64,000 nucleotides of DNA from contig JAKADO010000005.1 of NCBI GenBank assembly GCA_021820485.1, positions 1-64,000 of the forward strand. The letters run 5' to 3'. The notes below the pieces were generated by a model. The model was not told where the DNA came from. It did no database searches and was given only the letters and a program-made list of their open reading frames with translations. Shown here in pieces: positions 1-64,000 of the stretch. Made by a program: the position numbers and the translations under genes. The stretch comes from Bacillota bacterium (GTDB lineage: Bacteria > Bacillota > Sulfobacillia > Sulfobacillales > Sulfobacillaceae). Position 1 is the first letter of the stretch. Each line of letters opens with the position of its first letter.

Positions 1-1
1 C

Positions 2-889
2 GGGGGAAACCCGATGGTTCAAGGAATGGTCAAGCGCTATGGCATGCAGATGGGAGCAGCTCGATTTGTCGCTGGGAGCACCCTCCCGGAAGCGATTGAG
101 CGGATTCGGGAGATTAATGGCCGGGGCGTCATGGTCACATTGGACCATCTGGGGGAATCGGTGCGCAACGAGTCTGAGGCGGTGGACGCGAAAGACAGCT
201 ATTTGGCGATGTTGGATGCGATCCATCAATCCGGTGTGAACTCCAATGTGTCCTTGAAACTCACGATGATGGGGCTGGCGTTGAACGAGGAGCTCGGCCG
301 CAAGCATCTCCTCGAAATTGTCGGTCGGGCCGCTGAGACCGATAACTTTGTCCGCATCGACATGGAGGACAGTCCCTACACCGATGTGACGCTGAAGCTG
401 CTGGAGGAGGCTTATGAGGCCTATCCGGGCCATGTGGGCGTGGTGTTGCAGGCCTATCTGTACCGCACCTTGGAGGACCTTCGACGGCTCTCGGTTCCAC
501 CCAAGAACTTTCGCATTGTCAAAGGCGCCTACATGGAGCCAGTCTCGGTGGCGTTCCCCAGCAAGGCGGACGTGGATGAAAATTACCTGCGCCTGGTGCA
601 GGAGTCCTTGAAGCTTGGCAATTATACGGCTATCGGAACGCATGATGAGCAGCTCATCGGCCGCATCCTGAAGTACATTCACGACGAGAATGTGGCACAC
701 GACCGCTTTGAGTTTCAGATGCTCTACGGTGTGAAATTCTCGCTCTTGGAAGGCTTGGCCAAGGAGGGATACCGCACGCGAGTCTACGTCCCCTATGGGC
801 AGGACTGGTACGCCTATTACGTGCGACGCGTCGCGGAGCGGCCCGCCAATCTGCTGTTCTTTGCCCGGGCCCTAATCGACCGTTCGTAG
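2..889 (+). CDS. Proline dehydrogenase family protein (5'-truncated by window edge)
   Basis: Frame open to window start; motifs VSLKLTMMGLALNEEL, VRIDMEDSPYTDVTL, RIVKGAYMEP, AIGTHDEQLI, FEFQMLYGV, VYVPYGQDWYAYYVRR typical of the PutA/FadM PRODH domain. Confidence 0.93.
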   Translation, partial: GGNPMVQGMVKRYGMQMGAARFVAGSTLPEAIERIREINGRGVMVTLDHLGESVRNESEAVDAKDSYLAMLDAIHQSGVNSNVSLKLTMMGLALNEELGRKHLLEIVGRAAETDNFVRIDMEDSPYTDVTLKLLEEAYEAYPGHVGVVLQAYLYRTLEDLRRLSVPPKNFRIVKGAYMEPVSVAFPSKADVDENYLRLVQESLKLGNYTAIGTHDEQLIGRILKYIHDENVAHDRFEFQMLYGVKFSLLEGLAKEGYRTRVYVPYGQDWYAYYVRRVAERPANLLFFARALIDRS

Positions 890-1200
890 GATAAAAAATA
901 TTTTTCATGATGGTAGTTTAGTACGGACATATTTTCAGGGACGGGCTCGAACACCTCTAGAGTGTGCTTTTTGGGCGGAGTGTTCCGTTCCCCGGGGCGC
1001 GAACGAATGGGGGGATTGCGGGATCTGCGATTCCCCCAGCATATTGGGAATTGCCGAAGTTCCACGGAGTGGACTCGATGCAAGAGGTGGACCATCCTAC
1101 ATGTTCTTGGATATGATAGGGGGAAAGAGTCCGCAAAAAGTGGAATCCCTGTTCCGAAGCTGATTCAGCCTATATTGAAGAAATTACTGGAGGGTAACGC

Positions 1201-1644
1201 ATGCCCCAGCGTGACGAAGCCATCGATCGTTTGGATGCCATCTTTTCGCGAATTGGGCGGTTGTCGCGGCGCCGCATGCCGGATGATACGTTGACATTTG
1301 GCCAATTCGCGGTCTTGCGCATGCTGTTTCATCAGGGCCCGATGGCCATGGGGGCCATTGCTGAGAATCTGAGCATTTCCCTCGCCGGGGCGACCGGCAT
1401 CATCGATCGTCTAGTCAACCAAGGGGTGGTGGAACGGACGCGTTCCCGCGAAGATCGCCGGGTGGTTTGGGTGGACCTGAGTGAGGAAGGCCGTGAACGC
1501 ATGAAGCGTTTGCAGGATGAGCGGCACCAGCAGATGCGCGATTTGCTGAAACCCCTGGAAGCGGACGAACTGGAACTCTTGCTGCGGTTGTTGGAACGCG
1601 TCGCCGAAGGTGCCGAACAGGAAAACGGGGCGGCGCAATCCTAG
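1201..1644 (+). CDS. MarR family transcriptional regulator
   Basis: Winged-helix MarR pattern (ISLAGATGIIDRLVNQGVVERTRSREDRRVVWVDLSEEG); SD ggaggg upstream. Confidence 0.9.
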   Translation: MPQRDEAIDRLDAIFSRIGRLSRRRMPDDTLTFGQFAVLRMLFHQGPMAMGAIAENLSISLAGATGIIDRLVNQGVVERTRSREDRRVVWVDLSEEGRERMKRLQDERHQQMRDLLKPLEADELELLLRLLERVAEGAEQENGAAQS

Positions 1645-1675
1645 TCCGACGTTGCTGATGATGGAATGAAACGTG

Positions 1676-1700
1676 AGCCTCCCGTTTTGGGGGGCTTTTT
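1676..1700 (+). terminator. Rho-independent terminator after marR-like gene
   Basis: AGCCTCCC..GGGGGGCT stem followed by TTTTT. Confidence 0.75.
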
Positions 1701-1790
1701 GCACGTCCAAGAGCCCTCGTGCCAGGCGCCGGGATCTTCTGCAACAATACTGCAGACTTTCCACCCGTGTTGTCCCTATGCCACAATACA

Positions 1791-2672
1791 ATGGGGGTGG
1801 AAAAAGTGAATATAGTGGTGACGGGGGCCAGTGGATATGTTGGGTCAACTGTCCTACGGGCGTTGACTGAGGCTGGCCATGGGGTCAAGGGCATTGCGCG
1901 GCACGCGGACAAATCGGCACCGGCCGGCGTACGCTGGGCATTGGGCGACATTCGTGACATGGATTTGGTGGAACCGTTCCGCGGCGCGGATGCGGTGATC
2001 CACCTAATCGGCATTATCCGTGAAATTCCAGCTCAAAAGGTGACCTTTGAAGCCATGCATGTGGGCAGCACCCAGCGGGTGCTGGCCGCCATGAACACGC
2101 TGGGGATCCCGCGCCTCATCCAGATGTCCGCCCTAGGAACCCGGCCCCGAGCCGTCTCCCAATATCATCGCACCAAATGGGAGGCCGAGCAGTTGGTGCG
2201 GGCCACCTCGCATCTCAAGGCGACCATTCTTCGGCCATCCCTGATCTTTGGGGGACACGCGCCGTTCTTCGACATGCTCGGCAGTCTCGCCAAGCTTCCC
2301 ATGGTGCCGGTCCCGGGCGATGGCAACACACTGTTCCAACCGGTTTATCGGGGGGACGTGGCGGCGCTTATCTGCGCTCTGCTGGAAGACTCCGGCACTG
2401 CGGGAAAGACCATGGAAATTGGCGGCCCGGACCGATACACCCTCAATCAATTGTTTGACTTCATGGGCGCGCAAGCCGGGCGCCCGCATCCGCCGAAAAT
2501 GCATTTGCCGCTTGGGTTTGTGGGGGCGGTCGCACGGCTCAGCAATGTCTTGCCGGTGCCGGTCACGCCGGATCAATTGGCGATGCTGACGGAACCCAAC
2601 ATCACGGATGACGACCAGTGGCATCAATGGGTGGATCAGCCGACCACGCTTGCCTCAGGGCACAAGAAATAA
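1791..2672 (+). CDS. NAD(P)-binding Rossmann-fold epimerase/NDUFA9-like protein
   Basis: VTGASGYVGSTVLRALTEAGH, DAVIHLIGI, YHRTKWEAEQLV; atypical SDR/NmrA-like. Start chosen at internal ATG. Confidence 0.8.
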   Translation: MGVEKVNIVVTGASGYVGSTVLRALTEAGHGVKGIARHADKSAPAGVRWALGDIRDMDLVEPFRGADAVIHLIGIIREIPAQKVTFEAMHVGSTQRVLAAMNTLGIPRLIQMSALGTRPRAVSQYHRTKWEAEQLVRATSHLKATILRPSLIFGGHAPFFDMLGSLAKLPMVPVPGDGNTLFQPVYRGDVAALICALLEDSGTAGKTMEIGGPDRYTLNQLFDFMGAQAGRPHPPKMHLPLGFVGAVARLSNVLPVPVTPDQLAMLTEPNITDDDQWHQWVDQPTTLASGHKK

Positions 2673-3503
2673 GAGGCGCATAGTGGCGCTGGAAACGTAG
2701 CTGAAGTGTGGAAAGCTGGCACGGTATTCGGACTTGGCGAGAATCCAAGCTTGTTCCGTGATGAGCCCTTGTTGAATCATTTGCGGCACCACGCGGTCAA
2801 TGCGCTCGATGTCGAATTGCACCGTGACGTCCTGCATCTCCATCTGGCCTGCATATACGGATGGATTGAGGGCGACGCCGACGAGGCGGAGGCCAGCCTG
2901 GACGCCAGCCTCGGCCAGCTTGCGACCCACGAAGCGATCGCCTCCAGGGCCCTGCTGATATCGCTGGAAGGCTCCCACTGCTGCTTTCCATGCGGAAGGC
3001 GGTTCCGGGTACTCAATCAGGTAACCGTCGTCCACATCCTCAATGGCGACAAATCCGCCCGGCGCCACATGCGTTTTCACTTGCCGAAAGAACCGGCTCA
3101 GGTCAGGGATGTACTGCGTCACGAAACGCGAGACAACCGCGTTGGCTTCTCCGTTTCCTTCTTCCTCCAACACGTCTGCAACCCGAAAGCGGACGGCGGC
3201 TCCTTGGTCCAACAAGTGATTCAAGCTCTGCGCCATGTCCAAAATAACCGCATCCCGGTCATATCCCACCACGCGACAGCTCTTCAAGGCAGCGATTTCC
3301 TGGGCCATGATGCCGGGGCCGCAGCCCAAGTCGATGACGAGGCCATCAGCCACTGACGGCCAAGATTCAATCCAGGCGCGTCGCGATGCCGCCGTGGCCA
3401 GCGTTTGCAGCAACAGCCACTGATAGTCCGCGGGCGCCGTGGTCCAACTGCGGGAGAGCCATTGATCAAGCCATGAGAGTGCTGGGGGAATTGCTTTTTC
3501 CAT
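2655..3503 (-). CDS. Class I SAM-dependent methyltransferase
   Basis: VIDLGCGPGIMAQEIA motif I, GGFVAIEDVDDG. Confidence 0.82.
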   Translation of the reverse strand: MEKAIPPALSWLDQWLSRSWTTAPADYQWLLLQTLATAASRRAWIESWPSVADGLVIDLGCGPGIMAQEIAALKSCRVVGYDRDAVILDMAQSLNHLLDQGAAVRFRVADVLEEEGNGEANAVVSRFVTQYIPDLSRFFRQVKTHVAPGGFVAIEDVDDGYLIEYPEPPSAWKAAVGAFQRYQQGPGGDRFVGRKLAEAGVQAGLRLVGVALNPSVYAGQMEMQDVTVQFDIERIDRVVPQMIQQGLITEQAWILAKSEYRASFPHFSYVSSATMRLLFLVP

Positions 3504-3670
3504 AGGCTGATCATACCGATTTTTTGCTTTCTAGGCGAGTTTTGACAACCATTCACGGGCCACTTCTTTACACCAAAAAAGTGTCCGGGTTATACAATAG
3601 GGAAAAAGGAGGTGGATAGGGACGCTCCAAGGGCCCAGATGACGAATCGATAGTAACGGAGGAGGCCATT

Positions 3671-4090
3671 ATGAAGAACCAACTGATGACCTATTACTTG
3701 CGCCGGTTTGTCAACAGCATTGTGGAGTCCACCTTAACCAGTCCCAGTTTGGCTGAAATGGTCCATCACCACCTGTCGGTCGAGTGGACCCGCCAGCAGT
3801 ACCCTCCCTACCAAGCATGGTATCAGGTCTATGACGAGGACGAATCCTACTTGGAACTTGCCGTGACCGACGCCTGCGGCTATGAGGACGCGGTTTACAT
3901 GCGCGGCTTGGCGCTCTTGAAAATTGGCGTCAATGGGGCTTTGGTGTCGCCCGACGACGAGTCATATGCCGCTCAAACCTTTGAGGGGCGGCCATTTCGT
4001 ACCTGCCGGAAGTGTCACATTTCGTTTTCCCGTTGGCTGGACTTCTATGGACATGTTAAGATGAGCCACTGGGAGTTGGACGCCATGTAG
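3671..4090 (+). CDS. Hypothetical protein with C-terminal C2H2-type zinc-finger motif
   Basis: ggaggaggcc SD; C-terminal CRKCHISFSRWLDFYGHVKMSH fits CX2CX3FX5(phi)X2HX4H. Confidence 0.75.
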   Translation: MKNQLMTYYLRRFVNSIVESTLTSPSLAEMVHHHLSVEWTRQQYPPYQAWYQVYDEDESYLELAVTDACGYEDAVYMRGLALLKIGVNGALVSPDDESYAAQTFEGRPFRTCRKCHISFSRWLDFYGHVKMSHWELDAM

Positions 4091-4120
4091 TGGAGGGATG
4101 GGTTGGGATCTATCCTATTC

Positions 4121-4149
4121 TTGACACGCTTGGCTGAAACCGCTAGAAT
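4121..4149 (+). promoter_or_regulatory. Sigma-A-type promoter upstream of rplM
   Basis: TTGACA (4121-4126), 17-nt spacer, TAGAAT (4144-4149). Confidence 0.75.
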
Positions 4150-4154
4150 GTTTA

Positions 4155-4205
4155 TGTTTGGTTGTCGGAAGAGTGGCCGACACGTTATTTTGGGAGGGAA
4201 ATTCA
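4155..4205 (+). promoter_or_regulatory. Possible ribosomal-protein L13 leader element
   Basis: Short leader between promoter and rplM with TGTCGG..CCGACA hairpin (4163-4182); L13 leaders are known in Firmicutes, covariance match not tested. Confidence 0.4.
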
Positions 4206-4208
4206 CGC

Positions 4209-4643
4209 ATGTCCACGTATATGGCTCGTCCTGCTGAGGTGACACGCAAGTGGTATGTTATTGACGCGGCGGGATTGCCTTTGGGCCGAGTAGCCACGGC
4301 GGCGGCCATGCTTCTTCGTGGAAAACACAAGCCGATTTATACGCCGCATATTGATACCGGTGATTATGTAATCATCGTGAATGCGGATAAAGCCGTGTTG
4401 ACCGGTCGGAAGCTTGACCAAAAGATTTATTTCCGTCATTCGGGGTACGAAGGTGGCCTGAAGCGTACCGTGTATCGCCAGTTGATGGCTAAAAAGCCGG
4501 AGTTTGCTGTTGAGAAAGCGGTGCGAGGCATGTTGCCGCACAACCGTTTGGGTCGCGCAATGTTCAAGAAGCTTAAGGTGTACCGCGGATCTGAGCACCC
4601 GCATTCAGCCCAACTACCGGAAGCATGGGAGGTTATTGGCTAA
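4209..4643 (+). CDS. rplM: 50S ribosomal protein L13
   Basis: [47 protein letters not shown]; stop overlaps next ATG (TAATG). Confidence 0.98.
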
Positions 4644-5035
4644 TGGCAGTAGCGCAGTTCTGGGGTACCGGTCGTCGCAAGAACGCTGTGGCCCGGGTTC
4701 GGTTGGTTCCCGGCACCGGCCGCATTGTGATCAATGGCCGCGAGTTTGAAGATTACTTTTCCGTGTTGACGCTTCGGACGGCGATTTTGAGCCCGCTGAA
4801 GACGGCTGATGTTGAAGGTCGCTTCGATGTGCTGGTGCGCGTCGAAGGGGGCGGCATGGCAGGTCAAGCTGGTGCGGTTCGCCACGGCATTGCCCGGGCG
4901 CTCTTGGGAGTTGACCCCAACTTCCGGACGCCGTTGAAGCAGCGTGGGTTTTTGACCCGTGACGCGCGAGTGAAGGAGCGTCGCAAGTACGGGTTGAAGA
5001 AAGCCCGCAAGGCGCCCCAATTCTCCAAGCGTTAA
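4643..5035 (+). CDS. rpsI: 30S ribosomal protein S9
   Basis: [20 protein letters not shown] ... [27 protein letters not shown]. Confidence 0.98.
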
Positions 5036-5042
5036 CGAGATT

Positions 5043-5064
5043 AGCCCCGCAAGGGGCTTTTTTT
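5043..5064 (+). terminator. Rho-independent terminator of rplM-rpsI
   Basis: AGCCCC-GCAA-GGGGCT followed by T-tract. Confidence 0.9.
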
Positions 5065-5086
5065 GTGGGCTTTCGACGGGATGGTG

Positions 5087-6343
5087 TCAGGATAGCGGGA
5101 CTTGGATCTTGTCGGACCGCACCAGGTTCCAGAGGTCTTCCAGTGCGCCGGGTTGCCCCGATTTGGCGGCCATGACCTGATATTCGAGCGCGAGGGCGGC
5201 ATTGTCCGGGTCGTGTTGCACCGCCGCGGCGAGGTCATGGAGTGCATCGTGGGCCGTGGCGGCATACGTGGCGCGGAGGCGATAGGCGTCCGCCTTGACA
5301 GGATTCAGCAGCGCGCTGTCGGGAGCTGCTAAGGCGAGCTCCTGATACCGACGGCCCCACACTGGATTATGCGCTTGGCGCGCGGACTGCAACCCCAGTT
5401 GCAGCGCAAGGGCCACATCGGATGGGTCAGCGGGATGATCCTGAAAATAGGAGAGGCTCTCCTGCACCAGCCCATCCGCGTCTTCCCAGCGCTTCAGCTT
5501 GAGGCAGCTTTCGGCGGCGTCAAGACTGAGGCGGGCACGAAGTCCGGAATGGGGGAGACCTCCTAACCGTGGCTGCGTGTTGGTCATGAGAATCCCGGCC
5601 TCTTCCAGGTGTCCCAATGCGATGCCCGCGCGTATTCGGCGCAAATCCAACTCGACTGCCCGTTTGGGGTCGGTGCCTGCGAGACGGCGAGCCTCGTCGT
5701 AAAGGTCCTTTGCCGACACCCACTGTTCCAGCCCGGCACAGAAGTCGCCAAAGGTTTCGAGTGCCATCGCCGCTACCTGCTGGTGATCGGTCAAGGTGCG
5801 CGCCACGTCCACACTCTGGTGGAAATAGGCGACAGCGTCGTGGAACCGGCCGGCATGGGAGGTGGCGCGCCCCAAGGCGGAGGCGGTCTCCACCACCTGG
5901 ACGGGAGACTCGGAGACGTGCAGTGCGCCCAACGCGTCCTTCAGAAGTTGTTCCGCTGCTGCGTAATGGCCGCGGCTCAGCTCCAACTGCCCGGAGGTGG
6001 CTTGGATTTTGGCCAGAATGTCGTCGCGCCCCATGCGTTCGGCCAACAATCGGGCTTCGCGCAGACCAACGGCCGCTTCCTCCAGACGACCGCTGCTCCA
6101 CAAAGCCTCCGAGGCCTTGAGCAGCACGTCCACTGTGCGTAGATCGTCATCATTGTCGAGGAAGTAGCCTAATGGTTTTCCGAGCCGATCCGCCATAATC
6201 TTGAGGGCTTTGCGGGAGGGTCGGATCCGTCCCAGTTCAACCTGGCTGACATAGCTCTTAGTTAGTTCGTGGCCGGCCAACTGTTCCTGAGTCAAGCCAA
6301 GTTTTTTGCGCAAGTCGCGGATTTTATCTCCGACCACGGGCAT
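5087..6343 (-). CDS. XRE-family HTH regulator with TPR repeats
   Basis: N-terminal IRDLRKKLGLTQEQLAGHELTKSYVSQVELGRIRPSRKALKIMADRLG, long alpha-helical TPR-like C-terminus. Confidence 0.85.
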   Translation of the reverse strand: MPVVGDKIRDLRKKLGLTQEQLAGHELTKSYVSQVELGRIRPSRKALKIMADRLGKPLGYFLDNDDDLRTVDVLLKASEALWSSGRLEEAAVGLREARLLAERMGRDDILAKIQATSGQLELSRGHYAAAEQLLKDALGALHVSESPVQVVETASALGRATSHAGRFHDAVAYFHQSVDVARTLTDHQQVAAMALETFGDFCAGLEQWVSAKDLYDEARRLAGTDPKRAVELDLRRIRAGIALGHLEEAGILMTNTQPRLGGLPHSGLRARLSLDAAESCLKLKRWEDADGLVQESLSYFQDHPADPSDVALALQLGLQSARQAHNPVWGRRYQELALAAPDSALLNPVKADAYRLRATYAATAHDALHDLAAAVQHDPDNAALALEYQVMAAKSGQPGALEDLWNLVRSDKIQVPLS

Positions 6344-6410
6344 CCCTCCTAATTAAAATGTATCATAAGTAAAATGCAATTTGACAGTAATGGGCGGGGC
6401 GAATGACGTG

Positions 6411-7580
6411 AACGACATTGAGATTTTGAAGGCCCAAATCCGGCAAATGCCGTTGCCCCCCGCCGTCCGAGATGCCATGGCGGTCATTCGCCGCGCGGGT
6501 GGGGAAGCCTATGTGGTGGGTGGAGCCATCCGCGACTGGGTCTGGGATCGAGACCGATTTCAGTCCGGCGATGTGGATTGGGACTTGGCAGCCAACCTCC
6601 CGCCGCAAGACCTCCGCAACTTGCGCCGTCGGGTGCATCCCGGCGAGCGATTCGGCACGTTTGATTTTGGACCCCGGGTCGAAGTCACGACGATGCGCAA
6701 GGAGGGTGGCTATGACGATGCGCGCCACCCCGGCCGGGTCGAGCCCATCGCGGGGATTAAAGAGGATTTGGGGCGCCGAGACTTTACCGTCAATGCGATC
6801 GCTGTGGACGGGGAGCGCGTGGTGGCGGAGAGCGACCTAGCCTTGTTGGACCTGGCGGCGCGGTGCTTGCGGGCGGTTGGCGACCCGACCGAGCGCTTTC
6901 GCGAAGATCCCCTTCGGATTCTCCGCCTGGCGCGGTTTCGCGGCCGGTTTGGGGCGTTCGTGGAGCCCGAAACGGCGGGAGCCGCGCGCGATGAAGTGAC
7001 CCTCACCCGTCTGGTGAGTCGAGAGAGGCGGCTGGCGGAATTTTACGGGTTCCTCGAGGCGCCCATGGAGCGGTGGTCTTGGTGGTGCGAGGCAGGTTTG
7101 GCATGGGCGCTCGAATGGCCTTTGCCGCGCACGGGAGGCTCCAGCACGCTCTTTTTACGTCCGCCTCGCCATAGAGCAGCGCGTCTTCTCGCCTTGGCGT
7201 ATCTCTCCTACGACCGGATCGAATTTCTGGGCGAATGGGCCCGGCAATGGCCGCTCCAGCGCCTTGAAAGGCAAGCCATCGACGAGGTGGCGCGAGTAAG
7301 CCCAGTCCCCGATGCGGACCGCTGGATGGACCGTGCCGCCGATTGGGATGAGCGCCATCGTTGGATTTTTGCCGAGTTGGCTGAGGCTTTCGGACGGACT
7401 CCGACGCCGCTTGAACCGCTCGCACTCACGGCTCATGACCTCATGACCCGCTGGGGTCTTCAAGGTCCCGAACTGGGCGCCGCCCTTCGCCACCTCCGCG
7501 CCCTGCAGCGTATGCGCCCCGACATCAACCAGCAGGACCAGCTGGATGCCGCCATGAGAGCGTGGCTTCAGGATCGTTAG
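6411..7580 (+). CDS. cca: CCA tRNA nucleotidyltransferase / poly(A) polymerase family
   Basis: AYVVGGAIRDWVW, GDVDWDLA, RRDFTVNAIAVD, DPLRILRLARFRGRFG; ORF track opens at 6381, true start uncertain. Confidence 0.88.
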   Translation, partial: NDIEILKAQIRQMPLPPAVRDAMAVIRRAGGEAYVVGGAIRDWVWDRDRFQSGDVDWDLAANLPPQDLRNLRRRVHPGERFGTFDFGPRVEVTTMRKEGGYDDARHPGRVEPIAGIKEDLGRRDFTVNAIAVDGERVVAESDLALLDLAARCLRAVGDPTERFREDPLRILRLARFRGRFGAFVEPETAGAARDEVTLTRLVSRERRLAEFYGFLEAPMERWSWWCEAGLAWALEWPLPRTGGSSTLFLRPPRHRAARLLALAYLSYDRIEFLGEWARQWPLQRLERQAIDEVARVSPVPDADRWMDRAADWDERHRWIFAELAEAFGRTPTPLEPLALTAHDLMTRWGLQGPELGAALRHLRALQRMRPDINQQDQLDAAMRAWLQDR

Positions 7581-7636
7581 CGCTTCCGGCATGATCTGAC
7601 TGTCGGCGGAATACCCCTCAAATAGGACAAAGGGGG

Positions 7637-8398
7637 ATGCGTATGGTCCAGAGGGGTGCCTGGTGGGGGCGGTTGTTGGCCATTTTTGCAGTGGCGCTGT
7701 TGATGGGCGGATTCATATTGTCTGGCCGGGCCGGCGGTCAGGCGACGAAGCCGCAAGGGCAAGGACTGCCGCCTATGGTCGGCGATCTCTTGCGGGGGCG
7801 CACGGTGATCATTGATCCCGGCCATGGGGGATATGATCCCGGGGCACGCGGCCGGCAGGTCACCGAGGCTGAATTGAATCTGGCCATTGCGTTGAAACTC
7901 CGCAAATGGTTTCAGTTGGCGGGCGCCCACGTGTTGATGACCTGGTCCAAACCATCCCAGATTGCCAGCAACCGCAAGTACCGTGTGCAGCAGCGCCTGA
8001 CATGGATCAACCAGCACAAGGCCGACATTTTGATTGACATTCACTGCAACTCGGGAGCGTCCAGCTATCATGGCCCGCAAACCTTCTATTGGGAAGGGGC
8101 GGCGAGCTATCACTTGGCCAGCGATGTGCAGCAGGAGCTTCAGTATTTCACGGGAACCTCACGGGGCGTGAAACGCATCAATCAATACGTGCTGCGCTAC
8201 GCCAAGATGCCCGCCATCAATGTGGAAGTGGGCTTCATCACCAATGGACGCGAAGAACAAAAGCTCCTGAATCCCACGTATGAAGAGGACCTGACATGGT
8301 ACATTTTTATTGGCACGGAGCGGTGGCTGGTCAAGGGACGCTGGCCGGCCGAACTCCTCGAGGCTCCGCCGCCGACCGATCTCTTGGTGCGCGATTGA
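7637..8398 (+). CDS. N-acetylmuramoyl-L-alanine amidase (Amidase_3)
   Basis: VIIDPGHGGYDPGARG, ILIDIHCNS, INVEVGFITNGREEQKLLN; N-terminal TM/signal. Confidence 0.92.
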   Translation: MRMVQRGAWWGRLLAIFAVALLMGGFILSGRAGGQATKPQGQGLPPMVGDLLRGRTVIIDPGHGGYDPGARGRQVTEAELNLAIALKLRKWFQLAGAHVLMTWSKPSQIASNRKYRVQQRLTWINQHKADILIDIHCNSGASSYHGPQTFYWEGAASYHLASDVQQELQYFTGTSRGVKRINQYVLRYAKMPAINVEVGFITNGREEQKLLNPTYEEDLTWYIFIGTERWLVKGRWPAELLEAPPPTDLLVRD

Positions 8399-8461
8399 CC
8401 CCAGGGCAATATCACTGTCACTTCCGGTTATAATGGTGTCAGAACCGGAAAGGAGTGCGTT

Positions 8462-9361
8462 ATGACACCGAAAAACATCAGCATTATTGGCGTGCCCTTG
8501 GATTACGGCGCGGATCGCCGCGGCGTCGACATGGGCCCCAGCGCCATCCGGTACGCTGGGCTGCACGAGAAACTGAGGCAGGCTGGACACGTGGTCAATG
8601 ACTTGGGCAACCTGCCGGTGCCGGTGCCCGAAAGCCGAATGCCAAGAGATCCGCATTTGAAGTACCTCGATGAAATCGTCAAAGTAAATCGCGTCTTGGC
8701 TCGCACCGTCGAAAAGGCCGTGAATGAAGGGCAGTATCCCGTGGTATTGGGCGGCGACCATTCCATTGCCATGGGAACCATCGCCGGACTCTTGCGGGCC
8801 AAGCCCAAAACAGGCCTTTTGTGGTTTGATGCGCATGGCGATTTCAACACGGAAGCCTCGTCGCCCTCTGGCAACATCCACGGAATGCCGGTGGCTGTGG
8901 CGGCGGGCCGTGGCACCAGTGAATTGGCCCTGCCATTCAAGGGACACTTCCTAAACGAGGCAAAAATTGTCTACGTGGGTGTCCGCACCTTGGATCCGGA
9001 GGAGGCGGAAGCCCTGCGCCAAAGCCAGGCCACCGTCTTCTCAATGCATGAGGTGGATCGCTATGGCATGCGGGAAGTGATGGCGCGCGCAATGGACATT
9101 GTCAGCCAAGGCACCGATGGGGTTCATTTGAGCTTTGATATCGACGCCTTGGATCCGCTCTACGCACCGGGCTCGGGGACGCCCTACAGCGGAGGCCTGA
9201 CTGACCGCGAAGCGCATTTGGCGTTGGAATTGCTGGCAGAAGCCGACATTTTGACGTCGCTCGAAATGGTCGAGGTGAACCCGATTCTTGATGAGCACAA
9301 CCGGACAGGAGAATTGGCCGCCAATTTGATTGCGTCAGCGCTGGGACACCGCATTATTTAA
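8462..9361 (+). CDS. rocF: Arginase
   Basis: GGDHSIAMGT, WFDAHGDFNT, GNIHGMPVA, LSFDIDALDPLYAPGSGTPYSGGL arginase metal ligands. Confidence 0.95.
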   Translation: MTPKNISIIGVPLDYGADRRGVDMGPSAIRYAGLHEKLRQAGHVVNDLGNLPVPVPESRMPRDPHLKYLDEIVKVNRVLARTVEKAVNEGQYPVVLGGDHSIAMGTIAGLLRAKPKTGLLWFDAHGDFNTEASSPSGNIHGMPVAVAAGRGTSELALPFKGHFLNEAKIVYVGVRTLDPEEAEALRQSQATVFSMHEVDRYGMREVMARAMDIVSQGTDGVHLSFDIDALDPLYAPGSGTPYSGGLTDREAHLALELLAEADILTSLEMVEVNPILDEHNRTGELAANLIASALGHRII

Positions 9362-9395
9362 ACAATCGCACGCACGATAGAGGAGAGAGACGGAG

Positions 9396-10514
9396 ATGGA
9401 TTGGGAACAGAACGTGGTGCAGTATCGGCGCGATTTGCACCGCATTCCTGAAACGGGATTCCAGGAACATAAAACACACGCCTATTTATGGGCGCATCTG
9501 GAAAAACTGGGGCTCAAGCCGCAGCGCATCGGGGAGACAGGGATTATTGCGGACATTCCGGGCGAGGGACCCGGAAAGCATATCGCCATCCGCGCCGACA
9601 TTGACGGATTGCCGCTTCCGGAAGAAACCGGCCTCCCGTTCTCGTCGGAGCATGCCGGGGTGATGCACGCATGCGGACACGACGGTCACATGGCGATTGT
9701 GCTCGCTTTGGCCGATCGCCTCGTTGCCGAGAAAAAATTCGGCGGTACGGTGCGGATCATGTTTCAGGCGGCTGAAGAGCGGCCTCCCGGCGGGGCGCTG
9801 ACGCTTATCGACGGCGGTGCCTTGGAGGGCATTGATGAGGTCTATGGGCTCCATTTGTGGGCGGAGGATCCAGTGGGAACGGTGGGCCTTAAGGCCGGGC
9901 CAATGATGGCGAATGCCGACCAGTTCACCATTCGCATCAAAGGTGTCGGAGGACACGGCTCCCAGCCGGAATCGACCAAGGATGCGGTCTTGATTGCCGC
10001 TCAGACTGTCGTCAACCTTCAGACCATTGTGTCCCGCCGGGTGCGGGCCTTCGAGCCGGCGGTGGTGACCGCGGGCACGATTCGGGGCGGCCACATTTTC
10101 AACATCATCGCCGAGACGGCGGAAGTCACGGGCACAGTACGCACGTTTTCCCCCGAGACTCAGGCGCTGATTGAGACCGAGATTCGCCGCATTGCCGAGC
10201 GGACGGCCGCGCTCTATGACGCCTCGGCCGAGGTGGAGTATGAGAAAGGCTATCCGGTGGTCATCAACCACGAGCGGGAGGCTGGCGCTTGGGCGGAAAA
10301 GCTCAGGGGGCTGGTCGAGGTCAACACGCCCGAACCATCCATGGGCGGCGAGGACTTCGCCTATTATCTGCAGCACAAGCCGGGAGCCTTCCTGTTTCTT
10401 GGCTGCGGCCAAGAGGACGGCGGTTCCCCGCCGCATCACTCGCCCCATTTCCTGATTAACGAACGCGCGCTGCCGTTGGGGGTCGAGGTGCTGTACCGGG
10501 CCATTCAGTCTTAG
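9396..10514 (+). CDS. M20 family amidohydrolase
   Basis: RRDLHRIPETGFQEHKT, ADIDGLPLPEETGLPFSS, MHACGHDGHMAIVLALA, FQAAEERPPGGA, MGGEDFAYYLQHKPGAF. Confidence 0.93.
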   Translation: MDWEQNVVQYRRDLHRIPETGFQEHKTHAYLWAHLEKLGLKPQRIGETGIIADIPGEGPGKHIAIRADIDGLPLPEETGLPFSSEHAGVMHACGHDGHMAIVLALADRLVAEKKFGGTVRIMFQAAEERPPGGALTLIDGGALEGIDEVYGLHLWAEDPVGTVGLKAGPMMANADQFTIRIKGVGGHGSQPESTKDAVLIAAQTVVNLQTIVSRRVRAFEPAVVTAGTIRGGHIFNIIAETAEVTGTVRTFSPETQALIETEIRRIAERTAALYDASAEVEYEKGYPVVINHEREAGAWAEKLRGLVEVNTPEPSMGGEDFAYYLQHKPGAFLFLGCGQEDGGSPPHHSPHFLINERALPLGVEVLYRAIQS

Positions 10515-10518
10515 GTGC

Positions 10519-10553
10519 AAAAGCGGTCGCCATTCCGGGGCCGCTTTTTTTTT
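10519..10553 (+). terminator. Rho-independent terminator
   Basis: AAGCGG..CCGCTT followed by T9. Confidence 0.85.
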
Positions 10554-10676
10554 GATCCCATCCACTTCCGCCATTACAATGGTTGTAGTCTATCGGTCGT
10601 GTATGGCAAATGGACGCAGGATTCGACGCGCCAGCCATGCTCCAATGAATGACTAAACCTCTCAAAGGTGGTTGAC

Positions 10677-11132
10677 ATGGCGCAACTATCCTCTGTCTAT
10701 CGACGATTGGAAGAAGGCGCGAAGCGGCTGACCCCGCAACGCGAATTGATCATAAAAATCTTTATGGCACGGCCGGGGGAGCATCTTTCGGCGGAAGAAG
10801 TCTATCAACTGGTGAAGCAGGAGTTTCGCGACATCGGCATGGCTACGGTCTACCGAACGCTGGAACTGTTGACCCAGCTGGAAATCTTGCAGCAGATCCA
10901 CTTCAACGACGGCCGTGCGCGATATGAAATCAATTTGGAAACGACCAACGTGCATCGTCATCATCATATGGTCTGCCTGCGCTGTGGGCGGGTTGAGGAA
11001 TTTCAGGAGGATTTGCTGGAGCAGCTGGAAGAGCGGGTTCTGCGTGAGCGAGGGTTTCGGGTGGTCGACCACGAGCTGAAGTTCTATGGAACCTGCCGTC
11101 AGTGCGAACGCAAGCAAGGAGGACGCAAGTGA
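10677..11132 (+). CDS. Fur family transcriptional regulator
   Basis: LTPQRELIIKIF, HLSAEEVYQLVKQ, MATVYRTLELL, HRHHHMVCLRCGRVEEF, CRQCERK Zn site. Confidence 0.94.
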   Translation: MAQLSSVYRRLEEGAKRLTPQRELIIKIFMARPGEHLSAEEVYQLVKQEFRDIGMATVYRTLELLTQLEILQQIHFNDGRARYEINLETTNVHRHHHMVCLRCGRVEEFQEDLLEQLEERVLRERGFRVVDHELKFYGTCRQCERKQGGRK

Positions 11133-11479
11133 CCGCTTTTTACGGATACAAGCGCTGAACCACCGCCAATCGTGCGCGAGCGTGGCTCGCCCAAGGTGCG
11201 GCTCAAGTGGATGTGGAGCGGGATTTGATCCTGGATCCCTTAACAATCGAAGAAATCAAGGAATTGGCGGCCTTGGCGGGCGGCATCGAGCCGCTGCTCT
11301 CCAAAAAGAGCCCGAAATACAAAGAATATCAGGAGCGGGTCGCGGCGCCGGAGGACTGGCTTCCGCTCATGGCGGAGGAGCCTCGGCTGCTCAAGCGACC
11401 CATCGTGGTGCGCGATGGGCAGATCTATATTGGATTTGACCAGAAGGCCTGGTCGGAAATCCTACCGGGGCAGCCATAG
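11129..11479 (+). CDS. ArsC/Spx-like thioredoxin-fold selenoprotein candidate (in-frame TGA=Sec at 11156-11158)
   Basis: AAGGAGG SD then GTG overlapping fur stop (GTGA); translation VTAFYGYKR-U-TTANRARAWLAQGAAQVDVERDLILDPLTIEEIKELAAL...LKRPIVVRDGQIYIGFD; TGA lies where ArsC/Spx family carries the catalytic Cys. Confidence 0.78.
11176..11190 (+). promoter_or_regulatory. bSECIS-like hairpin for the ArsC/Spx-like ORF
   Basis: GCGAGC-GTG-GCTCGC perfect 6-bp stem, apical loop begins with G, 23 nt after TGA; fits bacterial SECIS geometry. Confidence 0.6.
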
Positions 11480-12661
11480 CCCCTCCAGCACTTGCCCCGC
11501 TTCCTGTGGCGGGCTCCCATGGGGAATGACCACGAGACCATCGGCCTCCGCGAAGGACCGCAGCGCGTCGGACGATTGATTGTCAATGACCTCAAAGCCG
11601 ATTCCGTCCTTAAGGAACTGAAAGCGGGCCTTCAAATACCGCGTTTCGCGCGTGGATTTTGGATAGGGGTGCAACAGGCGCCCGTGAATGGCGCGGAGCG
11701 CATAGGAACGGCCAGTCAACGCGGCGGCCAGCGGCGCCACGAGGAGGTACCAGGCTGTCAAGCTGGCGCCGGGGTTTCCGGACAGCGCTACAATCGGCGT
11801 ATGCTTGTCGAGGACGGCTGCCGCGGTGGCTTTCCCGGGGTGCATGTCCACGCGCCAAAAAAGTCGGTCAAAGTGCCGTTCCAGGAGTTCAGGGAGATAG
11901 TCACGCTGTCCGACGGACACTCCGCCGGTGGTGATGATGAGCCGAAAATGGCCCGAGCGGGCCTTGTCAAAGGCTCCCAACAGCCGTTTGGGCTGGTCAG
12001 GCACGTGCCAATGACTGGGGCGTGCGCCCATTTCCGTCAAGAGGGCCGCCAAGAGGGGGCCTGTGGCGTCATAAATGCGGCCTGGCTTCAACGGCTTTCC
12101 CCCCGACTGCACCTCGTCGCCCGTGGTCAGAATGAGCACGCGCGGCGGAACGGCAGTAGACACCTCGGCCAGGCCGAACGCTGCCAATTGACCCAGAGCC
12201 AACGGGGAAAGGACGCTCCCCTGCGGGAGCACGGCATCACCCTCGCGATATTCATGCCCCTGCGGCATAATGTTGCGGTGAGGTCGAATGCGGTCCAGCA
12301 CAGCAATGGCGGGGCCGTCTGTCACGCGTTCTTGCTCCAGCACCGTATTCGCTCCCGGCGGTACGGGAGCTCCCGTCATGATGCGAATCGCCTCGCCGGG
12401 CTTAAGCGGTTGGTCCCATACATCACCCGCATAGAGGGTGCCGATGACGTGCAGTGTCCCGGGCGTATCCTCAGCGCGGAAGGCAAAGCCATCCATCGCC
12501 GCCCGGGCGAACGGCGGCCATTCTTGGGGCGCCCTGATGGGTTCCGCCAACGTACGGCCCAGGGCTTTCGCCAAGGGCACCCGTTCCTGACCGGTTGGGG
12601 CACCCTCAATGATCTTCAGAATCTGAGTGCGTGCATCGTCGACGGCAATATACCGGCTCAT
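11462..12661 (-). CDS. moeA: Molybdopterin molybdenumtransferase
   Basis: PPFARAAMDGFAFRAEDTPG, EAIRIMTGAPVPPGANTVLEQE, ITTGGVSVGQRDYLPELL, ALSGNPGASLTAW. Confidence 0.95.
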   Translation of the reverse strand: MSRYIAVDDARTQILKIIEGAPTGQERVPLAKALGRTLAEPIRAPQEWPPFARAAMDGFAFRAEDTPGTLHVIGTLYAGDVWDQPLKPGEAIRIMTGAPVPPGANTVLEQERVTDGPAIAVLDRIRPHRNIMPQGHEYREGDAVLPQGSVLSPLALGQLAAFGLAEVSTAVPPRVLILTTGDEVQSGGKPLKPGRIYDATGPLLAALLTEMGARPSHWHVPDQPKRLLGAFDKARSGHFRLIITTGGVSVGQRDYLPELLERHFDRLFWRVDMHPGKATAAAVLDKHTPIVALSGNPGASLTAWYLLVAPLAAALTGRSYALRAIHGRLLHPYPKSTRETRYLKARFQFLKDGIGFEVIDNQSSDALRSFAEADGLVVIPHGSPPQEAGQVLEGLWLPR

Positions 12662-13164
12662 TGTGCTTGACCTCCTCGTACCTCATAACTATACCGCATC
12701 CATTCTTGGGCGAGATGAGCCGCGATCTGCTGGATGCTGTCGGGGGGCAGTGGAACGGGGGAATCAAACCACGGGATTGATCCGGGAGGCCGTTGGGGGC
12801 CGATGACTCCCCCCACTGAGAGAACCACCGGAGGGAGGTCTCTGCCGATCCATATCTTAGGCCTCGGGGATCCTTTGTCCCCCTCCACAATGACCAGCGC
12901 TTGGGCATGCCATTGAGCGGCTGCTGTCTGGTATACGCTTTCCCGCGAAGACGGCGGGCGCCTGTCTACAATCCCATTGGGAGCTGCGAGCAGCGTCGCC
13001 GGGCCGAGCTTAGCAAAGCGCCCGGTATCCGATTGCGGCGGGTCGCTCGGCAAGGCATGATGGGTCCACTTGATGACTTGCACCACCGGCAAGAGTGGGA
13101 TTAGCGCCTCAATGAGCCGCGTTTTTCCGCTGCCCGATGGCCCGGCAAAATGAAGCACTCTCAT
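12658..13164 (-). CDS. mobB: Molybdopterin-guanine dinucleotide biosynthesis protein B
   Basis: MRVLHFAGPSGSGKTRLIEALIPLL P-loop, VIKWTHHAL, DTGRFAKLGPATLLAAP, VIVEGDKGSPRPKI. Confidence 0.88.
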   Translation of the reverse strand: MRVLHFAGPSGSGKTRLIEALIPLLPVVQVIKWTHHALPSDPPQSDTGRFAKLGPATLLAAPNGIVDRRPPSSRESVYQTAAAQWHAQALVIVEGDKGSPRPKIWIGRDLPPVVLSVGGVIGPQRPPGSIPWFDSPVPLPPDSIQQIAAHLAQEWMRYSYEVRGGQAQ

Positions 13165-13751
13165 CCTCTGTCCTCGCTTTGCCGCCAGCGGCGGAGGTCG
13201 TCGGGGGTATTCAGGTTCATAAGCCACGCCGGTTCACCCACGGGGACTTCCTCTGATCGCATCTGGTCGATGATGGCCATGATCCGTGGGCTTGACGACA
13301 AAGCGAGCGCCTTTTGAAGCACCGGCAGCGCCCGCTGGTGCCACAGGGCAGCCAGTGGCTGTCGATCGCCGCCCGGAATGGCCGGATACACGATGTCGGC
13401 CTCTGGATGCGCTATCCAGTGCTGATAGAGCGTATGAAAGAGGTCACTAGGAACATTGGGTAAGTCGACGGCCAGCACCAGAAGAAGCGGGGTGGCCGAG
13501 TGACTGAGGCCGGCTGCGAGCCCGGACAGGGGGCCCCGGCGTGGGAGGGCGTCCGGGAGGTCTTCGGGATATTGGGCGGGGTATCCGTGCGGACGGGAAA
13601 TCCATATCGTGCCGCTGCTCGCCTGGCGCAGCGTGCTCAGCGCGCGCTGCAACAGGGTTTCCCCCCCGGTTAGCGGCAAGAGGGCTTTGGGTTGCCCCAT
13701 CCGGCGCGATTCGCCGCCGGCCAGTACCAATCCGTCCAGTGAAAGCTGCAA
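13161..13751 (-). CDS. mobA: Molybdenum cofactor guanylyltransferase
   Basis: LDGLVLAGGESRRMGQPKALLPLTGG, LVLAVDLPNVPSDLF, MNLNTPDDL. Confidence 0.93.
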   Translation of the reverse strand: MQLSLDGLVLAGGESRRMGQPKALLPLTGGETLLQRALSTLRQASSGTIWISRPHGYPAQYPEDLPDALPRRGPLSGLAAGLSHSATPLLLVLAVDLPNVPSDLFHTLYQHWIAHPEADIVYPAIPGGDRQPLAALWHQRALPVLQKALALSSSPRIMAIIDQMRSEEVPVGEPAWLMNLNTPDDLRRWRQSEDRG

Positions 13752-13844
13752 GGACGTACGCCCCTTTCAGTTTTGCATTGTCTCCATGGTACACTAACGA
13801 GGGACATGGAAGCATTACCCATGGAATCTGCATCGAGGTGACAA

Positions 13845-14579
13845 ATGAAATCCCTGAAAGTTGTCGCATTTGATTTGGACGATACGCTTCTCCGACTGTC
13901 TCCTGATTTCATTCCCCAATATTTACAGCGACTGGACGACAGTTTGCAGGAGGTTTTTTCCCTCAGCGAACCGCTCTCCCGACACATCATGACGAGCTCT
14001 GCCCGCATGATGCAAAAAACCCGCGACCCGGAGCGGCTGGAGGATTTCTTTTACCGAGACTTTGAGGCGAGGACGGGTCTCAGCCGGGAACTGCTGGAAG
14101 ACCGATTCAATGCCTTCTACCGCGAGGAATTTCCGAAGCTGGCGCCCTTGGCGAAACCAGTCTACGGCGTCGTCGGCATGTTGGCGTCGCTCAAAGCGCG
14201 CGGCTATCGTGTCGCCCTCCTGACCAGCGCGCTCTTTCCACGGGTGGCGATTGACGAACGTCTCAAGTGGGCGGGCTTGGAGGACTTTCCATTTGACTGG
14301 CGCAGCGCCTTGGAAGTGGTGCATGCCACAAAACCGCAGCCGGGATATTATCTGGAGGCGGCAGAGCAACTGCACATCGCCCCCGAACATTGGCTCATGG
14401 TCGGCAATGACTTGGTGGAGGACATCATTCCGGCGCATCAAGCGGGTATGTCGGTCTTTTGGGTGCATGGGGACGTAACAGATGAGGAGGCCCAGAAGGT
14501 GCCGCAGGGTACTCCCGTCGGATCGATTGATGAGGTGTTGCCGTATATCTTGGAAGACGACGACAAATATGAGCGGTGA
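13845..14579 (+). CDS. HAD family hydrolase
   Basis: VVAFDLDDTLLRLSPDF, LLTSALFPR, KPQPGYYLEAAEQL, WLMVGNDLVEDIIPAHQAGM. Confidence 0.9.
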   Translation: MKSLKVVAFDLDDTLLRLSPDFIPQYLQRLDDSLQEVFSLSEPLSRHIMTSSARMMQKTRDPERLEDFFYRDFEARTGLSRELLEDRFNAFYREEFPKLAPLAKPVYGVVGMLASLKARGYRVALLTSALFPRVAIDERLKWAGLEDFPFDWRSALEVVHATKPQPGYYLEAAEQLHIAPEHWLMVGNDLVEDIIPAHQAGMSVFWVHGDVTDEEAQKVPQGTPVGSIDEVLPYILEDDDKYER

Positions 14580-14590
14580 CCGCCATCAAC

Positions 14591-14641
14591 AAAGAACCCC
14601 GTTCGCCAGTGCCCATTCAGACCGCTGACGACGGGGTTCTG
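14591..14641. terminator. Bidirectional terminator-like hairpin between convergent genes
   Basis: AGAACCCCGT...ACGGGGTTCT inverted repeat. Confidence 0.65.
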
Positions 14642-14653
14642 GGTATGCTGAAT

Positions 14654-15508
14654 TCACACTTTGGCGTATGAATGGGTCAGCATATCACGGAAGCCGGTTA
14701 ACGAGTCGGCCCGATCGGGATCTTGGGTGCTGTAGATTTGAATGAGGTTGGTGAGCATGCGCACCAGCATAAACCGTGTGGGCGTTGGGCTCAGATAGGC
14801 GGGATGGAACCCAAACCCGTTGTTCATCAAGAACTGGACACATTCACCACGGTTAAGCAGTCGTCCCTTGTGGAAGGGATCGATAAACAAGCTGTCATTG
14901 TACTGCAGAAGAAAGTGACCAGGCATGCCGATTCCGACCACCGGAATGCGCAAACGGCGCGCGATGAGGAGATAGACGGCGGACAGGCTGATTGGGATTC
15001 CGAGCCGGCGGTCCAGCACTTGGTTGATGTAGCTGTTGTCCGGATCGTAGTAGCCCTCTTGATTGCCGGCAAAACCCAAGTCTTCGAAGAAATACTGGTT
15101 GAACGCTTCAATCAGCTCGCGGCCGCGCCCAATGCCGCCCCGCTCCATGCGCCGTTTAAAATCGGCGGCCATGTCATCCAGCACGCTGCGATAATGGTTG
15201 CGGTTGAGGCTGGGGTATCCCGCTTCGGCAATGAGAAAAGCGCCTTCTTCAAGGTCAATCCATGCCGACGGCATTTCGCAAAAGCGGTCGAACCGCCGTC
15301 CCAGTTCATCAAGCCGCAGCCGTTCCAGAATGCTGTATACCCGGGTACGAACATGCGGATCGGGAGAGGTGCGTGCTTCTTCCAAATATTGCTCGGCCTG
15401 CGACCGGGCTTCGATGAGCGTCTTGCGCGCAATCTGAGCCGTTTTGATGTCATCGTCGCCCAACAGGTGAATCAGTGCGCGAATTTCGCCTTCAGTGAGT
15501 GACTTCAT
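14654..15508 (-). CDS. SirB1/transglutaminase-like family protein
   Basis: NQYFFEDLGFAGNQEGYYDPDNSYINQVLDRRLGIPISLSAVYLLIARRLRIPVVGIGMPGHFLLQY. Confidence 0.87.
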   Translation of the reverse strand: MKSLTEGEIRALIHLLGDDDIKTAQIARKTLIEARSQAEQYLEEARTSPDPHVRTRVYSILERLRLDELGRRFDRFCEMPSAWIDLEEGAFLIAEAGYPSLNRNHYRSVLDDMAADFKRRMERGGIGRGRELIEAFNQYFFEDLGFAGNQEGYYDPDNSYINQVLDRRLGIPISLSAVYLLIARRLRIPVVGIGMPGHFLLQYNDSLFIDPFHKGRLLNRGECVQFLMNNGFGFHPAYLSPTPTRFMLVRMLTNLIQIYSTQDPDRADSLTGFRDMLTHSYAKV

Positions 15509-15944
15509 GGCCGTCCGCTCCTTTCCCGAGTAGCGTGCTATACGGCTTGGTTGTTACCCTACTATATGGAACAACCATCTTGGATGTGAGAGCAGTTGTC
15601 AGCCGTATCATATTATTCGCTCTTTAACTGCGTTTTCCTTCCCGTGGCCTTCGGAAAAACCGGAGTTTCCTTTCGTCAATCGGTGTTCCCCAAAGACCGG
15701 TGGAATTGGATTCTCTTGCCAGTATTATGCCCAATCGAAGGGTGGAAAGCCGAGCGAGCCGTCCATGCGAAAGATTTTTTTCGTGGGTCGAGGTTCGGCT
15801 TGGGCCCGTCAACCGGGTATACCCATGGTAGTACAAAATTGCCTCCACCGGCATGGGAATCCTAGGACTTTCGGAGAAATGTTGGAGCGGCAGCCATCCC
15901 GTGGGACGGTTGCATTCCCCAGAACCGAGCGGTATGGTGAGGAT

Positions 15945-16517
15945 ATGCGCGAAGAGATCGATAAATTGCTGATATATTTGGGACGCATCACCGCCCAGAC
16001 CCCGCATCTGCAAATGATTTTAGGCTTTCTGCTGTCCGATCCGAGCCGGGTGCGTTTCGTGGCCACGCTGGATACAGGGGGTGAGTTGGCGATGGCGATT
16101 TCAGCCCATCGCCGCATTGAACTGCCCATTTCACCGTGGCAGGGCTACATCCGCGGCGTGCCTGTGCCCGACCCGATTGTCTGGATTCAGGCGGCGCGTG
16201 CGATGCGCGGCGACATTGCGATTCGCCTGTCCTCGGACGACCCACTGGTCATGCAGCTGGCCAACCCCCTCATTGCCCCGGAGCGCGAACGTCGCGAGCG
16301 GTTGGTGATGGAGGATCGGATGCAGGATCTGCGTCAAGAATTGGACCGGACGCTCGATTTATACAACGAAGTCCGCCATCTCATGGAGATTGATCATGAG
16401 AGGCATCAAGAGCTCGAAACCTTTCTCAGCATGGCCGAGAGGGAAATGCAAAACATGGGGCGTGAGCTGTCCCATTTGAAGGAACGCATCGAAGGCGACA
16501 ACCCGCCCTCCTTGTAA
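15945..16517 (+). CDS. Hypothetical coiled-coil protein
   Basis: ORF with coding-like composition; C-terminal coiled coil (RMQDLRQELDRTLDLYNEVRHLMEIDHERHQELETFLSMAEREMQNMGRELSHLKERIE); ATG at 15945 inferred. Confidence 0.6.
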   Translation: MREEIDKLLIYLGRITAQTPHLQMILGFLLSDPSRVRFVATLDTGGELAMAISAHRRIELPISPWQGYIRGVPVPDPIVWIQAARAMRGDIAIRLSSDDPLVMQLANPLIAPERERRERLVMEDRMQDLRQELDRTLDLYNEVRHLMEIDHERHQELETFLSMAEREMQNMGRELSHLKERIEGDNPPSL

Positions 16518-16570
16518 TTGACGCCTCCTCCTTTCGGCATACTATGCGCTGTGCGAAAGGAGAGTCATCA

Positions 16571-17413
16571 ATGGTCCATGACCGCCGCGAACAAGTGCGC
16601 CTCCTCAATCAAGACCTTATGGGCGAGCATCAAGCCATCGTCCATTATTTGACGCATGCTTGGACCGTCGTGCGTAAGTTTGGTCCCAGCATTGAGGCCA
16701 TCGCCCGTGACGAAATGCGCCACTTCAAATGGCTGGCGCATACCATTGTAGGGCTAGGCGGCGTACCTGACTTGACGCCGCCCGATGAGCTTCCCCAGTT
16801 TTCCGGCCTTGACGCCCTCAACTACGACATCGACGCGGAAGAAGAGGCAATCAGCCAGTATTTGGCGCATCAGCGCCAAATTGCCAACGAGCACGTCCAA
16901 GCCCTCATCGGCCGCATTGTGGTGGACGAGCGCGATCATCGACGGACATTTCTCGACCTGCGCTCGCAGTGGGTGGAACAGGACGCCGAACCGACACCGG
17001 AGCGCTCCGCCAATCCCCAAGTGGTGCATTGTTTTGAAACGTTGGTGTCCGAGGAATATCAAGAGATCTTGCGCTACCTTCTGGAGAGCTTTCTCACTCG
17101 CCATACCCGCGCTATGGGCATGAGCGCGGAAGATCGGGCGATTGACGAGATGAAGCATATGAGCATAGTGGCCGAGACACTGGCCGACTTGGGCGGACAA
17201 CCCCGCTTCATGTTGCCGAAGGGCGGCGACCACTCCGACGAATTGCGCCTTTATGGGGACTTGCGAGCGTGGGCTTCAGCCGAGATGCCAGGCCTCGTGC
17301 CCCTCATTGATCGCATTATCAGCCATGAACAATACCAAGAGCAAAGCAACCGGGATGCCGACTGGACCGTTGGATCAGGGTTGCAGGGAGGATGGGCCGG
17401 ATGGATGTCTTGA
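16571..17413 (+). CDS. Duplicated ferritin-like protein, candidate encapsulin cargo
   Basis: Two ferritin-like blocks (EHQAIVHYL/DEMRHF/DERDHRR and EEYQEILRYL/DEMKHMS/SHEQYQEQ); C-term DADWTVGSGLQGGWAGWMS resembles TVGSL-type encapsulin targeting peptide; overlaps encapsulin gene. Confidence 0.8.
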   Translation: MVHDRREQVRLLNQDLMGEHQAIVHYLTHAWTVVRKFGPSIEAIARDEMRHFKWLAHTIVGLGGVPDLTPPDELPQFSGLDALNYDIDAEEEAISQYLAHQRQIANEHVQALIGRIVVDERDHRRTFLDLRSQWVEQDAEPTPERSANPQVVHCFETLVSEEYQEILRYLLESFLTRHTRAMGMSAEDRAIDEMKHMSIVAETLADLGGQPRFMLPKGGDHSDELRLYGDLRAWASAEMPGLVPLIDRIISHEQYQEQSNRDADWTVGSGLQGGWAGWMS

Positions 17414-18240
17414 GTCATGCAGAAGCGCCCTTAAACGAAAAAGAGTGGGCGCATGTGATGGAAGCCGTGACCCAGGTGGCCCGCCGCCAGTTGGTGGCGC
17501 GCCGGTTTCTGCCGTTGTACGGCCCCATTGGAGCCGGGGTGCAGGTCGTCCAGGTTGATCGAACCCCAGGTTGGGATCTGGCGCAGGTCAGCATGCAGGG
17601 GGACGCTGAGGATGCTGTGCCCGAATCCCGTTTATATCAGCGCGTGCCGGTCCTGTCGAAGGACTTCATCGTCGACTGGCGCGACTTGGAGCAAGCGCGC
17701 ATCACGGGAGGCATGCTGGATTGGTCCAAAGCCGAGGCGGCCGCCAGCTTCGTGGCGTTGGCCGAGGATCATGTCATTTTCCATGGCATTGCAGACCAAG
17801 GGCTGGACGGACTGTTGACCGTCGAGGGGCGGCACGTGCTGCCGACTTCTGGGTGGGAAGAGCCCGGCAGTGGATTTCGTGATGTCGTGAGGGCCGTAAG
17901 TCATCTGACCTCGGCCGGCTTCATGCCGCCGTTAACGGTGGTTGCCGGAGTGACCATCTACGCCGCCTGGAATCGGCTGTACGGCAACAGCGGCGTACTG
18001 GAGGTGGAGCAAATCGAAAAGCTGGTCGGTGGCGGCGTCTTTCAGTCACCCTTGGTGCCGGATGATACGGTGGTTGTCTTGGCCCCAGGTCCTGAGAATA
18101 TGGACTTGGCTGTAGGGCTGGATTTCAATGTGGCCTTTGTGGAAACAACCCGCATGAACCACATTTTCCGGGTGTTGGAAACGATTTCGCTGCGCATCAA
18201 ACGTACCGGCGCCATCTGCCAGATCTGGCAAGAAAGCTAA
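17401..18240 (+). CDS. Family 1 encapsulin shell protein (linocin/HK97 fold)
   Basis: LNEKEWAHVMEAVTQVARRQLVARRFLPLYGPIGAGVQVV..., GIADQGLDGLLT, VVLAPGPENMDLAVGLDFNVAFVETTRMNHIFRVLETISLRIKRTGAICQI. Confidence 0.9.
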   Translation: MDVLSHAEAPLNEKEWAHVMEAVTQVARRQLVARRFLPLYGPIGAGVQVVQVDRTPGWDLAQVSMQGDAEDAVPESRLYQRVPVLSKDFIVDWRDLEQARITGGMLDWSKAEAAASFVALAEDHVIFHGIADQGLDGLLTVEGRHVLPTSGWEEPGSGFRDVVRAVSHLTSAGFMPPLTVVAGVTIYAAWNRLYGNSGVLEVEQIEKLVGGGVFQSPLVPDDTVVVLAPGPENMDLAVGLDFNVAFVETTRMNHIFRVLETISLRIKRTGAICQIWQES

Positions 18241-18284
18241 CCGCACGCTCCACTGCTGCGGTATGCTTAAGGCACGGGGGCGAT

Positions 18285-18839
18285 ATGATGGCCGACGAAG
18301 ATCAGAATGCGTTTGTGCAATGGCGGCATGCGCCGCCCAGCGCCTGGCAGTATTGCCCGCTGTGCCAAGACAGCTTGGTGAACCATGCGTGGGACGGCAA
18401 GATGCGCCGCTATTGCCCACATTGCGGCTTCGTCTATTGGGAACGCCCATTGCCCGCAGTTGCGGCCGTGATTCGGGAGTCGGAAGCGTCGGGCCGAATT
18501 CTTCTCGTCAGGCGCCGGTATCCGCCTCAGGAAGGGTTGTGGACGCTTCCCGGGGGCGGGGTCGAGGCGGGGGAGTCGATTGATGAGGCGATGATTCGCG
18601 AGGCGGAGGAGGAGACCGGTCTTGCCATCGCACTGGACTACCAGTTGGGAACCTGGTCGACGCCCAGCCATGAAACCATCATTACCTTTTTTGCGGCCCG
18701 CGTGCAGGGCGGCATGCTGGTGGCCGGCACTGATGCCTTGGAGGCGGAGTGGTTCCCTCTCCGGGCCATGCCAAGGTTGGCGTTCGATACGCATGCCGAG
18801 GCGATCGAGCGCTACGAGCGTGGTCAAAAGGATTCGTAA
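18285..18839 (+). CDS. NUDIX hydrolase with N-terminal zinc ribbon
   Basis: Nudix box GGGVEAGESIDEAMIREAEEETGL; CPLCQ..CPHCG. Confidence 0.94.
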   Translation: MMADEDQNAFVQWRHAPPSAWQYCPLCQDSLVNHAWDGKMRRYCPHCGFVYWERPLPAVAAVIRESEASGRILLVRRRYPPQEGLWTLPGGGVEAGESIDEAMIREAEEETGLAIALDYQLGTWSTPSHETIITFFAARVQGGMLVAGTDALEAEWFPLRAMPRLAFDTHAEAIERYERGQKDS

Positions 18840-18887
18840 AGCGGGGCTAAGCATAGGCTTGGCCGGCATCGCAGGAGGGAGTTTCGC

Positions 18888-19667
18888 ATGTTGCCATCAT
18901 TGTTTATTGCCCATGGGTCCCCGATGATCGCCATCGAGGAGAGCGGCTATGGGACATTTCTTGATCACCTGGGGGAATCTTTGGCACGGCCCCAGGCCAT
19001 CGTCATTTTCTCCGCGCATTGGGAGAGCCGGGTTCAGCAGGTCAGTGCAGTGGAATCCTACTCCACCATCTATGATTTCGGGGGATTTCCGGATGAGTTG
19101 TATCGGGTCACCTATCCAGCCCACGGAAATCCGGCCTTGGCTGCTCGGATCCACGAGCTTCTAAAGGCGGCCGAGGTGCCCGTCGAGCTCGATCATGGGC
19201 GTGGGTTGGACCATGGTGCTTGGACGTTGTTGAACCGGCTCTATCCCGCGGCGGACATCCCCGTGGTGGCGATGTCGGTGAATGCCCGGCTGACGCCGGA
19301 GGAACAGTTCCGCATTGGACAGACGCTCTCGCCATTGCGCAGCGAAGGGGTGCTCATCATTGGAAGCGGCGTGACAGTCCACAATTTTCAACTGCTCCAG
19401 GCCCGCCACAACGCCGAGGTGCAAAGTGCCATCAAGCAATTTGAGGCGTGGCTGGAATCCAAGCTGCACGCTTGGGACTTGGCCGCCCTGTTCCACTACG
19501 AGACCGAGGCGCCGTATGCGCGATTGGCGGTGCCCGCCAACGGCCAGGAACATTTCGCACCGCTTTTCTATGCGATGGGCGCCGGCAGCCGGCCGGAGTC
19601 GGTAGAGACCTTGCATCAAGGCTGGATGTGGGACGTCATGACCAACAGCGTCTACGCATTTCGATAA
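18888..19667 (+). CDS. LigB/DODA-type extradiol ring-opening dioxygenase family protein
   Basis: LFIAHGSPMIAIE, VIFSAHWESR, TYPAHGNPALAARI, GLDHGAWTLLNRLYPAADIPVV. Confidence 0.93.
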   Translation: MLPSLFIAHGSPMIAIEESGYGTFLDHLGESLARPQAIVIFSAHWESRVQQVSAVESYSTIYDFGGFPDELYRVTYPAHGNPALAARIHELLKAAEVPVELDHGRGLDHGAWTLLNRLYPAADIPVVAMSVNARLTPEEQFRIGQTLSPLRSEGVLIIGSGVTVHNFQLLQARHNAEVQSAIKQFEAWLESKLHAWDLAALFHYETEAPYARLAVPANGQEHFAPLFYAMGAGSRPESVETLHQGWMWDVMTNSVYAFR

Positions 19668-19686
19668 TATCGCCCGGAAACAAAAA

Positions 19687-19709
19687 ACACTTCCCCAGAG
19701 GGGAAGTGT
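19687..19709 (-). terminator. Terminator for the minus-strand 19730-20427 pair
   Basis: ACACTTCCCC-AGA-GGGGAAGTGT with A-tract on + (T-tract on -). Confidence 0.8.
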
Positions 19710-19729
19710 CGCATGCCGAAATGGTCGGG

Positions 19730-20149
19730 TTACATGGTCAAGGAGTTGTCCGACGGAGCCGGTACGGAGGCTTTCTGCTTGGCCTTTTGACGGCGGCGCT
19801 TGATGAGCGCCCAACCGACGCTGGCTCCCGTAATCCACCAGGGCGGCGTCTTTTTAGATGCGCCGTTTCGGCCGGAGCGGCCGACAACCAAGGAGGCAAC
19901 CGCTCCCACCACTCCACCAATCCGCCGAGCGGCAATTTGCACGTCATGGACGGTGCGGCCAACGCGCTCCGTCGTTTCGCGCAGCTGGCCCGCCAGCGAC
20001 CGGAGCTCTGCCAACTCATTGGCCAATGTCTGTTCAAAGGAAATGAGATGCAGCACCAATCGCATCAGGAAGATGACCGCCAAGATGGCGATCACCGCCA
20101 GCACCGACAGGGCTATGGCGATGATGGTGAGAGCGGTTGCCGGACTCAT
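19730..20149 (-). CDS. DUF948-like membrane protein
   Basis: N-terminal TM (ALTIIAIALSVLAVIAILAVIFLMRL) plus helical HDVQIAARRIGGVVG; pairs with YtxH-like gene. Confidence 0.65.
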   Translation of the reverse strand: MSPATALTIIAIALSVLAVIAILAVIFLMRLVLHLISFEQTLANELAELRSLAGQLRETTERVGRTVHDVQIAARRIGGVVGAVASLVVGRSGRNGASKKTPPWWITGASVGWALIKRRRQKAKQKASVPAPSDNSLTM

Positions 20150-20427
20150 GCGCCGTGCCCTTCGTCTGTCGACGGCATCGCGTCTTCGTCATCCAGGGCG
20201 ATTTCAGTCATGCCGCGGCGCCACAGTTCCTGGCCCTTTTTGGTGAGATTGTCCCGAATATCGCGGACACTTCCGCTGACCTGGTCGAGAGTTCCTTGGG
20301 TTTTCTTTTTGATGGTTTCGCGCGTGTCGGTGCCCGCCGACGGAGCCAGCAAAATGCCGGCGACCACACCGATGGCCGCGCCGATTAAGAGACCGCTAAG
20401 GCGGTCCCATGTCCGATCGTTCATCAT
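20146..20427 (-). CDS. YtxH-domain protein
   Basis: LSGLLIGAAIGVVAGILLAPSAGTDTRETIKKKTQG. Confidence 0.85.
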   Translation of the reverse strand: MMNDRTWDRLSGLLIGAAIGVVAGILLAPSAGTDTRETIKKKTQGTLDQVSGSVRDIRDNLTKKGQELWRRGMTEIALDDEDAMPSTDEGHGA

Positions 20428-20668
20428 CTCGCCCCCTCCACAGATTCGTCCTTCTATTGTGACACAATTGGGCTGAATAGGAAAGGTGCTTCATCTATGG
20501 ATGAATTACCCCGGGCGTCAAGATGATATGATAGAGGGTGCCGAGACAACGAACGGACGCCGGCATGACTAGAGCCGGACCACGGACCTATGGTATACTA
20601 GCTTGGTTTTATTGTGGCGCCGAAGGATGGAATCACTTGTCATCAGGACGGGGGACAGACTGTCGACA

Positions 20669-21799
20669 ATGAGAATTGTCTTTGTTACGGAAACCTGGTG
20701 GCCATCGACCGATGGTGTGGTCACGCGACTCACGGCGACGTTGCGGGAACTCAAAAAGATGGGTCACGAACTGATGGTTATTGCGCCTCGGGGCGGCGAT
20801 CCAGTCTTTGAAGGAATTCCGGTGCGCGATGTGCCGAATGTAAGCGTGGGCTTCATCTATGGAGGAAAGCCGTGGGGCATGCCGCTTCCGCGGATTGGCC
20901 ACTACATCCGCGAATTCAATCCGGACGTGGTGCATGCGATTAACCCCTTCGTCATTGGCTGGGGCGGCGTGTTGTCGGCGGTGTCGCAAGGGCGTCCGCT
21001 GGTTGCCTCATACCATACCAACATTGCGCAATATGCGGATTTCTATCATTTGGGATTCACCAAACCAGCCATTTGGGCGTGCCTGCGGGCATTGCACAAT
21101 CGGGCGGATTTGAATTTGGCGACCAGCGAAGCCGTACGGCGGGAACTAGTGGATCAGGGCATTCATAATGTCCGGGTCTGGGCTCGCGGCGTTGATTTGC
21201 AGATGTACAATCCTGCCAAGCGTTCAGAGACGATGCGCCGGCGGCTTACCAACGGCCATCCCGAGCGGATGATTGCCTTGTCGGTAGGACGCGTGGCGCT
21301 GGAGAAGGGTCTCGAGCGGTTGACGGCGTTGTTCGGAGCCAATCCCGACCTGCATTTGGCTTTTGTCGGCGATGGGCCGGCCCGCTCACAACTGGAAGAG
21401 CTGTTCCAAGGCACTCCGACCACATTCATGGGTACGCTGCATGGAGAGGAATTGGCCACAGCCTATGCTTCGGCGGATGTCTTCGTCTTCCCATCCACCA
21501 CGGATACGCTCGGGTTGGTGCTGCTGGAGGCAATGGCGTCTGGTCTGCCCATTATTGCAGCCGAGAGTCAGCCGACGCATGAGTTGACCGATCAAAGCGG
21601 AGCCGGGCTATTGTTCCATGTGGATCGCCCAGAGACTATTGGACAACGTGTCAACGAACTGATGCACTCTGCCAAACGGGAGGAGCTCTCACGCCGCGCT
21701 CGGCATGAAGCGGAGCGCTGGGGTTGGCGGGTGCCGACGGCGGAATTGGTTAGTTGGTACCGTGAAGTGATGGGAGAGCAGCGGGGCAGCACCGCATGA
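20669..21799 (+). CDS. Glycosyltransferase family 4-like (GT1 clade)
   Basis: MRIVFVTETWWPSTDGVVTRLTATLRELKKMGHE, VVHAINPFVIG, ASYHTNIAQYADFY, VFPSTTDTLGLVLLEAMASGLPII. Confidence 0.93.
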   Translation: MRIVFVTETWWPSTDGVVTRLTATLRELKKMGHELMVIAPRGGDPVFEGIPVRDVPNVSVGFIYGGKPWGMPLPRIGHYIREFNPDVVHAINPFVIGWGGVLSAVSQGRPLVASYHTNIAQYADFYHLGFTKPAIWACLRALHNRADLNLATSEAVRRELVDQGIHNVRVWARGVDLQMYNPAKRSETMRRRLTNGHPERMIALSVGRVALEKGLERLTALFGANPDLHLAFVGDGPARSQLEELFQGTPTTFMGTLHGEELATAYASADVFVFPSTTDTLGLVLLEAMASGLPIIAAESQPTHELTDQSGAGLLFHVDRPETIGQRVNELMHSAKREELSRRARHEAERWGWRVPTAELVSWYREVMGEQRGSTA

Positions 21800-22221
21800 A
21801 GCGGGTTTGGCAACTGCTGAAGTTCGTCTTCGTTGGATTTGGCAACGCCATTATTGACCTGGGTGTGTTCAACGGACTCTACTTCCTGTTTCCCACCCAC
21901 AACGTGAAACGACTGGTAATCTACAATACCATGGCGGTGGGCGCCGCTATTTTAAACAGCTACATCTGGAACAGCCGATGGACCTTTCGGCGCCAGCACA
22001 AGCGCAGCGGTCCGGGAGCCATGCGTCAGCGCGTCTTGTTTCTGCTCCAGTCGCTTATCAATATCGTAGTGAACGACCTGATTTTAGGCATTATCGCCCC
22101 TTGGATTGCGGCCACACATGCCATCAACCACGTGCTCGCCAACAACATCGCCAAGTTGCTGGCGATGTTCCTTGCCTCCCTGACCAGCTTCCTGATGATG
22201 AAGCTAGTGGTCTTCGTCTAG
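21796..22221 (+). CDS. GtrA family membrane protein
   Basis: LLKFVFVGFGNAIIDLGVFNGLYFL, NSYIWNSRWTFRR; 4 TM; overlaps GT stop. Confidence 0.9.
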   Translation: MKRVWQLLKFVFVGFGNAIIDLGVFNGLYFLFPTHNVKRLVIYNTMAVGAAILNSYIWNSRWTFRRQHKRSGPGAMRQRVLFLLQSLINIVVNDLILGIIAPWIAATHAINHVLANNIAKLLAMFLASLTSFLMMKLVVFV

Positions 22222-22273
22222 TCAAGTCGGGGGAGACCCCTCTTCGAACATCAAGGCATTGACAGGCCAAGAA

Positions 22274-22308
22274 TCTCCACCTATGGAGACACTTTTATCG
22301 AAAGGTGG
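22274..22308 (+). other. Mutually exclusive hairpins (leader-like)
   Basis: TCTCCA-CCTA-TGGAGA (22274-22289) competes with CCACCT(22277-22282)/AGGTGG(22303-22308). Confidence 0.4.
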
Positions 22309-22325
22309 CTATTCATCGACATGTA

Positions 22326-22412
22326 CATGACATTTGTTCGCTAAGCCTCGGGAGTGGGTCGAAGCGGATGCCTTAGGGCGTAGATAAGCCAGGCTTATCT
22401 AGGAATGTCATG
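22326..22412. other. Structured element with three-way-junction potential
   Basis: Outer CATGACATT (22326-34)/AATGTCATG (22404-12); inner CTAAG/CTTAG; inner perfect TAGATAAGCC-A-GGCTTATCTA (22381-22401). Confidence 0.5.
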
Positions 22413-22479
22413 AAGCGGTGAACGAGCCAGCGTCTGAACGATGGAGGACGGGGAAATCCCTCTTCGCTTGTGACCTTCC

Positions 22480-22968
22480 TTGGGCGACTCTACGGTTTTT
22501 TTGTGCGTCTTCCGGCGCGCCGTGATTTTGGGCTTCTTCTTTCTCGGCATCGTGAACGGCGGCTTTCAAGTGATTCCACTCTTCATGATGAAGTATCGAC
22601 TGGCGCACGAGGCCATGTTTGCGGTGAACGGCATGCTCTCCGGCGGCGCGGTGCTTCTGGGGAGCGTGCTGGCGCCCGGGCTTTCAAAACGCATGCCTCT
22701 CTATTCGATGTTTGTCATCGGGTTTTTGATCGGCGGCATCGTTATTGCCTTGGAGGCTTTTTCGCCCAGCATCGGAGTTTTTCTGGCGCTTGACGCGCTC
22801 TTTTTCTTGACGGTGCCGATGGTGAATGTGCCGTTTGGGGCGTGGCTCCCGCAATTGGTGGCGCCGGAGAGGATGGGACGAGTGGACGCACTCATTGCCA
22901 TTGTCGACAGTATCGACCGCGGCGACGTTGGGAGCCATCGCAAGCCCGCACCCGCGAGATCGAGCTAG
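22480..22968 (+). pseudogene. MFS transporter fragment
   Basis: GFFFLGIVNGGFQVIPLFMMKYRL...GAWLPQLVAPERMGRVDALIAIVDSI covers only a few TM helices, no complete N- or C-terminal half. Confidence 0.7.
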
Positions 22969-23258
22969 GTGTGGAATCGGCATATGAGGAGCTCTAAAGG
23001 GCAAGACCGTTCGCGGACTTGTCCCGGCGGAGCCGGAAAAACAGCCGGCGCCAACCCAGACGGTGTACAGCAAATTTGGCGCAGTATGTCGGTCAAGATG
23101 ACGGATAGCACGGGACCTGGGGGAGAGATCGCCAGCCTGCACACCGGGAAATCCAAGAACTCACTCGCTTGGCGCACCTCCCCATTCTCCCTGGTCACTG
23201 CAGGAAGAATGGAGGAGCTGGTCGGCGCACCGGATCCGCTCTGTCCCGCTGGTGTGGA

Positions 23259-24056
23259 TTAGCCCAGCCAGTTTCGCAGCAGTGCGCTGACCAGATCGGG
23301 ATGGGTCAGATTCGGGAAATGCGCTGTGCCGGGGATGAGTTCCAAGGTGACGTTGGGAACATGGCTCACCAGATGCTGTGCGGCCTTTTGACAGTAGTCA
23401 GTGTCCCATTGCCCGAGGATGGTGAGGAGGGGACGGCTGACCGTTCCGAGGTCTGGCACATCGTCGAGGTTCCCGTAGTCCGGATCATCCTCGCGATGCT
23501 GCAGCAATCGCTCCTCGTTCATGGTCCAAAAGAGTGCCCGTGCCGCTTGGGGAACCTGGAAGTCGTCTCCTTGGATGCCGCGGAGCCATAGCTTGTCAAA
23601 GAATGCGATCAAGGCGTCGACGTCTTGGCTTTGCAACACCGCTTCGTATTCTTCGGCGAGCGCATCGGCGGAATCGTGAACCTCTGGTGGTGCAAACCCG
23701 AAAATTCCCGTACCCAAGAGCGCCGCCTTGGTGACACGGGTGGGATAACGCACAGCAGCATGGAGAGCCACGGAGCCGCCAAGCGATGAACCGACCAATG
23801 CGGCCTGGACGATTCCCAAGTGGTCCATGAGGCTCAACAGGTCCATGGCCGGGTCGAAGGACTCGTGCGGTGAGGAGCTCTTGCCGTAACCGCGAAGATC
23901 GTATCGAATGCAATGGAACTGATCCGACAGGGCATGCACTTGGGCATCCCATTGCCGTAAGTCGCCTAGAGCGGAGTGCAAAAAGATTACCGGTGCACCG
24001 GAGCCGGCTTCTTCATAATAGAGATGCTGGTCGGCTGCCAACGTCATGTCAGGCAT
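23259..24056 (-). CDS. Alpha/beta hydrolase
   Basis: PVIFLHSALGDLRQWDAQV, IRYDLRGYGKSS, LVGSSLGGSVALH nucleophile elbow, GTAHFPNLTHPDLV. Confidence 0.93.
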   Translation of the reverse strand: MPDMTLAADQHLYYEEAGSGAPVIFLHSALGDLRQWDAQVHALSDQFHCIRYDLRGYGKSSSPHESFDPAMDLLSLMDHLGIVQAALVGSSLGGSVALHAAVRYPTRVTKAALLGTGIFGFAPPEVHDSADALAEEYEAVLQSQDVDALIAFFDKLWLRGIQGDDFQVPQAARALFWTMNEERLLQHREDDPDYGNLDDVPDLGTVSRPLLTILGQWDTDYCQKAAQHLVSHVPNVTLELIPGTAHFPNLTHPDLVSALLRNWLG

Positions 24057-24702
24057 GGGACTGCATCATCCTTTCAAGATAGTCCGGAAGCGGAACACTA
24101 GGCCTGTCGCCGGCATCGGCCTCAGGTTCGCCAAAGACGGTGCGAAGCGGGAGAACCCCGGCCCACGTGGGACGATCCAAGTCCTCGGGGTCATCCGCGA
24201 CCGGGCCGGTACGAATTTTCGCTGAAGCGTGGGTGAGAGGGACAGCGAAGATTCGGGTCTGTTTGAGTTCGATGGCGTTAGGCTGACGTGCGTCTTCCCA
24301 GCGTCCGGGGGCGACCCGGTCCGACAAGGCCTTCAATACCGTCAGCTTCAAGTCCGGATCGGTGACCTCACTGGGCACTCCAAAGACTACTACCGAGCGG
24401 TAATTGGCTGAGTGGTTGTAGAGGGAACGGGCCAACACGAGACCGTCCAAGTGGGTGATGGCGACAGAGACCGGGGCATTGTGCGCCAAATCCTTGAAAA
24501 GCCCGGCGGCTACGGCGCCGTGCACGTAGAGAGTGTCGTCCACTCGAACATGCAAGGTGGGGATGATGATGGGCATTCCATCTCTCACAACACCCACGTG
24601 GCAGTGCCAAGCCTCGTCAATGATGGGATACAGCGTGTCCTTGTCGTAGTGGCCGCGTTCTGGATGTCGGCGGACGCGGATGCCGGGAAGTTCCGAGCTC
24701 AC
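24049..24702 (-). CDS. Pyridoxamine 5'-phosphate oxidase-like FMN-binding protein
   Basis: IRVRRHPERGHYDKDTLYPIIDEAWHCHVGVVRDGMPIIIPTLHVRVDDTLYVHGA. Confidence 0.88.
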   Translation of the reverse strand: MSSELPGIRVRRHPERGHYDKDTLYPIIDEAWHCHVGVVRDGMPIIIPTLHVRVDDTLYVHGAVAAGLFKDLAHNAPVSVAITHLDGLVLARSLYNHSANYRSVVVFGVPSEVTDPDLKLTVLKALSDRVAPGRWEDARQPNAIELKQTRIFAVPLTHASAKIRTGPVADDPEDLDRPTWAGVLPLRTVFGEPEADAGDRPSVPLPDYLERMMQSHA

Positions 24703-25187
24703 CCTACTCCTCCTCTGAATAGACCGTTTTTTCCATCATGACCGATCGCCAAGAGGGAATCCAGCCTTAGTTTATTCAGCCAGAGTTCGAACCCCTCGGT
24801 GGGTCAGCGGGATTTGCTCAAGGCGAACGGGGGGCCAGAACGAGAGTGGCTTTCGATGCGGCGGCTGGTCCCGGGCGGCTAAGGAGGATGGCGCTGACAA
24901 TGGAGATGCGTCATTGCCAATGAAGATGCGTACCGTGACGATGCGGGGGGGTCTGCAAAGTCGAACCACAACGGGTCGATCCATGCGGTCATCACCGAAG
25001 GGGGTGCCCCATACTATATATTTTTTCTGGACTTCCTGTCACCGGCAAGTCCACACCGGCGGCCGCGCTAGCGAAAGACTGCACGTACGGAATGCATTGC
25101 AAAAGGAGCGGTTGATGTTTGCCGTCATGCCTCTCGCCGTCTTTTCCACTAAAGTGTCCTATGAACGCTGAGAGCCAAGACCGGCCT

Positions 25188-25532
25188 TTACTCCTTCGGA
25201 ACATGCCCGTCTTTTTCAAACCCGTAATCCCGTTCCACCTTGCAAATCCTGGTCTTATAGCGAAGATACCACTCCGACATGCCCCGGCGTTGAGCAATCA
25301 GATGGCGCTCGTTCTGCTTCCAATCGCTTATGGCTTCAAGGGATTCCCAATACGATACGGTGACGCCGATGCCCGCTCGGGCCATTTCGATCCCTAAAAA
25401 CCCCGGTTGGGATGATGCCAAAGAAACCATTTCATCGGCCATTTCCGCGTATCCGTTGTCCCCATCCGTACGTTCTGATGTAAAAATCACCGCGTAGTAC
25501 GGTGGTGTCGGTGTACGGGCAATCTCATTCAT
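25188..25532 (-). CDS. Antibiotic biosynthesis monooxygenase (ABM) family protein
   Basis: PYYAVIFTSERTDGDNGYAEMADEMVSLASSQPGFLGIEMAR..VSYWESLEAISDWKQNERHLIAQ. Confidence 0.87.
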   Translation of the reverse strand: MNEIARTPTPPYYAVIFTSERTDGDNGYAEMADEMVSLASSQPGFLGIEMARAGIGVTVSYWESLEAISDWKQNERHLIAQRRGMSEWYLRYKTRICKVERDYGFEKDGHVPKE

Positions 25533-25897
25533 GGCGCACCTCCTGGTCCATCCTATCGAATCGCTCTAAATAGGGGACATTCGCAAAGCCTGCACTGACA
25601 TTAGCGCATAGAATGCACAGACCCTCAACGGCGTCTAGTGAAATCTGTCACGGGCGGGCACCTGATCTGGTGATGGTGTTTGTTAGTGGGCACTTTTTTG
25701 TTGCGTGGCTGCGGAATGTGGGCACACCCCTCGTCCGATGAACTGGCTTGGTTGTCACGGCCAGGGCATAGAATATGGGCTAAACACCGCGTCAATAGTC
25801 AGTCGCACTTGGACCACCTTCCAACAGGGCCGATTCGTGGGAGAAAAGCCTAAAGCGACAGGCAGGCTAAAGAGCCCTGCCTGTCGTGATTGGGCCT

Positions 25898-26491
25898 TTA
25901 CCGAGGCATCGGAAATTCCCAGTAGATCATGTCCTGGCGTTCCGCTATCCGCTGCATTCCGAGTTTCTCCAGCACTCGGATGGATGCCCAGTTATCCGGC
26001 AGACACTCTGCGGCAATGCGTCTCACGGCCGACTGTTGCAATGCCCAGTGGACGAATTCACGGGCCATCTCAGTGGCATATCCCTGCCCCTGGTACGCCG
26101 GAGCGATGTCGTATCCGATTTCGATGGCGCCGTTGTGGTCGGGAGGGGATTTGAAGCCCATCGAACCAATGGCGCGGTGGTCCTCGGTGTGGATAATCAT
26201 GCCGCTCCATAAGCCATGGCTTGGGTCACGCCGCACCCGGACTAGGGTGTTTGGCAACACAAATTGACGGACGGGGTCGTTCGGGAACCCTTCGGCGACA
26301 GTCACGCCCAATAATGTTTCCAACTGTGCTGTATCGTGCAGAACCGCTTCAGCCAATTCTGCAGTCCATGACACCATCCGCAATCGTTCGGTACTCAATT
26401 CTGCCAATGTATGTCGTCCCCTTTGCGTCACTGGGGACGTGCCGTCTCCCTCAGTGACTACGAATTGTTCTCGGGCCTCGTGAGGTGACAA
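25898..26491 (-). CDS. GNAT family N-acetyltransferase
   Basis: GSMGFKSPPDHNGAIEIGYDIAPAYQGQGYATEMAREFVHWAL..RIAAECLPDNWASIRVLEKLGM. Confidence 0.92.
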   Translation of the reverse strand: MSPHEAREQFVVTEGDGTSPVTQRGRHTLAELSTERLRMVSWTAELAEAVLHDTAQLETLLGVTVAEGFPNDPVRQFVLPNTLVRVRRDPSHGLWSGMIIHTEDHRAIGSMGFKSPPDHNGAIEIGYDIAPAYQGQGYATEMAREFVHWALQQSAVRRIAAECLPDNWASIRVLEKLGMQRIAERQDMIYWEFPMPR

Positions 26492-26661
26492 GTTGGGGAA
26501 ATCACAGGCATTCTCCTTTAGGGAAGGTTGTGGTCAGAATATCGCGGCAAATCCCACAAGTCAACGGAAAGGTCGAGATTGCGGCTGTCCGCTTGCGACA
26601 ACGAGGCGATTTGCCCAATGGGGGAACCGTTGCCTGGTGCGAGGGTCTGCATCATCTGCGC

Positions 26662-27120
26662 CTAAAGCCAGAATTGGGGTGGGTGCCCCGATGTTTTCTC
26701 GGACAAGACCTCGCCTTTGGATCCCACGATAAACGTAAAGGTTGCGGACCTATCGATACCCCATCGCTCGGATAGAGTCACCTTGGCGATGACTTGAGAC
26801 CGGCGCGACGCGGGCAAGCGCTGCAAATCGGCAGAGGACGGGCGTCGGATGTTGGTCGTGCACCAGCCAGCAAGCAATGCAGTGCCAGGAAGTGGGCGCC
26901 GCCCTCGGGAATTTGGCAAGGGGTTGCCTCGGCCGTTATGTGGGGGAACGCCGTCAGTTGAAGCGGGCGGTCGAGGTTGCGCCAAAATGCGGGCGGAATG
27001 CGGAGACTTGCTGCGCTCGCACGGGTGCTCGGCTGGCCGCAGGCTGATTCGGCGAGCCCAAGACTCAACGCCACCAACGTGATGGCACATGGCTTTACCG
27101 GTTTCACGACATGACCCCTT
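26662..27120 (-). pseudogene. Putative frameshifted lipoprotein remnant
   Basis: One frame gives VVKPVKPCAITLVALSLGLAESACGQPS (signal peptide/lipobox), another frame gives the C-terminal VIAKVTLSERWGIDRSATFTFIVGSKGEVLSEKTSGHPPQFWL. Confidence 0.35.
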
Positions 27121-27667
27121 TCCCGCGCTTTCCGTCCTGAACGCCGGGTTCGTGTCGATTGTTTCAGGGAGGCATGCTCCGCGTCGGACTCCGCCTTTCC
27201 CATCCGTCATGCATGGAGATGTCATGGTGGGCGGGGAACTGGCTCACCTGGGGCTAATCCACGCTGCATCTTCACGCTATGCCCGTACCCGCTTATAACG
27301 TAATGAATTCGTGAGCGGCGCGCGCGGCAGTTATAGTCATTCACACCCACCTTCCAAGAATGCAGAATCCTCACTAGCAGAAACGGGCCATTGGGGCGCG
27401 AAACAAATGGTACCTGTCGTCACTGCCCGGGTTAGTCTTTTAATATCTTCCGACAGTGCTCCCGGGGATCCGCGTTGAGGAGCTCGTGTTCAACCAGCAC
27501 TGCCAAGCTGCCGCTTAACGTTAGACCATCGCGGGCCTTCGCCGTTCACGGACAAGCCCGCAACGGCCAGAGTCTGGGGAGGGTCTTGAGCGGCTGTTCC
27601 AGCATTGCAATGGGAATTGTGGATTCTGACGAAGGTGCCGCGGTAACATGAGTGGTGAGGTGAGGCA

Positions 27668-27832
27668 ATGGTTGCCGACGAAATCATCATCGTAGCGCTT
27701 CTGTTGTTTGGGGTGATTCCTGCCATAATCCATTGGTCGATTAGTTTAAGCAATCTTCGCCGGATAGACCAGTTGGAGGCGAAAATTCAACAGTTGCAGC
27801 ACCAACTTGATGACGGCGCGAGTCCCGACTGA
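27668..27832 (+). CDS. Small membrane protein (54 aa), TM plus coiled-coil
   Basis: GAGGTGAGG SD; MVADEIIIVALLLFGVIPAIIHWSISLSNLRRIDQLEAKIQQLQHQLDDGASPD; below ORF-track cutoff. Confidence 0.6.
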   Translation: MVADEIIIVALLLFGVIPAIIHWSISLSNLRRIDQLEAKIQQLQHQLDDGASPD

Positions 27833-27948
27833 ATGCGTGTGATCTCACGGTGATTTCTTCACACATGGTCAGCGCTGCGCTTGCGCCACAAGGATAGCAT
27901 GGGATCACGGTCCGGAGGTTGTCGGCGGAAGGGAGTGGTCAAATTCTT

Positions 27949-28460
27949 ATGCCGCAAGTTGTCGTATTGATAGGCCCAAAAGGTGCGGGCAAATCCACGA
28001 TTGCAGAGCTGTTGGAAACCCGTCTTGGCATACGGTTTGTTCGGGTAGAGCCGATATTCCTGGCGGTTTACGAAACCCTCGGGGGAACACATCCTGATTA
28101 CGAGCGCCGCGGCTTTCAGGCTGTCCTCCAAGCATTGAAAACGGAAATGGAGCATGCGGAGATCCTCTGCTTTGAATCCACGGGAGCATCGCGTTATACC
28201 CAATGGCTGTTGGATGAACTGGGGCGATCGGCCACCGTTGTACCAATCCGAGTGGTGGCGAATGGCACCCAGTGTCTGGACGCATTCACCATCGTGACGC
28301 GTCGATCCATATCCCGGTGTCTGATGACCGGATTTCACAAATCAATGCATTGGCCATGACCGTTCAGTTGCCATGGGCTGCGGAAATCGACAACCAAGGC
28401 GTATTCGATCCCGACGCCATCGTGCGGAAGGTGCGATGGGCCATCCAAGAGGCTCATTAG
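27949..28460 (+). pseudogene. P-loop kinase-like protein split by frameshift
   Basis: MPQVVVLIGPKGAGKSTIAELLETRLG... breaks near 28270-28285 and continues in another frame as RIHHRDASIHIPVSDDRISQINALAM..VRWAIQEAH. Confidence 0.65.
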
Positions 28461-28531
28461 CATTTGCCGTTCGACAGTTGCGTGGCCATTTAAGAGAGAG
28501 CACAGTCTGAATCTAGACAAGGAGGCGACGC

Positions 28532-28951
28532 ATGTTCATCGAGCCACGGAACGAAATGCCGTCCATTGAAGGAACCGGTGGGCATCCGATCCGCATTATG
28601 CGTTCGACCCTCGTTGAGGGTGCGTTCAAGTGTACCCTGTCTCAATGCATTCACTACGACAACTGCAGCGAAATTGTCCTCACGTGGGAACTGTTGAATC
28701 CGGACCCCGCCACGTTTTTAGCCCACACGGTGACCGTCCCTAGGATTCCAGGCTATCGATTGTGGCCAATGGACGGAAAAGCAGGCCAACATGTTGAAGA
28801 GAATCACTATTTAGTCAGCCCGCGACTGCCGGACAACGGATTGGACGACCTCGTCATCGACGTCTCCGCTTTCGGTATGGGAGGCTACAAGCTGTTTGAG
28901 CTTCGGAACTTAACCATGGTTAATCTGCCGCAGACGGAGTTTAGGCTGTAA
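28532..28951 (+). CDS. Hypothetical protein
   Basis: AAGGAGG SD, 139 aa coding-like ORF; no recognised family. Confidence 0.6.
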   Translation: MFIEPRNEMPSIEGTGGHPIRIMRSTLVEGAFKCTLSQCIHYDNCSEIVLTWELLNPDPATFLAHTVTVPRIPGYRLWPMDGKAGQHVEENHYLVSPRLPDNGLDDLVIDVSAFGMGGYKLFELRNLTMVNLPQTEFRL

Positions 28952-29038
28952 AGTTTCCATGTCGTGGTGGTCTCCGGGCGACATGCGCCATCCAAAACGC
29001 AGAAAGCGGCAAGAAAAGTTGTGGAAACGGTTAGCAAT

Positions 29039-29059
29039 TTGACAATGATTATGATTCCG
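29039..29059. promoter_or_regulatory. Fur-box-like sequence upstream of MFS gene
   Basis: GACAATGATTATGATTCCG resembles GATAATGATTATCATTATC. Confidence 0.3.
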
Positions 29060-29169
29060 TCATCATGAAAGGCATGGGAACCTCCTGCAAAGTCATTCAG
29101 TAACCCGGCCGGGTCGAACACGGGTCATGCTTTCTTGACGGGGGATCGCAGAATGGGAGGAGCAACGTC

Positions 29170-30399
29170 GTGCATCGCTCAGCAAGTGGCTGGAGACTCA
29201 CCCTGGTTCTGTTTTTCGTCACCTCCGTCATCGAATCCTATGGCTACAGCCACGTTCTCGCCTTTTTGCCGGTGTACTTGCAGGGCATGCGGGTTCAGCA
29301 CGCCAGCACTTGGGTCGGTGTTCTGAGTGCTCTGACCTTTATTGTGGGACTTCCGCTTGTGCCCATGTGGGGCGTTTGGGCGAACCGGCATGGCGGCAAG
29401 GCGGTTATTATTCGCAGTGCCTTCGTGGAGGCGGTGGTATTCGCTCTCTTGGGCTTCAGCCATCGACTGGCCGGTGTGGTGGTCGCCATGTCGTTGGTAG
29501 GATTTCAGTTGGGGAACACCGGCATCATGCTGTCCTCGCTGAGGCGATTGGTGCCCGACAATCGGGTGGGGTCGGCGATATCCATGTTCAGCGTAGCTTC
29601 GCCGATAGGCATGGCGCTTGGTCCCCTGGTGGGAGGATGGCTGGTCCATGGTGGCTCCTTTACGTTGCACGACTTATATTATGTCGATGCCGTCCTATCG
29701 GTCATGACCGGCAGCATGCTGCTCCTTTTTTATCGGGAAGCCGATCGACGGCAGGACACATCCTCAGAGCCTGCTTGGCGCACGGCGTGGACTTCGGTGC
29801 GGTTCACCTTCAATCTTCCTGTGACCTGGCTTCTCTTTGGAATATATGGACTCTTGATGGTGACCCGGCAAATGGTCAATCCCTACGTTCCTGTGGCGAT
29901 CGAGAAATTTTATCACCATTCCGGCAGCATCACCCTGGCCATTGGCGCGATGGTCGGGTTGGCCGCTTTGGTCGGAGCCCTCATCACCATTATCGCGGGC
30001 CGTCTTGGCGACCGCGTGGGATTTACGAAGGTGCTAACCTGGGCGTTTGCTGTTCTTGTGCCAGCGGCCGCATTGCTGGGCTTTAGCCGCCAGCTGTCTT
30101 CGTTTGGCTTGATTCTAACGGCCTTTAGCGCGGCGGTCAGCATTGGCGGCGCGATGATTTTTGCCCTGTTTTCCACGCGGATTCCTGAATCCCACCGCAA
30201 TACCGCCCTGAATCTGGTGTATTTGCCGATGTACCTGGGCGGCATTGTCGGACCATTGATGGCGTCTGGGCTCATCCGTTTTGGAGTAGCGGGCCCCTTT
30301 GGCGGAGCGGCACTGGCATCCTTGGTCGGATGGTGGGTCATCGTTCGTAAGCTTCGGGAGACAGTCCCCGACGCCGAACTCCACATCACAACCGGTTAG
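29170..30399 (+). CDS. MFS transporter
   Basis: 12-TM pattern; VPMWGVWANRHGGKAVIIRS, GRLGDRVGFTKVLTW. Confidence 0.9.
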   Translation: MHRSASGWRLTLVLFFVTSVIESYGYSHVLAFLPVYLQGMRVQHASTWVGVLSALTFIVGLPLVPMWGVWANRHGGKAVIIRSAFVEAVVFALLGFSHRLAGVVVAMSLVGFQLGNTGIMLSSLRRLVPDNRVGSAISMFSVASPIGMALGPLVGGWLVHGGSFTLHDLYYVDAVLSVMTGSMLLLFYREADRRQDTSSEPAWRTAWTSVRFTFNLPVTWLLFGIYGLLMVTRQMVNPYVPVAIEKFYHHSGSITLAIGAMVGLAALVGALITIIAGRLGDRVGFTKVLTWAFAVLVPAAALLGFSRQLSSFGLILTAFSAAVSIGGAMIFALFSTRIPESHRNTALNLVYLPMYLGGIVGPLMASGLIRFGVAGPFGGAALASLVGWWVIVRKLRETVPDAELHITTG

Positions 30400-30486
30400 G
30401 TTCTGCGCGGGCGCAAGACACCGCCCAGGCTTTGGGATTGGAACCCGATGGGGCATGGGCAAGGGGACTGGAAGCGGTCAGACCCC

Positions 30487-31224
30487 CTATGCCATCGGGG
30501 CGCAGAATTTCTCCGCAGTTGTCACCAAGCCTGTTTGCCGCGAAATGTTGTAGACGACAGCGTCATAACAAAAAGATGGGCTCGATGTGGCCGTGCAATC
30601 CTTGACCAAGACGCAATCGTACCCTAAGTTGGTGGCATCAAGAAAGGTGCTCCACACGCACTGGTCGATATTGACGCCTGTGAAAAACAGGGTCTCAATG
30701 CCGGATGCCCGGAGCGCGGCATCCAGAACCGTTCCCGAGAATCCGCTGAGCCGATACTTGTCGACCCACCAATCCCGGCTGTCATGAGAGACCTTTAATT
30801 CCTCCAACAGGTCTGCCGACCAGGTGTCCTTCAGCAATGCCGGCCCCAAGTTGTCGGGCAAGGGGCTGCCGATGCCCGAATCAGGTTGATGCTTTCCGAA
30901 TGTATACAACACGCTGGGAGGCAAGTTCGCCAAGTCGGGGCGATTGCCCCAATTGACCCAGGCGACCCGTACGTCAAAGACCCTGGCCCCGGCAATCAGC
31001 CGATGAAGACTGGGCACCAAATCGCGAGTGGATGGTCCGCGCCCCAATTTCTCTGATCCGAAAAAGTTCTGCATATCAATGACGATAATGGCGGAGCGTT
31101 GGGGGTTGAATCGCATCCGACGATTGTTCTCGAGATGAATCGTCAAACTGGACGCCGACCCTCGACTGACATCGATGAGGTCGTTGTCGACAACCCAATA
31201 GTTGAGATTGTTCCCGAAGTGCAT
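30487..31224 (-). CDS. Isochorismatase-like cysteine hydrolase
   Basis: RSAIIVIDMQNFFG, RDWWVDKYRLSGFSGTVLDAALRASGIETLFFTGVNIDQCVWSTFLDATNLGYDCVLVKDCTAT. Confidence 0.92.
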   Translation of the reverse strand: MHFGNNLNYWVVDNDLIDVSRGSASSLTIHLENNRRMRFNPQRSAIIVIDMQNFFGSEKLGRGPSTRDLVPSLHRLIAGARVFDVRVAWVNWGNRPDLANLPPSVLYTFGKHQPDSGIGSPLPDNLGPALLKDTWSADLLEELKVSHDSRDWWVDKYRLSGFSGTVLDAALRASGIETLFFTGVNIDQCVWSTFLDATNLGYDCVLVKDCTATSSPSFCYDAVVYNISRQTGLVTTAEKFCAPMA

Positions 31225-31283
31225 GAGATCCTCCTTGCTGTCTGGCGTTGTCTTGCGGCCGTGCGGCCTCTGGACGGAACCCG

Positions 31284-31958
31284 CTAAAGCCCTTGAAGCA
31301 CCATGTGTATCACCTGGGCCATCAACTGTTCGGTCCTTTCGAGAGACGAACCGTTTTGCTTGGTGACCAAAAGATAATCGACCTTGGTGAGAAAGAAATT
31401 GTCGACGAGATTGTCGAGGACCAAAACCGTTAAGCCATGCATCGCTGACCAGAGCGTCAAGGTGAGCATCTCTGCTGACGTGTCGCGGCGAATTTCACCC
31501 GTGGCTTGTGACGCCGAAATCCCCTTCAGCAAAACCTGGAGGGCGGATTCGGCAGCCGCGGTGACCCGTTCGTTGTCGTCATGGCTGTCTCGGTCCGTTT
31601 GACGTAGGTCTGTGCGAAACATGAGGCGGTACGTGGCTCGGTGTTCCAGAGCGAAACGCAAGTAAGCGCCGCCCAAGGCGATGGTGCGCGCCAATGGAGT
31701 CCCTGAGGTTTGCTGGTAGGCTGCGTTCAGCGCCATCTCCAGTTTTTGAAACCCTTCGATGGCCAATGCCGCTATGAGGTCGGCTTTATCGGAGAAATGG
31801 TTATAGGGCGCGCTGTGGCTAACCCCCGCTTTACGCGCCACCTCACGCAGGGTCAAGTCCGGTATGTCGCGCTCGGCAATGAGGTCCAAGGCGGCATCGA
31901 GCAACGCGCGTCTGAGGTCTCCATGATGATAGGGGCGTTTCTCCTGGTTCGTGACGAC
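31284..31958 (-). CDS. TetR family transcriptional regulator
   Basis: RRALLDAALDLIAERDIPDLTLREVARKAGVSHSAPYNHFSDKADLIAALA; GTG start inferred. Confidence 0.9.
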   Translation of the reverse strand, partial: VVTNQEKRPYHHGDLRRALLDAALDLIAERDIPDLTLREVARKAGVSHSAPYNHFSDKADLIAALAIEGFQKLEMALNAAYQQTSGTPLARTIALGGAYLRFALEHRATYRLMFRTDLRQTDRDSHDDNERVTAAAESALQVLLKGISASQATGEIRRDTSAEMLTLTLWSAMHGLTVLVLDNLVDNFFLTKVDYLLVTKQNGSSLERTEQLMAQVIHMVLQGL

Positions 31959-32012
31959 ACCTCTTCTCGATGGTCCCACGGTTCCTGGATAAGGATAGCA
32001 TAAGCCCATATT

Positions 32013-32060
32013 GACACTGTCTATTTTGGCGGCTATCCTAAATCGCATCTTGACAGTGTC
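32013..32060. promoter_or_regulatory. Paired palindromic operator candidates between tetR and MMPL gene
   Basis: GACACTGTC (32013-32021) and GACAGTGTC (32052-32060), centres 39 bp apart, both within TTGACA-like -35 context. Confidence 0.6.
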
Positions 32061-32202
32061 CAGATTGCTGTGACACGCATCCGCGTCATGTTGCCCCACG
32101 GTGAAGGGAAGCCCTGGAAGAGACCCGCTTGCGGGATTGATTGCGAACGATCGCGCCGTCTTTCCCGTTTGACGCTGAGACGAAGGAGATGTAGTTGGTC
32201 GG

Positions 32203-34695
32203 ATGTCCACCCTGTTATATGCGTTGGGCCAGCGCGCCTACAGCAAGCCTTGGCGCTTCATCGTCGGTTGGGTCATCGTTATCGGCCTCCTCGGTATGTT
32301 GTTGGGTGTCAATGGTGTTCGCATCAGCAACAACATGACCATTCAGGGCACGCAGGCCCAGCAGGTTTTGGATACACTGCATCGCGCCATGCCGGCATTG
32401 TCTGGTGGGCAGGGAAGCGTTGTGTTTACAGTGCCGAAAGGTGAGCGATTGACTACCCCCGACCGGCTGGCAGCCATTGTCCGGGCGGTCAATCGCGTCT
32501 ATCATCTGCGCGGCGTGGTCAACCCTGCCAAAGAGAGTGCGGGCGCGGGCTCGGCGCCCTCGGCCCACAGTAGTCCACCACCTGCCGCAAGGGCCTCCGC
32601 CAGTTCCCTGAGTCCGCAGCGTTCGTTGCCCTACGGCCCGTTATTGGACCACGGCGCACCCGTCCCGGGCGTCGTCCTATCGGCAAACGGGCGGGTGGCC
32701 CTGTTCCAGTTTCAGTTCACCGTGCCCAACGCATCGGTGTCGTCATCGCTTCTCAAGACGGTGGTGCGCGAGGTGAAGACGGTTCAGACAGGGACCGGCA
32801 TCAAGGCATTGCCTACCTATTCCCTGCAGCAGCAAGTGCCCCAAGGCGGCTCGACGGATCTGATCGGGTTGGGGGTTGCGGCCGTTGTTCTTTTCATCAC
32901 GCTGGGATCTGTTGTCGCGGCAGGCCTTCCGATCCTCATCGCACTGGTGGGTGTGGGCGTCGGGGTTGGGGGGGCATTGGCGTTTTCGAAATTCTTCCCG
33001 GTGGTCAGCATTACTCCGGTGTTGGCGCTCATGATTGGATTGGCGGTAGGCATTGACTACTCGCTCTTTATTGTCAATCGCCAGAGGCGGCTGATGCTCC
33101 AGCAGGGGTTGAGTGCGCGAGAAGCCGCTGGCCGCGCGGTGGGCACCGCCGGGACCGCCGTCTTTTTCTCCGGCACAACGGTGGTGATAGCCCTGTGCGC
33201 CATGGTCGTCATGGGCATTCAGTTCATGACCGTCATGGCGTTGGTTGCCGCCGCCACGGTGGCGATCACGGTACTCTTGGCGCTCTCGCTGCTGCCGGCA
33301 TTTCTGGGCCTTATCGGCGAGCGGATCAGTCCCCGCAAGGGGCGTGCGCGGGAGGACGTCAACCGACACCGGCTGGCCGATCAATGGGTGAGAGGCGTCA
33401 TCACCTGGCGCTGGCTCGTTATTGTGGGGGTGGTGGTGCTGCTGGGTGCCGCGGCGATCCCGAGCACAAAGATGACGCTCGGATTTCCATCGGGCGCCAC
33501 GGCTAATCTGAATACCTCGTCAAGGCAGAGCTACGACGCGATTTCCTCGGCGTTTGGCCCCGGATTCAACGGCCCCTTGTTGGTGGTCGCCCAAACCCAT
33601 GGCACCAAGATTACCCCGGCCATGCTGGCCCATCTGGCAGAGAGCGTGCAGAAGGTCGGGGATGTGTCCCTGGCGGAGCCCATGGGCATCGACGGGCATG
33701 GTACAATGGCTGTTCTCAGTGTCATACCGAAGTCAGGGCCGAATGCCGCCGCCACGGTCTCCTTGGTCAAACATTTGCGGTCTTCGGGATTCCGCGCCGC
33801 GGCGGGCCATCACCTCTCCCTGGGGGTCACGGGTTTTACGGCCCTCAACATCGACATGTCAGCCAAGCTGGCACAGGTATTCCCCATTTACGTGGGCATT
33901 ATCGTAATCCTGTCGTTTCTCATCTTGTTGTTGGTGTTTCGCTCCATCATGGTCCCGATCAAGGCTACGGTCGGGTTTCTGCTAGGCATTTTGGCGACCT
34001 TCGGCATCTCCACGGCGGTGTTCCAGTGGGGGTGGCTCCATTCGGTCTTCGGCTTTGATACCGGGGGCCCGCTGTTAAGCTTTTTGCCCATTTTGGTGAC
34101 CGGCATCCTCTACGGCTTGGCGATGGACTATGAAATGTTCCTCGTGAGCTCCATGCGCGAGTCTTTCGTGCACGGGCATCGAGGCAAGGCGAGCATCATT
34201 GATGGGTACGACCAGGCCAGCCGCGTCGTGGTGGCGGCCGCGACCATTATGGTATCGGTCTTTTCCGGGTTCATTTTCAGCCCCGATATTGAAATCAAGC
34301 AAATCGGATTCGCCCTCGCGCTCGGCATCCTCATCGACGCCTTCATCGTACGGCTCACATTGGTCCCGGCGGTCATGGCGCTTTTGGGCGACAAGGGTTG
34401 GTGGCTGCCTGGGTGGTTGAATCGCATGCTGCCGAATCTGGATGTCGAGGGGGATGCGTTGGTCGCCGCATTAAGGGCGCGGGACAAGGGCCATGCGGCG
34501 GGCGCGGCGTTGCCGCTCGCTGGCAGGACGCGTGCCTTGATATTGGCGGTAGCGGCGGCTTGGTTGGCTCGGGACGGCGCGCGCGATGGGGCGACCCGTG
34601 AGGAAGAGGAGCGGCTTAGAAAGGCCTTGGCCTTGGTGCGTGCGGCGCTCGCCCAGTCCGACAATGCGCCGGCGTCGGACGCCGCTTGGGAGTAG
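32203..34695 (+). CDS. MMPL/RND-type transporter
   Basis: ALMIGLAVGIDYSLFIVNRQRR, ITVLLALSLLPAFLGLIG, VTGILYGLAMDYEMFLVSSMRE, ALGILIDAFIVRLTLVPAVMALLG. Confidence 0.95.
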   Translation: MSTLLYALGQRAYSKPWRFIVGWVIVIGLLGMLLGVNGVRISNNMTIQGTQAQQVLDTLHRAMPALSGGQGSVVFTVPKGERLTTPDRLAAIVRAVNRVYHLRGVVNPAKESAGAGSAPSAHSSPPPAARASASSLSPQRSLPYGPLLDHGAPVPGVVLSANGRVALFQFQFTVPNASVSSSLLKTVVREVKTVQTGTGIKALPTYSLQQQVPQGGSTDLIGLGVAAVVLFITLGSVVAAGLPILIALVGVGVGVGGALAFSKFFPVVSITPVLALMIGLAVGIDYSLFIVNRQRRLMLQQGLSAREAAGRAVGTAGTAVFFSGTTVVIALCAMVVMGIQFMTVMALVAAATVAITVLLALSLLPAFLGLIGERISPRKGRAREDVNRHRLADQWVRGVITWRWLVIVGVVVLLGAAAIPSTKMTLGFPSGATANLNTSSRQSYDAISSAFGPGFNGPLLVVAQTHGTKITPAMLAHLAESVQKVGDVSLAEPMGIDGHGTMAVLSVIPKSGPNAAATVSLVKHLRSSGFRAAAGHHLSLGVTGFTALNIDMSAKLAQVFPIYVGIIVILSFLILLLVFRSIMVPIKATVGFLLGILATFGISTAVFQWGWLHSVFGFDTGGPLLSFLPILVTGILYGLAMDYEMFLVSSMRESFVHGHRGKASIIDGYDQASRVVVAAATIMVSVFSGFIFSPDIEIKQIGFALALGILIDAFIVRLTLVPAVMALLGDKGWWLPGWLNRMLPNLDVEGDALVAALRARDKGHAAGAALPLAGRTRALILAVAAAWLARDGARDGATREEEERLRKALALVRAALAQSDNAPASDAAWE

Positions 34696-34866
34696 CTTTC
34701 CAGCGACAAGACTGCATATGCGGAAGGAGCATCGTGAGTGCCTCCTGTCCGCCCTTTATCCCCTCGCAGACGCCACCCGGCATGCGTTCCACGGTGTGGC
34801 CGGCTTTTCCATACGGAAGGAAAAACTCGACTTTTCGCGAATAGTCTCCCGGGAGGGAAAATCGCA

Positions 34867-35193
34867 ATGGAGCAAACAAAGACGTTTTATACGTTTTGGC
34901 TCGAGTATCTGCACGAGCATGAGCTTCTCGCCACCCGGCTCTGGCACTTCGTCGGAACGAGCGCTGGCCTCATCTCGATTTTGTTGGCAGTCATCTCCTG
35001 GAATTGGATCTATCTCCTTACAGCACTCATTGTTTCCTATGGATGTTCATGGCTCGGACACTTTGTTGTTGAAAAGAACCACCCCGTCACCTTTCGCCAC
35101 CCCATTTGGTCCCTGCGAGCGGACTTGCTGTTGTTTCGGTTGATGTTGACCCGAGGACTCACGGAGGGCATCACCACCTTCAAAATGCTCTAG
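34867..35193 (+). CDS. DUF962/Mpo1-like membrane protein
   Basis: FYTFWLEYLHEHELLATRLWHFVGTSAG...SYGCSWLGHFVVEKNHPVTFRHPIWSLRADL. Confidence 0.9.
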   Translation: MEQTKTFYTFWLEYLHEHELLATRLWHFVGTSAGLISILLAVISWNWIYLLTALIVSYGCSWLGHFVVEKNHPVTFRHPIWSLRADLLLFRLMLTRGLTEGITTFKML

Positions 35194-35347
35194 GAACTCG
35201 TGATCACTGACCGGGTTTTCGACGATTTTCCGCGCAAGCGCCGTGCTGGTTCATCGGGCCTTCGTGCTCGGGGGCACACGGGATAGTGCACTAGTCTTCC
35301 AGAGACGAAAGGCTGCGGTGTGGGGACACCGCGGCCCTCTGGGAAGT

Positions 35348-36262
35348 TTACGGTTCCGGAGTGGCCATTTCCTTGATGAGCCAGAAGAAGCCGGAGGTAT
35401 GGGAGAGGGGAATCACGCCCTCCTTTTCGAATAGGGGTTTCACCAGACTGCCCATGGTCTCCAGGATGTCCCGCTTGACGGACTCTTGGTGATATTCGAG
35501 CGGAATGCCTGCCCAGCAAAACCCGGATCCATAATACGCAAGATAGGCGGCGATGCTCGGAAAAGAGAGCCCTCCCGGAAATTGCGCCATCTCGGGCGGA
35601 TGGGGAAAGAACCGGGCCCCGTTTTCAAGCGAAAAGCGGTCGCCACGGGCATCCTCCGCATACGGGAGCCCCAAGCGTGACGCGGCTTCGGCGTGCCATT
35701 CCAGCATTTCATGATAGCTGCGGGAACCGTTGGTGGCTGCCACGAGGATGCCGCCAGGACGCAGCACGCTCCAAGCCGATTGTAACGCACGCTCGATGTT
35801 GGGCACGTGGTAGAGCATGTAATGGAGGCCCACCCAATCAAAGCTTTCGGGAGGGTATGGCAGCGCTTCGGCATCGGCGACCTCGGCATGGCCATGAGGA
35901 TCGCCAGACATGCGTTGATTGAGTCGCTCCACCATCGCGGCAGACATGTCGATGGCTTCATAGCGGACGGCGTTGCCTGCATACTGTCGAACCCAGGGGT
36001 ACCAGGCACCGGTGCCGGCGCCGACATCCAGCACTGCCTTAGGGGAAGTGGCGGCTTGCGCTGCGCGAGTGAGCGCCTGAAAGATGTTTTGCTGGTTCAA
36101 TCCATACCGCTCTTGGGCTTGAATGCGGATGGACAGTCCCTCGTCAGTGCCGTACGCTTCGCGCAGGAAATCAGGATCAGAAAACTGGCTCACGAAGGGA
36201 ACCTCCTTTGTGGCTCGGTTGCGACGGAACCGGCTAATGACATGCTGAATCCACTGTAGCAC
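35348..36262 (-). CDS. Class I SAM-dependent methyltransferase
   Basis: VLDVGAGTGAWYPWVRQYAG, AEALPYPPESFDWVGLHYMLYHVPNIERAL. Confidence 0.92.
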   Translation of the reverse strand: MLQWIQHVISRFRRNRATKEVPFVSQFSDPDFLREAYGTDEGLSIRIQAQERYGLNQQNIFQALTRAAQAATSPKAVLDVGAGTGAWYPWVRQYAGNAVRYEAIDMSAAMVERLNQRMSGDPHGHAEVADAEALPYPPESFDWVGLHYMLYHVPNIERALQSAWSVLRPGGILVAATNGSRSYHEMLEWHAEAASRLGLPYAEDARGDRFSLENGARFFPHPPEMAQFPGGLSFPSIAAYLAYYGSGFCWAGIPLEYHQESVKRDILETMGSLVKPLFEKEGVIPLSHTSGFFWLIKEMATPEP

Positions 36263-36388
36263 GAGCGTGGCGAGGCACCGGAACGACGCGCATGCTTTTT
36301 TCTCACAATATTTACTTCCTGCATCTTTTGCTTATGGGAGGAAAATTCAATTTTCGCTCGAATTCATACCCGGAGGGAGTGTGGCGAA

Positions 36389-36832
36389 ATGGCAGTGGAA
36401 ATCTTTACTGACGCATGGGCTCAAGAATGGAAAGACGAACTGAACCGCAGTGAAAAGTACCAGAAAGCCGGGCGGACTTGGGAGTGGCCTTTGGTTCTTC
36501 TTATGGAGGCCGATCCGGACAAGGGTATTGAGGCAGATCGGGCCGTATACGTCGATCTATATCATGGCGAATGCCGGGAGGCTCGAGTGGCTACTGCCGA
36601 GGAGATCGCGCGCGCTTCTTATGTCGTGAAGGCGGACGTCGACACTTGGCGGGACTTGCGGGATGGAAAAATCGAAGCGATTGGCGCCATGTTGCGCGGG
36701 CGCATGTCTTTGGCGCGCGGCAGCATGTTGGTGATGGCGCGGTATGTCGCTGCCGCCAACGAGCTGACGCACGCTGTCGCGCGCATCCACACGGTATTTC
36801 CCGATGAGGGGCTGGAAGGCTCCCGGGAGTAA
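36389..36832 (+). CDS. SCP2-sterol-transfer-like protein (paralog 1)
   Basis: Paralogous to 36852 ORF: (IF/VF)TD.WA..WK(D/N)ELN.S..Y.KA..TWEWP.VL.M.ADPD...RAVYVDLYHG.CR.ARVA...; M..LARGSMLVMARYVAAANEL. Confidence 0.7.
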   Translation: MAVEIFTDAWAQEWKDELNRSEKYQKAGRTWEWPLVLLMEADPDKGIEADRAVYVDLYHGECREARVATAEEIARASYVVKADVDTWRDLRDGKIEAIGAMLRGRMSLARGSMLVMARYVAAANELTHAVARIHTVFPDEGLEGSRE

Positions 36833-36851
36833 AGAAAGCGAGGACGTCATC

Positions 36852-37280
36852 ATGGCCTATGAAGTGTTCACAGATGAATGGGCGGAGGCTTGGAAGAACG
36901 AGCTGAACCAAAGTGCGAGCTACGCCAAGGCGGCACAGACGTGGGAATGGCCGATGGTGCTGGTGATGGACGCTGATCCCGATGAAATGATTCCGGAACA
37001 GCGTGCGGTGTATGTGGACTTATACCACGGCCAATGCCGGTCGGCCCGGGTTGCCGCGCCAGACGACTTGGACACGGCACCCTATGTCATCACAGCCGAT
37101 CCCTACACTTGGCGCGAGGTCATGGAAGGAAACTTGGAAGCCATTGCCGGCATCATGCGCGGTCGATTGGTGCTCACGCGCGGCAACATGGTGGTGTTGG
37201 CGCGCTATGTGGCCGCAGCCACTGAACTTGTCAATGCGGCGGCACGCATCGAGTCCGCGTTTCCTGGGGAGATCTCATGA
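36852..37280 (+). CDS. SCP2-sterol-transfer-like protein (paralog 2)
   Basis: Tandem paralog of upstream ORF; same length and motif order; overlaps next ATG. Confidence 0.7.
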   Translation: MAYEVFTDEWAEAWKNELNQSASYAKAAQTWEWPMVLVMDADPDEMIPEQRAVYVDLYHGQCRSARVAAPDDLDTAPYVITADPYTWREVMEGNLEAIAGIMRGRLVLTRGNMVVLARYVAAATELVNAAARIESAFPGEIS

Positions 37281-38317
37281 AAGCGGTGCAGTATCTCGAT
37301 GTGGAGTCGGTCCGGGTCGGGGAGGTTCCCGATCCGGAGCTGCTGACCGCGGACGACGTGTTGGTGCGGGTCACCGCGTCCGCTATTTGCGGATCTGACC
37401 TGCATTTGTACCGTGGGCACATTCCAGGCATGTCGCCGGGGTCCATCATGGGCCACGAATACGTGGGCACGGTGGCGGCGGTCGGCGATCGGGTTCGGCA
37501 GTTCCAAGTCGGTGATCGCGTCGTGGGCACCTTCCATGTGGCTTGCGGGGCCTGCGCGCAGTGCCGGCTTGGCCAGTACCACCAATGCGCCGGTGGTGGC
37601 GTGCTGGGGTATGGCCTGGCTTTTGGGGACTATCCCGGGACTCAGGCGGAAATGGTGCGTGTGCCGTATGGAGACGTCAACCTGCGCAAAATTCCTGATG
37701 GGCTCGCGGATGAGAAGGCCATCTTTTGTGGGGACATTTTGACCACCGCCTATGGAGCGGTAAGAAATTCCGGCCTTCAACCCGGGGAGCGATGCGCAGT
37801 CATCGGGGCAGGTCCGGTGGGGTTGATGGCCGTGATGGCGGCGCGGGTCATGGGAGCGGCGGAGGTCTACAGCATTGATCGGGACCCGGAGCGGGCCGAA
37901 GCCACTGCGGCGTTCGGTGCCATTCCCATTGCATCCAGCCGCACCAATCCCGTGCGGCGCATCATGCAGGCGACCGATGGGTTGGGAGCCGATGTGGTGA
38001 TTGAGGCGGTCGGAGGCCCCCAGACCTTGGCTCTGGCGTTTCAACTGGTGCGGGGCGGCGGTCGGATTGCGGCGGTGGGAGTGACAGCGGAAACGGAGTG
38101 GAGCTATCCGCTCATGACGGCCTTGACGCGGGACATCACGTTTCGCGTGGGGCTCGCCAATATTCACCGCGACATTGACGCCACGATGAAACTGGTGCAG
38201 GCCGGGCGGCTCGATCCATCGTCGGTGATTAGCCATCGGCTGCCTCTGGAAGGGGCCCCGGAGGGATATCGGCTTTTTCACGAGCAACGCGCCACCAAAG
38301 TGCTGTTGACCATCTAA
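37277..38317 (+). CDS. Zinc-dependent alcohol dehydrogenase (MDR)
   Basis: AICGSDLHLYRGHIPGMSPGSIMGHEYVGTV, CGACAQCRLGQYHQC, CAVIGAGPVGLMAVMAA. Confidence 0.95.
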   Translation: MKAVQYLDVESVRVGEVPDPELLTADDVLVRVTASAICGSDLHLYRGHIPGMSPGSIMGHEYVGTVAAVGDRVRQFQVGDRVVGTFHVACGACAQCRLGQYHQCAGGGVLGYGLAFGDYPGTQAEMVRVPYGDVNLRKIPDGLADEKAIFCGDILTTAYGAVRNSGLQPGERCAVIGAGPVGLMAVMAARVMGAAEVYSIDRDPERAEATAAFGAIPIASSRTNPVRRIMQATDGLGADVVIEAVGGPQTLALAFQLVRGGGRIAAVGVTAETEWSYPLMTALTRDITFRVGLANIHRDIDATMKLVQAGRLDPSSVISHRLPLEGAPEGYRLFHEQRATKVLLTI

Positions 38318-38334
38318 TGGAGGGACGTGAAGAA

Positions 38335-39834
38335 ATGGCGGCGGGAATTATAGAATCCCCATGGATTAGTGACGCGACGCGCCAATTTCTGTCGCGGCGA
38401 GCGCGCCTCCTCATTGGCAACAAATGGGTCGAGGCTGCGCAGGGGGGCTCCTTTTGGGTGAAGGACCCCGCCAGTGGCGAGGATTTGGTTGAGGTGGCGG
38501 AGGCGACCGCCGAGGATGTGGATCGGGCGGTGCGCGCCGCCGAAAAGGCTTTTCAAGGACGCTGGAGCCGCCTTTCGCCGGCCGAGAGGGCGCGTCTTTT
38601 GTGGAAGCTCGCAGACTTGATTGAGGAACACGCGCAGGAGTTTTCCGAAATTGAATCGATCAACACGGGAAAACCCATCACCGAGACGATGCTGGCAGAT
38701 GTCCCGCTGACCGTGGAGCATTTTCGGTACTTTGCGGGATGGGTGACCAAGCTGACGGGGGAAACGCTGCCCGTATCCCAGCCGGGCCATTATCTGGCCT
38801 ACACCCGGCGTGAGCCGCTGGGAGTTGTGGGAGCGATTGTGCCGTGGAACTTCCCTTTAATGATTGCGTCGTGGAAAATTGCGCCGGCGCTGGCCTGTGG
38901 GAACACGGTGGTGGTCAAGCCTAGCGAAGTGACTCCGCTGAGTCTCTTGCGCCTCGGCGAATTGGCGTTGGAGGCTGGCTTTCCTCCCGGGGTGCTCAAC
39001 ATTGTGCCCGGATATGGAGCGACGGCCGGAAAGGCGCTGGTCGCCCATCCCGGGGTCGAGAAGATTTCCTTTACGGGCTCTACCCGCGTGGGACGAGAAA
39101 TCATGATTTCGGCTGCCGACCGGTTCACCCGTGTGACATTGGAATTGGGGGGGAAGTCCCCCAACATCATGCTGCCGGATGCCGATCCTGATGCGGTCGT
39201 GGCGGGAGCCATGATGGGCATCTTCTTCAATCAGGGGGAGGTCTGCTGCGCGGGGTCGCGCCTGTTTGTCCCGCGTTCGCAGTTCGACCACGTGGTGGAT
39301 CTGGTCGGGCGTCGGGCCGAATCCATCCAACAAGGCATCGGGCTTGATCCGGCGACGGAGATGGGGCCTCTGGTAAGCGAAGGGCAAATGAATCGGGTCA
39401 TGCAGTACATCGACAGTGGCCGGCGGGAGGGAGCCAGCTTGGTGACGGGTGGAAGCCGAAACCAGGCGGCGGGATCGGGCTACTTCATCCAACCGACCGT
39501 CTTTGTCGGTCAGGATGAGATGACCATTGCCCGGGAAGAGATTTTCGGACCGGTGCTGGTCGCGCTTCCCTATGATGACGTGGATGAGGCGGTGCGGCGC
39601 GCCAATGCCACTCCATACGGTCTGGCAGCCGCGGTGTGGACAGAGGACGTGCGGCAAGGCATTAAGGTGGCGGAAAAGCTGAAGGCGGGCACGGTCTGGA
39701 TTAACGGCTACAATCTTTTGGATGCCACCAGTCCCTGGGGTGGATTCAAGGCCAGCGGCATTGGGCGGGAGATGGGGCAATATGCCCTCCAGCATTACAC
39801 CGAGGTGAAGTCCACATGGATCAATCTCGGTTGA
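38335..39834 (+). CDS. Aldehyde dehydrogenase
   Basis: PWNFPLMIASWKIAPALACGNTVVVKPSE, FTGSTRVGREI, VTLELGGKSPNIMLPDADPD, QGEVCCAGSRLFV. Confidence 0.96.
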   Translation: MAAGIIESPWISDATRQFLSRRARLLIGNKWVEAAQGGSFWVKDPASGEDLVEVAEATAEDVDRAVRAAEKAFQGRWSRLSPAERARLLWKLADLIEEHAQEFSEIESINTGKPITETMLADVPLTVEHFRYFAGWVTKLTGETLPVSQPGHYLAYTRREPLGVVGAIVPWNFPLMIASWKIAPALACGNTVVVKPSEVTPLSLLRLGELALEAGFPPGVLNIVPGYGATAGKALVAHPGVEKISFTGSTRVGREIMISAADRFTRVTLELGGKSPNIMLPDADPDAVVAGAMMGIFFNQGEVCCAGSRLFVPRSQFDHVVDLVGRRAESIQQGIGLDPATEMGPLVSEGQMNRVMQYIDSGRREGASLVTGGSRNQAAGSGYFIQPTVFVGQDEMTIAREEIFGPVLVALPYDDVDEAVRRANATPYGLAAAVWTEDVRQGIKVAEKLKAGTVWINGYNLLDATSPWGGFKASGIGREMGQYALQHYTEVKSTWINLG

Positions 39835-39849
39835 TTCAAGCAAGAAGAT

Positions 39850-39878
39850 AGGGCGGCTCCACGGGGGGCCGCCCTTTC
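39850..39878. terminator. Bidirectional terminator between ALDH and G1 protease
   Basis: AGGGCGGC..GCCGCCCT stem then TTT. Confidence 0.7.
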
Positions 39879-39883
39879 CTAGA

Positions 39884-40687
39884 TTACGACTGGGGAGCCG
39901 GAGGGGTCGTTGACCCGTAGGCCATGTTGAACCCATCTGTGTCGGAGTCCGGCAGGGACGGCGTGGAAACCTGCTTGTTGCGCTGTATCATGACTCCGCC
40001 GTCATTGGCTACCAATGCGGGGTTGCCCCCGTTGACGGTTCCGGGATCGAATGTGGACTCGCCGTAATTGGCTAATGTGGCGACGCGGCCGCCCACGGTG
40101 GGGGCCTCTTCGATCCATTCAGCCGACTGAGCGGGTCCGCTGTAGGATTGGGTGGTGGTAAAGCTCTGCCCGGTGGTCGTGTCGGAGATGGTAATCGTCC
40201 AAGTCCCGTTGTTGTTGTCGACGATGCTGGCGGACATGTGGTCGCCGGGATGGACGGTCATGCTCGAGATGGGTGTCTCCGCCGCTGGGAGGATTTCCCA
40301 CCAGGCGCCATAACTCGTGCCGGAGCTGGAGGCATCCTGTTCAGTCCCGGTTTGAATCAGGTCGCTGTTGTTGAATCCGTCAATGCCAATCCAGTTGGAG
40401 GAGTAGGTATCGCCTCGGCTTGGCTGTACCGTGGGCACGACCCATGATCCGGTGATGGAGTGATAGGTCGATCCGGTAATGGCGTATCCGGACCAGTTGC
40501 TCGATGACCACCCAGCTTGGTGAATGGCTGACGCGGACAGCTTGGAAAGGATGCGCGGAGAATTGGTGATGCGCACGGCGTGGGCCGGTTGTGGCGCTGC
40601 GGCCGCGGTGGGGGCGGCCGTTCCCGCGGGAACGGCGGACGCCAGAAGCGCGAGGCCGGCAGGTCCGATGATTGTCCAGAGTTTCAT
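39884..40687 (-). CDS. Secreted G1 family (glutamic/eqolisin-type) endopeptidase
   Basis: Signal peptide; NWSGYAITGSTYHSITGSWVVPTVQ, SSNWIGIDGFNNSDLIQTGTEQD, YGAWWEILPA, GDHMSASI, AEWIEEAPTVGGRVATLANYG. Confidence 0.92.
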   Translation of the reverse strand: MKLWTIIGPAGLALLASAVPAGTAAPTAAAAPQPAHAVRITNSPRILSKLSASAIHQAGWSSSNWSGYAITGSTYHSITGSWVVPTVQPSRGDTYSSNWIGIDGFNNSDLIQTGTEQDASSSGTSYGAWWEILPAAETPISSMTVHPGDHMSASIVDNNNGTWTITISDTTTGQSFTTTQSYSGPAQSAEWIEEAPTVGGRVATLANYGESTFDPGTVNGGNPALVANDGGVMIQRNKQVSTPSLPDSDTDGFNMAYGSTTPPAPQS

Positions 40688-40781
40688 GGGGAAGACCTCC
40701 TTGACGAGAAATGTAGAATCGCGATTCTATTAAAAGGAGTTCGTTCTCCATGCTGGCATTCCTTCCCAAATATGGCAGAAT

Positions 40782-40823
40782 ATTTCCATAGAAGACAGCT
40801 GTCGAATCCTCGGCTATAGAAAT
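40782..40823 (-). promoter_or_regulatory. Putative operator upstream of G1 protease
   Basis: ATTTCCATAG-N22-CTATAGAAAT; same half-sites and same 22-nt spacer as at 42345-42386. Confidence 0.7.
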
Positions 40824-40842
40824 GGATTGGGACATAAAGAGA

Positions 40843-40865
40843 GCCCTTTCCTGGCGAAAGGGCTT
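40843..40865 (-). terminator. Terminator after regulator-peptide operon
   Basis: AGCCCTTTC-ctgg..GAAAGGGCT perfect stem; T-rich on minus strand. Confidence 0.7.
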
Positions 40866-40883
40866 GTCGAACGGAACGGCGAT

Positions 40884-41021
40884 TTAGGAGACGGTGCGCG
40901 CATCCGTGACTGGCGGGTCACTGGGCGCAGCGACGTGATGGGACGGTGACAGCGTCGTCAAGGCCGTTCCAGCCACAATCACGACCACGAATGCCACCAA
41001 GCTCGCCAAACGCTTTTTCAT
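40884..41021 (-). CDS. 45-aa exported peptide, candidate signalling propeptide
   Basis: AAGGAGG SD 8 nt from ATG; MKKRLASLVAFVVVIVAGTALTTLSPSHHVAAPSDPPVTDARTVS; 20 bp downstream of HTH-TPR regulator stop, below ORF-track cutoff. Confidence 0.72.
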   Translation of the reverse strand: MKKRLASLVAFVVVIVAGTALTTLSPSHHVAAPSDPPVTDARTVS

Positions 41022-41041
41022 AGGAACTGCCTCCTTCGTGA

Positions 41042-42292
41042 TTAGTTGATGATGGGAAACAGAGACCGCAAATCGCGCACGCGGCTTTGGACCTCATCCA
41101 AGCGGCCTGCCTCAAGCGCCGCCTGAACCAGCATCGTGTGCAACGCGCCGATCAATTCGCGGTCCGAGACATGGGAGAGTTGCTCTTCGATGGCTTGAAC
41201 CAGAGGCGCTGCGGGTTCCGATGGGGCGAGAATCCGCAGTTCCAACAGGCGGATGGTGAACCAAGACACTACCAACGCGTTCCCCAAGGACTCTTTAGCC
41301 TCCGCGATCAGCACTTGCGCATCCTGCCGCCGTCCCTGGGCCCAGGCGCACTCGGCTTGGGTGGTCAGCCATTCGCCCCAGACAACCGGGTCTGGCTCGG
41401 GCAAGGCCGCGCCCTGGCCGACGACCGCGTCGGCGGCACGCCAATCTTGCTGCTGCACATGGCAGGCCAACAAGTTGTTCAGTACCCTTAGACGCTGCGT
41501 GGCGGCGGCGTTGGTTTCCTCATACAGGGTCAAGGTCTGATGATATGCGGAGATGGCGTCAAGAAGGCGGCCTTTGCGGAACGCCAGCAGGCCCAGACCA
41601 AGGTAGGCATTGGCCAGTCGAGCCGGATCGGCCACTTCCTCGATGGCGCGCTGCCACTGCGCCTCCGCGGCGGCATATTGGCCGACTTTCCACCAGGCGA
41701 GCCCGAGATTGCACAGCGCCGATTCCCAAGCCGCATGGCGGATCGGCTGCTGGACAGCCTCCATCAGCGGGCTCAGGGCCTGTTCCGGTTGTTCAAGCCG
41801 CAAATAGCACTTGCCCAAGGTGCTTATGACCTCCAAGTGCAAGGTTCCTGGGAGAGGTGGACTCGTGCGCGCCAAATAGGTGAGGATCAGGACAGCGCGC
41901 CGGCGGGCACCGCGCAGGTCCAGCACCTGTGCCACTAGGAGCTGTGCGTGTGCCCGTTGCGGCAAAGCCATGTCAGGGTCCATCGCCACTTGCCGCAAAG
42001 TTCGTTGAATCGCGAGCGGAGGGACGTTGCGTCCCAACAGCCGCTTGACCAATTGAACCCGGACGCCGGCATCGTGGACGGAGGCCAAAAGTGGCAGATC
42101 CAAAGCGCCGGGTTCGAGATCGAGTCCCCGAGTGATGGTATCGGTCAATGACAGCGAGGGGACCATGCGGCCTCGCTCGATGGCGTTCAGCGTAGACACC
42201 GAGACGTGGCGCACGGCCGCCAGCTTGAGGCCGCGCTGGCGACGGATAGTGTGTATGACGCGCCCAATGGGACTTATTCGGGTAGTGGTCAT
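41042..42292 (-). CDS. HTH-XRE regulator with TPR repeats (RRNPP-like)
   Basis: IGRVIHTIRRQRGLKLAAVRHVSVSTLNAIERGRMVPSLSLTDTITRGLDLEPG HTH followed by about 340 aa of TPR-like helices. Confidence 0.85.
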   Translation of the reverse strand: MTTTRISPIGRVIHTIRRQRGLKLAAVRHVSVSTLNAIERGRMVPSLSLTDTITRGLDLEPGALDLPLLASVHDAGVRVQLVKRLLGRNVPPLAIQRTLRQVAMDPDMALPQRAHAQLLVAQVLDLRGARRRAVLILTYLARTSPPLPGTLHLEVISTLGKCYLRLEQPEQALSPLMEAVQQPIRHAAWESALCNLGLAWWKVGQYAAAEAQWQRAIEEVADPARLANAYLGLGLLAFRKGRLLDAISAYHQTLTLYEETNAAATQRLRVLNNLLACHVQQQDWRAADAVVGQGAALPEPDPVVWGEWLTTQAECAWAQGRRQDAQVLIAEAKESLGNALVVSWFTIRLLELRILAPSEPAAPLVQAIEEQLSHVSDRELIGALHTMLVQAALEAGRLDEVQSRVRDLRSLFPIIN

Positions 42293-42344
42293 GGGAAATA
42301 ATTCGCCAACGGTTTGTCACATCCTTCCAGTTCAGCCCCGCAAC

Positions 42345-42386
42345 TTTTCCATAGCCGCCAGCGGTTGGAAAGGGGGCTATAGAAAT
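42345..42386 (-). promoter_or_regulatory. Putative autoregulatory operator upstream of HTH-TPR regulator
   Basis: TTTTCCATAG-N22-CTATAGAAAT, duplicate of 40782-40823. Confidence 0.7.
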
Positions 42387-42438
42387 TTTGCCACCCGCTA
42401 AAGTGGGAGAGCCAATGCGGAAGTTGGTAAGATGGCAA

Positions 42439-42466
42439 GAGACGGGTGGCAGTCCACACCCGTCTC
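42439..42466 (-). terminator. Terminator after O-methyltransferase
   Basis: GAGACGGGTG-N8-CACCCGTCTC perfect 10-bp stem. Confidence 0.65.
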
Positions 42467-42471
42467 CCCCG

Positions 42472-43035
42472 CTAAACTGCCCGGCAGGCCAAAATGGTGC
42501 TATGTTCGCGGGACGTGAGGATTTCCGTGCTGAAAAGCAACGGATGGTTTAGCCAGAACTCCCGGATTGGGTCCGGCTTCCCCTTCCACGCCTCCGGCCA
42601 ATACTCCTCGGGCGACAAGTCGTCCAGAACAATGAGACCCCCGGGGGCCGCTGCTGCAATCACAGCTTCCGCCCCAGAGGTTTTTGCCGGTTTGGCATCG
42701 GCAAAGATGAGGCGGAAGGGACCGTGGATCAACGCGTCGGTCCAATCGCCCGTAACGACATGGACCTGAGGGTGGTCCCGAAACAGGCTCGCGACGTGGC
42801 TGGCGCGTTCAGGATTGTCGTCGACGGTATAGACCTCCACGCGCGCCGCACTGGCCAGCCAGGCCGTACCGACACCCATGCCCGCACCAATTTCGAGAAT
42901 CTTTCCATCGTGGATGTGGGAAGCCAGCAATGCCAGCAAGCGGCCCACTTCATCCAGGCACGAGCGGTCGAAGCCCTGCGCCCGGGCTCTTTCCCGAGCC
43001 ACGGAAACCAGTCGCGGATCCACGTGCATTATCAC
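42472..43035 (-). CDS. O-methyltransferase (class I SAM, YrrM-like)
   Basis: GKILEIGAGMGVGTAWLASAARVEVYTVDDNPERASHV, DALIHGPFRLIFADAKPAKTSGAEAVIAAAAPGGLIVLDDLSPE. Confidence 0.9.
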   Translation of the reverse strand: MIMHVDPRLVSVARERARAQGFDRSCLDEVGRLLALLASHIHDGKILEIGAGMGVGTAWLASAARVEVYTVDDNPERASHVASLFRDHPQVHVVTGDWTDALIHGPFRLIFADAKPAKTSGAEAVIAAAAPGGLIVLDDLSPEEYWPEAWKGKPDPIREFWLNHPLLFSTEILTSREHSTILACRAV

Positions 43036-43049
43036 TCCTCAAGCCAAGG

Positions 43050-43994
43050 TTAGAAGGGATAGGGTTGAGTTTCTCCCGCGACGGCATAACAATGGCGTCC
43101 CGCCTGCTTGGCCTGATAGAGCGCCCCGTCTGCCTCATGGTAGAGATGCTCGACGGTTTTGCCGTGGTGAGGAAACGTGGCGATGCCGCCGGAAAAGGTG
43201 GCTTGGGAATCGACCATCAGCGTTTCGGCCAGCGTTTGCAACCGCTGAGACACAGCGCCTGGCCCCTCGGCGTTTGGAATCCACAGGCCGAACTCATCCC
43301 CTCCCAAACGCCCCAAGGCGTCGGCGGTGGCGGACAAGACCTCCGCCAGCGTGGCGAATTGGGCCAGGACCCGGTCGCCGAAAGGATGTCCATGATGGTC
43401 GTTGAGCCGTTTGAAGTGGTCGATGTCCATCAGGACAAAGACCGCCTGATGGACACCGCGCTCAATGTCCAAAGCCACGCGATCCCAAAATCCGCGTCTG
43501 TTGAGAAGCCCCGTCAGAGGATCGGTCAGCGCCAGATCGTGCAAAGCCGCCATCTTCGAGGACATGGCGACCTCATAGGTGTCGAGGGAGGACTTCATGT
43601 CGGCCAGCCAGCGCCTCCGCACCAAATCCAACGGAGGAAGGGGAACCGGCGTGCCTTCTGACTCCAGCACGTGATAGGCATCGAAAATGAGATTGTAGAG
43701 ACTCACGTACCAAGACGGCAACACGTGCGCTTGAATGTGCGCAAACCCGACCCGGCGGCTGGCCTCCCGTACCTCTGGATCTGTCGGAGACCCGCAAAAA
43801 AACGGGCGGTATTGCTCCATCTGGCCCCGAAACCATTCCGACGGATCGGCCCCGGCGGGGGTGTGTGCATGAAATGCGGACTCCTCGGCAAACGCTTGGA
43901 TCGCTATGGAAACCCAAGCGGAAAAGAGCACGTCCGTTCCCCGGGCGTGCTGTTGCCATTGGATTCTGTCGTTATCTGTCCAGCTCCAAAGCAT
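43050..43994 (-). CDS. Diguanylate cyclase (GGDEF) with globin-coupled-sensor-like N-terminus
   Basis: LTDPLTGLLNRRGFWDRV, VLMDIDHFKRLNDHHGHPFGD, LGRLGGDEFGLWI; N-term RRVGFAHIQAHVLPSWYVSLYNLIFD resembles protoglobin. Confidence 0.85.
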   Translation of the reverse strand: MLWSWTDNDRIQWQQHARGTDVLFSAWVSIAIQAFAEESAFHAHTPAGADPSEWFRGQMEQYRPFFCGSPTDPEVREASRRVGFAHIQAHVLPSWYVSLYNLIFDAYHVLESEGTPVPLPPLDLVRRRWLADMKSSLDTYEVAMSSKMAALHDLALTDPLTGLLNRRGFWDRVALDIERGVHQAVFVLMDIDHFKRLNDHHGHPFGDRVLAQFATLAEVLSATADALGRLGGDEFGLWIPNAEGPGAVSQRLQTLAETLMVDSQATFSGGIATFPHHGKTVEHLYHEADGALYQAKQAGRHCYAVAGETQPYPF

Positions 43995-44079
43995 AATCCG
44001 ACTCCTCATGTCGCAATATCCAATACTTCGCGAGGGGCACCGGCAAGTCCTGCTTAAGTCGACAACGGATCGCCGCGGT

Positions 44080-44934
44080 CTACAACACCATGCCCCAAGC
44101 GGTCTCCCGGAGTGCTTCTCCAGGGTCAAGCGCCGTCATCCGGCTCAGGGTCCGATTGAGCCGGGAAAGCTCGGGCATCATGCTGGCCAAGCACCGCATC
44201 ATTTGGTCCGGCTGTCGGGTGGGATGCCAAGTATTGAGCCAAGCCATCTGCCAGGGTTCGAGCACGGTCCGCGGCCCCTCCGCTTTAGACCAATCCCCCA
44301 TCGATCCGGGAGCCGACCCGCTTCCCTGTGCCAGCCCTGCATGGCATAGCCCGCCAGTCCAATCAGCATGTTTCGGGCATAGGACAGCTCCCCGCGCATG
44401 ACGCGCCGATAGGTTTCGTGCGCATGGGCCAGGACCTTGCCGCGTCACCGCAGCACGGACTCCGGCGAGGGATGATAAGTCACGCGGCTTGACTCACGTT
44501 CCAAGGCCTCGATGAGTCCGGTGGGGTCATGAAGGATGCGGAGGCGCTTCGTGAACTCGGATGGGAGGAGTTGCTCGGGGCGGAAATAGAAGATGTCCAC
44601 TTTGATGAAGCAATCCAAGTGCGCCACGGTGTGCGACACTGCGGGGCCGAGATTCTCATAGTACAGCACATGCCCCCAGCTTTCGCCGCACCCTCTTCTG
44701 CGCGACAAATGCGTCAAAATGCTCCGGACCGACCACAATGCGCAAGTCGATGTCCGAATAGAGGTCCTCCCGGCCGGACGCCAAGGATCCGGCGACATAG
44801 GCACCCAAGACGCGCGGGTCGCGCACCAGGTCCTCTGTCAGGGCGGCCAAAAGCGTCATTCGCTGTCCCGGAAGGCCTGCATTCCGAACGCTGTGGCGGG
44901 TCGACCAAGTCATGCGCATCCCTTCTTTCACCAA
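44080..44934 (-). pseudogene. Nucleotidyltransferase-domain protein, multiply disrupted
   Basis: VLGAYVAGSLASGREDLYSDIDLRIVV (GS..D.D motif) continues after frameshift as GHVLYYENLGPAVSHTVAHLDCFIKVDIFYF..., then in-frame TGA (44445-44447), then further frameshift. Confidence 0.75.
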
Positions 44935-44946
44935 GATTCTGGTCTG

Positions 44947-46596
44947 CTAGAGGGTTTGGCGGAACCGCTCCACATCATCCACATAGGCGGTGCGATAAAA
45001 GAGAGCCATCTGACGGTCCCGCTCTTCGGGAGACCAGTCAAGCAGTAGGCGCATCCGGTCGGCCGTGCGTTGCGCGACCTCCTTGAGCCGTTCAGGTGAC
45101 AGTCCGCCCAGCCAGGCGATGCCGCTGCGGCGAATCAACACATCGGCCAACGACAGCGCTTGTTCGCGCAACACCGCCCAATCGATTTCGGCCTTGAGCC
45201 ACGGGATGCCGTCCGAGACCGGCTCCAAGCCGTCGGACCCTGTCTGTTTCGCCCAGCGAAGCCATTCGGGAGTGAGTGCCCCATAACGCTGCACCATGAC
45301 ATCGGTCCAGTGGCCCGCACCGTTAAAGGCATCCATCGTTCGCTGCTTCAGCCGTTCCAGAGTTTCCGCAGCGGGAGCACCCCAAATGGCTTCACGGGCC
45401 GGTAGCGTTCCGATTCCGCCCAAGCGGCCGAGGACCGTGCGGGCGACAGATTCTCCAGTCGCCCGGAAGCCCGTGAATTTTCCGCCCAGCACCGTCACCA
45501 TCGAAGGTTTCGCGACGATGAGGTCTCGGCGCGAAAGACGGTCGGTTTTTTGGCCGGCGTCTTGGGCCACCAGCGGCCGCACGCCTGACCAGGCGGCGAT
45601 GATGTCTTGGAGCTTCAACGCGGCCTGTGGAAAGAGACGATTGGCGACGTTCAAGAGATATTGGGCATCGCTCAAGGGCAGATCCGGGCTATCGACAGCG
45701 CCATGGTCCGGGTAGTCCGTGGTGCCGAGATAGGTGATGGGCCCGCGGGGGACGGCAAAGATGTTGGCATTCTCCGGTGTGGGGAGAATGGTGGCATAGC
45801 TGAGCGGGAAGCGCTCACGGAGAAACACCAAATGAATTCCGCGACTCCGCACCAGGCGGGCTTCAGGATCGAGAAGGTCGGCCCAGGGCCCTGCTGCATT
45901 CACCACCAGCCGAGCCTCCACTATCCCCGTGCCGCCGCTGAAGAGGTCCTCGACGGCGACGTGGGAGGGGCCATCCGGGATTAAGCGGCTTTCTTTGAGA
46001 TTCGCTCGAACATAGTTGACGGTGAGCGCCCCCAACTGCTCGGCCGTCTTGACCACGGCCCAGTTGATGCGGGCGTCGTGGCCGCCGAATTCATAGTAGG
46101 CGATGCCGCCCGCCAGGTTTTCGCCCGTAATCCCAGGCGTGCGGGCTTGAACGTCCTGGGGTGACAATCGTTGGTGGGCGAACTGCCGGTCAATGTGACT
46201 GAGATGGTCGTACAGCCATGAGCCGAAGGACAGGGTCCCGAGCGAAAAGGGCCCGCCCTGATAGGCTGGAATGGTCATGGGCAGAGGGCTGATGAGATGG
46301 GGCATGAGGGCTCTTAGGCGGGTGCGCTCGCGCGAGACTTGGCGCACCAGCCGAATCTCTCCGTGGGGCAGATAACGAAAGCCTCCGTGAATCATTTTGG
46401 AGGATCGGGATGACGTGCCGCTGGCGTAATCGCTTTGCTCGATCAGTGCGATCCGCAGTCCCCAGCGCGCAAGCTGCCAAGCAACCCCAGATCCGGTGAT
46501 CCCGCCGCCGATGACGAGGACGTCAAAGCGCGAGTGGGTCAGCTGCTCGAATTGTTGTCGCCGTCGTTCGGCGACCCGGTCGAAAAGGTTGTCCAT
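44947..46596 (-). CDS. glpD: Aerobic glycerol-3-phosphate dehydrogenase
   Basis: FDVLVIGGGITGSGVAWQLARWGLRIALIEQSDYASGTSSRSSKMIHGGFRYL, LVVNAAGPWAD, TYLGTTDYPDHG, SGVRPLVAQD. Confidence 0.94.
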   Translation of the reverse strand: MDNLFDRVAERRRQQFEQLTHSRFDVLVIGGGITGSGVAWQLARWGLRIALIEQSDYASGTSSRSSKMIHGGFRYLPHGEIRLVRQVSRERTRLRALMPHLISPLPMTIPAYQGGPFSLGTLSFGSWLYDHLSHIDRQFAHQRLSPQDVQARTPGITGENLAGGIAYYEFGGHDARINWAVVKTAEQLGALTVNYVRANLKESRLIPDGPSHVAVEDLFSGGTGIVEARLVVNAAGPWADLLDPEARLVRSRGIHLVFLRERFPLSYATILPTPENANIFAVPRGPITYLGTTDYPDHGAVDSPDLPLSDAQYLLNVANRLFPQAALKLQDIIAAWSGVRPLVAQDAGQKTDRLSRRDLIVAKPSMVTVLGGKFTGFRATGESVARTVLGRLGGIGTLPAREAIWGAPAAETLERLKQRTMDAFNGAGHWTDVMVQRYGALTPEWLRWAKQTGSDGLEPVSDGIPWLKAEIDWAVLREQALSLADVLIRRSGIAWLGGLSPERLKEVAQRTADRMRLLLDWSPEERDRQMALFYRTAYVDDVERFRQTL

Positions 46597-48053
46597 AAGG
46601 CGCCTCCATTCAGTAGGCCAAGGGGATCAAAGAGGTCGTGGATGCGATGGAGATAAGGCATTTCTTGGGCGCGCTCTCTAGCCACCCAGGCGGGCCGAAT
46701 GCGTCCTACCCCATGGTGGTGGGAACTGGTGCCTCCGTGATGAAAAGAGTCCTCCATCACCTGAGACCAGATGCGTCGATAGAGCGGAGGGCCGTCTTCC
46801 GGCTTCCCCGGGTTAGCTAAGAAGGTGAAGTAAAGGTTGGCACCGTCTGAATATCCATGCGAGGAATGGCCGGAAATGCCCAGAACCCCGGGAATGGCGG
46901 TGACGTGGTCGACGACGGTGTGGTACAGGACTGCAAGACGGTCCCAAGCGGCCGCCACCTCGATGGTGTCCACCAAAAATCCCTGTTTTAAAAGCGGTAC
47001 CCAGGCCGATACGTCGTTTCGAGTCTGGAACCAGTGATCGACAAGCGATTGCTCGGCGGGCATTCCTTCCGGGGCGCGGCGGATCGCTTCCTGAACGGCT
47101 GCGGCGGTCATCGCTTGGGGCCCATGAAAAACGGCCAGCAAGAGGGATTGGTCCCGAATCGACGCAAAGCTGCGGGCCGTTTCAGCCGGGTCGTAGAGCC
47201 GCACCACACTGGGCGAAAGTCCGGACTGGATCCACCGCCGCATGACTTCGATGCCGGCTTCAAAGTCCGGTAGGCTCAGCGCGATTCCCTGCTCGTGCTC
47301 GGGCGCGGGCCAGAGCTTTAGAGTGACCTGGGTTATGATGCCGAAGGTGCCTTCCGAACCGATGAACAGGGGCAGCAGTTCGGGTCCGGCCGATCGGCGG
47401 GGACTCAGATGTCCCACCGAGAGAATGTCGCCGGTGCCGGTCACCACTTCGAGGTCACGGACCATATGCTCAATTCCGCCATAGCGAGTGGAGTACTGCC
47501 CTATGCTTTTGGTCGCAACCAGGCCGCCGACGGTGGCCTGCCCGATGGATTGCGGCCAATGCCCGAGTGTCCAGCCCTGCGCGTTGAGGTGCTGCTCCAA
47601 CCGCAGCGCGTTTACGCCCGCCCCAACCGTGATATGGCCGTTCGTCGCATCCACAGGACCCATGGCATCAAGATGCGTGAGGTCAAGCACAAGGGAATGG
47701 GGATGAGGAAAGACGCCTTCCACAACGCCGGAACCGCCGCCGCGGGCGATGACCGGGACCCGTTCCTGAACGGCCAGGCGCACCATCAGAGATACCTCGG
47801 ATGTGGAACCGGGGACCAGCACCAGTCCGGTAGCTGGCAAGTCCAAGTGATGATATGCGCGGTATTGGGTTAAGGCCGACGAGTCCCATCCCAAGGGCAC
47901 GGTATCGGGATGCCCGTCGTCCATGATTTGGTTCCCAAAATGTCGATAAAAAATCCTTTTCCATTGTTCGATGCTGCCACCTTCTCCATTCGCCCATCGC
48001 TTCTCAGAATAATTCCCCGAGAGGAGTCCAAACTCCTTCTCAGACAACAACAT
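46539..48053 (-). CDS. FAD-binding oxidase (FAD_binding_4; alkyl-DHAP-synthase/glycolate-oxidase-like)
   Basis: VIARGGGSGVVEGVFPHPHSLVLDLTHLD, GQATVGGLVATKSIGQYSTRYGGIEHMVRDLEVVTGTGDIL, LFIGSEGTFGIITQVTLKLWP, SSHHHGVGRIR. Confidence 0.92.
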   Translation of the reverse strand: MLLSEKEFGLLSGNYSEKRWANGEGGSIEQWKRIFYRHFGNQIMDDGHPDTVPLGWDSSALTQYRAYHHLDLPATGLVLVPGSTSEVSLMVRLAVQERVPVIARGGGSGVVEGVFPHPHSLVLDLTHLDAMGPVDATNGHITVGAGVNALRLEQHLNAQGWTLGHWPQSIGQATVGGLVATKSIGQYSTRYGGIEHMVRDLEVVTGTGDILSVGHLSPRRSAGPELLPLFIGSEGTFGIITQVTLKLWPAPEHEQGIALSLPDFEAGIEVMRRWIQSGLSPSVVRLYDPAETARSFASIRDQSLLLAVFHGPQAMTAAAVQEAIRRAPEGMPAEQSLVDHWFQTRNDVSAWVPLLKQGFLVDTIEVAAAWDRLAVLYHTVVDHVTAIPGVLGISGHSSHGYSDGANLYFTFLANPGKPEDGPPLYRRIWSQVMEDSFHHGGTSSHHHGVGRIRPAWVARERAQEMPYLHRIHDLFDPLGLLNGGALWTTFSTGSPNDGDNNSSS

Positions 48054-48102
48054 TTTCTTTTAGCAAATATTTGAGGAAGGACAGCTTGGGGAATCAATGC
48101 GC

Positions 48103-48133
48103 AAAAAAGCCTGCGGGCGTGCCGCAGGCTTCT
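48103..48133 (-). terminator. Terminator after the 48169 membrane protein gene
   Basis: AAGCCTGCGG-GCGTG-CCGCAGGCTT with A-tract on + strand. Confidence 0.85.
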
Positions 48134-48168
48134 CAAGGAAACGATTGTGCGTCAAACTGTGTCAGGAT

Positions 48169-48762
48169 TTAGATCCACCAGTGCATGCCGTTCGCCAGGT
48201 TCAAGGTGACCCCAAAGGTGAGGTACAAGAGCCAGATGCCGGTCAAGAGCTGGAAGAAGGCCACAGCTTTGCCGCCGAAGGCGCTGTTGGTGAAACGGTA
48301 GTAGATTTCGAAGATGTAAATAAGACTCAGTCCGATAAACAAAATTCCCGCAGGGACGTCTCCGGCTTTAAGAAATGAAATCATTCCGAGTACACCCAAT
48401 CCCAATACAGGAATCGCCATCCAAGCATCCGGCCCAGGGTCTCCGCCACGGTAACGGCGGTAGCCCATGACAATCCAGTGGATGCCATAAACGGTAAAGG
48501 CGACGGCTGCCATGTAGAGTGGGGCTGCTTCTCTGTAGACCGGGAACCAGCTCAAGCCGACCATGAGGTAAATACCAGTAATCAATTGACCAAAGCCGCC
48601 TAGGCCCATACCCCAGAGGCCGAGCGCCTTTTCCGTGGCTTCGTTGGACTCCGAATGCTTCGGCCCGCCGAACAAGGCTTCGCCGCCCTGCACGAAGTAG
48701 TTAATCGAAAGACTTAAAAAGCCGATTCCGATTGGTACGAATTCCGACACCGGGTAAGACAT
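48169..48762 (-). CDS. Six-TM membrane protein, GPR1/FUN34/YaaH (SatP)-like
   Basis: YPVSEFVPIGIGFLSLSINYFVQGG...GLGGFGQLITGIYLMV...MAAVAFTVYGIHWIVMGY...WMAIPVLGLGVLGMISFLKAG. Confidence 0.55.
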   Translation of the reverse strand: MSYPVSEFVPIGIGFLSLSINYFVQGGEALFGGPKHSESNEATEKALGLWGMGLGGFGQLITGIYLMVGLSWFPVYREAAPLYMAAVAFTVYGIHWIVMGYRRYRGGDPGPDAWMAIPVLGLGVLGMISFLKAGDVPAGILFIGLSLIYIFEIYYRFTNSAFGGKAVAFFQLLTGIWLLYLTFGVTLNLANGMHWWI

Positions 48763-48856
48763 GGTACGTTTCTCCCCTTTGCGATTGAATCGGATATGCA
48801 GGACACCCCTACCCTGATGGGTAATCATCGGGCAGTCCGAAATCCACACCTATTCT

Positions 48857-48892
48857 AGTTCTAAAGTCGACGAAATTCGACTAGATAAGAAC
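48857..48892. promoter_or_regulatory. Dyad in the divergent SatP-like/FDH regulatory region
   Basis: AGTCGA (48865-48870)-N6-TCGACT (48877-48882), flanked by GTTCT/AGAAC. Confidence 0.4.
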
Positions 48893-49187
48893 AATTTACA
48901 TGGTGGGTCCACAAAAAAATTTTTATTGGCTTACAATTAGTGTGGAAATGTAAGGCGGAGTAAACTCGTAGGGAAGAGCGGCCGCAAGACAGTGGTTGCG
49001 GGGTTTTGGCGTCGGGGCGCTGCACGGAGGCTGGCAGCGCGCATGGATCTGGGGAACTCGTTCGATACGGGCGGGGGCATTTCCCCGGGGCGCCACAATT
49101 TGCAGGGGTCTCTTTCAAAACCATAGTAGTACAATGTGCATAGTTAAGATTTCGTATTACAGAGATGCGTTAGCAAGGAGGATAAAA

Positions 49188-51113
49188 ATGGCGACATCTA
49201 CTGTGGCAAAGCGTCGGATGCGTCTGACCACACCGTTGGTTCGCAAGGATGGCGTACTGACACCGGTGACGTGGGAAGAGGCGCTCGAGCGGGCACGCCA
49301 ACTGTTGCAACCGATTCTGACTGAATCGGGCGGTGACGGGCTGGCGGTTTTCAGTTGCTCCAAGTCCACCAACGAATTGAATTATTTGGCGTCCAAGTTC
49401 GCCCGTGCCGTGTTCCGCACTAATAACGTCGATTCTTGCAACCGCACCTGACACGCGCCTTCCGTCGCGGGTCTCGCGGCTGTATTTGGCACGGGAGCAA
49501 GTACTAGTTCCTATGAGGAATTTGAGCATACCAACATGATTCTGATGGTGGGATCGAATGCAGCTGAGGCTCATCCGATTATCTTCCACCACATCATGAA
49601 GGGCGTCAAAAATGGGGCGCGGCTGGTGGTTGTCGATCCCCGAAAGACGCTCACCACACGCCGTGCGCACGAACATCTGCAAGTCGCGGTGGGGAGCGAC
49701 ATCGCTCTTTTGAATGCCATGGCTCACGTCATCATTCGCGATGGGCTGGAAAACCAAGCCTTCATTGAGCGTGCCACCGCCGGATTCGAGGCCTTCCGTG
49801 AATCGGTCCGAGACTGGACGCCGGAGCGGGCCTCCCTGATCACGGGGGTTGAGCCGGAACGGATCGAGGCGGCGGCCCGCCAGTATGCGACGGCCCCCGA
49901 GGCGATGATTTGCTGGACGCTGGGCATTACAGAACATCACAATGCGGTCGACAATGTGTTTGCGCTCATCAATCTCTCCCTGCTGACGGGGCATATTGGC
50001 CGATATGGTTCAGGGCTCAATCCGCTTCGTGGGCAGAACAATGTGCAGGGCGGCGGTGACATGGGCGCATTGCCCAACCGATTGCCTGGCTTTCAAGATC
50101 TGACCCGGGAGGAAATCCGGTCTAAGTTTGAAAACGCATGGGGTGCGCCCATCTCGCCGACTCCTGGATTGAACCAGTCCGAGATTTTCGAGGCCATGGA
50201 AGAAGGCCGGGTGCGGGGATTATATGTGATTGGCGAAAACCCCATTGAATCCGAAGCTAATCAGGAGCATGTCCGTCATCTGTTTGGCCAACTGGACGCT
50301 CTGGTGGTCCAAGATATTTTCCTGACATCGACTGGGGAAATGGCGGATGTGGTGTTTCCGGCCCGGGCATCCTTTGCCGAAAGCGCGGGAACATACACCA
50401 ACAGCGAGCGGCGCGTGCAATTGGTGCATCCGGCCCGTCAAGCGCCTGGACAGGCGCAGGACGACATTTGGATCGTCACCGAACTAGCCAACGCCTTGGG
50501 CGCGGAGTGGCCTCATCTAAACGCCGAGGAGGTCTTTGATGAGATGCGCCATCTGGCCCCCAATTTCCGAGGCATGACTTACGAGCGGCTGCGTACGCAC
50601 CACGGATTGCAATGGCCTTGCGTGGATGAATCGGACGACGGCACCAAAGTGCTGCATACGCGGCTTTGGGAGGCTGTCGTGGATCCCAAGGTGCCCTTCA
50701 ATGCGGTGGAGTGGGAGCCGCCGATCGAGGAGCCGGATGCCGAATACCCATTTCTGCTGACAACTGGACGCCGCCTGGCATTCTTCAATACGGGAATTCA
50801 GTCCAATGTCTACGATCACCCGCACAAAGACGGCGAGTGGATGGAGATCCATCCTGAGGACGCCGACCGTCTCGACCTCCGCGACGGCGACGAGGTGGTG
50901 GTGGCGTCGCGACGCGGTGAGGTGGTCGTTCCCATTCACCGTTCTGACGCTGTCAATCCGGGAACGGTCTTCCTGACCTTCCACTTCCCGGACCACGTGA
51001 AGACCAACATCCTCTCCGTTGATGCCACCGACCCCAAGTCGGGCACGGCGGAATTCAAGGCGGCTGCGGTGCGGCTCGCCAAACGGGAGGCGTCACACCA
51101 TGCCAACGCATGA
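49188..51113 (+). CDS. Selenocysteine-containing formate dehydrogenase catalytic subunit (in-frame TGA 49449-49451), lacking the N-terminal Fe4S4 domain
   Basis: AAGGAGG SD; ...RTNNVDSCNRT-U-HAPSVAGLAAVFGTGASTSSYEEFEHTNMILMVGSNAAEAHPIIF...; matches the NNVD.C.R..U/CH.PSVAGL active-site block of FdhA/FdhF. Confidence 0.93.
49464..49480 (+). promoter_or_regulatory. bSECIS hairpin of formate dehydrogenase
   Basis: GTCGCG-GGTCT-CGCGGC; GGUCU apical loop starts 18 nt after the UGA, as in E. coli fdhF. Confidence 0.9.
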
Positions 51114-51522
51114 GACAGTAGACCAGATTCGAACCCTTCTCGAGACGATGCCGAAGGAACGCGCTTCACTCTTGCCGGCACTGTGGGCGGTGGCGGACGA
51201 GATGGGGTGGATTGACGAGGAGCGCACCAAAGCCATCGCCGAGGTGCTCAATCTGCCGGTGGCGGACGTGTTTGGAGTCGCGTCATTCTATGCGTTGCTG
51301 CCGACGGAACCCGCCCGGCCGGTTCGGGTTTGCGATGACGTGATGTGCCGCTTGAAGGGGAGCGACGCGTTGATTGCGGAGCTCCGCCGAGAGGGAATTG
51401 AAGCGTTGGCGTCTCCGTGCCTAGGCCGGTGCGACCAAGCCCCGGCGGCCTTGATCGGCAAGGACCCGCTGGTGCATGCAGACGCATCTAACATCCGGGC
51501 CACAGTGCGAGGGGAGGGTTAA
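51100..51522 (+). CDS. NuoE-like (24 kDa) Fe2S2 subunit of NAD-dependent formate dehydrogenase
   Basis: LWAVADEMGWIDEERTKAIAEVLNLPVADVFGVASFYALLPTEP, VCDDVMCRLKGSDAL, CLGRCDQAPA. Confidence 0.92.
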   Translation: MPTHETVDQIRTLLETMPKERASLLPALWAVADEMGWIDEERTKAIAEVLNLPVADVFGVASFYALLPTEPARPVRVCDDVMCRLKGSDALIAELRREGIEALASPCLGRCDQAPAALIGKDPLVHADASNIRATVRGEG

Positions 51523-51524
51523 CG

Positions 51525-52748
51525 ATGCGGGAACATCGTCTCTTACCACATGCCGAGTCCGCTTCAGCACCCGCGAGTTACGCTCGCTTGGTAGAGCGGG
51601 GATTCGAGCGGGCGCTGCAGAATGCCGCGTCGCTGGATCCTGCCGATATCCGCCGCCAAGTCAGCGAAGCGGGGATTATGGGCCGAGGGGGCGCCGCATT
51701 CCCAACAGGGCGCAAGTGGGACAGCGTCGCTGACGCTCCGGGAACGCCGAAATATGTGGTCATGAATGCGGATGAAAGCGAACCTGGCACCTTCAAGGAT
51801 CGGGTGTTGCTGGAGAAGGACCCGTTTGGGGCTCTGGTAGGCCTGATTATCGCGGCTCGGGCGGTGGGTGCCTCTCATGCGTACGTGTACATCCGCGGCG
51901 AGTATCAAGATGTGGAAGCGGTCGTCCGAGAAGCGATCCAGACGCTCGAGGAACGCGGATATCTCGGTGCCCATCTGTCTTGCGAGATCCGGCGGGGAGC
52001 AGGTGCCTACATCGCGGGTGAAGAGACCGCCTTGTTCAACTCCATAGAAGGAAAGCGCCCGGAGCCGCGCGTCAAGCCGCCGTTTCCGACGGTGCATGGC
52101 CTCTTCGGGCGCCCCACGCTGATTCAGAACGTGGAGACCTTGGCCAATGTGGCCGTGCTGATGGCCCACGACGTGGCCTGGTTCCGCGAGCAGGGTACGG
52201 AAAAGACTCCGGGAACCAAGCTGGTGGCGCTTAGTGGACATATTCGCCGGCCGGGAGTGTATGAAGTGCCGTTCGGGGTAGCGCTGAAGGATCTCATTTA
52301 TGACCCTGAGCTGGGCGGCGGAATCCCGGATGGGCGGGCTTTGAAGGCCGTACTGCTGGGAGGTGCCGCCGGCACCTTTGTCACACCCGAGGAAGTATCC
52401 GAAGTTCAATATGATTATGGGCCGCTCCGCCAATTGGGGGCCAGCATCGGCTCAGGCGCCATCATGGTGTTCGACGAGACGGTGCCCATCCAGACTGTGG
52501 TCCGGCAACTGGCGCATTTCTTCGCCGATGAGTCCTGCGGCCAGTGTGTGCCTTGCCGCATCGGCACGCGGCGCTTAGTGGAGCTTCTGAGCGACGACGA
52601 GGCGTTTTCGGATCATGAACGTCTGAAAGATTTGGGACGAGCCATGCAGGACGCGTCCATTTGCGGACTGGGCCAGACAGCTCCGATGGCTTTGTTGTCC
52701 CTGATGGATCGGCCCACATTGTTGTCGACGGGAAGGAGTGCCAACTGA
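51525..52748 (+). CDS. NuoF-like (51 kDa) NADH/FMN-binding subunit
   Basis: GRGGAAFPTGRKWDSVADAPGTPKYVVMNADESEPGTFKDR, GAGAYIAGEETALFNSIEGKRPEPRVKPPFPT, FFADESCGQCVPCRIGTRR. Confidence 0.95.
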   Translation: MREHRLLPHAESASAPASYARLVERGFERALQNAASLDPADIRRQVSEAGIMGRGGAAFPTGRKWDSVADAPGTPKYVVMNADESEPGTFKDRVLLEKDPFGALVGLIIAARAVGASHAYVYIRGEYQDVEAVVREAIQTLEERGYLGAHLSCEIRRGAGAYIAGEETALFNSIEGKRPEPRVKPPFPTVHGLFGRPTLIQNVETLANVAVLMAHDVAWFREQGTEKTPGTKLVALSGHIRRPGVYEVPFGVALKDLIYDPELGGGIPDGRALKAVLLGGAAGTFVTPEEVSEVQYDYGPLRQLGASIGSGAIMVFDETVPIQTVVRQLAHFFADESCGQCVPCRIGTRRLVELLSDDEAFSDHERLKDLGRAMQDASICGLGQTAPMALLSLMDRPTLLSTGRSAN

Positions 52749-53599
52749 TGGCGGACATAACGCTGACGATTGATAATGTTGAGGTGACTGTGCCTGAAGG
52801 CACAACGCTCAAGGAGGCGTGCCGCACATTGGGCAGCGAGCCGCCGGCGCTGTGCTTCCATGACAACTTGACCCCAGCCAACGCCTGCCGTGCCTGTGTG
52901 GTGGAGGTTGAGGGAAGTCGAGCGCTGGTCGCGTCATGCAGCCGCAAGGCTGAACCCAAGATGGTGGTCCACACCGACTCGGACCGGGTGAAAAATGCTC
53001 GGCGTGTGGTGGGCGAGCTCCTCGCGTCGACGTCGGATCTCACGCTGGCGCCAACTGTGCAATCGCTTCTCGAGTCGACCGCAGGAGACCGGACACGCTT
53101 TCAAACGGGCGCGACGTGGGATCAACCGGTGCGCGACGACAATGCCCTCTATGTGCGTGACTATGCGAAATGCATTTTGTGCTACCGATGCGTGGAAGCG
53201 TGCGGAGACGACGCGCAGAACACCTTCGCCATCAGCGTGGCGGGCCGGGGATTTGACGCGCATATCGATGCGGGGTTTGGCCGCAGCATGCCGGAATCGG
53301 ACTGTGTCTTCTGCGGCAATTGCGTCGCAGTGTGCCCCACCGGAGCCTTGATTGACCGCTCCGAATGGAAGCTTCGGCAGGACGAGGCGTGGGACCCTGC
53401 TGCCATTTCCACGACAGAGACGGTGTGCTCCTATTGCGGCGTAGGATGCGACTTGGAGTTGCACGTGATGGACAATCGGATTGTGAAGGTTACATCGCCC
53501 ATGGATCATCCGGTAACTCATGGCATGCTCTGCGTCAAGGGGCGGTACAGCTATCAATACGTACAAATCGAGGACACGGTCCCGCTGAGTCGGGAATAA
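52748..53599 (+). CDS. Ferredoxin-type subunit (2Fe2S + 4Fe4S) fused to detached N-terminal Fe4S4 domain of FdhA
   Basis: PPALCFHDNLTPANACRACVVEVEG, CILCYRCVEACGD, CVFCGNCVAVCPTGAL, then ETVCSYCGVGCDLELHVMDNRIVKVTSPMDHPVTHGMLCVKGRYSYQYV. Confidence 0.92.
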   Translation: MADITLTIDNVEVTVPEGTTLKEACRTLGSEPPALCFHDNLTPANACRACVVEVEGSRALVASCSRKAEPKMVVHTDSDRVKNARRVVGELLASTSDLTLAPTVQSLLESTAGDRTRFQTGATWDQPVRDDNALYVRDYAKCILCYRCVEACGDDAQNTFAISVAGRGFDAHIDAGFGRSMPESDCVFCGNCVAVCPTGALIDRSEWKLRQDEAWDPAAISTTETVCSYCGVGCDLELHVMDNRIVKVTSPMDHPVTHGMLCVKGRYSYQYVQIEDTVPLSRE

Positions 53600-53603
53600 T
53601 CGT

Positions 53604-53638
53604 CTCCCCCTCCCATATAGATGTACAGGGAGGGGGAG
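53604..53638 (+). promoter_or_regulatory. 11-bp hairpin whose 3' arm contains the SD of the next gene
   Basis: CTCCCCCTCCC-N13-GGGAGGGGGAG, ATG at 53644. Confidence 0.6.
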
Positions 53639-53643
53639 CGGCC

Positions 53644-54195
53644 ATGCGACCCATACGTCCAAAAGTGATGACCGTCGCCGTGGGCATCGCCGTGCTGATC
53701 GTAGGCATTATCGTGGTGGCCAATTGGGGGTACAACCCCAACGCCATTGGCAATATGCCCGGACCCGTTCAGCAGGTGTTGGACACGGCGACGCTTTCTG
53801 GAAACGACATCGCCATCAACATTTTGACGGTGACCGGAAATCAGGCCTACATCGGGCGGGGCACCATTCCCGGCCAGTACAGCTATGGTCCCGCGGACTC
53901 CCAGGGTGACAATACCTATTACGTGACCCTGGACGTGCCGGTCAATATGGCGGGAATTCAAAAACAGCTGGGGTACCGCCCGGAAATCTCGCGGTCGACC
54001 ATATCATCCGGGGATACCGCCGATTCCACCACGTTGTCCTTTTCCGATTATGTGAACATCCTGCCGTTGCCCAACGAGGCCTTTGACCGACTTTATTTCG
54101 ATCCCAATACCCACATGGCCACCTTTTCGTTCAAGCTAAATGCGGATGGCACGGTGATGGACGAATCTTGGGATGCGGTAGCGGTAAATAGTTAG
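53644..54195 (+). CDS. Membrane-anchored exported hypothetical protein
   Basis: Single N-terminal TM (VMTVAVGIAVLIVGIIVVANWGYNP), Ser/Thr/Gly-rich extracellular domain. Confidence 0.7.
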   Translation: MRPIRPKVMTVAVGIAVLIVGIIVVANWGYNPNAIGNMPGPVQQVLDTATLSGNDIAINILTVTGNQAYIGRGTIPGQYSYGPADSQGDNTYYVTLDVPVNMAGIQKQLGYRPEISRSTISSGDTADSTTLSFSDYVNILPLPNEAFDRLYFDPNTHMATFSFKLNADGTVMDESWDAVAVNS

Positions 54196-54266
54196 GGCTA
54201 AGCGTGCTCAATGCTTTTCAATTCACATCCCACCTGGTTAAATGGAAGTAATCAGGAGGGAGATCT

Positions 54267-55436
54267 GTGCCGAATCAGCAGGGGTTCAACACCCGCGCCA
54301 TCCACGTAGGGCAAGCGCCCGACCCAACTACTGGAGCTACCGTTCCCCCGCTTTACCTCACATCCACCTACACCCAGCCCGAGCTGGGCCGCCACCAAGG
54401 CTATGAATATGGCCGAAATGACAATCCGACCCGCCAGGCGTTGGAGGAAGCCCTGGCATCGTTGGAGCTTGGAACCGGGGCGGTGGCGTTTGCCTCGGGA
54501 ATGGCGGCCAGCGATGCCATATTGCGGTTCCTCGACCCGGGCGATGTGGTGGTGGCCGCGGAGGACCTCTATGGCGGGGTGTATCGCCTCTTGGAGCGTG
54601 TGTACCGGCCACACCACGTTCGCACCGTATACCAAGATCTCGGCCGCCCAGCCGAATTGGAAGCTACGCTGCAGCGGGAGCGCCCGCGGATGATTTGGCT
54701 GGAGAGCCCCTCCAACCCGCTCCTGCAGGTCTTTGACATCACCCAACTGTCGCAGTTGGCGCATCAATACGGGGCATGGTTGGTGGTCGACAACACTTTC
54801 GCGTCGCCGTACAACCAAAACCCCTTGGCCTTAGGCGCCGACTTGGTGGTGCATTCCACCACCAAGTACATCGGGGGCCACTCGGACGTCATTGGCGGGG
54901 CCGTCATTGCGCGGGACCCGGACTTGATCGAACGGCTGAAATTCATCCGCAACACCGCCGGCGGGACTTTGGGACCGTTCGAGGCTTGGCTGACCCTGCG
55001 AGGCCTGAAAACGCTGGGCGTGCGGATGGAGCAGCATGCCGCCAATGCGGCCAAAATCGCCGACTTCTTAAGCGCCCACCCGGCGGTCGACACCGTGTAC
55101 TATCCCGGATATCGGGGGCCGGTGGCGGAGCGTCAGATGCGCACCTATGGGGGCATGGTCAGCTTTACGCTTAAGACCGATGGACTCTCCGATCCGATGG
55201 CAGCCGTCAAAGCCGTTCTGAATCGATTTCAGGTATTTTCCTTGGCGGAAAGCCTGGGTGGTGTCGAGTCATTGGTCGGGCATCCCGCTACCATGACCCA
55301 TGCGGCCGTTCCCGCCGATGATCGGCGGCGTCGCGGCGTGGTCGATACGCTGATTCGCCTCTCTGTCGGCATCGAGGACGCGGATGATTTGCTTCAGGAT
55401 GTGGATACCGCGTTGGACGGGGTGCCGAAGGCGTGA
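54267..55436 (+). CDS. Cys/Met metabolism PLP-dependent enzyme (cystathionine gamma-synthase/lyase)
   Basis: FNTRAIHVGQAPDPTTGATVPPLYLTSTYTQ, YEYGRNDNPTR, VVDNTFASPYNQNPLALGADLVVHSTTKYIGGHSD. Confidence 0.95.
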   Translation: MPNQQGFNTRAIHVGQAPDPTTGATVPPLYLTSTYTQPELGRHQGYEYGRNDNPTRQALEEALASLELGTGAVAFASGMAASDAILRFLDPGDVVVAAEDLYGGVYRLLERVYRPHHVRTVYQDLGRPAELEATLQRERPRMIWLESPSNPLLQVFDITQLSQLAHQYGAWLVVDNTFASPYNQNPLALGADLVVHSTTKYIGGHSDVIGGAVIARDPDLIERLKFIRNTAGGTLGPFEAWLTLRGLKTLGVRMEQHAANAAKIADFLSAHPAVDTVYYPGYRGPVAERQMRTYGGMVSFTLKTDGLSDPMAAVKAVLNRFQVFSLAESLGGVESLVGHPATMTHAAVPADDRRRRGVVDTLIRLSVGIEDADDLLQDVDTALDGVPKA

Positions 55437-55840
55437 GCCGCCAATCCCGGGATGCCTGGGCCGTGCTGGGCGTGCCGCCAGGGTCGCCAGCGGACATGGT
55501 CCGGGCTCAGTATCTGCGTCTTGTGCGCTTGAACCACCCGGATCGCTATTCCGGAAATCCGGTGGAGCAAGCGCGGCACGAAGAGGTGATGAAAGAAGTC
55601 ACCTGGGCTTACCAGGAGATTGTGCAAGGCCGCGCGACGGTGCCGGCGCCTCCTCCGCCTCCTCCCCATAGAAATGCTCCGGGACCGAGACGACCGGTCG
55701 ATATTCGTGAATTGCAGTGCCGAGCACATGGCCGCTGGGCGGTGGTGTTCTGCACCGTTTGCGGCACGCCGCTCTGTTCCCGTTGCGATGAGTCGCTGTC
55801 GGGCTATTGCCCTGCTCATCGCCCCAAATCGGCATTTTAA
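55433..55840 (+). CDS. J-domain protein with C-terminal zinc-finger (B-box-like)
   Basis: AWAVLGVPPGSPADMVRAQYLRLVRLNHPDRY; CRAH..CTVCGTPLCSRCDESLSGYCPAH. Confidence 0.85.
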   Translation: MSRQSRDAWAVLGVPPGSPADMVRAQYLRLVRLNHPDRYSGNPVEQARHEEVMKEVTWAYQEIVQGRATVPAPPPPPPHRNAPGPRRPVDIRELQCRAHGRWAVVFCTVCGTPLCSRCDESLSGYCPAHRPKSAF

Positions 55841-55869
55841 GGCGTTAAGTCTTAAAGGAGGGACTCGAC

Positions 55870-57294
55870 ATGGGAACCCGATGGGGATCTCACATTGGTG
55901 GAAACGAACGCTTTGGCGAGAAGCACTACACGGTCACCCACAAATTTACGGGCGAACCGCTGGCAGAGGTTGCTGAGGCCTCTGCGGAACTGTTGGGCGA
56001 GGCGGTGAAGGCGGCGCAAGCTGCTCTATCCCGACCGCTAAGCGTCCATCAGCGGTATCAGATCCTGGAGCGCACGGCAGAGCTTCTAGGCGAGCATTCG
56101 GAGGATCTGGCACTGACCATGGCGCGTGAGGCGGGAAAGCCTCTGAAGGACGCCCGAACCGAGGTGGCCCGTGGTCAGCAGACCCTCCGCTACTCCGCCT
56201 TGGCGGCGCGCACGCTGCATGGTGAGGAGATCCCGGTGCGAGGAAACCCGGGATCGGAGAATCGTGTGGCCTTGACCTTCCGTAAACCGTATGGCGTGGT
56301 CCTCGCCATCACTCCGTTCAACTTTCCCTTGAACTTGGTGCTCCATAAGGTGGGCCCAGCCATAGCCGGCGGCAATGCCGTGGTGTTGAAGCCGGCGCCG
56401 GCCACGCCGCTGACCGCGCTGAAACTGGCGCGCATCATGGCGGACGCGGGATTGCCCGAGGGATGGCTGAATGTGGTGACGGGCGCTAGTCCTGAGATTG
56501 GAGCTCAATTGGTGGCCAACCCTGGGGTGCGCTTGATTAGCTTTACCGGATCGGCGGCGGTCGGGGACATCATTCGAAAGAACGCGGGACTTAGGCCGGT
56601 GCTGTTGGAGCTCGGCAACAACTCGGCCAATATCGTGCACCAAGATGCCGATCTGGAACTGGCGGCCAAGGTGCTTGCCCAGCGGGCGTATGGCTATGCG
56701 GGGCAGGTCTGCATTTCGGTGCAGCGCATCTACGTGGATCGAGCGGTGTACCAGCCCTTCCGCGAAGCCTTGACCTCGGCCATAGGCCAGTTGGTGGTGG
56801 GCAATCCCGAAGACCCGGCCACTGATGTCGGGCCGATGATTTCCGAGGAGGCTGCGATTCGGGCAGTTTCCTGGACTGAGGATGCCTTGGGGGAGGGGGC
56901 GCGGGCCGTGGTGAGCGGGGCGCGCCAGGGATCCGTGGTGGCGCCGACCTTGCTGGAATCGGTGGCTCCGTCCATGCGCGTCATGTCCGAAGAGGTGTTT
57001 GCCCCGCTGGCCGGACTGGTTCCGTATGATCATTTTTCCGAAGCGATTGATTGGGCCAACCAAAGTCGGTATGGCCTGCAGGCGGGCGTGTTCACCAACC
57101 GGCTGGATCTGGCCTTTAAAGCCGCCCAAGAGCTGGAGGTAGGGGGCGTGATTATCAATGATGCGTCATCGTACCGTGCAGACAACATGCCCTATGGCGG
57201 TGTGAAGGATTCCGGCATCGGCCGGGAAGGCCCGGAGCATGCCGTTCTGGAAATGACTTACCCCACCGTCATGGTGGTCAACTTGCCTGGCTAG
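55870..57294 (+). CDS. Aldehyde dehydrogenase family protein
   Basis: AITPFNFPLNLVLHKVGPAIAGGNAVVLKPAPATPLTALKLA, FTGSAAVGDIIRKNAG, VLLELGNNSANIVHQDADLE, GYAGQVCISVQRIYV. Confidence 0.95.
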   Translation: MGTRWGSHIGGNERFGEKHYTVTHKFTGEPLAEVAEASAELLGEAVKAAQAALSRPLSVHQRYQILERTAELLGEHSEDLALTMAREAGKPLKDARTEVARGQQTLRYSALAARTLHGEEIPVRGNPGSENRVALTFRKPYGVVLAITPFNFPLNLVLHKVGPAIAGGNAVVLKPAPATPLTALKLARIMADAGLPEGWLNVVTGASPEIGAQLVANPGVRLISFTGSAAVGDIIRKNAGLRPVLLELGNNSANIVHQDADLELAAKVLAQRAYGYAGQVCISVQRIYVDRAVYQPFREALTSAIGQLVVGNPEDPATDVGPMISEEAAIRAVSWTEDALGEGARAVVSGARQGSVVAPTLLESVAPSMRVMSEEVFAPLAGLVPYDHFSEAIDWANQSRYGLQAGVFTNRLDLAFKAAQELEVGGVIINDASSYRADNMPYGGVKDSGIGREGPEHAVLEMTYPTVMVVNLPG

Positions 57295-57302
57295 GGGGAT
57301 TC

Positions 57303-58100
57303 ATGCGCTACTGGATGGTGTTTGACATTGAAACCGTGCCGGACGCGCAAGCGGGCCGACGGTGGCTGGACTTGTCCGCCGACCTGCCGGACGCGGAGGT
57401 GCGGCGCCGCATGCTGGAGGCGCGTCGCGAGGCGACGGGGCAATCGGACTTCCTTAAGCCGCCGTTCCATCAGGTGGCAGCCATTTCTGCCGCACTCATC
57501 GATGGAGACGGCATCATCCGGCGCCTCGGTCCGTTGGGATCGTCCCAGGATCCCGAGGCGGCGCTGTTGCGCGACTTCTTTCAAGTGGTCGAGGAGGTGC
57601 AGCCGCGGCTGGTTGGCTGGAACAGTTCGGGATTTGACATTCCTACCCTACTTTATCGTGCGATGCGGCACGGGATTCAGACCGAGGCGTTTTATCGCGT
57701 CGGCGAACCGTATCACGGGTACCGAAAGCGCTATGACGAGGAGTCGCATCTGGACCTCATGGACATCTTAAGCGGCTACGGCGCCTCAGCCCGGGTGACG
57801 CTCGACGAAATGGCCAACCTACTGGGCGTGCCCGGGAAAATGGGCGTGGACGGAAGCCAAGTGATGGATTTGTATGAGGCTGGGGAGTTGGAACGCATCC
57901 GCCATTATTGCTCGCATGACGTGCTGACCACGACCTTGGTCTTCATGCACTATGCCTATCACCGGGGATGGCTCGACGGCGAGAAGCGCCAAAGCCTATG
58001 GTCCAGCGCCAAGCGTTGGGTGCTCGAGGGGGATCCCGCGCTGTGGGGGTCGTTTAAAGCGGCTTGGGATGCGCTGGATGGTGAGCGGGGATTGGCGTGA
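57303..58100 (+). CDS. PolB-like 3'-5' exonuclease
   Basis: WMVFDIETVPDAQAG, LVGWNSSGFDIPTLLYRAMRHGI, HLDLMDILSGYG, RIRHYCSHDVLTTTLVF (ExoI/II/III). Confidence 0.88.
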   Translation: MRYWMVFDIETVPDAQAGRRWLDLSADLPDAEVRRRMLEARREATGQSDFLKPPFHQVAAISAALIDGDGIIRRLGPLGSSQDPEAALLRDFFQVVEEVQPRLVGWNSSGFDIPTLLYRAMRHGIQTEAFYRVGEPYHGYRKRYDEESHLDLMDILSGYGASARVTLDEMANLLGVPGKMGVDGSQVMDLYEAGELERIRHYCSHDVLTTTLVFMHYAYHRGWLDGEKRQSLWSSAKRWVLEGDPALWGSFKAAWDALDGERGLA

Positions 58101-60175
58101 CCGAGTGGTCCTTTACTCAAGCGGAGCACCGTGAGGTCCGGCGCATCTTGGCCGCGACGTTTGGGCTCTCAGCGCTGCGCTCCTTCCAAGCTGAGGTGGT
58201 GGTTCGGCTTTTGCGGGGTCATTCTGTCTTGGCGGTGGTGTCGACCGGCGCGGGGAAATCGTTATGCTATCAGCTGCCCAGCGTCTATTGGGATCGCCCG
58301 GTACTGGTCATTTCGCCGCTGGTGGCGCTAATGCATCACCAGGCCGAGCGGATGGCCGCCCTGGGCGTGCCGTCGGCAGCGCTCACCGGACAATTGGATG
58401 GGGACACGCAACGGGACATCTTGCGGGCATGGATGGAGGGTTCGCTGCGCTTGTTGTACGTGGCGCCGGAGCGACTCTCCGATGTACGGCTGGGACAAGC
58501 CCTGAAGGAGCGGATGCCGGCGCTTTTGGTGGTGGACGAGGCCCATTGCATTTCCGAATGGGGTTATGACTTTCGCCCCGAGTACCGGCGCATCCGGACT
58601 TTTCGCGAAGCGGTGGGCAATCCCCCGTTGCTGGCGTTGACGGCAACCGCGACAGAACGGGTTAAGGCCGACATTCGCTGGCATCTGACCACCGATCGGG
58701 AACCGTTTGACTTGGTCGAAGGCCCCGTCGACCGGCCCAATCTATTTTTATCGGTCGAGATGACGCAAAGTCCCAAGGACAGGGAGCGCCGCGTGGCGGA
58801 CCTGGCACGTCGGGCGGCAGGCGGTGTCATTGTCTATAGTGGCAGCCGACTCTCCGCCGAACGGTGGGCGCGGGTGCTGAGTCAAGCGCTCGATGAGCCG
58901 GTGCGCGCCTATCATGCTGGCCTCGCGCCGGGCTTGCGGCGCACGATTGAGCGGGATTTTGTGGAGGGAGCCATTCGCGTTGTCGCATCGACAACGGCCT
59001 TTGGCATGGGCATCGACCGGGGCGACATCCGCACAGTCATCCATGTGGATGTCCCCGATTCACTGGATGCGTACTATCAGGAAATTGGCCGCGCGGGGCG
59101 CGATGGCGAGCCGGCCGAGGCGCGCATGGTCATTCAGCCCATGGACATCTACCGGCGGGAACGCTGGATCCGTGATGAGCGCCCAGACCGCGACTGGGTC
59201 CGGGAAATTTGGGCTCGGGCGGCTGGACAGCCTTTGAATCGTCCGGTGCTGTGGGAGCTCGAGGATGACGATACCAGCACACCGGTGCTGCTGTCGGTGC
59301 TCGAGGATATGGGGGTGCTGGAACTCAAGAGTGCGCCCGGCGGCATCCGGGTCACGCGGGTGGAATCCGTCGACCCGCACGTTGACGCATTGCTGCACCG
59401 ACTCGAGCAGTTTTGGGAGCGTCGGCGCACGTTGTTTCAGCACATGGTGGATTACATTGAGACCGATCAGTGTCGGCGATCGATGGTGCTAAGATATTAT
59501 GGGCAATCGGCTTCGCCGCACGAGCGTTGCTGCGACCAATGCGAGAGCGGCGGGCGCGCCACAGTGGGGCCTCGTGGCGATGCCAGCCTTGTCGACCGGC
59601 TGCGCGCCTGGCGGACGCAGGAGGCACTGGCCATGGGGGTCGAGCCCTACATCGTCCTCAATGACCGCGACCTTATGGGGATTGCCGTGAAGAGGCCGCA
59701 AACCCGTGAGGCCTTGGCCCAGTGCCAAGGCATGGGGCCCAAGCGGCTCAAGAAATACGGGGAGGCCATCTTGGCGTTGGTAGGAGACGGAGAGCCGGCA
59801 TCCGCAGGCGACGAACCGCTGGATCAGGGGGCTCCGCGGGATCGGGCGGTCTGGCTGTTCAAGGCCGGGGTTCCTTGGGAACGGATTTTGATCGAGGTGG
59901 GCCGCAGTGAGAGTACGGTGCGCGGATACTTTGTGGATTGGCTCAAAACCGCGCCGCAAGCCGAATGGCTCCACTATCTGGCGCATTGGTTCACGGATGC
60001 GGAATATCGGATGATGGCCGACACCATGGACAGGCTTCAGACGGATCGGCTCCGCCCTCTGTATGACGCCCTTCAAGGCCGTTTTCGGTTCGACCAATGG
60101 GATGTGGCGCGCGCCGTCCATAGCCGACGCCGGGCGGAACTGGTATCAGGGGGAGCGCCCCACCAAGGCGGCTAG
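58097..60175 (+). CDS. recQ: RecQ-family ATP-dependent DNA helicase
   Basis: LRSFQAEVVVRLLRGHSVLAVVSTGAGKSLCYQLPSVY, VVDEAHCISEWGYDFRPEYRRI, AFGMGIDRGDIRTVIHVDVPDSLDAYYQEIGRAGRDGEPAEA; RQC, HRDC-like C-term; GTGA overlap with exonuclease. Confidence 0.95.
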   Translation: MTEWSFTQAEHREVRRILAATFGLSALRSFQAEVVVRLLRGHSVLAVVSTGAGKSLCYQLPSVYWDRPVLVISPLVALMHHQAERMAALGVPSAALTGQLDGDTQRDILRAWMEGSLRLLYVAPERLSDVRLGQALKERMPALLVVDEAHCISEWGYDFRPEYRRIRTFREAVGNPPLLALTATATERVKADIRWHLTTDREPFDLVEGPVDRPNLFLSVEMTQSPKDRERRVADLARRAAGGVIVYSGSRLSAERWARVLSQALDEPVRAYHAGLAPGLRRTIERDFVEGAIRVVASTTAFGMGIDRGDIRTVIHVDVPDSLDAYYQEIGRAGRDGEPAEARMVIQPMDIYRRERWIRDERPDRDWVREIWARAAGQPLNRPVLWELEDDDTSTPVLLSVLEDMGVLELKSAPGGIRVTRVESVDPHVDALLHRLEQFWERRRTLFQHMVDYIETDQCRRSMVLRYYGQSASPHERCCDQCESGGRATVGPRGDASLVDRLRAWRTQEALAMGVEPYIVLNDRDLMGIAVKRPQTREALAQCQGMGPKRLKKYGEAILALVGDGEPASAGDEPLDQGAPRDRAVWLFKAGVPWERILIEVGRSESTVRGYFVDWLKTAPQAEWLHYLAHWFTDAEYRMMADTMDRLQTDRLRPLYDALQGRFRFDQWDVARAVHSRRRAELVSGGAPHQGG

Positions 60176-61189
60176 GTAGATGCCAAGGCTGACCGACCCG
60201 CCTGACGCGAGGAGGCGGCAAGTGGGGGCGGTGAGGTGCTTGCGCACCTTTTGATCAGATAGATAGAAACCCAAGAGTCCCTTGGTGACATATTGGTGAA
60301 AGGCTCGGTCGGGGAGAGCCGAAGCCCCTTTCAGGCACTGGCGGTAGATGTGGCGGATGCGCATCGCGGCTTCCTGGGGCGAATCATAGTAGCTGACGAA
60401 ATTGAGATCCCCGCCTGCCAGATCTTCTTCTTGGTCCACATAATAGTCAAGCAGGATGTGCAGCGCTCCAATCCACGGAAAGTACAAGGCGGCGACCTCT
60501 TGCACCCGGGCCGGATTCGGCTTGGGGTGGGACGCCACATTCAGGAGCGCGAAGAGACCCAACGTGGAGCCGGTTGCCGCCGCGAATTCCCACCAAGCCA
60601 ATCCGGTGTCGCGAGGGCAATGCGCCTCCCACCAGCGGGTCAACTTTGGCACCCGCTCTTCCACCGGTCCGTGCTTATAGACCTGAAGATCCACATACAG
60701 GGAGACTAAGCGCCGCATGTGGTCCGCCACGGCATCGTATCCGGGAAAGGTTCGCAAGGCCTCTCGCGACTGCGTCACCAGGAAGGCGGCATAGCCCCCG
60801 TCCCCTTGATGGGGATGGAGGGCATAATAGTCGGCCGGGCGGGCGGAGAGCGTCACGGCATCCACGAGGGATTGATGCAAGAGGCGCAAGTTGTCGGGAT
60901 CTTGTGAAGGTCCGCGGTCGGTTACCGTGTCGAGGTAATCGCATAGTGTTTGGTAGGGCAGCAGGAACTCCAAGAGCCGGCCTTCCGCATCGCGGGATGG
61001 ACCGCCAAACACGCCTCCTCCTTCACAATGAAACTGCTTGGTTTCCAGAGAGGAGAGCGCCTGACTGCGAAGATCCGGATGCGGGATGGCTTCAGCACGA
61101 GCCTTCAACGGGGCAAGTCCGCGAATGACGTCGGGCCGCACATGGCGGAAATATTCCTGGCCCCATCGCCACGATCGAATCCAATCCTG
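60146..61189 (-). CDS. DUF2600/YtpB-like (tetraprenyl-beta-curcumene synthase family)
   Basis: HFHCEGGGVFGG-like KQFHCEGGGVFGGPS, LVSLYVDLQVYKHGP, PWIGALHILLDYYVDQEEDLAGGDLNFVSYY. Confidence 0.9.
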   Translation of the reverse strand, partial: QDWIRSWRWGQEYFRHVRPDVIRGLAPLKARAEAIPHPDLRSQALSSLETKQFHCEGGGVFGGPSRDAEGRLLEFLLPYQTLCDYLDTVTDRGPSQDPDNLRLLHQSLVDAVTLSARPADYYALHPHQGDGGYAAFLVTQSREALRTFPGYDAVADHMRRLVSLYVDLQVYKHGPVEERVPKLTRWWEAHCPRDTGLAWWEFAAATGSTLGLFALLNVASHPKPNPARVQEVAALYFPWIGALHILLDYYVDQEEDLAGGDLNFVSYYDSPQEAAMRIRHIYRQCLKGASALPDRAFHQYVTKGLLGFYLSDQKVRKHLTAPTCRLLASGGSVSLGIYLAALVGRSP

Positions 61190-61328
61190 CATGGCTGTCG
61201 CCCCCCTGATCTCCATTCCATCATACCTCGCAACGAGTCGCTTAAGTGTGCCGTTGTCCTGTTTCCACTTATGCGATGGCCGAGAGAAAACAGAACCGGG
61301 CAGCGCGGCGGCTGCCCGGTATCCGGGA

Positions 61329-64000
61329 CTAGCGTTGGGGCAACGGCGGTGCCGACCGCTCCGGCCGGTTCGAGAAGTCGGGCTTCAACGGCACGAAGTC
61401 CGTGAGGATTTTCTCTGCTTCCACGATGGCGCGGTCGAGTTGTTCGTCAATTCCGCGCGCCATGCCCTGCGGAGTTTCCTCCACCACGATGTCGGGGTCG
61501 GTGCCGTAGTTTTCGACGTTCAGGCCCACATCCTTGAACCAGAAGGCGTCTTCCGGCTGGCTCGTGGCTCCCCAGTCCACCAAGGCGTAGCGGGGATCGA
61601 TGCCAATGACGCCGCCCCAAGTGCGGGTGCCAATCAACGGCCCTAAGTTCATCAGCTTAAACGAGTGGCTGAAGATGTCTCCGTCCGAGCCGGCATGTTC
61701 GTTGGTCAGTGCCACCAGCGCACCGGTGGGACTTTCGTAGGGATATGGCTGGATATGGCCGTGACGGGTGCGGGCAAAGGCAATCCGCTTTCTGCCCAGC
61801 ATTTCGAGCAAGAGTGGTGAAACAATGCCGCCGCCGTTGTAGCGCACGTCGACAATCAAGCCTTCACGCTCGTACTCGGCGAGGTAGCCGCGGTGGAATT
61901 CCGCGAAACCGGCGCTGCCCATGTTGGGCACGTGAACATATCCCACGCGGCCGTTGGTCTTCTTGTGGACGTAGGCGCGATTCTGCTCGACCCATTCGCG
62001 GTAGCGGGCCGGCACTTCGCTGCGAATAGGTTTCACGGTGACCGTTCGCGCTTCACCGCCCGGCGACATGACGGTGACGCTCACTTCTTGGCGCGCGTAG
62101 TCAATGAGTCGCGCGCCCGGCGGCAAATCCGGCCCCAGCGGCTGTCCATTGATGGCGGTGATGATGTCGCCAACCTGTATATTGGCGCCCGGGGTGAGAA
62201 GCGGGGAGGTGCGCGCGGGATCCCAACTGTCGCCGTGGATTAGCGCCGTCACCTCGTAGCCCGCCTGCTCAGCATGCCAACGGTAGCGTGCCCCGAGGAA
62301 TCCAACCCGGTGCTGCGGCTCCTCGCGATATTGTCCTCCGAACTCATAGGCGTGCGAGGAACCGAGTTCGCCCTGCATTTCCCAGATTAAGTCGGACAAT
62401 TCGCCTCGCGTGGTGACGCGCGGCACCAATCGGCGATAGCGGTCGTAGATGGCATCCCACGGCACGCCGGCCATGTCGGGAATCCAGAACATTTCACGCA
62501 TCCAGCGCCAAGCTTCGCGCTGCATCTGGTACCACTCGGCCAATTGGTCGACGGTCACGTGAATGCGGCCGAGGTCGACAATGCCGCTCTGACGCCCCGG
62601 TTTGTCCTCCTTGGTGTCGACCTTGTCCCCGGATTTGATGACCCGCAGTTGGGAACGAATCCGTATGGCCAGGGTCTTTCGGTCTTGGGAAAGGGAAAAG
62701 CTGGTAGTCCGGTCGGACACAGTCTCTTCCTTCAAGTCCTTAAGGTCATACCGAATAAGCTCAGCCTTGGCGGCCGGCGGCCCCGCCGCCAATCCGTCCT
62801 GGTCGTCACCGGCGGGCTCAGTCTTGGTCCAGAGCACGTGGCCTGCAATTGCGGCGATGTCGTGGTAAATCGCCTCGCCGACCGGGAATGCCAGCACGCG
62901 GTCTTGGATGCCCTCCAAATCAATGACAACCGTCTTGCTGTCGGTGTCGTCCTCATTGGGTGCTTTCTCGTCGCTGCTGTGCGGCACCAAGGGCCGTGGC
63001 TCAGGTATGAAGGGCGAGCGCGTGTCCTTGGCCAACGGGATGAGGCACGGGATTTCGCCCTTCGGAAAGCTCAAGTCGAATTTCATGTTGTCCCAAACTG
63101 GTTTATAGACCCGTCGGGAGAGGAAATAGAGATACTTGCCGTCCGGGTCGAACACGGGCCGCCGGTCTGTCAGCACCGGGTGGGTGATTTGATGCGAGGC
63201 CTTTCCAGCCAGCTCGTAGAGATGGATGGCGGAGGTCAATTGGGCGGGCAGCGCATAGGCGATCCAGCGGCCATCCGGCGACCAGTCAAACCCAGCAATC
63301 CGTCCGTAGGGCGTGGAAGCAATCTGGGTGGGCTCGAACGTTTTCAGGTCCAACAGCCAGAGTTCTTGGCGCTCGTTGGTGAGTGCCGCAAATTGCCCAT
63401 CCGGGGATGCCTTGAGTTCGGTCACAATGCCAAAATCCGTGGGAATGCGTGTGACCGCTTCGGGCACTTGGTCCATGCGGTGAATTTCCAGGTGGTCCTC
63501 GCCGCCCTCGTCGGACACGGTGAGAATGCTCGCGTCGTCAATATAGAGGCTCAAGCGGTAGCGCACGCCTTGCGGGGTTCCCAAAGGCTGCACGGGACCC
63601 TCGAACGGCGCCATTTGAAAGAGTTTTCCACGGCTTGTCACTAAAAGGTCGTCTCCGTGGGGGGAGAGCGCGTATTCGGCCCAGAATTCCTTGGCTTCCA
63701 CGTGCTTGACTTGACGCTGCGTGCGCTGCGTGTGGAATTCGACTGCGATCTTCTGATCGGTCGCGGTCTCCACGTCATAGCAGTATAAGTCGCCGCCGGC
63801 GTGATAGACAATGTGGCGCCCATCGGTGGTGGCGTTGCGGACGTAATACTCCTCATGATGGGTGTGCCGCTGGATATGGCTGCCGTCCGGCAGCATGGAG
63901 TAAAGGTTGGCGTGCCCCTCATGGTCAGACACAAAATAGATGCGGGACCCAATCCACAGGGGGGTCACGACGTTGCCATCTTCCATCGCGAACTTGGTGA
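61329..64000 (-). CDS. Tricorn-type S41 protease (N-terminus cut by window edge)
   Basis: Beta-propeller repeats, PDZ (GANIQVGDIITAINGQPLG), VGYVHVPNMGSAGFAEFHRGYLAEYEREGLIVDVRYNGGGIVSPLLLEMLGRK, TNEHAGSDGDIFSHSFK. Confidence 0.95.
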   Translation of the reverse strand, partial: TKFAMEDGNVVTPLWIGSRIYFVSDHEGHANLYSMLPDGSHIQRHTHHEEYYVRNATTDGRHIVYHAGGDLYCYDVETATDQKIAVEFHTQRTQRQVKHVEAKEFWAEYALSPHGDDLLVTSRGKLFQMAPFEGPVQPLGTPQGVRYRLSLYIDDASILTVSDEGGEDHLEIHRMDQVPEAVTRIPTDFGIVTELKASPDGQFAALTNERQELWLLDLKTFEPTQIASTPYGRIAGFDWSPDGRWIAYALPAQLTSAIHLYELAGKASHQITHPVLTDRRPVFDPDGKYLYFLSRRVYKPVWDNMKFDLSFPKGEIPCLIPLAKDTRSPFIPEPRPLVPHSSDEKAPNEDDTDSKTVVIDLEGIQDRVLAFPVGEAIYHDIAAIAGHVLWTKTEPAGDDQDGLAAGPPAAKAELIRYDLKDLKEETVSDRTTSFSLSQDRKTLAIRIRSQLRVIKSGDKVDTKEDKPGRQSGIVDLGRIHVTVDQLAEWYQMQREAWRWMREMFWIPDMAGVPWDAIYDRYRRLVPRVTTRGELSDLIWEMQGELGSSHAYEFGGQYREEPQHRVGFLGARYRWHAEQAGYEVTALIHGDSWDPARTSPLLTPGANIQVGDIITAINGQPLGPDLPPGARLIDYARQEVSVTVMSPGGEARTVTVKPIRSEVPARYREWVEQNRAYVHKKTNGRVGYVHVPNMGSAGFAEFHRGYLAEYEREGLIVDVRYNGGGIVSPLLLEMLGRKRIAFARTRHGHIQPYPYESPTGALVALTNEHAGSDGDIFSHSFKLMNLGPLIGTRTWGGVIGIDPRYALVDWGATSQPEDAFWFKDVGLNVENYGTDPDIVVEETPQGMARGIDEQLDRAIVEAEKILTDFVPLKPDFSNRPERSAPPLPQR

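Follow-up and report, generated by a model that had tools for sequence, protein, structure and literature searches.

The window analysed here, a stretch of 64,000 nucleotides from a member of the Sulfobacillaceae which we take to be an acid-loving, Sulfobacillus-like bacterium, carries a ferritin-like gene that runs into an encapsulin gene. The question raised by this locus is whether the first protein is a cargo of the shell formed by the second and, if so, what its two ferritin-like halves would do there. Both open reading frames described in the first-pass annotation, a 280-residue cargo and the encapsulin which it precedes and overlaps, are present in the window (Table 1). The family 1 identity proposed for the shell protein was confirmed by the curated NCBIfam model NF041155 'family 1 encapsulin' (235.7 bits, cut-off 100) and by Pfam Linocin_M18 (4.6e-61). 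Among PDB entries the encapsulin matched Myxococcus xanthus EncA best, at 241 bits, and next the Q. thermotolerans shell at 196, with that of T. maritima at about 56; since the first two scores are far above those of T=1 shells, sequence comparison suggests a large shell of the T=3/T=4 class.

Table 1. Features of the cargo-encapsulin locus, in window coordinates.
Feature	Position	Strand	Basis or remark
Inverted repeat CTCCTTTCG..CGAAAGGAG around CGGCATACTA	16528..16561	+	Genus-conserved; cargo Shine-Dalgarno (SD) in right arm
Cargo, two-bundle bacterioferritin-like protein, 280 aa	16571..17413	+	Pfam Ferritin 2e-14 in two stretches; start matches homologues
Bundle 1, helices 5-31, 35-61, 79-103, 107-136	16583..16978	+	AlphaFold2
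Bundle 2, helices 149-175, 186-206, 223-238, 240-261	17015..17353	+	AlphaFold2, hhalign register
Predicted targeting-peptide core WTVGS (residues 265-269)	17363..17377	+	TVG conservation, known-tag likeness, encapsulin association
Encapsulin SD GGGAGG, within final cargo codons	17386..17391	+	Sequence
Family 1 encapsulin shell protein, 279 aa	17401..18240	+	Curated models; start by homologues and SD spacing

The junction of the two genes had to be read differently from the initial proposal. A start of the encapsulin at 17392 was rejected, as this ATG directly abuts GGAGG, leaves no SD spacing and has no homologue support, while the start at 17401 lies 9 nt from the SD and matches the MDVL start of the homologues. 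The overlap therefore exists, at 13 nt rather than 22, and it represents ordinary coupling, given that relatives have the two genes either overlapping or separated by up to about 50 nt. Part of the cargo tail had also been thought to be encoded by sequence that doubles as the encapsulin SD: the SD does lie in the last cargo codons, where it encodes part of Q272-G274, but this is 3' of the WTVGS codons, so that ribosome binding does not fall within the tag core.

The claim of two ferritin-like halves was supported both by sequence and by the structure prediction proposed as its check. Residues 1-142 and 145-262 are homologous in a profile-against-profile comparison (hhalign E 1.8e-24), and AlphaFold2 gave two four-helix bundles. 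A model made from 13 sequences reached a pLDDT of 81.5 and a pTM of 0.76; one made from 56 sequences reached 90.6 and 0.86, with eight helices forming the two bundles and low confidence for the last 20 residues, the tail. The top Foldseek matches of the cargo model in the PDB were 2qqy, the mini-bacterioferritin entries 9qq4 and 9qq5, and bacterioferritins, the matches listed being single-bundle chains that each cover one cargo bundle. The closest solved relative in sequence terms is a 306-aa chain named 'Bacterioferritin' (9viw), whose alignment spans both cargo halves (E 6e-32). A single-chain bacterioferritin pseudo-dimer is the best reading of the cargo.

The two halves are nevertheless not equivalent in their di-iron ligands. 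The ferroxidase centre of Mper-mBfr is formed by Glu, Glu, His, Glu, Glu and His (PMC13168243), and alignment to this Mper-mBfr/Bfr centre gives bundle 1 a complete set (E19, E48, H51, E90, E120 and H123) that is invariant in 56 of 56 two-bundle proteins. ExxH-type ligands had been ascribed to each half; bundle 1 does have two ExxH motifs, but intact ExxH sites in both halves are not supported, as bundle 2 has ExxH in helix B' (E193..H196) and ExxQ in helix D' (E253..Q256). Bundle 2 keeps E162, E193, H196 and E253, has Q256 in place of His, and is of uncertain register in helix C' in the Sulfobacillales; its only invariant positions among the 56 proteins are E162, Y163, M194 and H196. At position 256, the Sulfobacillales encapsulin operons (n=18) have Gln in 14 cases, Asp in two, Glu in one and His in one, compared with His in all 12 Sulfobacillales two-bundle proteins without encapsulin, which are tail-less and free. 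As the Chloroflexota two-bundle proteins mostly have His at this position with or without encapsulin, the loss of the bundle 2 His is lineage-specific and not a general effect of encapsulation. The di-iron site of bundle 2 is degenerate in the Sulfobacillales encapsulin lineage.

The cargo protein ends in ...DADWTVGSGLQGGWAGWMS, a C-terminus proposed at the outset to be a TVGSL-like targeting peptide. T266, V267 and G268 are invariant in 13 of 13 family operons within a tail that is otherwise divergent and gappy; the motif is the same as in the tags of M. xanthus EncB and EncC and of IMEF, and the usual Leu after TVGS is absent. A scan of the genome contigs and relatives with the cargo alignment yielded 59 different two-bundle proteins, and the tail motif was found in all 31 located beside an encapsulin and in none of the 28 without one (Fisher 1.8e-17, shared descent uncorrected); it occurred in 0.8% of shuffled tails. 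The tree of these proteins requires at least five state changes and offers four independent contrasts on well-supported branches, all of them concordant (sign test p 0.125). The role of the WTVGS tail as a predicted encapsulin-targeting peptide for this cargo is consequently well supported, and with it the pairing of an encapsulin and a duplicated, tail-bearing ferritin-like cargo put forward in the first-pass annotation.

Of the 41 genomes sampled, 13 (counting that of the window) have the operon, and in each of them the cargo gene immediately precedes the encapsulin gene, which argues against a chance reading. The genome of the window (about 92% complete) contains one encapsulin and three PF00210 matches, namely this cargo, a Dps-like protein and a free two-bundle paralogue of 265 aa (L103, G000:C60) with no tail and no encapsulin alongside. 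A reading of this second copy as a pseudogene ('2 TAG') was discarded, because a profile search and the list of open reading frames show it intact. One of the state changes on the tree falls within the genus-level clade of the window: in WH4.bin36 (L048 5777-6431) the cargo ends just past helix D' and no encapsulin follows; on the opposite strand, the frame that lies downstream looks like part of a transposase. Natural controls are available in this family: one genome with both a tagged and an untagged paralogue, and a genus-mate that has lost tail and shell alike. Several other loci are recorded here as separate observations. L114, listed with L048, lacks the encapsulin and the cargo tail, and at L002, in the same-genus genome G005, the cargo frame has a TAA at the E19 codon, possibly a pseudogene or a sequencing error. 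At L014-L016 (G007:C130) the encapsulin is split over frames and the cargo truncated, as in a decaying operon, and that genome still has a free paralogue (L118). A divergent system (L093 4165-5768) has the reversed order, encapsulin and then cargo, with the cargo tail SPWSVGSLKPK.

Upstream of the cargo, TTCGGCATACTA within 16528-16561 is conserved in the genus with an inverted repeat on both sides, the spacing differing between species, and the combination is a possible promoter or RNA hairpin. A role of CGGCATACTA as a regulon-wide promoter was not supported: the motif has just 2 genomic sites and is outnumbered by its reversed control (forward 3, reverse 7). An open reading frame at 15825-16517, 5' of the cargo and a possible third part of the operon, encodes a coiled-coil-like protein and is syntenic in most Sulfobacillus-type operons; it matched no Pfam family and could not be traced at L061 and L062, two loci of greater divergence.

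A duplicated cargo had been regarded as unusual; that it is new is not supported by the literature. Two-bundle 'Bfr' encapsulin cargos with targeting peptides are listed in the 2021 survey of Andreas and Giessen (PMC8346489), and a 2024 review names such cargos Bfr-like FLP or 'Flp+Flp', describes their second bundle as variable, models one of them and raises the question of a cage within a cage (PMC11202242). The operon is thus one more case of a kind already recognised, though as yet little characterised. Like the present cargo, these proteins, reported from Firmicutes, Chloroflexi and further groups, consist of two four-helix bundles in succession, end in a targeting peptide and have a family 1 encapsulin as neighbour; the cargo likewise has a conserved di-iron centre in bundle 1 and a variable bundle 2, and the drift of bundle 2 throughout the two-bundle set agrees with the published variability. 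Nothing fundamental differs, the particulars here being the Sulfobacillus-type lineage, the WTVG-x tails, the Gln in place of the final bundle 2 His and the tail-less free paralogue. With Mper-mBfr (PMC13168243) the cargo shares a similar bundle fold (TM 0.84-0.85 to target), the bundle 1 di-iron ligands, the Met and the lack of an E-helix, but a mini-bacterioferritin is a single bundle with no extensions whereas the cargo is tandem, tagged and degenerate in one site. Regarding the mini-bacterioferritin signature His29/Gly34/Met52, the Met is present, the His column corresponds to Ala30 (with His29 one residue off) and the Gly register is unclear. Classical bacterioferritin, a 24-mer, resembles the cargo in fold, ferroxidase ligands and haem-type Met, and differs in that the cargo has no E-helix and two bundles per chain; the score against TIGR00754 is 21.3 bits for a bacterioferritin cut-off of 125.55. 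EncFtn/EncB and IMEF carry the same TVGS tag class on a ferritin-like cargo of different architecture, and the cargo stays below the cut-offs of the EncB model (33.1 against 90) and of TIGR04535 (22 against 125). A structure or biochemistry of an encapsulated two-bundle bacterioferritin was not found in the literature consulted, and what is added here is the association of tail and shell, a free paralogue in the same genome, the one-sided decay that affects bundle 2, and an invariant methionine pair.

This pair concerns a possible haem. In Mper-mBfr the haem ligand is Met50, at the two-fold dimer interface (PMC13168243). Met49 of the cargo aligns with it and, in the half-against-half hhalign comparison, with Met194 of bundle 2. 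Both methionines are invariant in 56 of 56 two-bundle proteins while the rest of bundle 2 drifts, and Met194 and H196 are kept even in the sequences that lack E193 or H256. The invariance and the alignment with Met50 lead to the proposal that a haem may be held between the bundles by Met49 and Met194, as in bacterioferritin, to which we give even chances. The Arg13 of Mper-mBfr that holds the coproheme propionates corresponds to Leu16 in the cargo, where Arg is not conserved, and this makes the type or presence of haem uncertain.

Our main reading, with a probability of roughly 0.8, is that the two genes encode an encapsulated two-bundle ferroxidase, in other words an iron-storage encapsulin. 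The encapsulin would assemble into an icosahedral shell, into which the C-terminal WTVGS tail would draw the cargo, a pseudo-dimer of mini-bacterioferritin-like bundles. The di-iron ferroxidase centre of bundle 1 would then oxidise Fe(II), and the ferric mineral would build up either within the shell itself or within a cage that the cargo forms there. Bundle 2 would complete the pseudo-dimer, with Met194 opposite Met49 holding a haem that could serve as the electron path for iron release. The computational results themselves comprise the two homologous bundles, the full ligand set of bundle 1, the degenerate one of bundle 2, the invariant methionines and the link between tail and encapsulin; that the cargo is loaded, acts as a ferroxidase, binds haem and assembles as a cage within a cage, and how large the shell is, we infer. 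Three points weigh against the reading: the Leu that usually follows TVGS is missing, the tree offers four contrasts only, and one genus-mate has the stop at the E19 codon.

The same encapsulated protein could also use bundle 2 as a structural filler, with Met194 serving for packing and no haem bound, and this we rate well short of even. The degeneracy of bundle 2 in Sulfobacillales operons, the missing propionate-binding Arg and the published description of Bfr-like FLP proteins, which mentions no haem, are in its favour, but against it Met194 and H196 are kept in all 56 two-bundle proteins, also in those that lost E193 or H256, and Bfr and mBfr bind their haem through a Met at exactly this position. 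An encapsulated, rubrerythrin-like enzyme for oxidative or peroxide defence instead of storage appears unlikely: bacterioferritins and mini-bacterioferritins are the best relatives on both counts, sequence and fold, and the operon showed neither a rubredoxin domain nor a partner gene, against a weak Pfam Rubrerythrin match (2.8e-7) and a genome in which the Dps-like protein and the free two-bundle ferritin could cover storage elsewhere. That free, tail-less paralogue also lends some plausibility to a cytosolic ferritin merely adjoining the encapsulin gene, a reading made very improbable by the strict association of tail and encapsulin and by the invariance of TVG inside an otherwise divergent, low-confidence tail.

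The family as a whole may be viewed, with somewhat less than even confidence, as covalently joined bacterioferritin dimers whose chains each contain a single dependable ferroxidase site and an internal bis-methionine haem site, and which would pass between the free and the encapsulated state by acquiring or losing a short tail. The encapsulated forms of the Sulfobacillales would mostly have lost the second ferroxidase site, leaving bundle 2 as a haem-holding electron relay inside the encapsulin. If the Met49/Met194 haem is true, this would be, to our knowledge, the first ferritin-like cargo of an encapsulin to contain haem, with a possible bearing on how encapsulins release iron.
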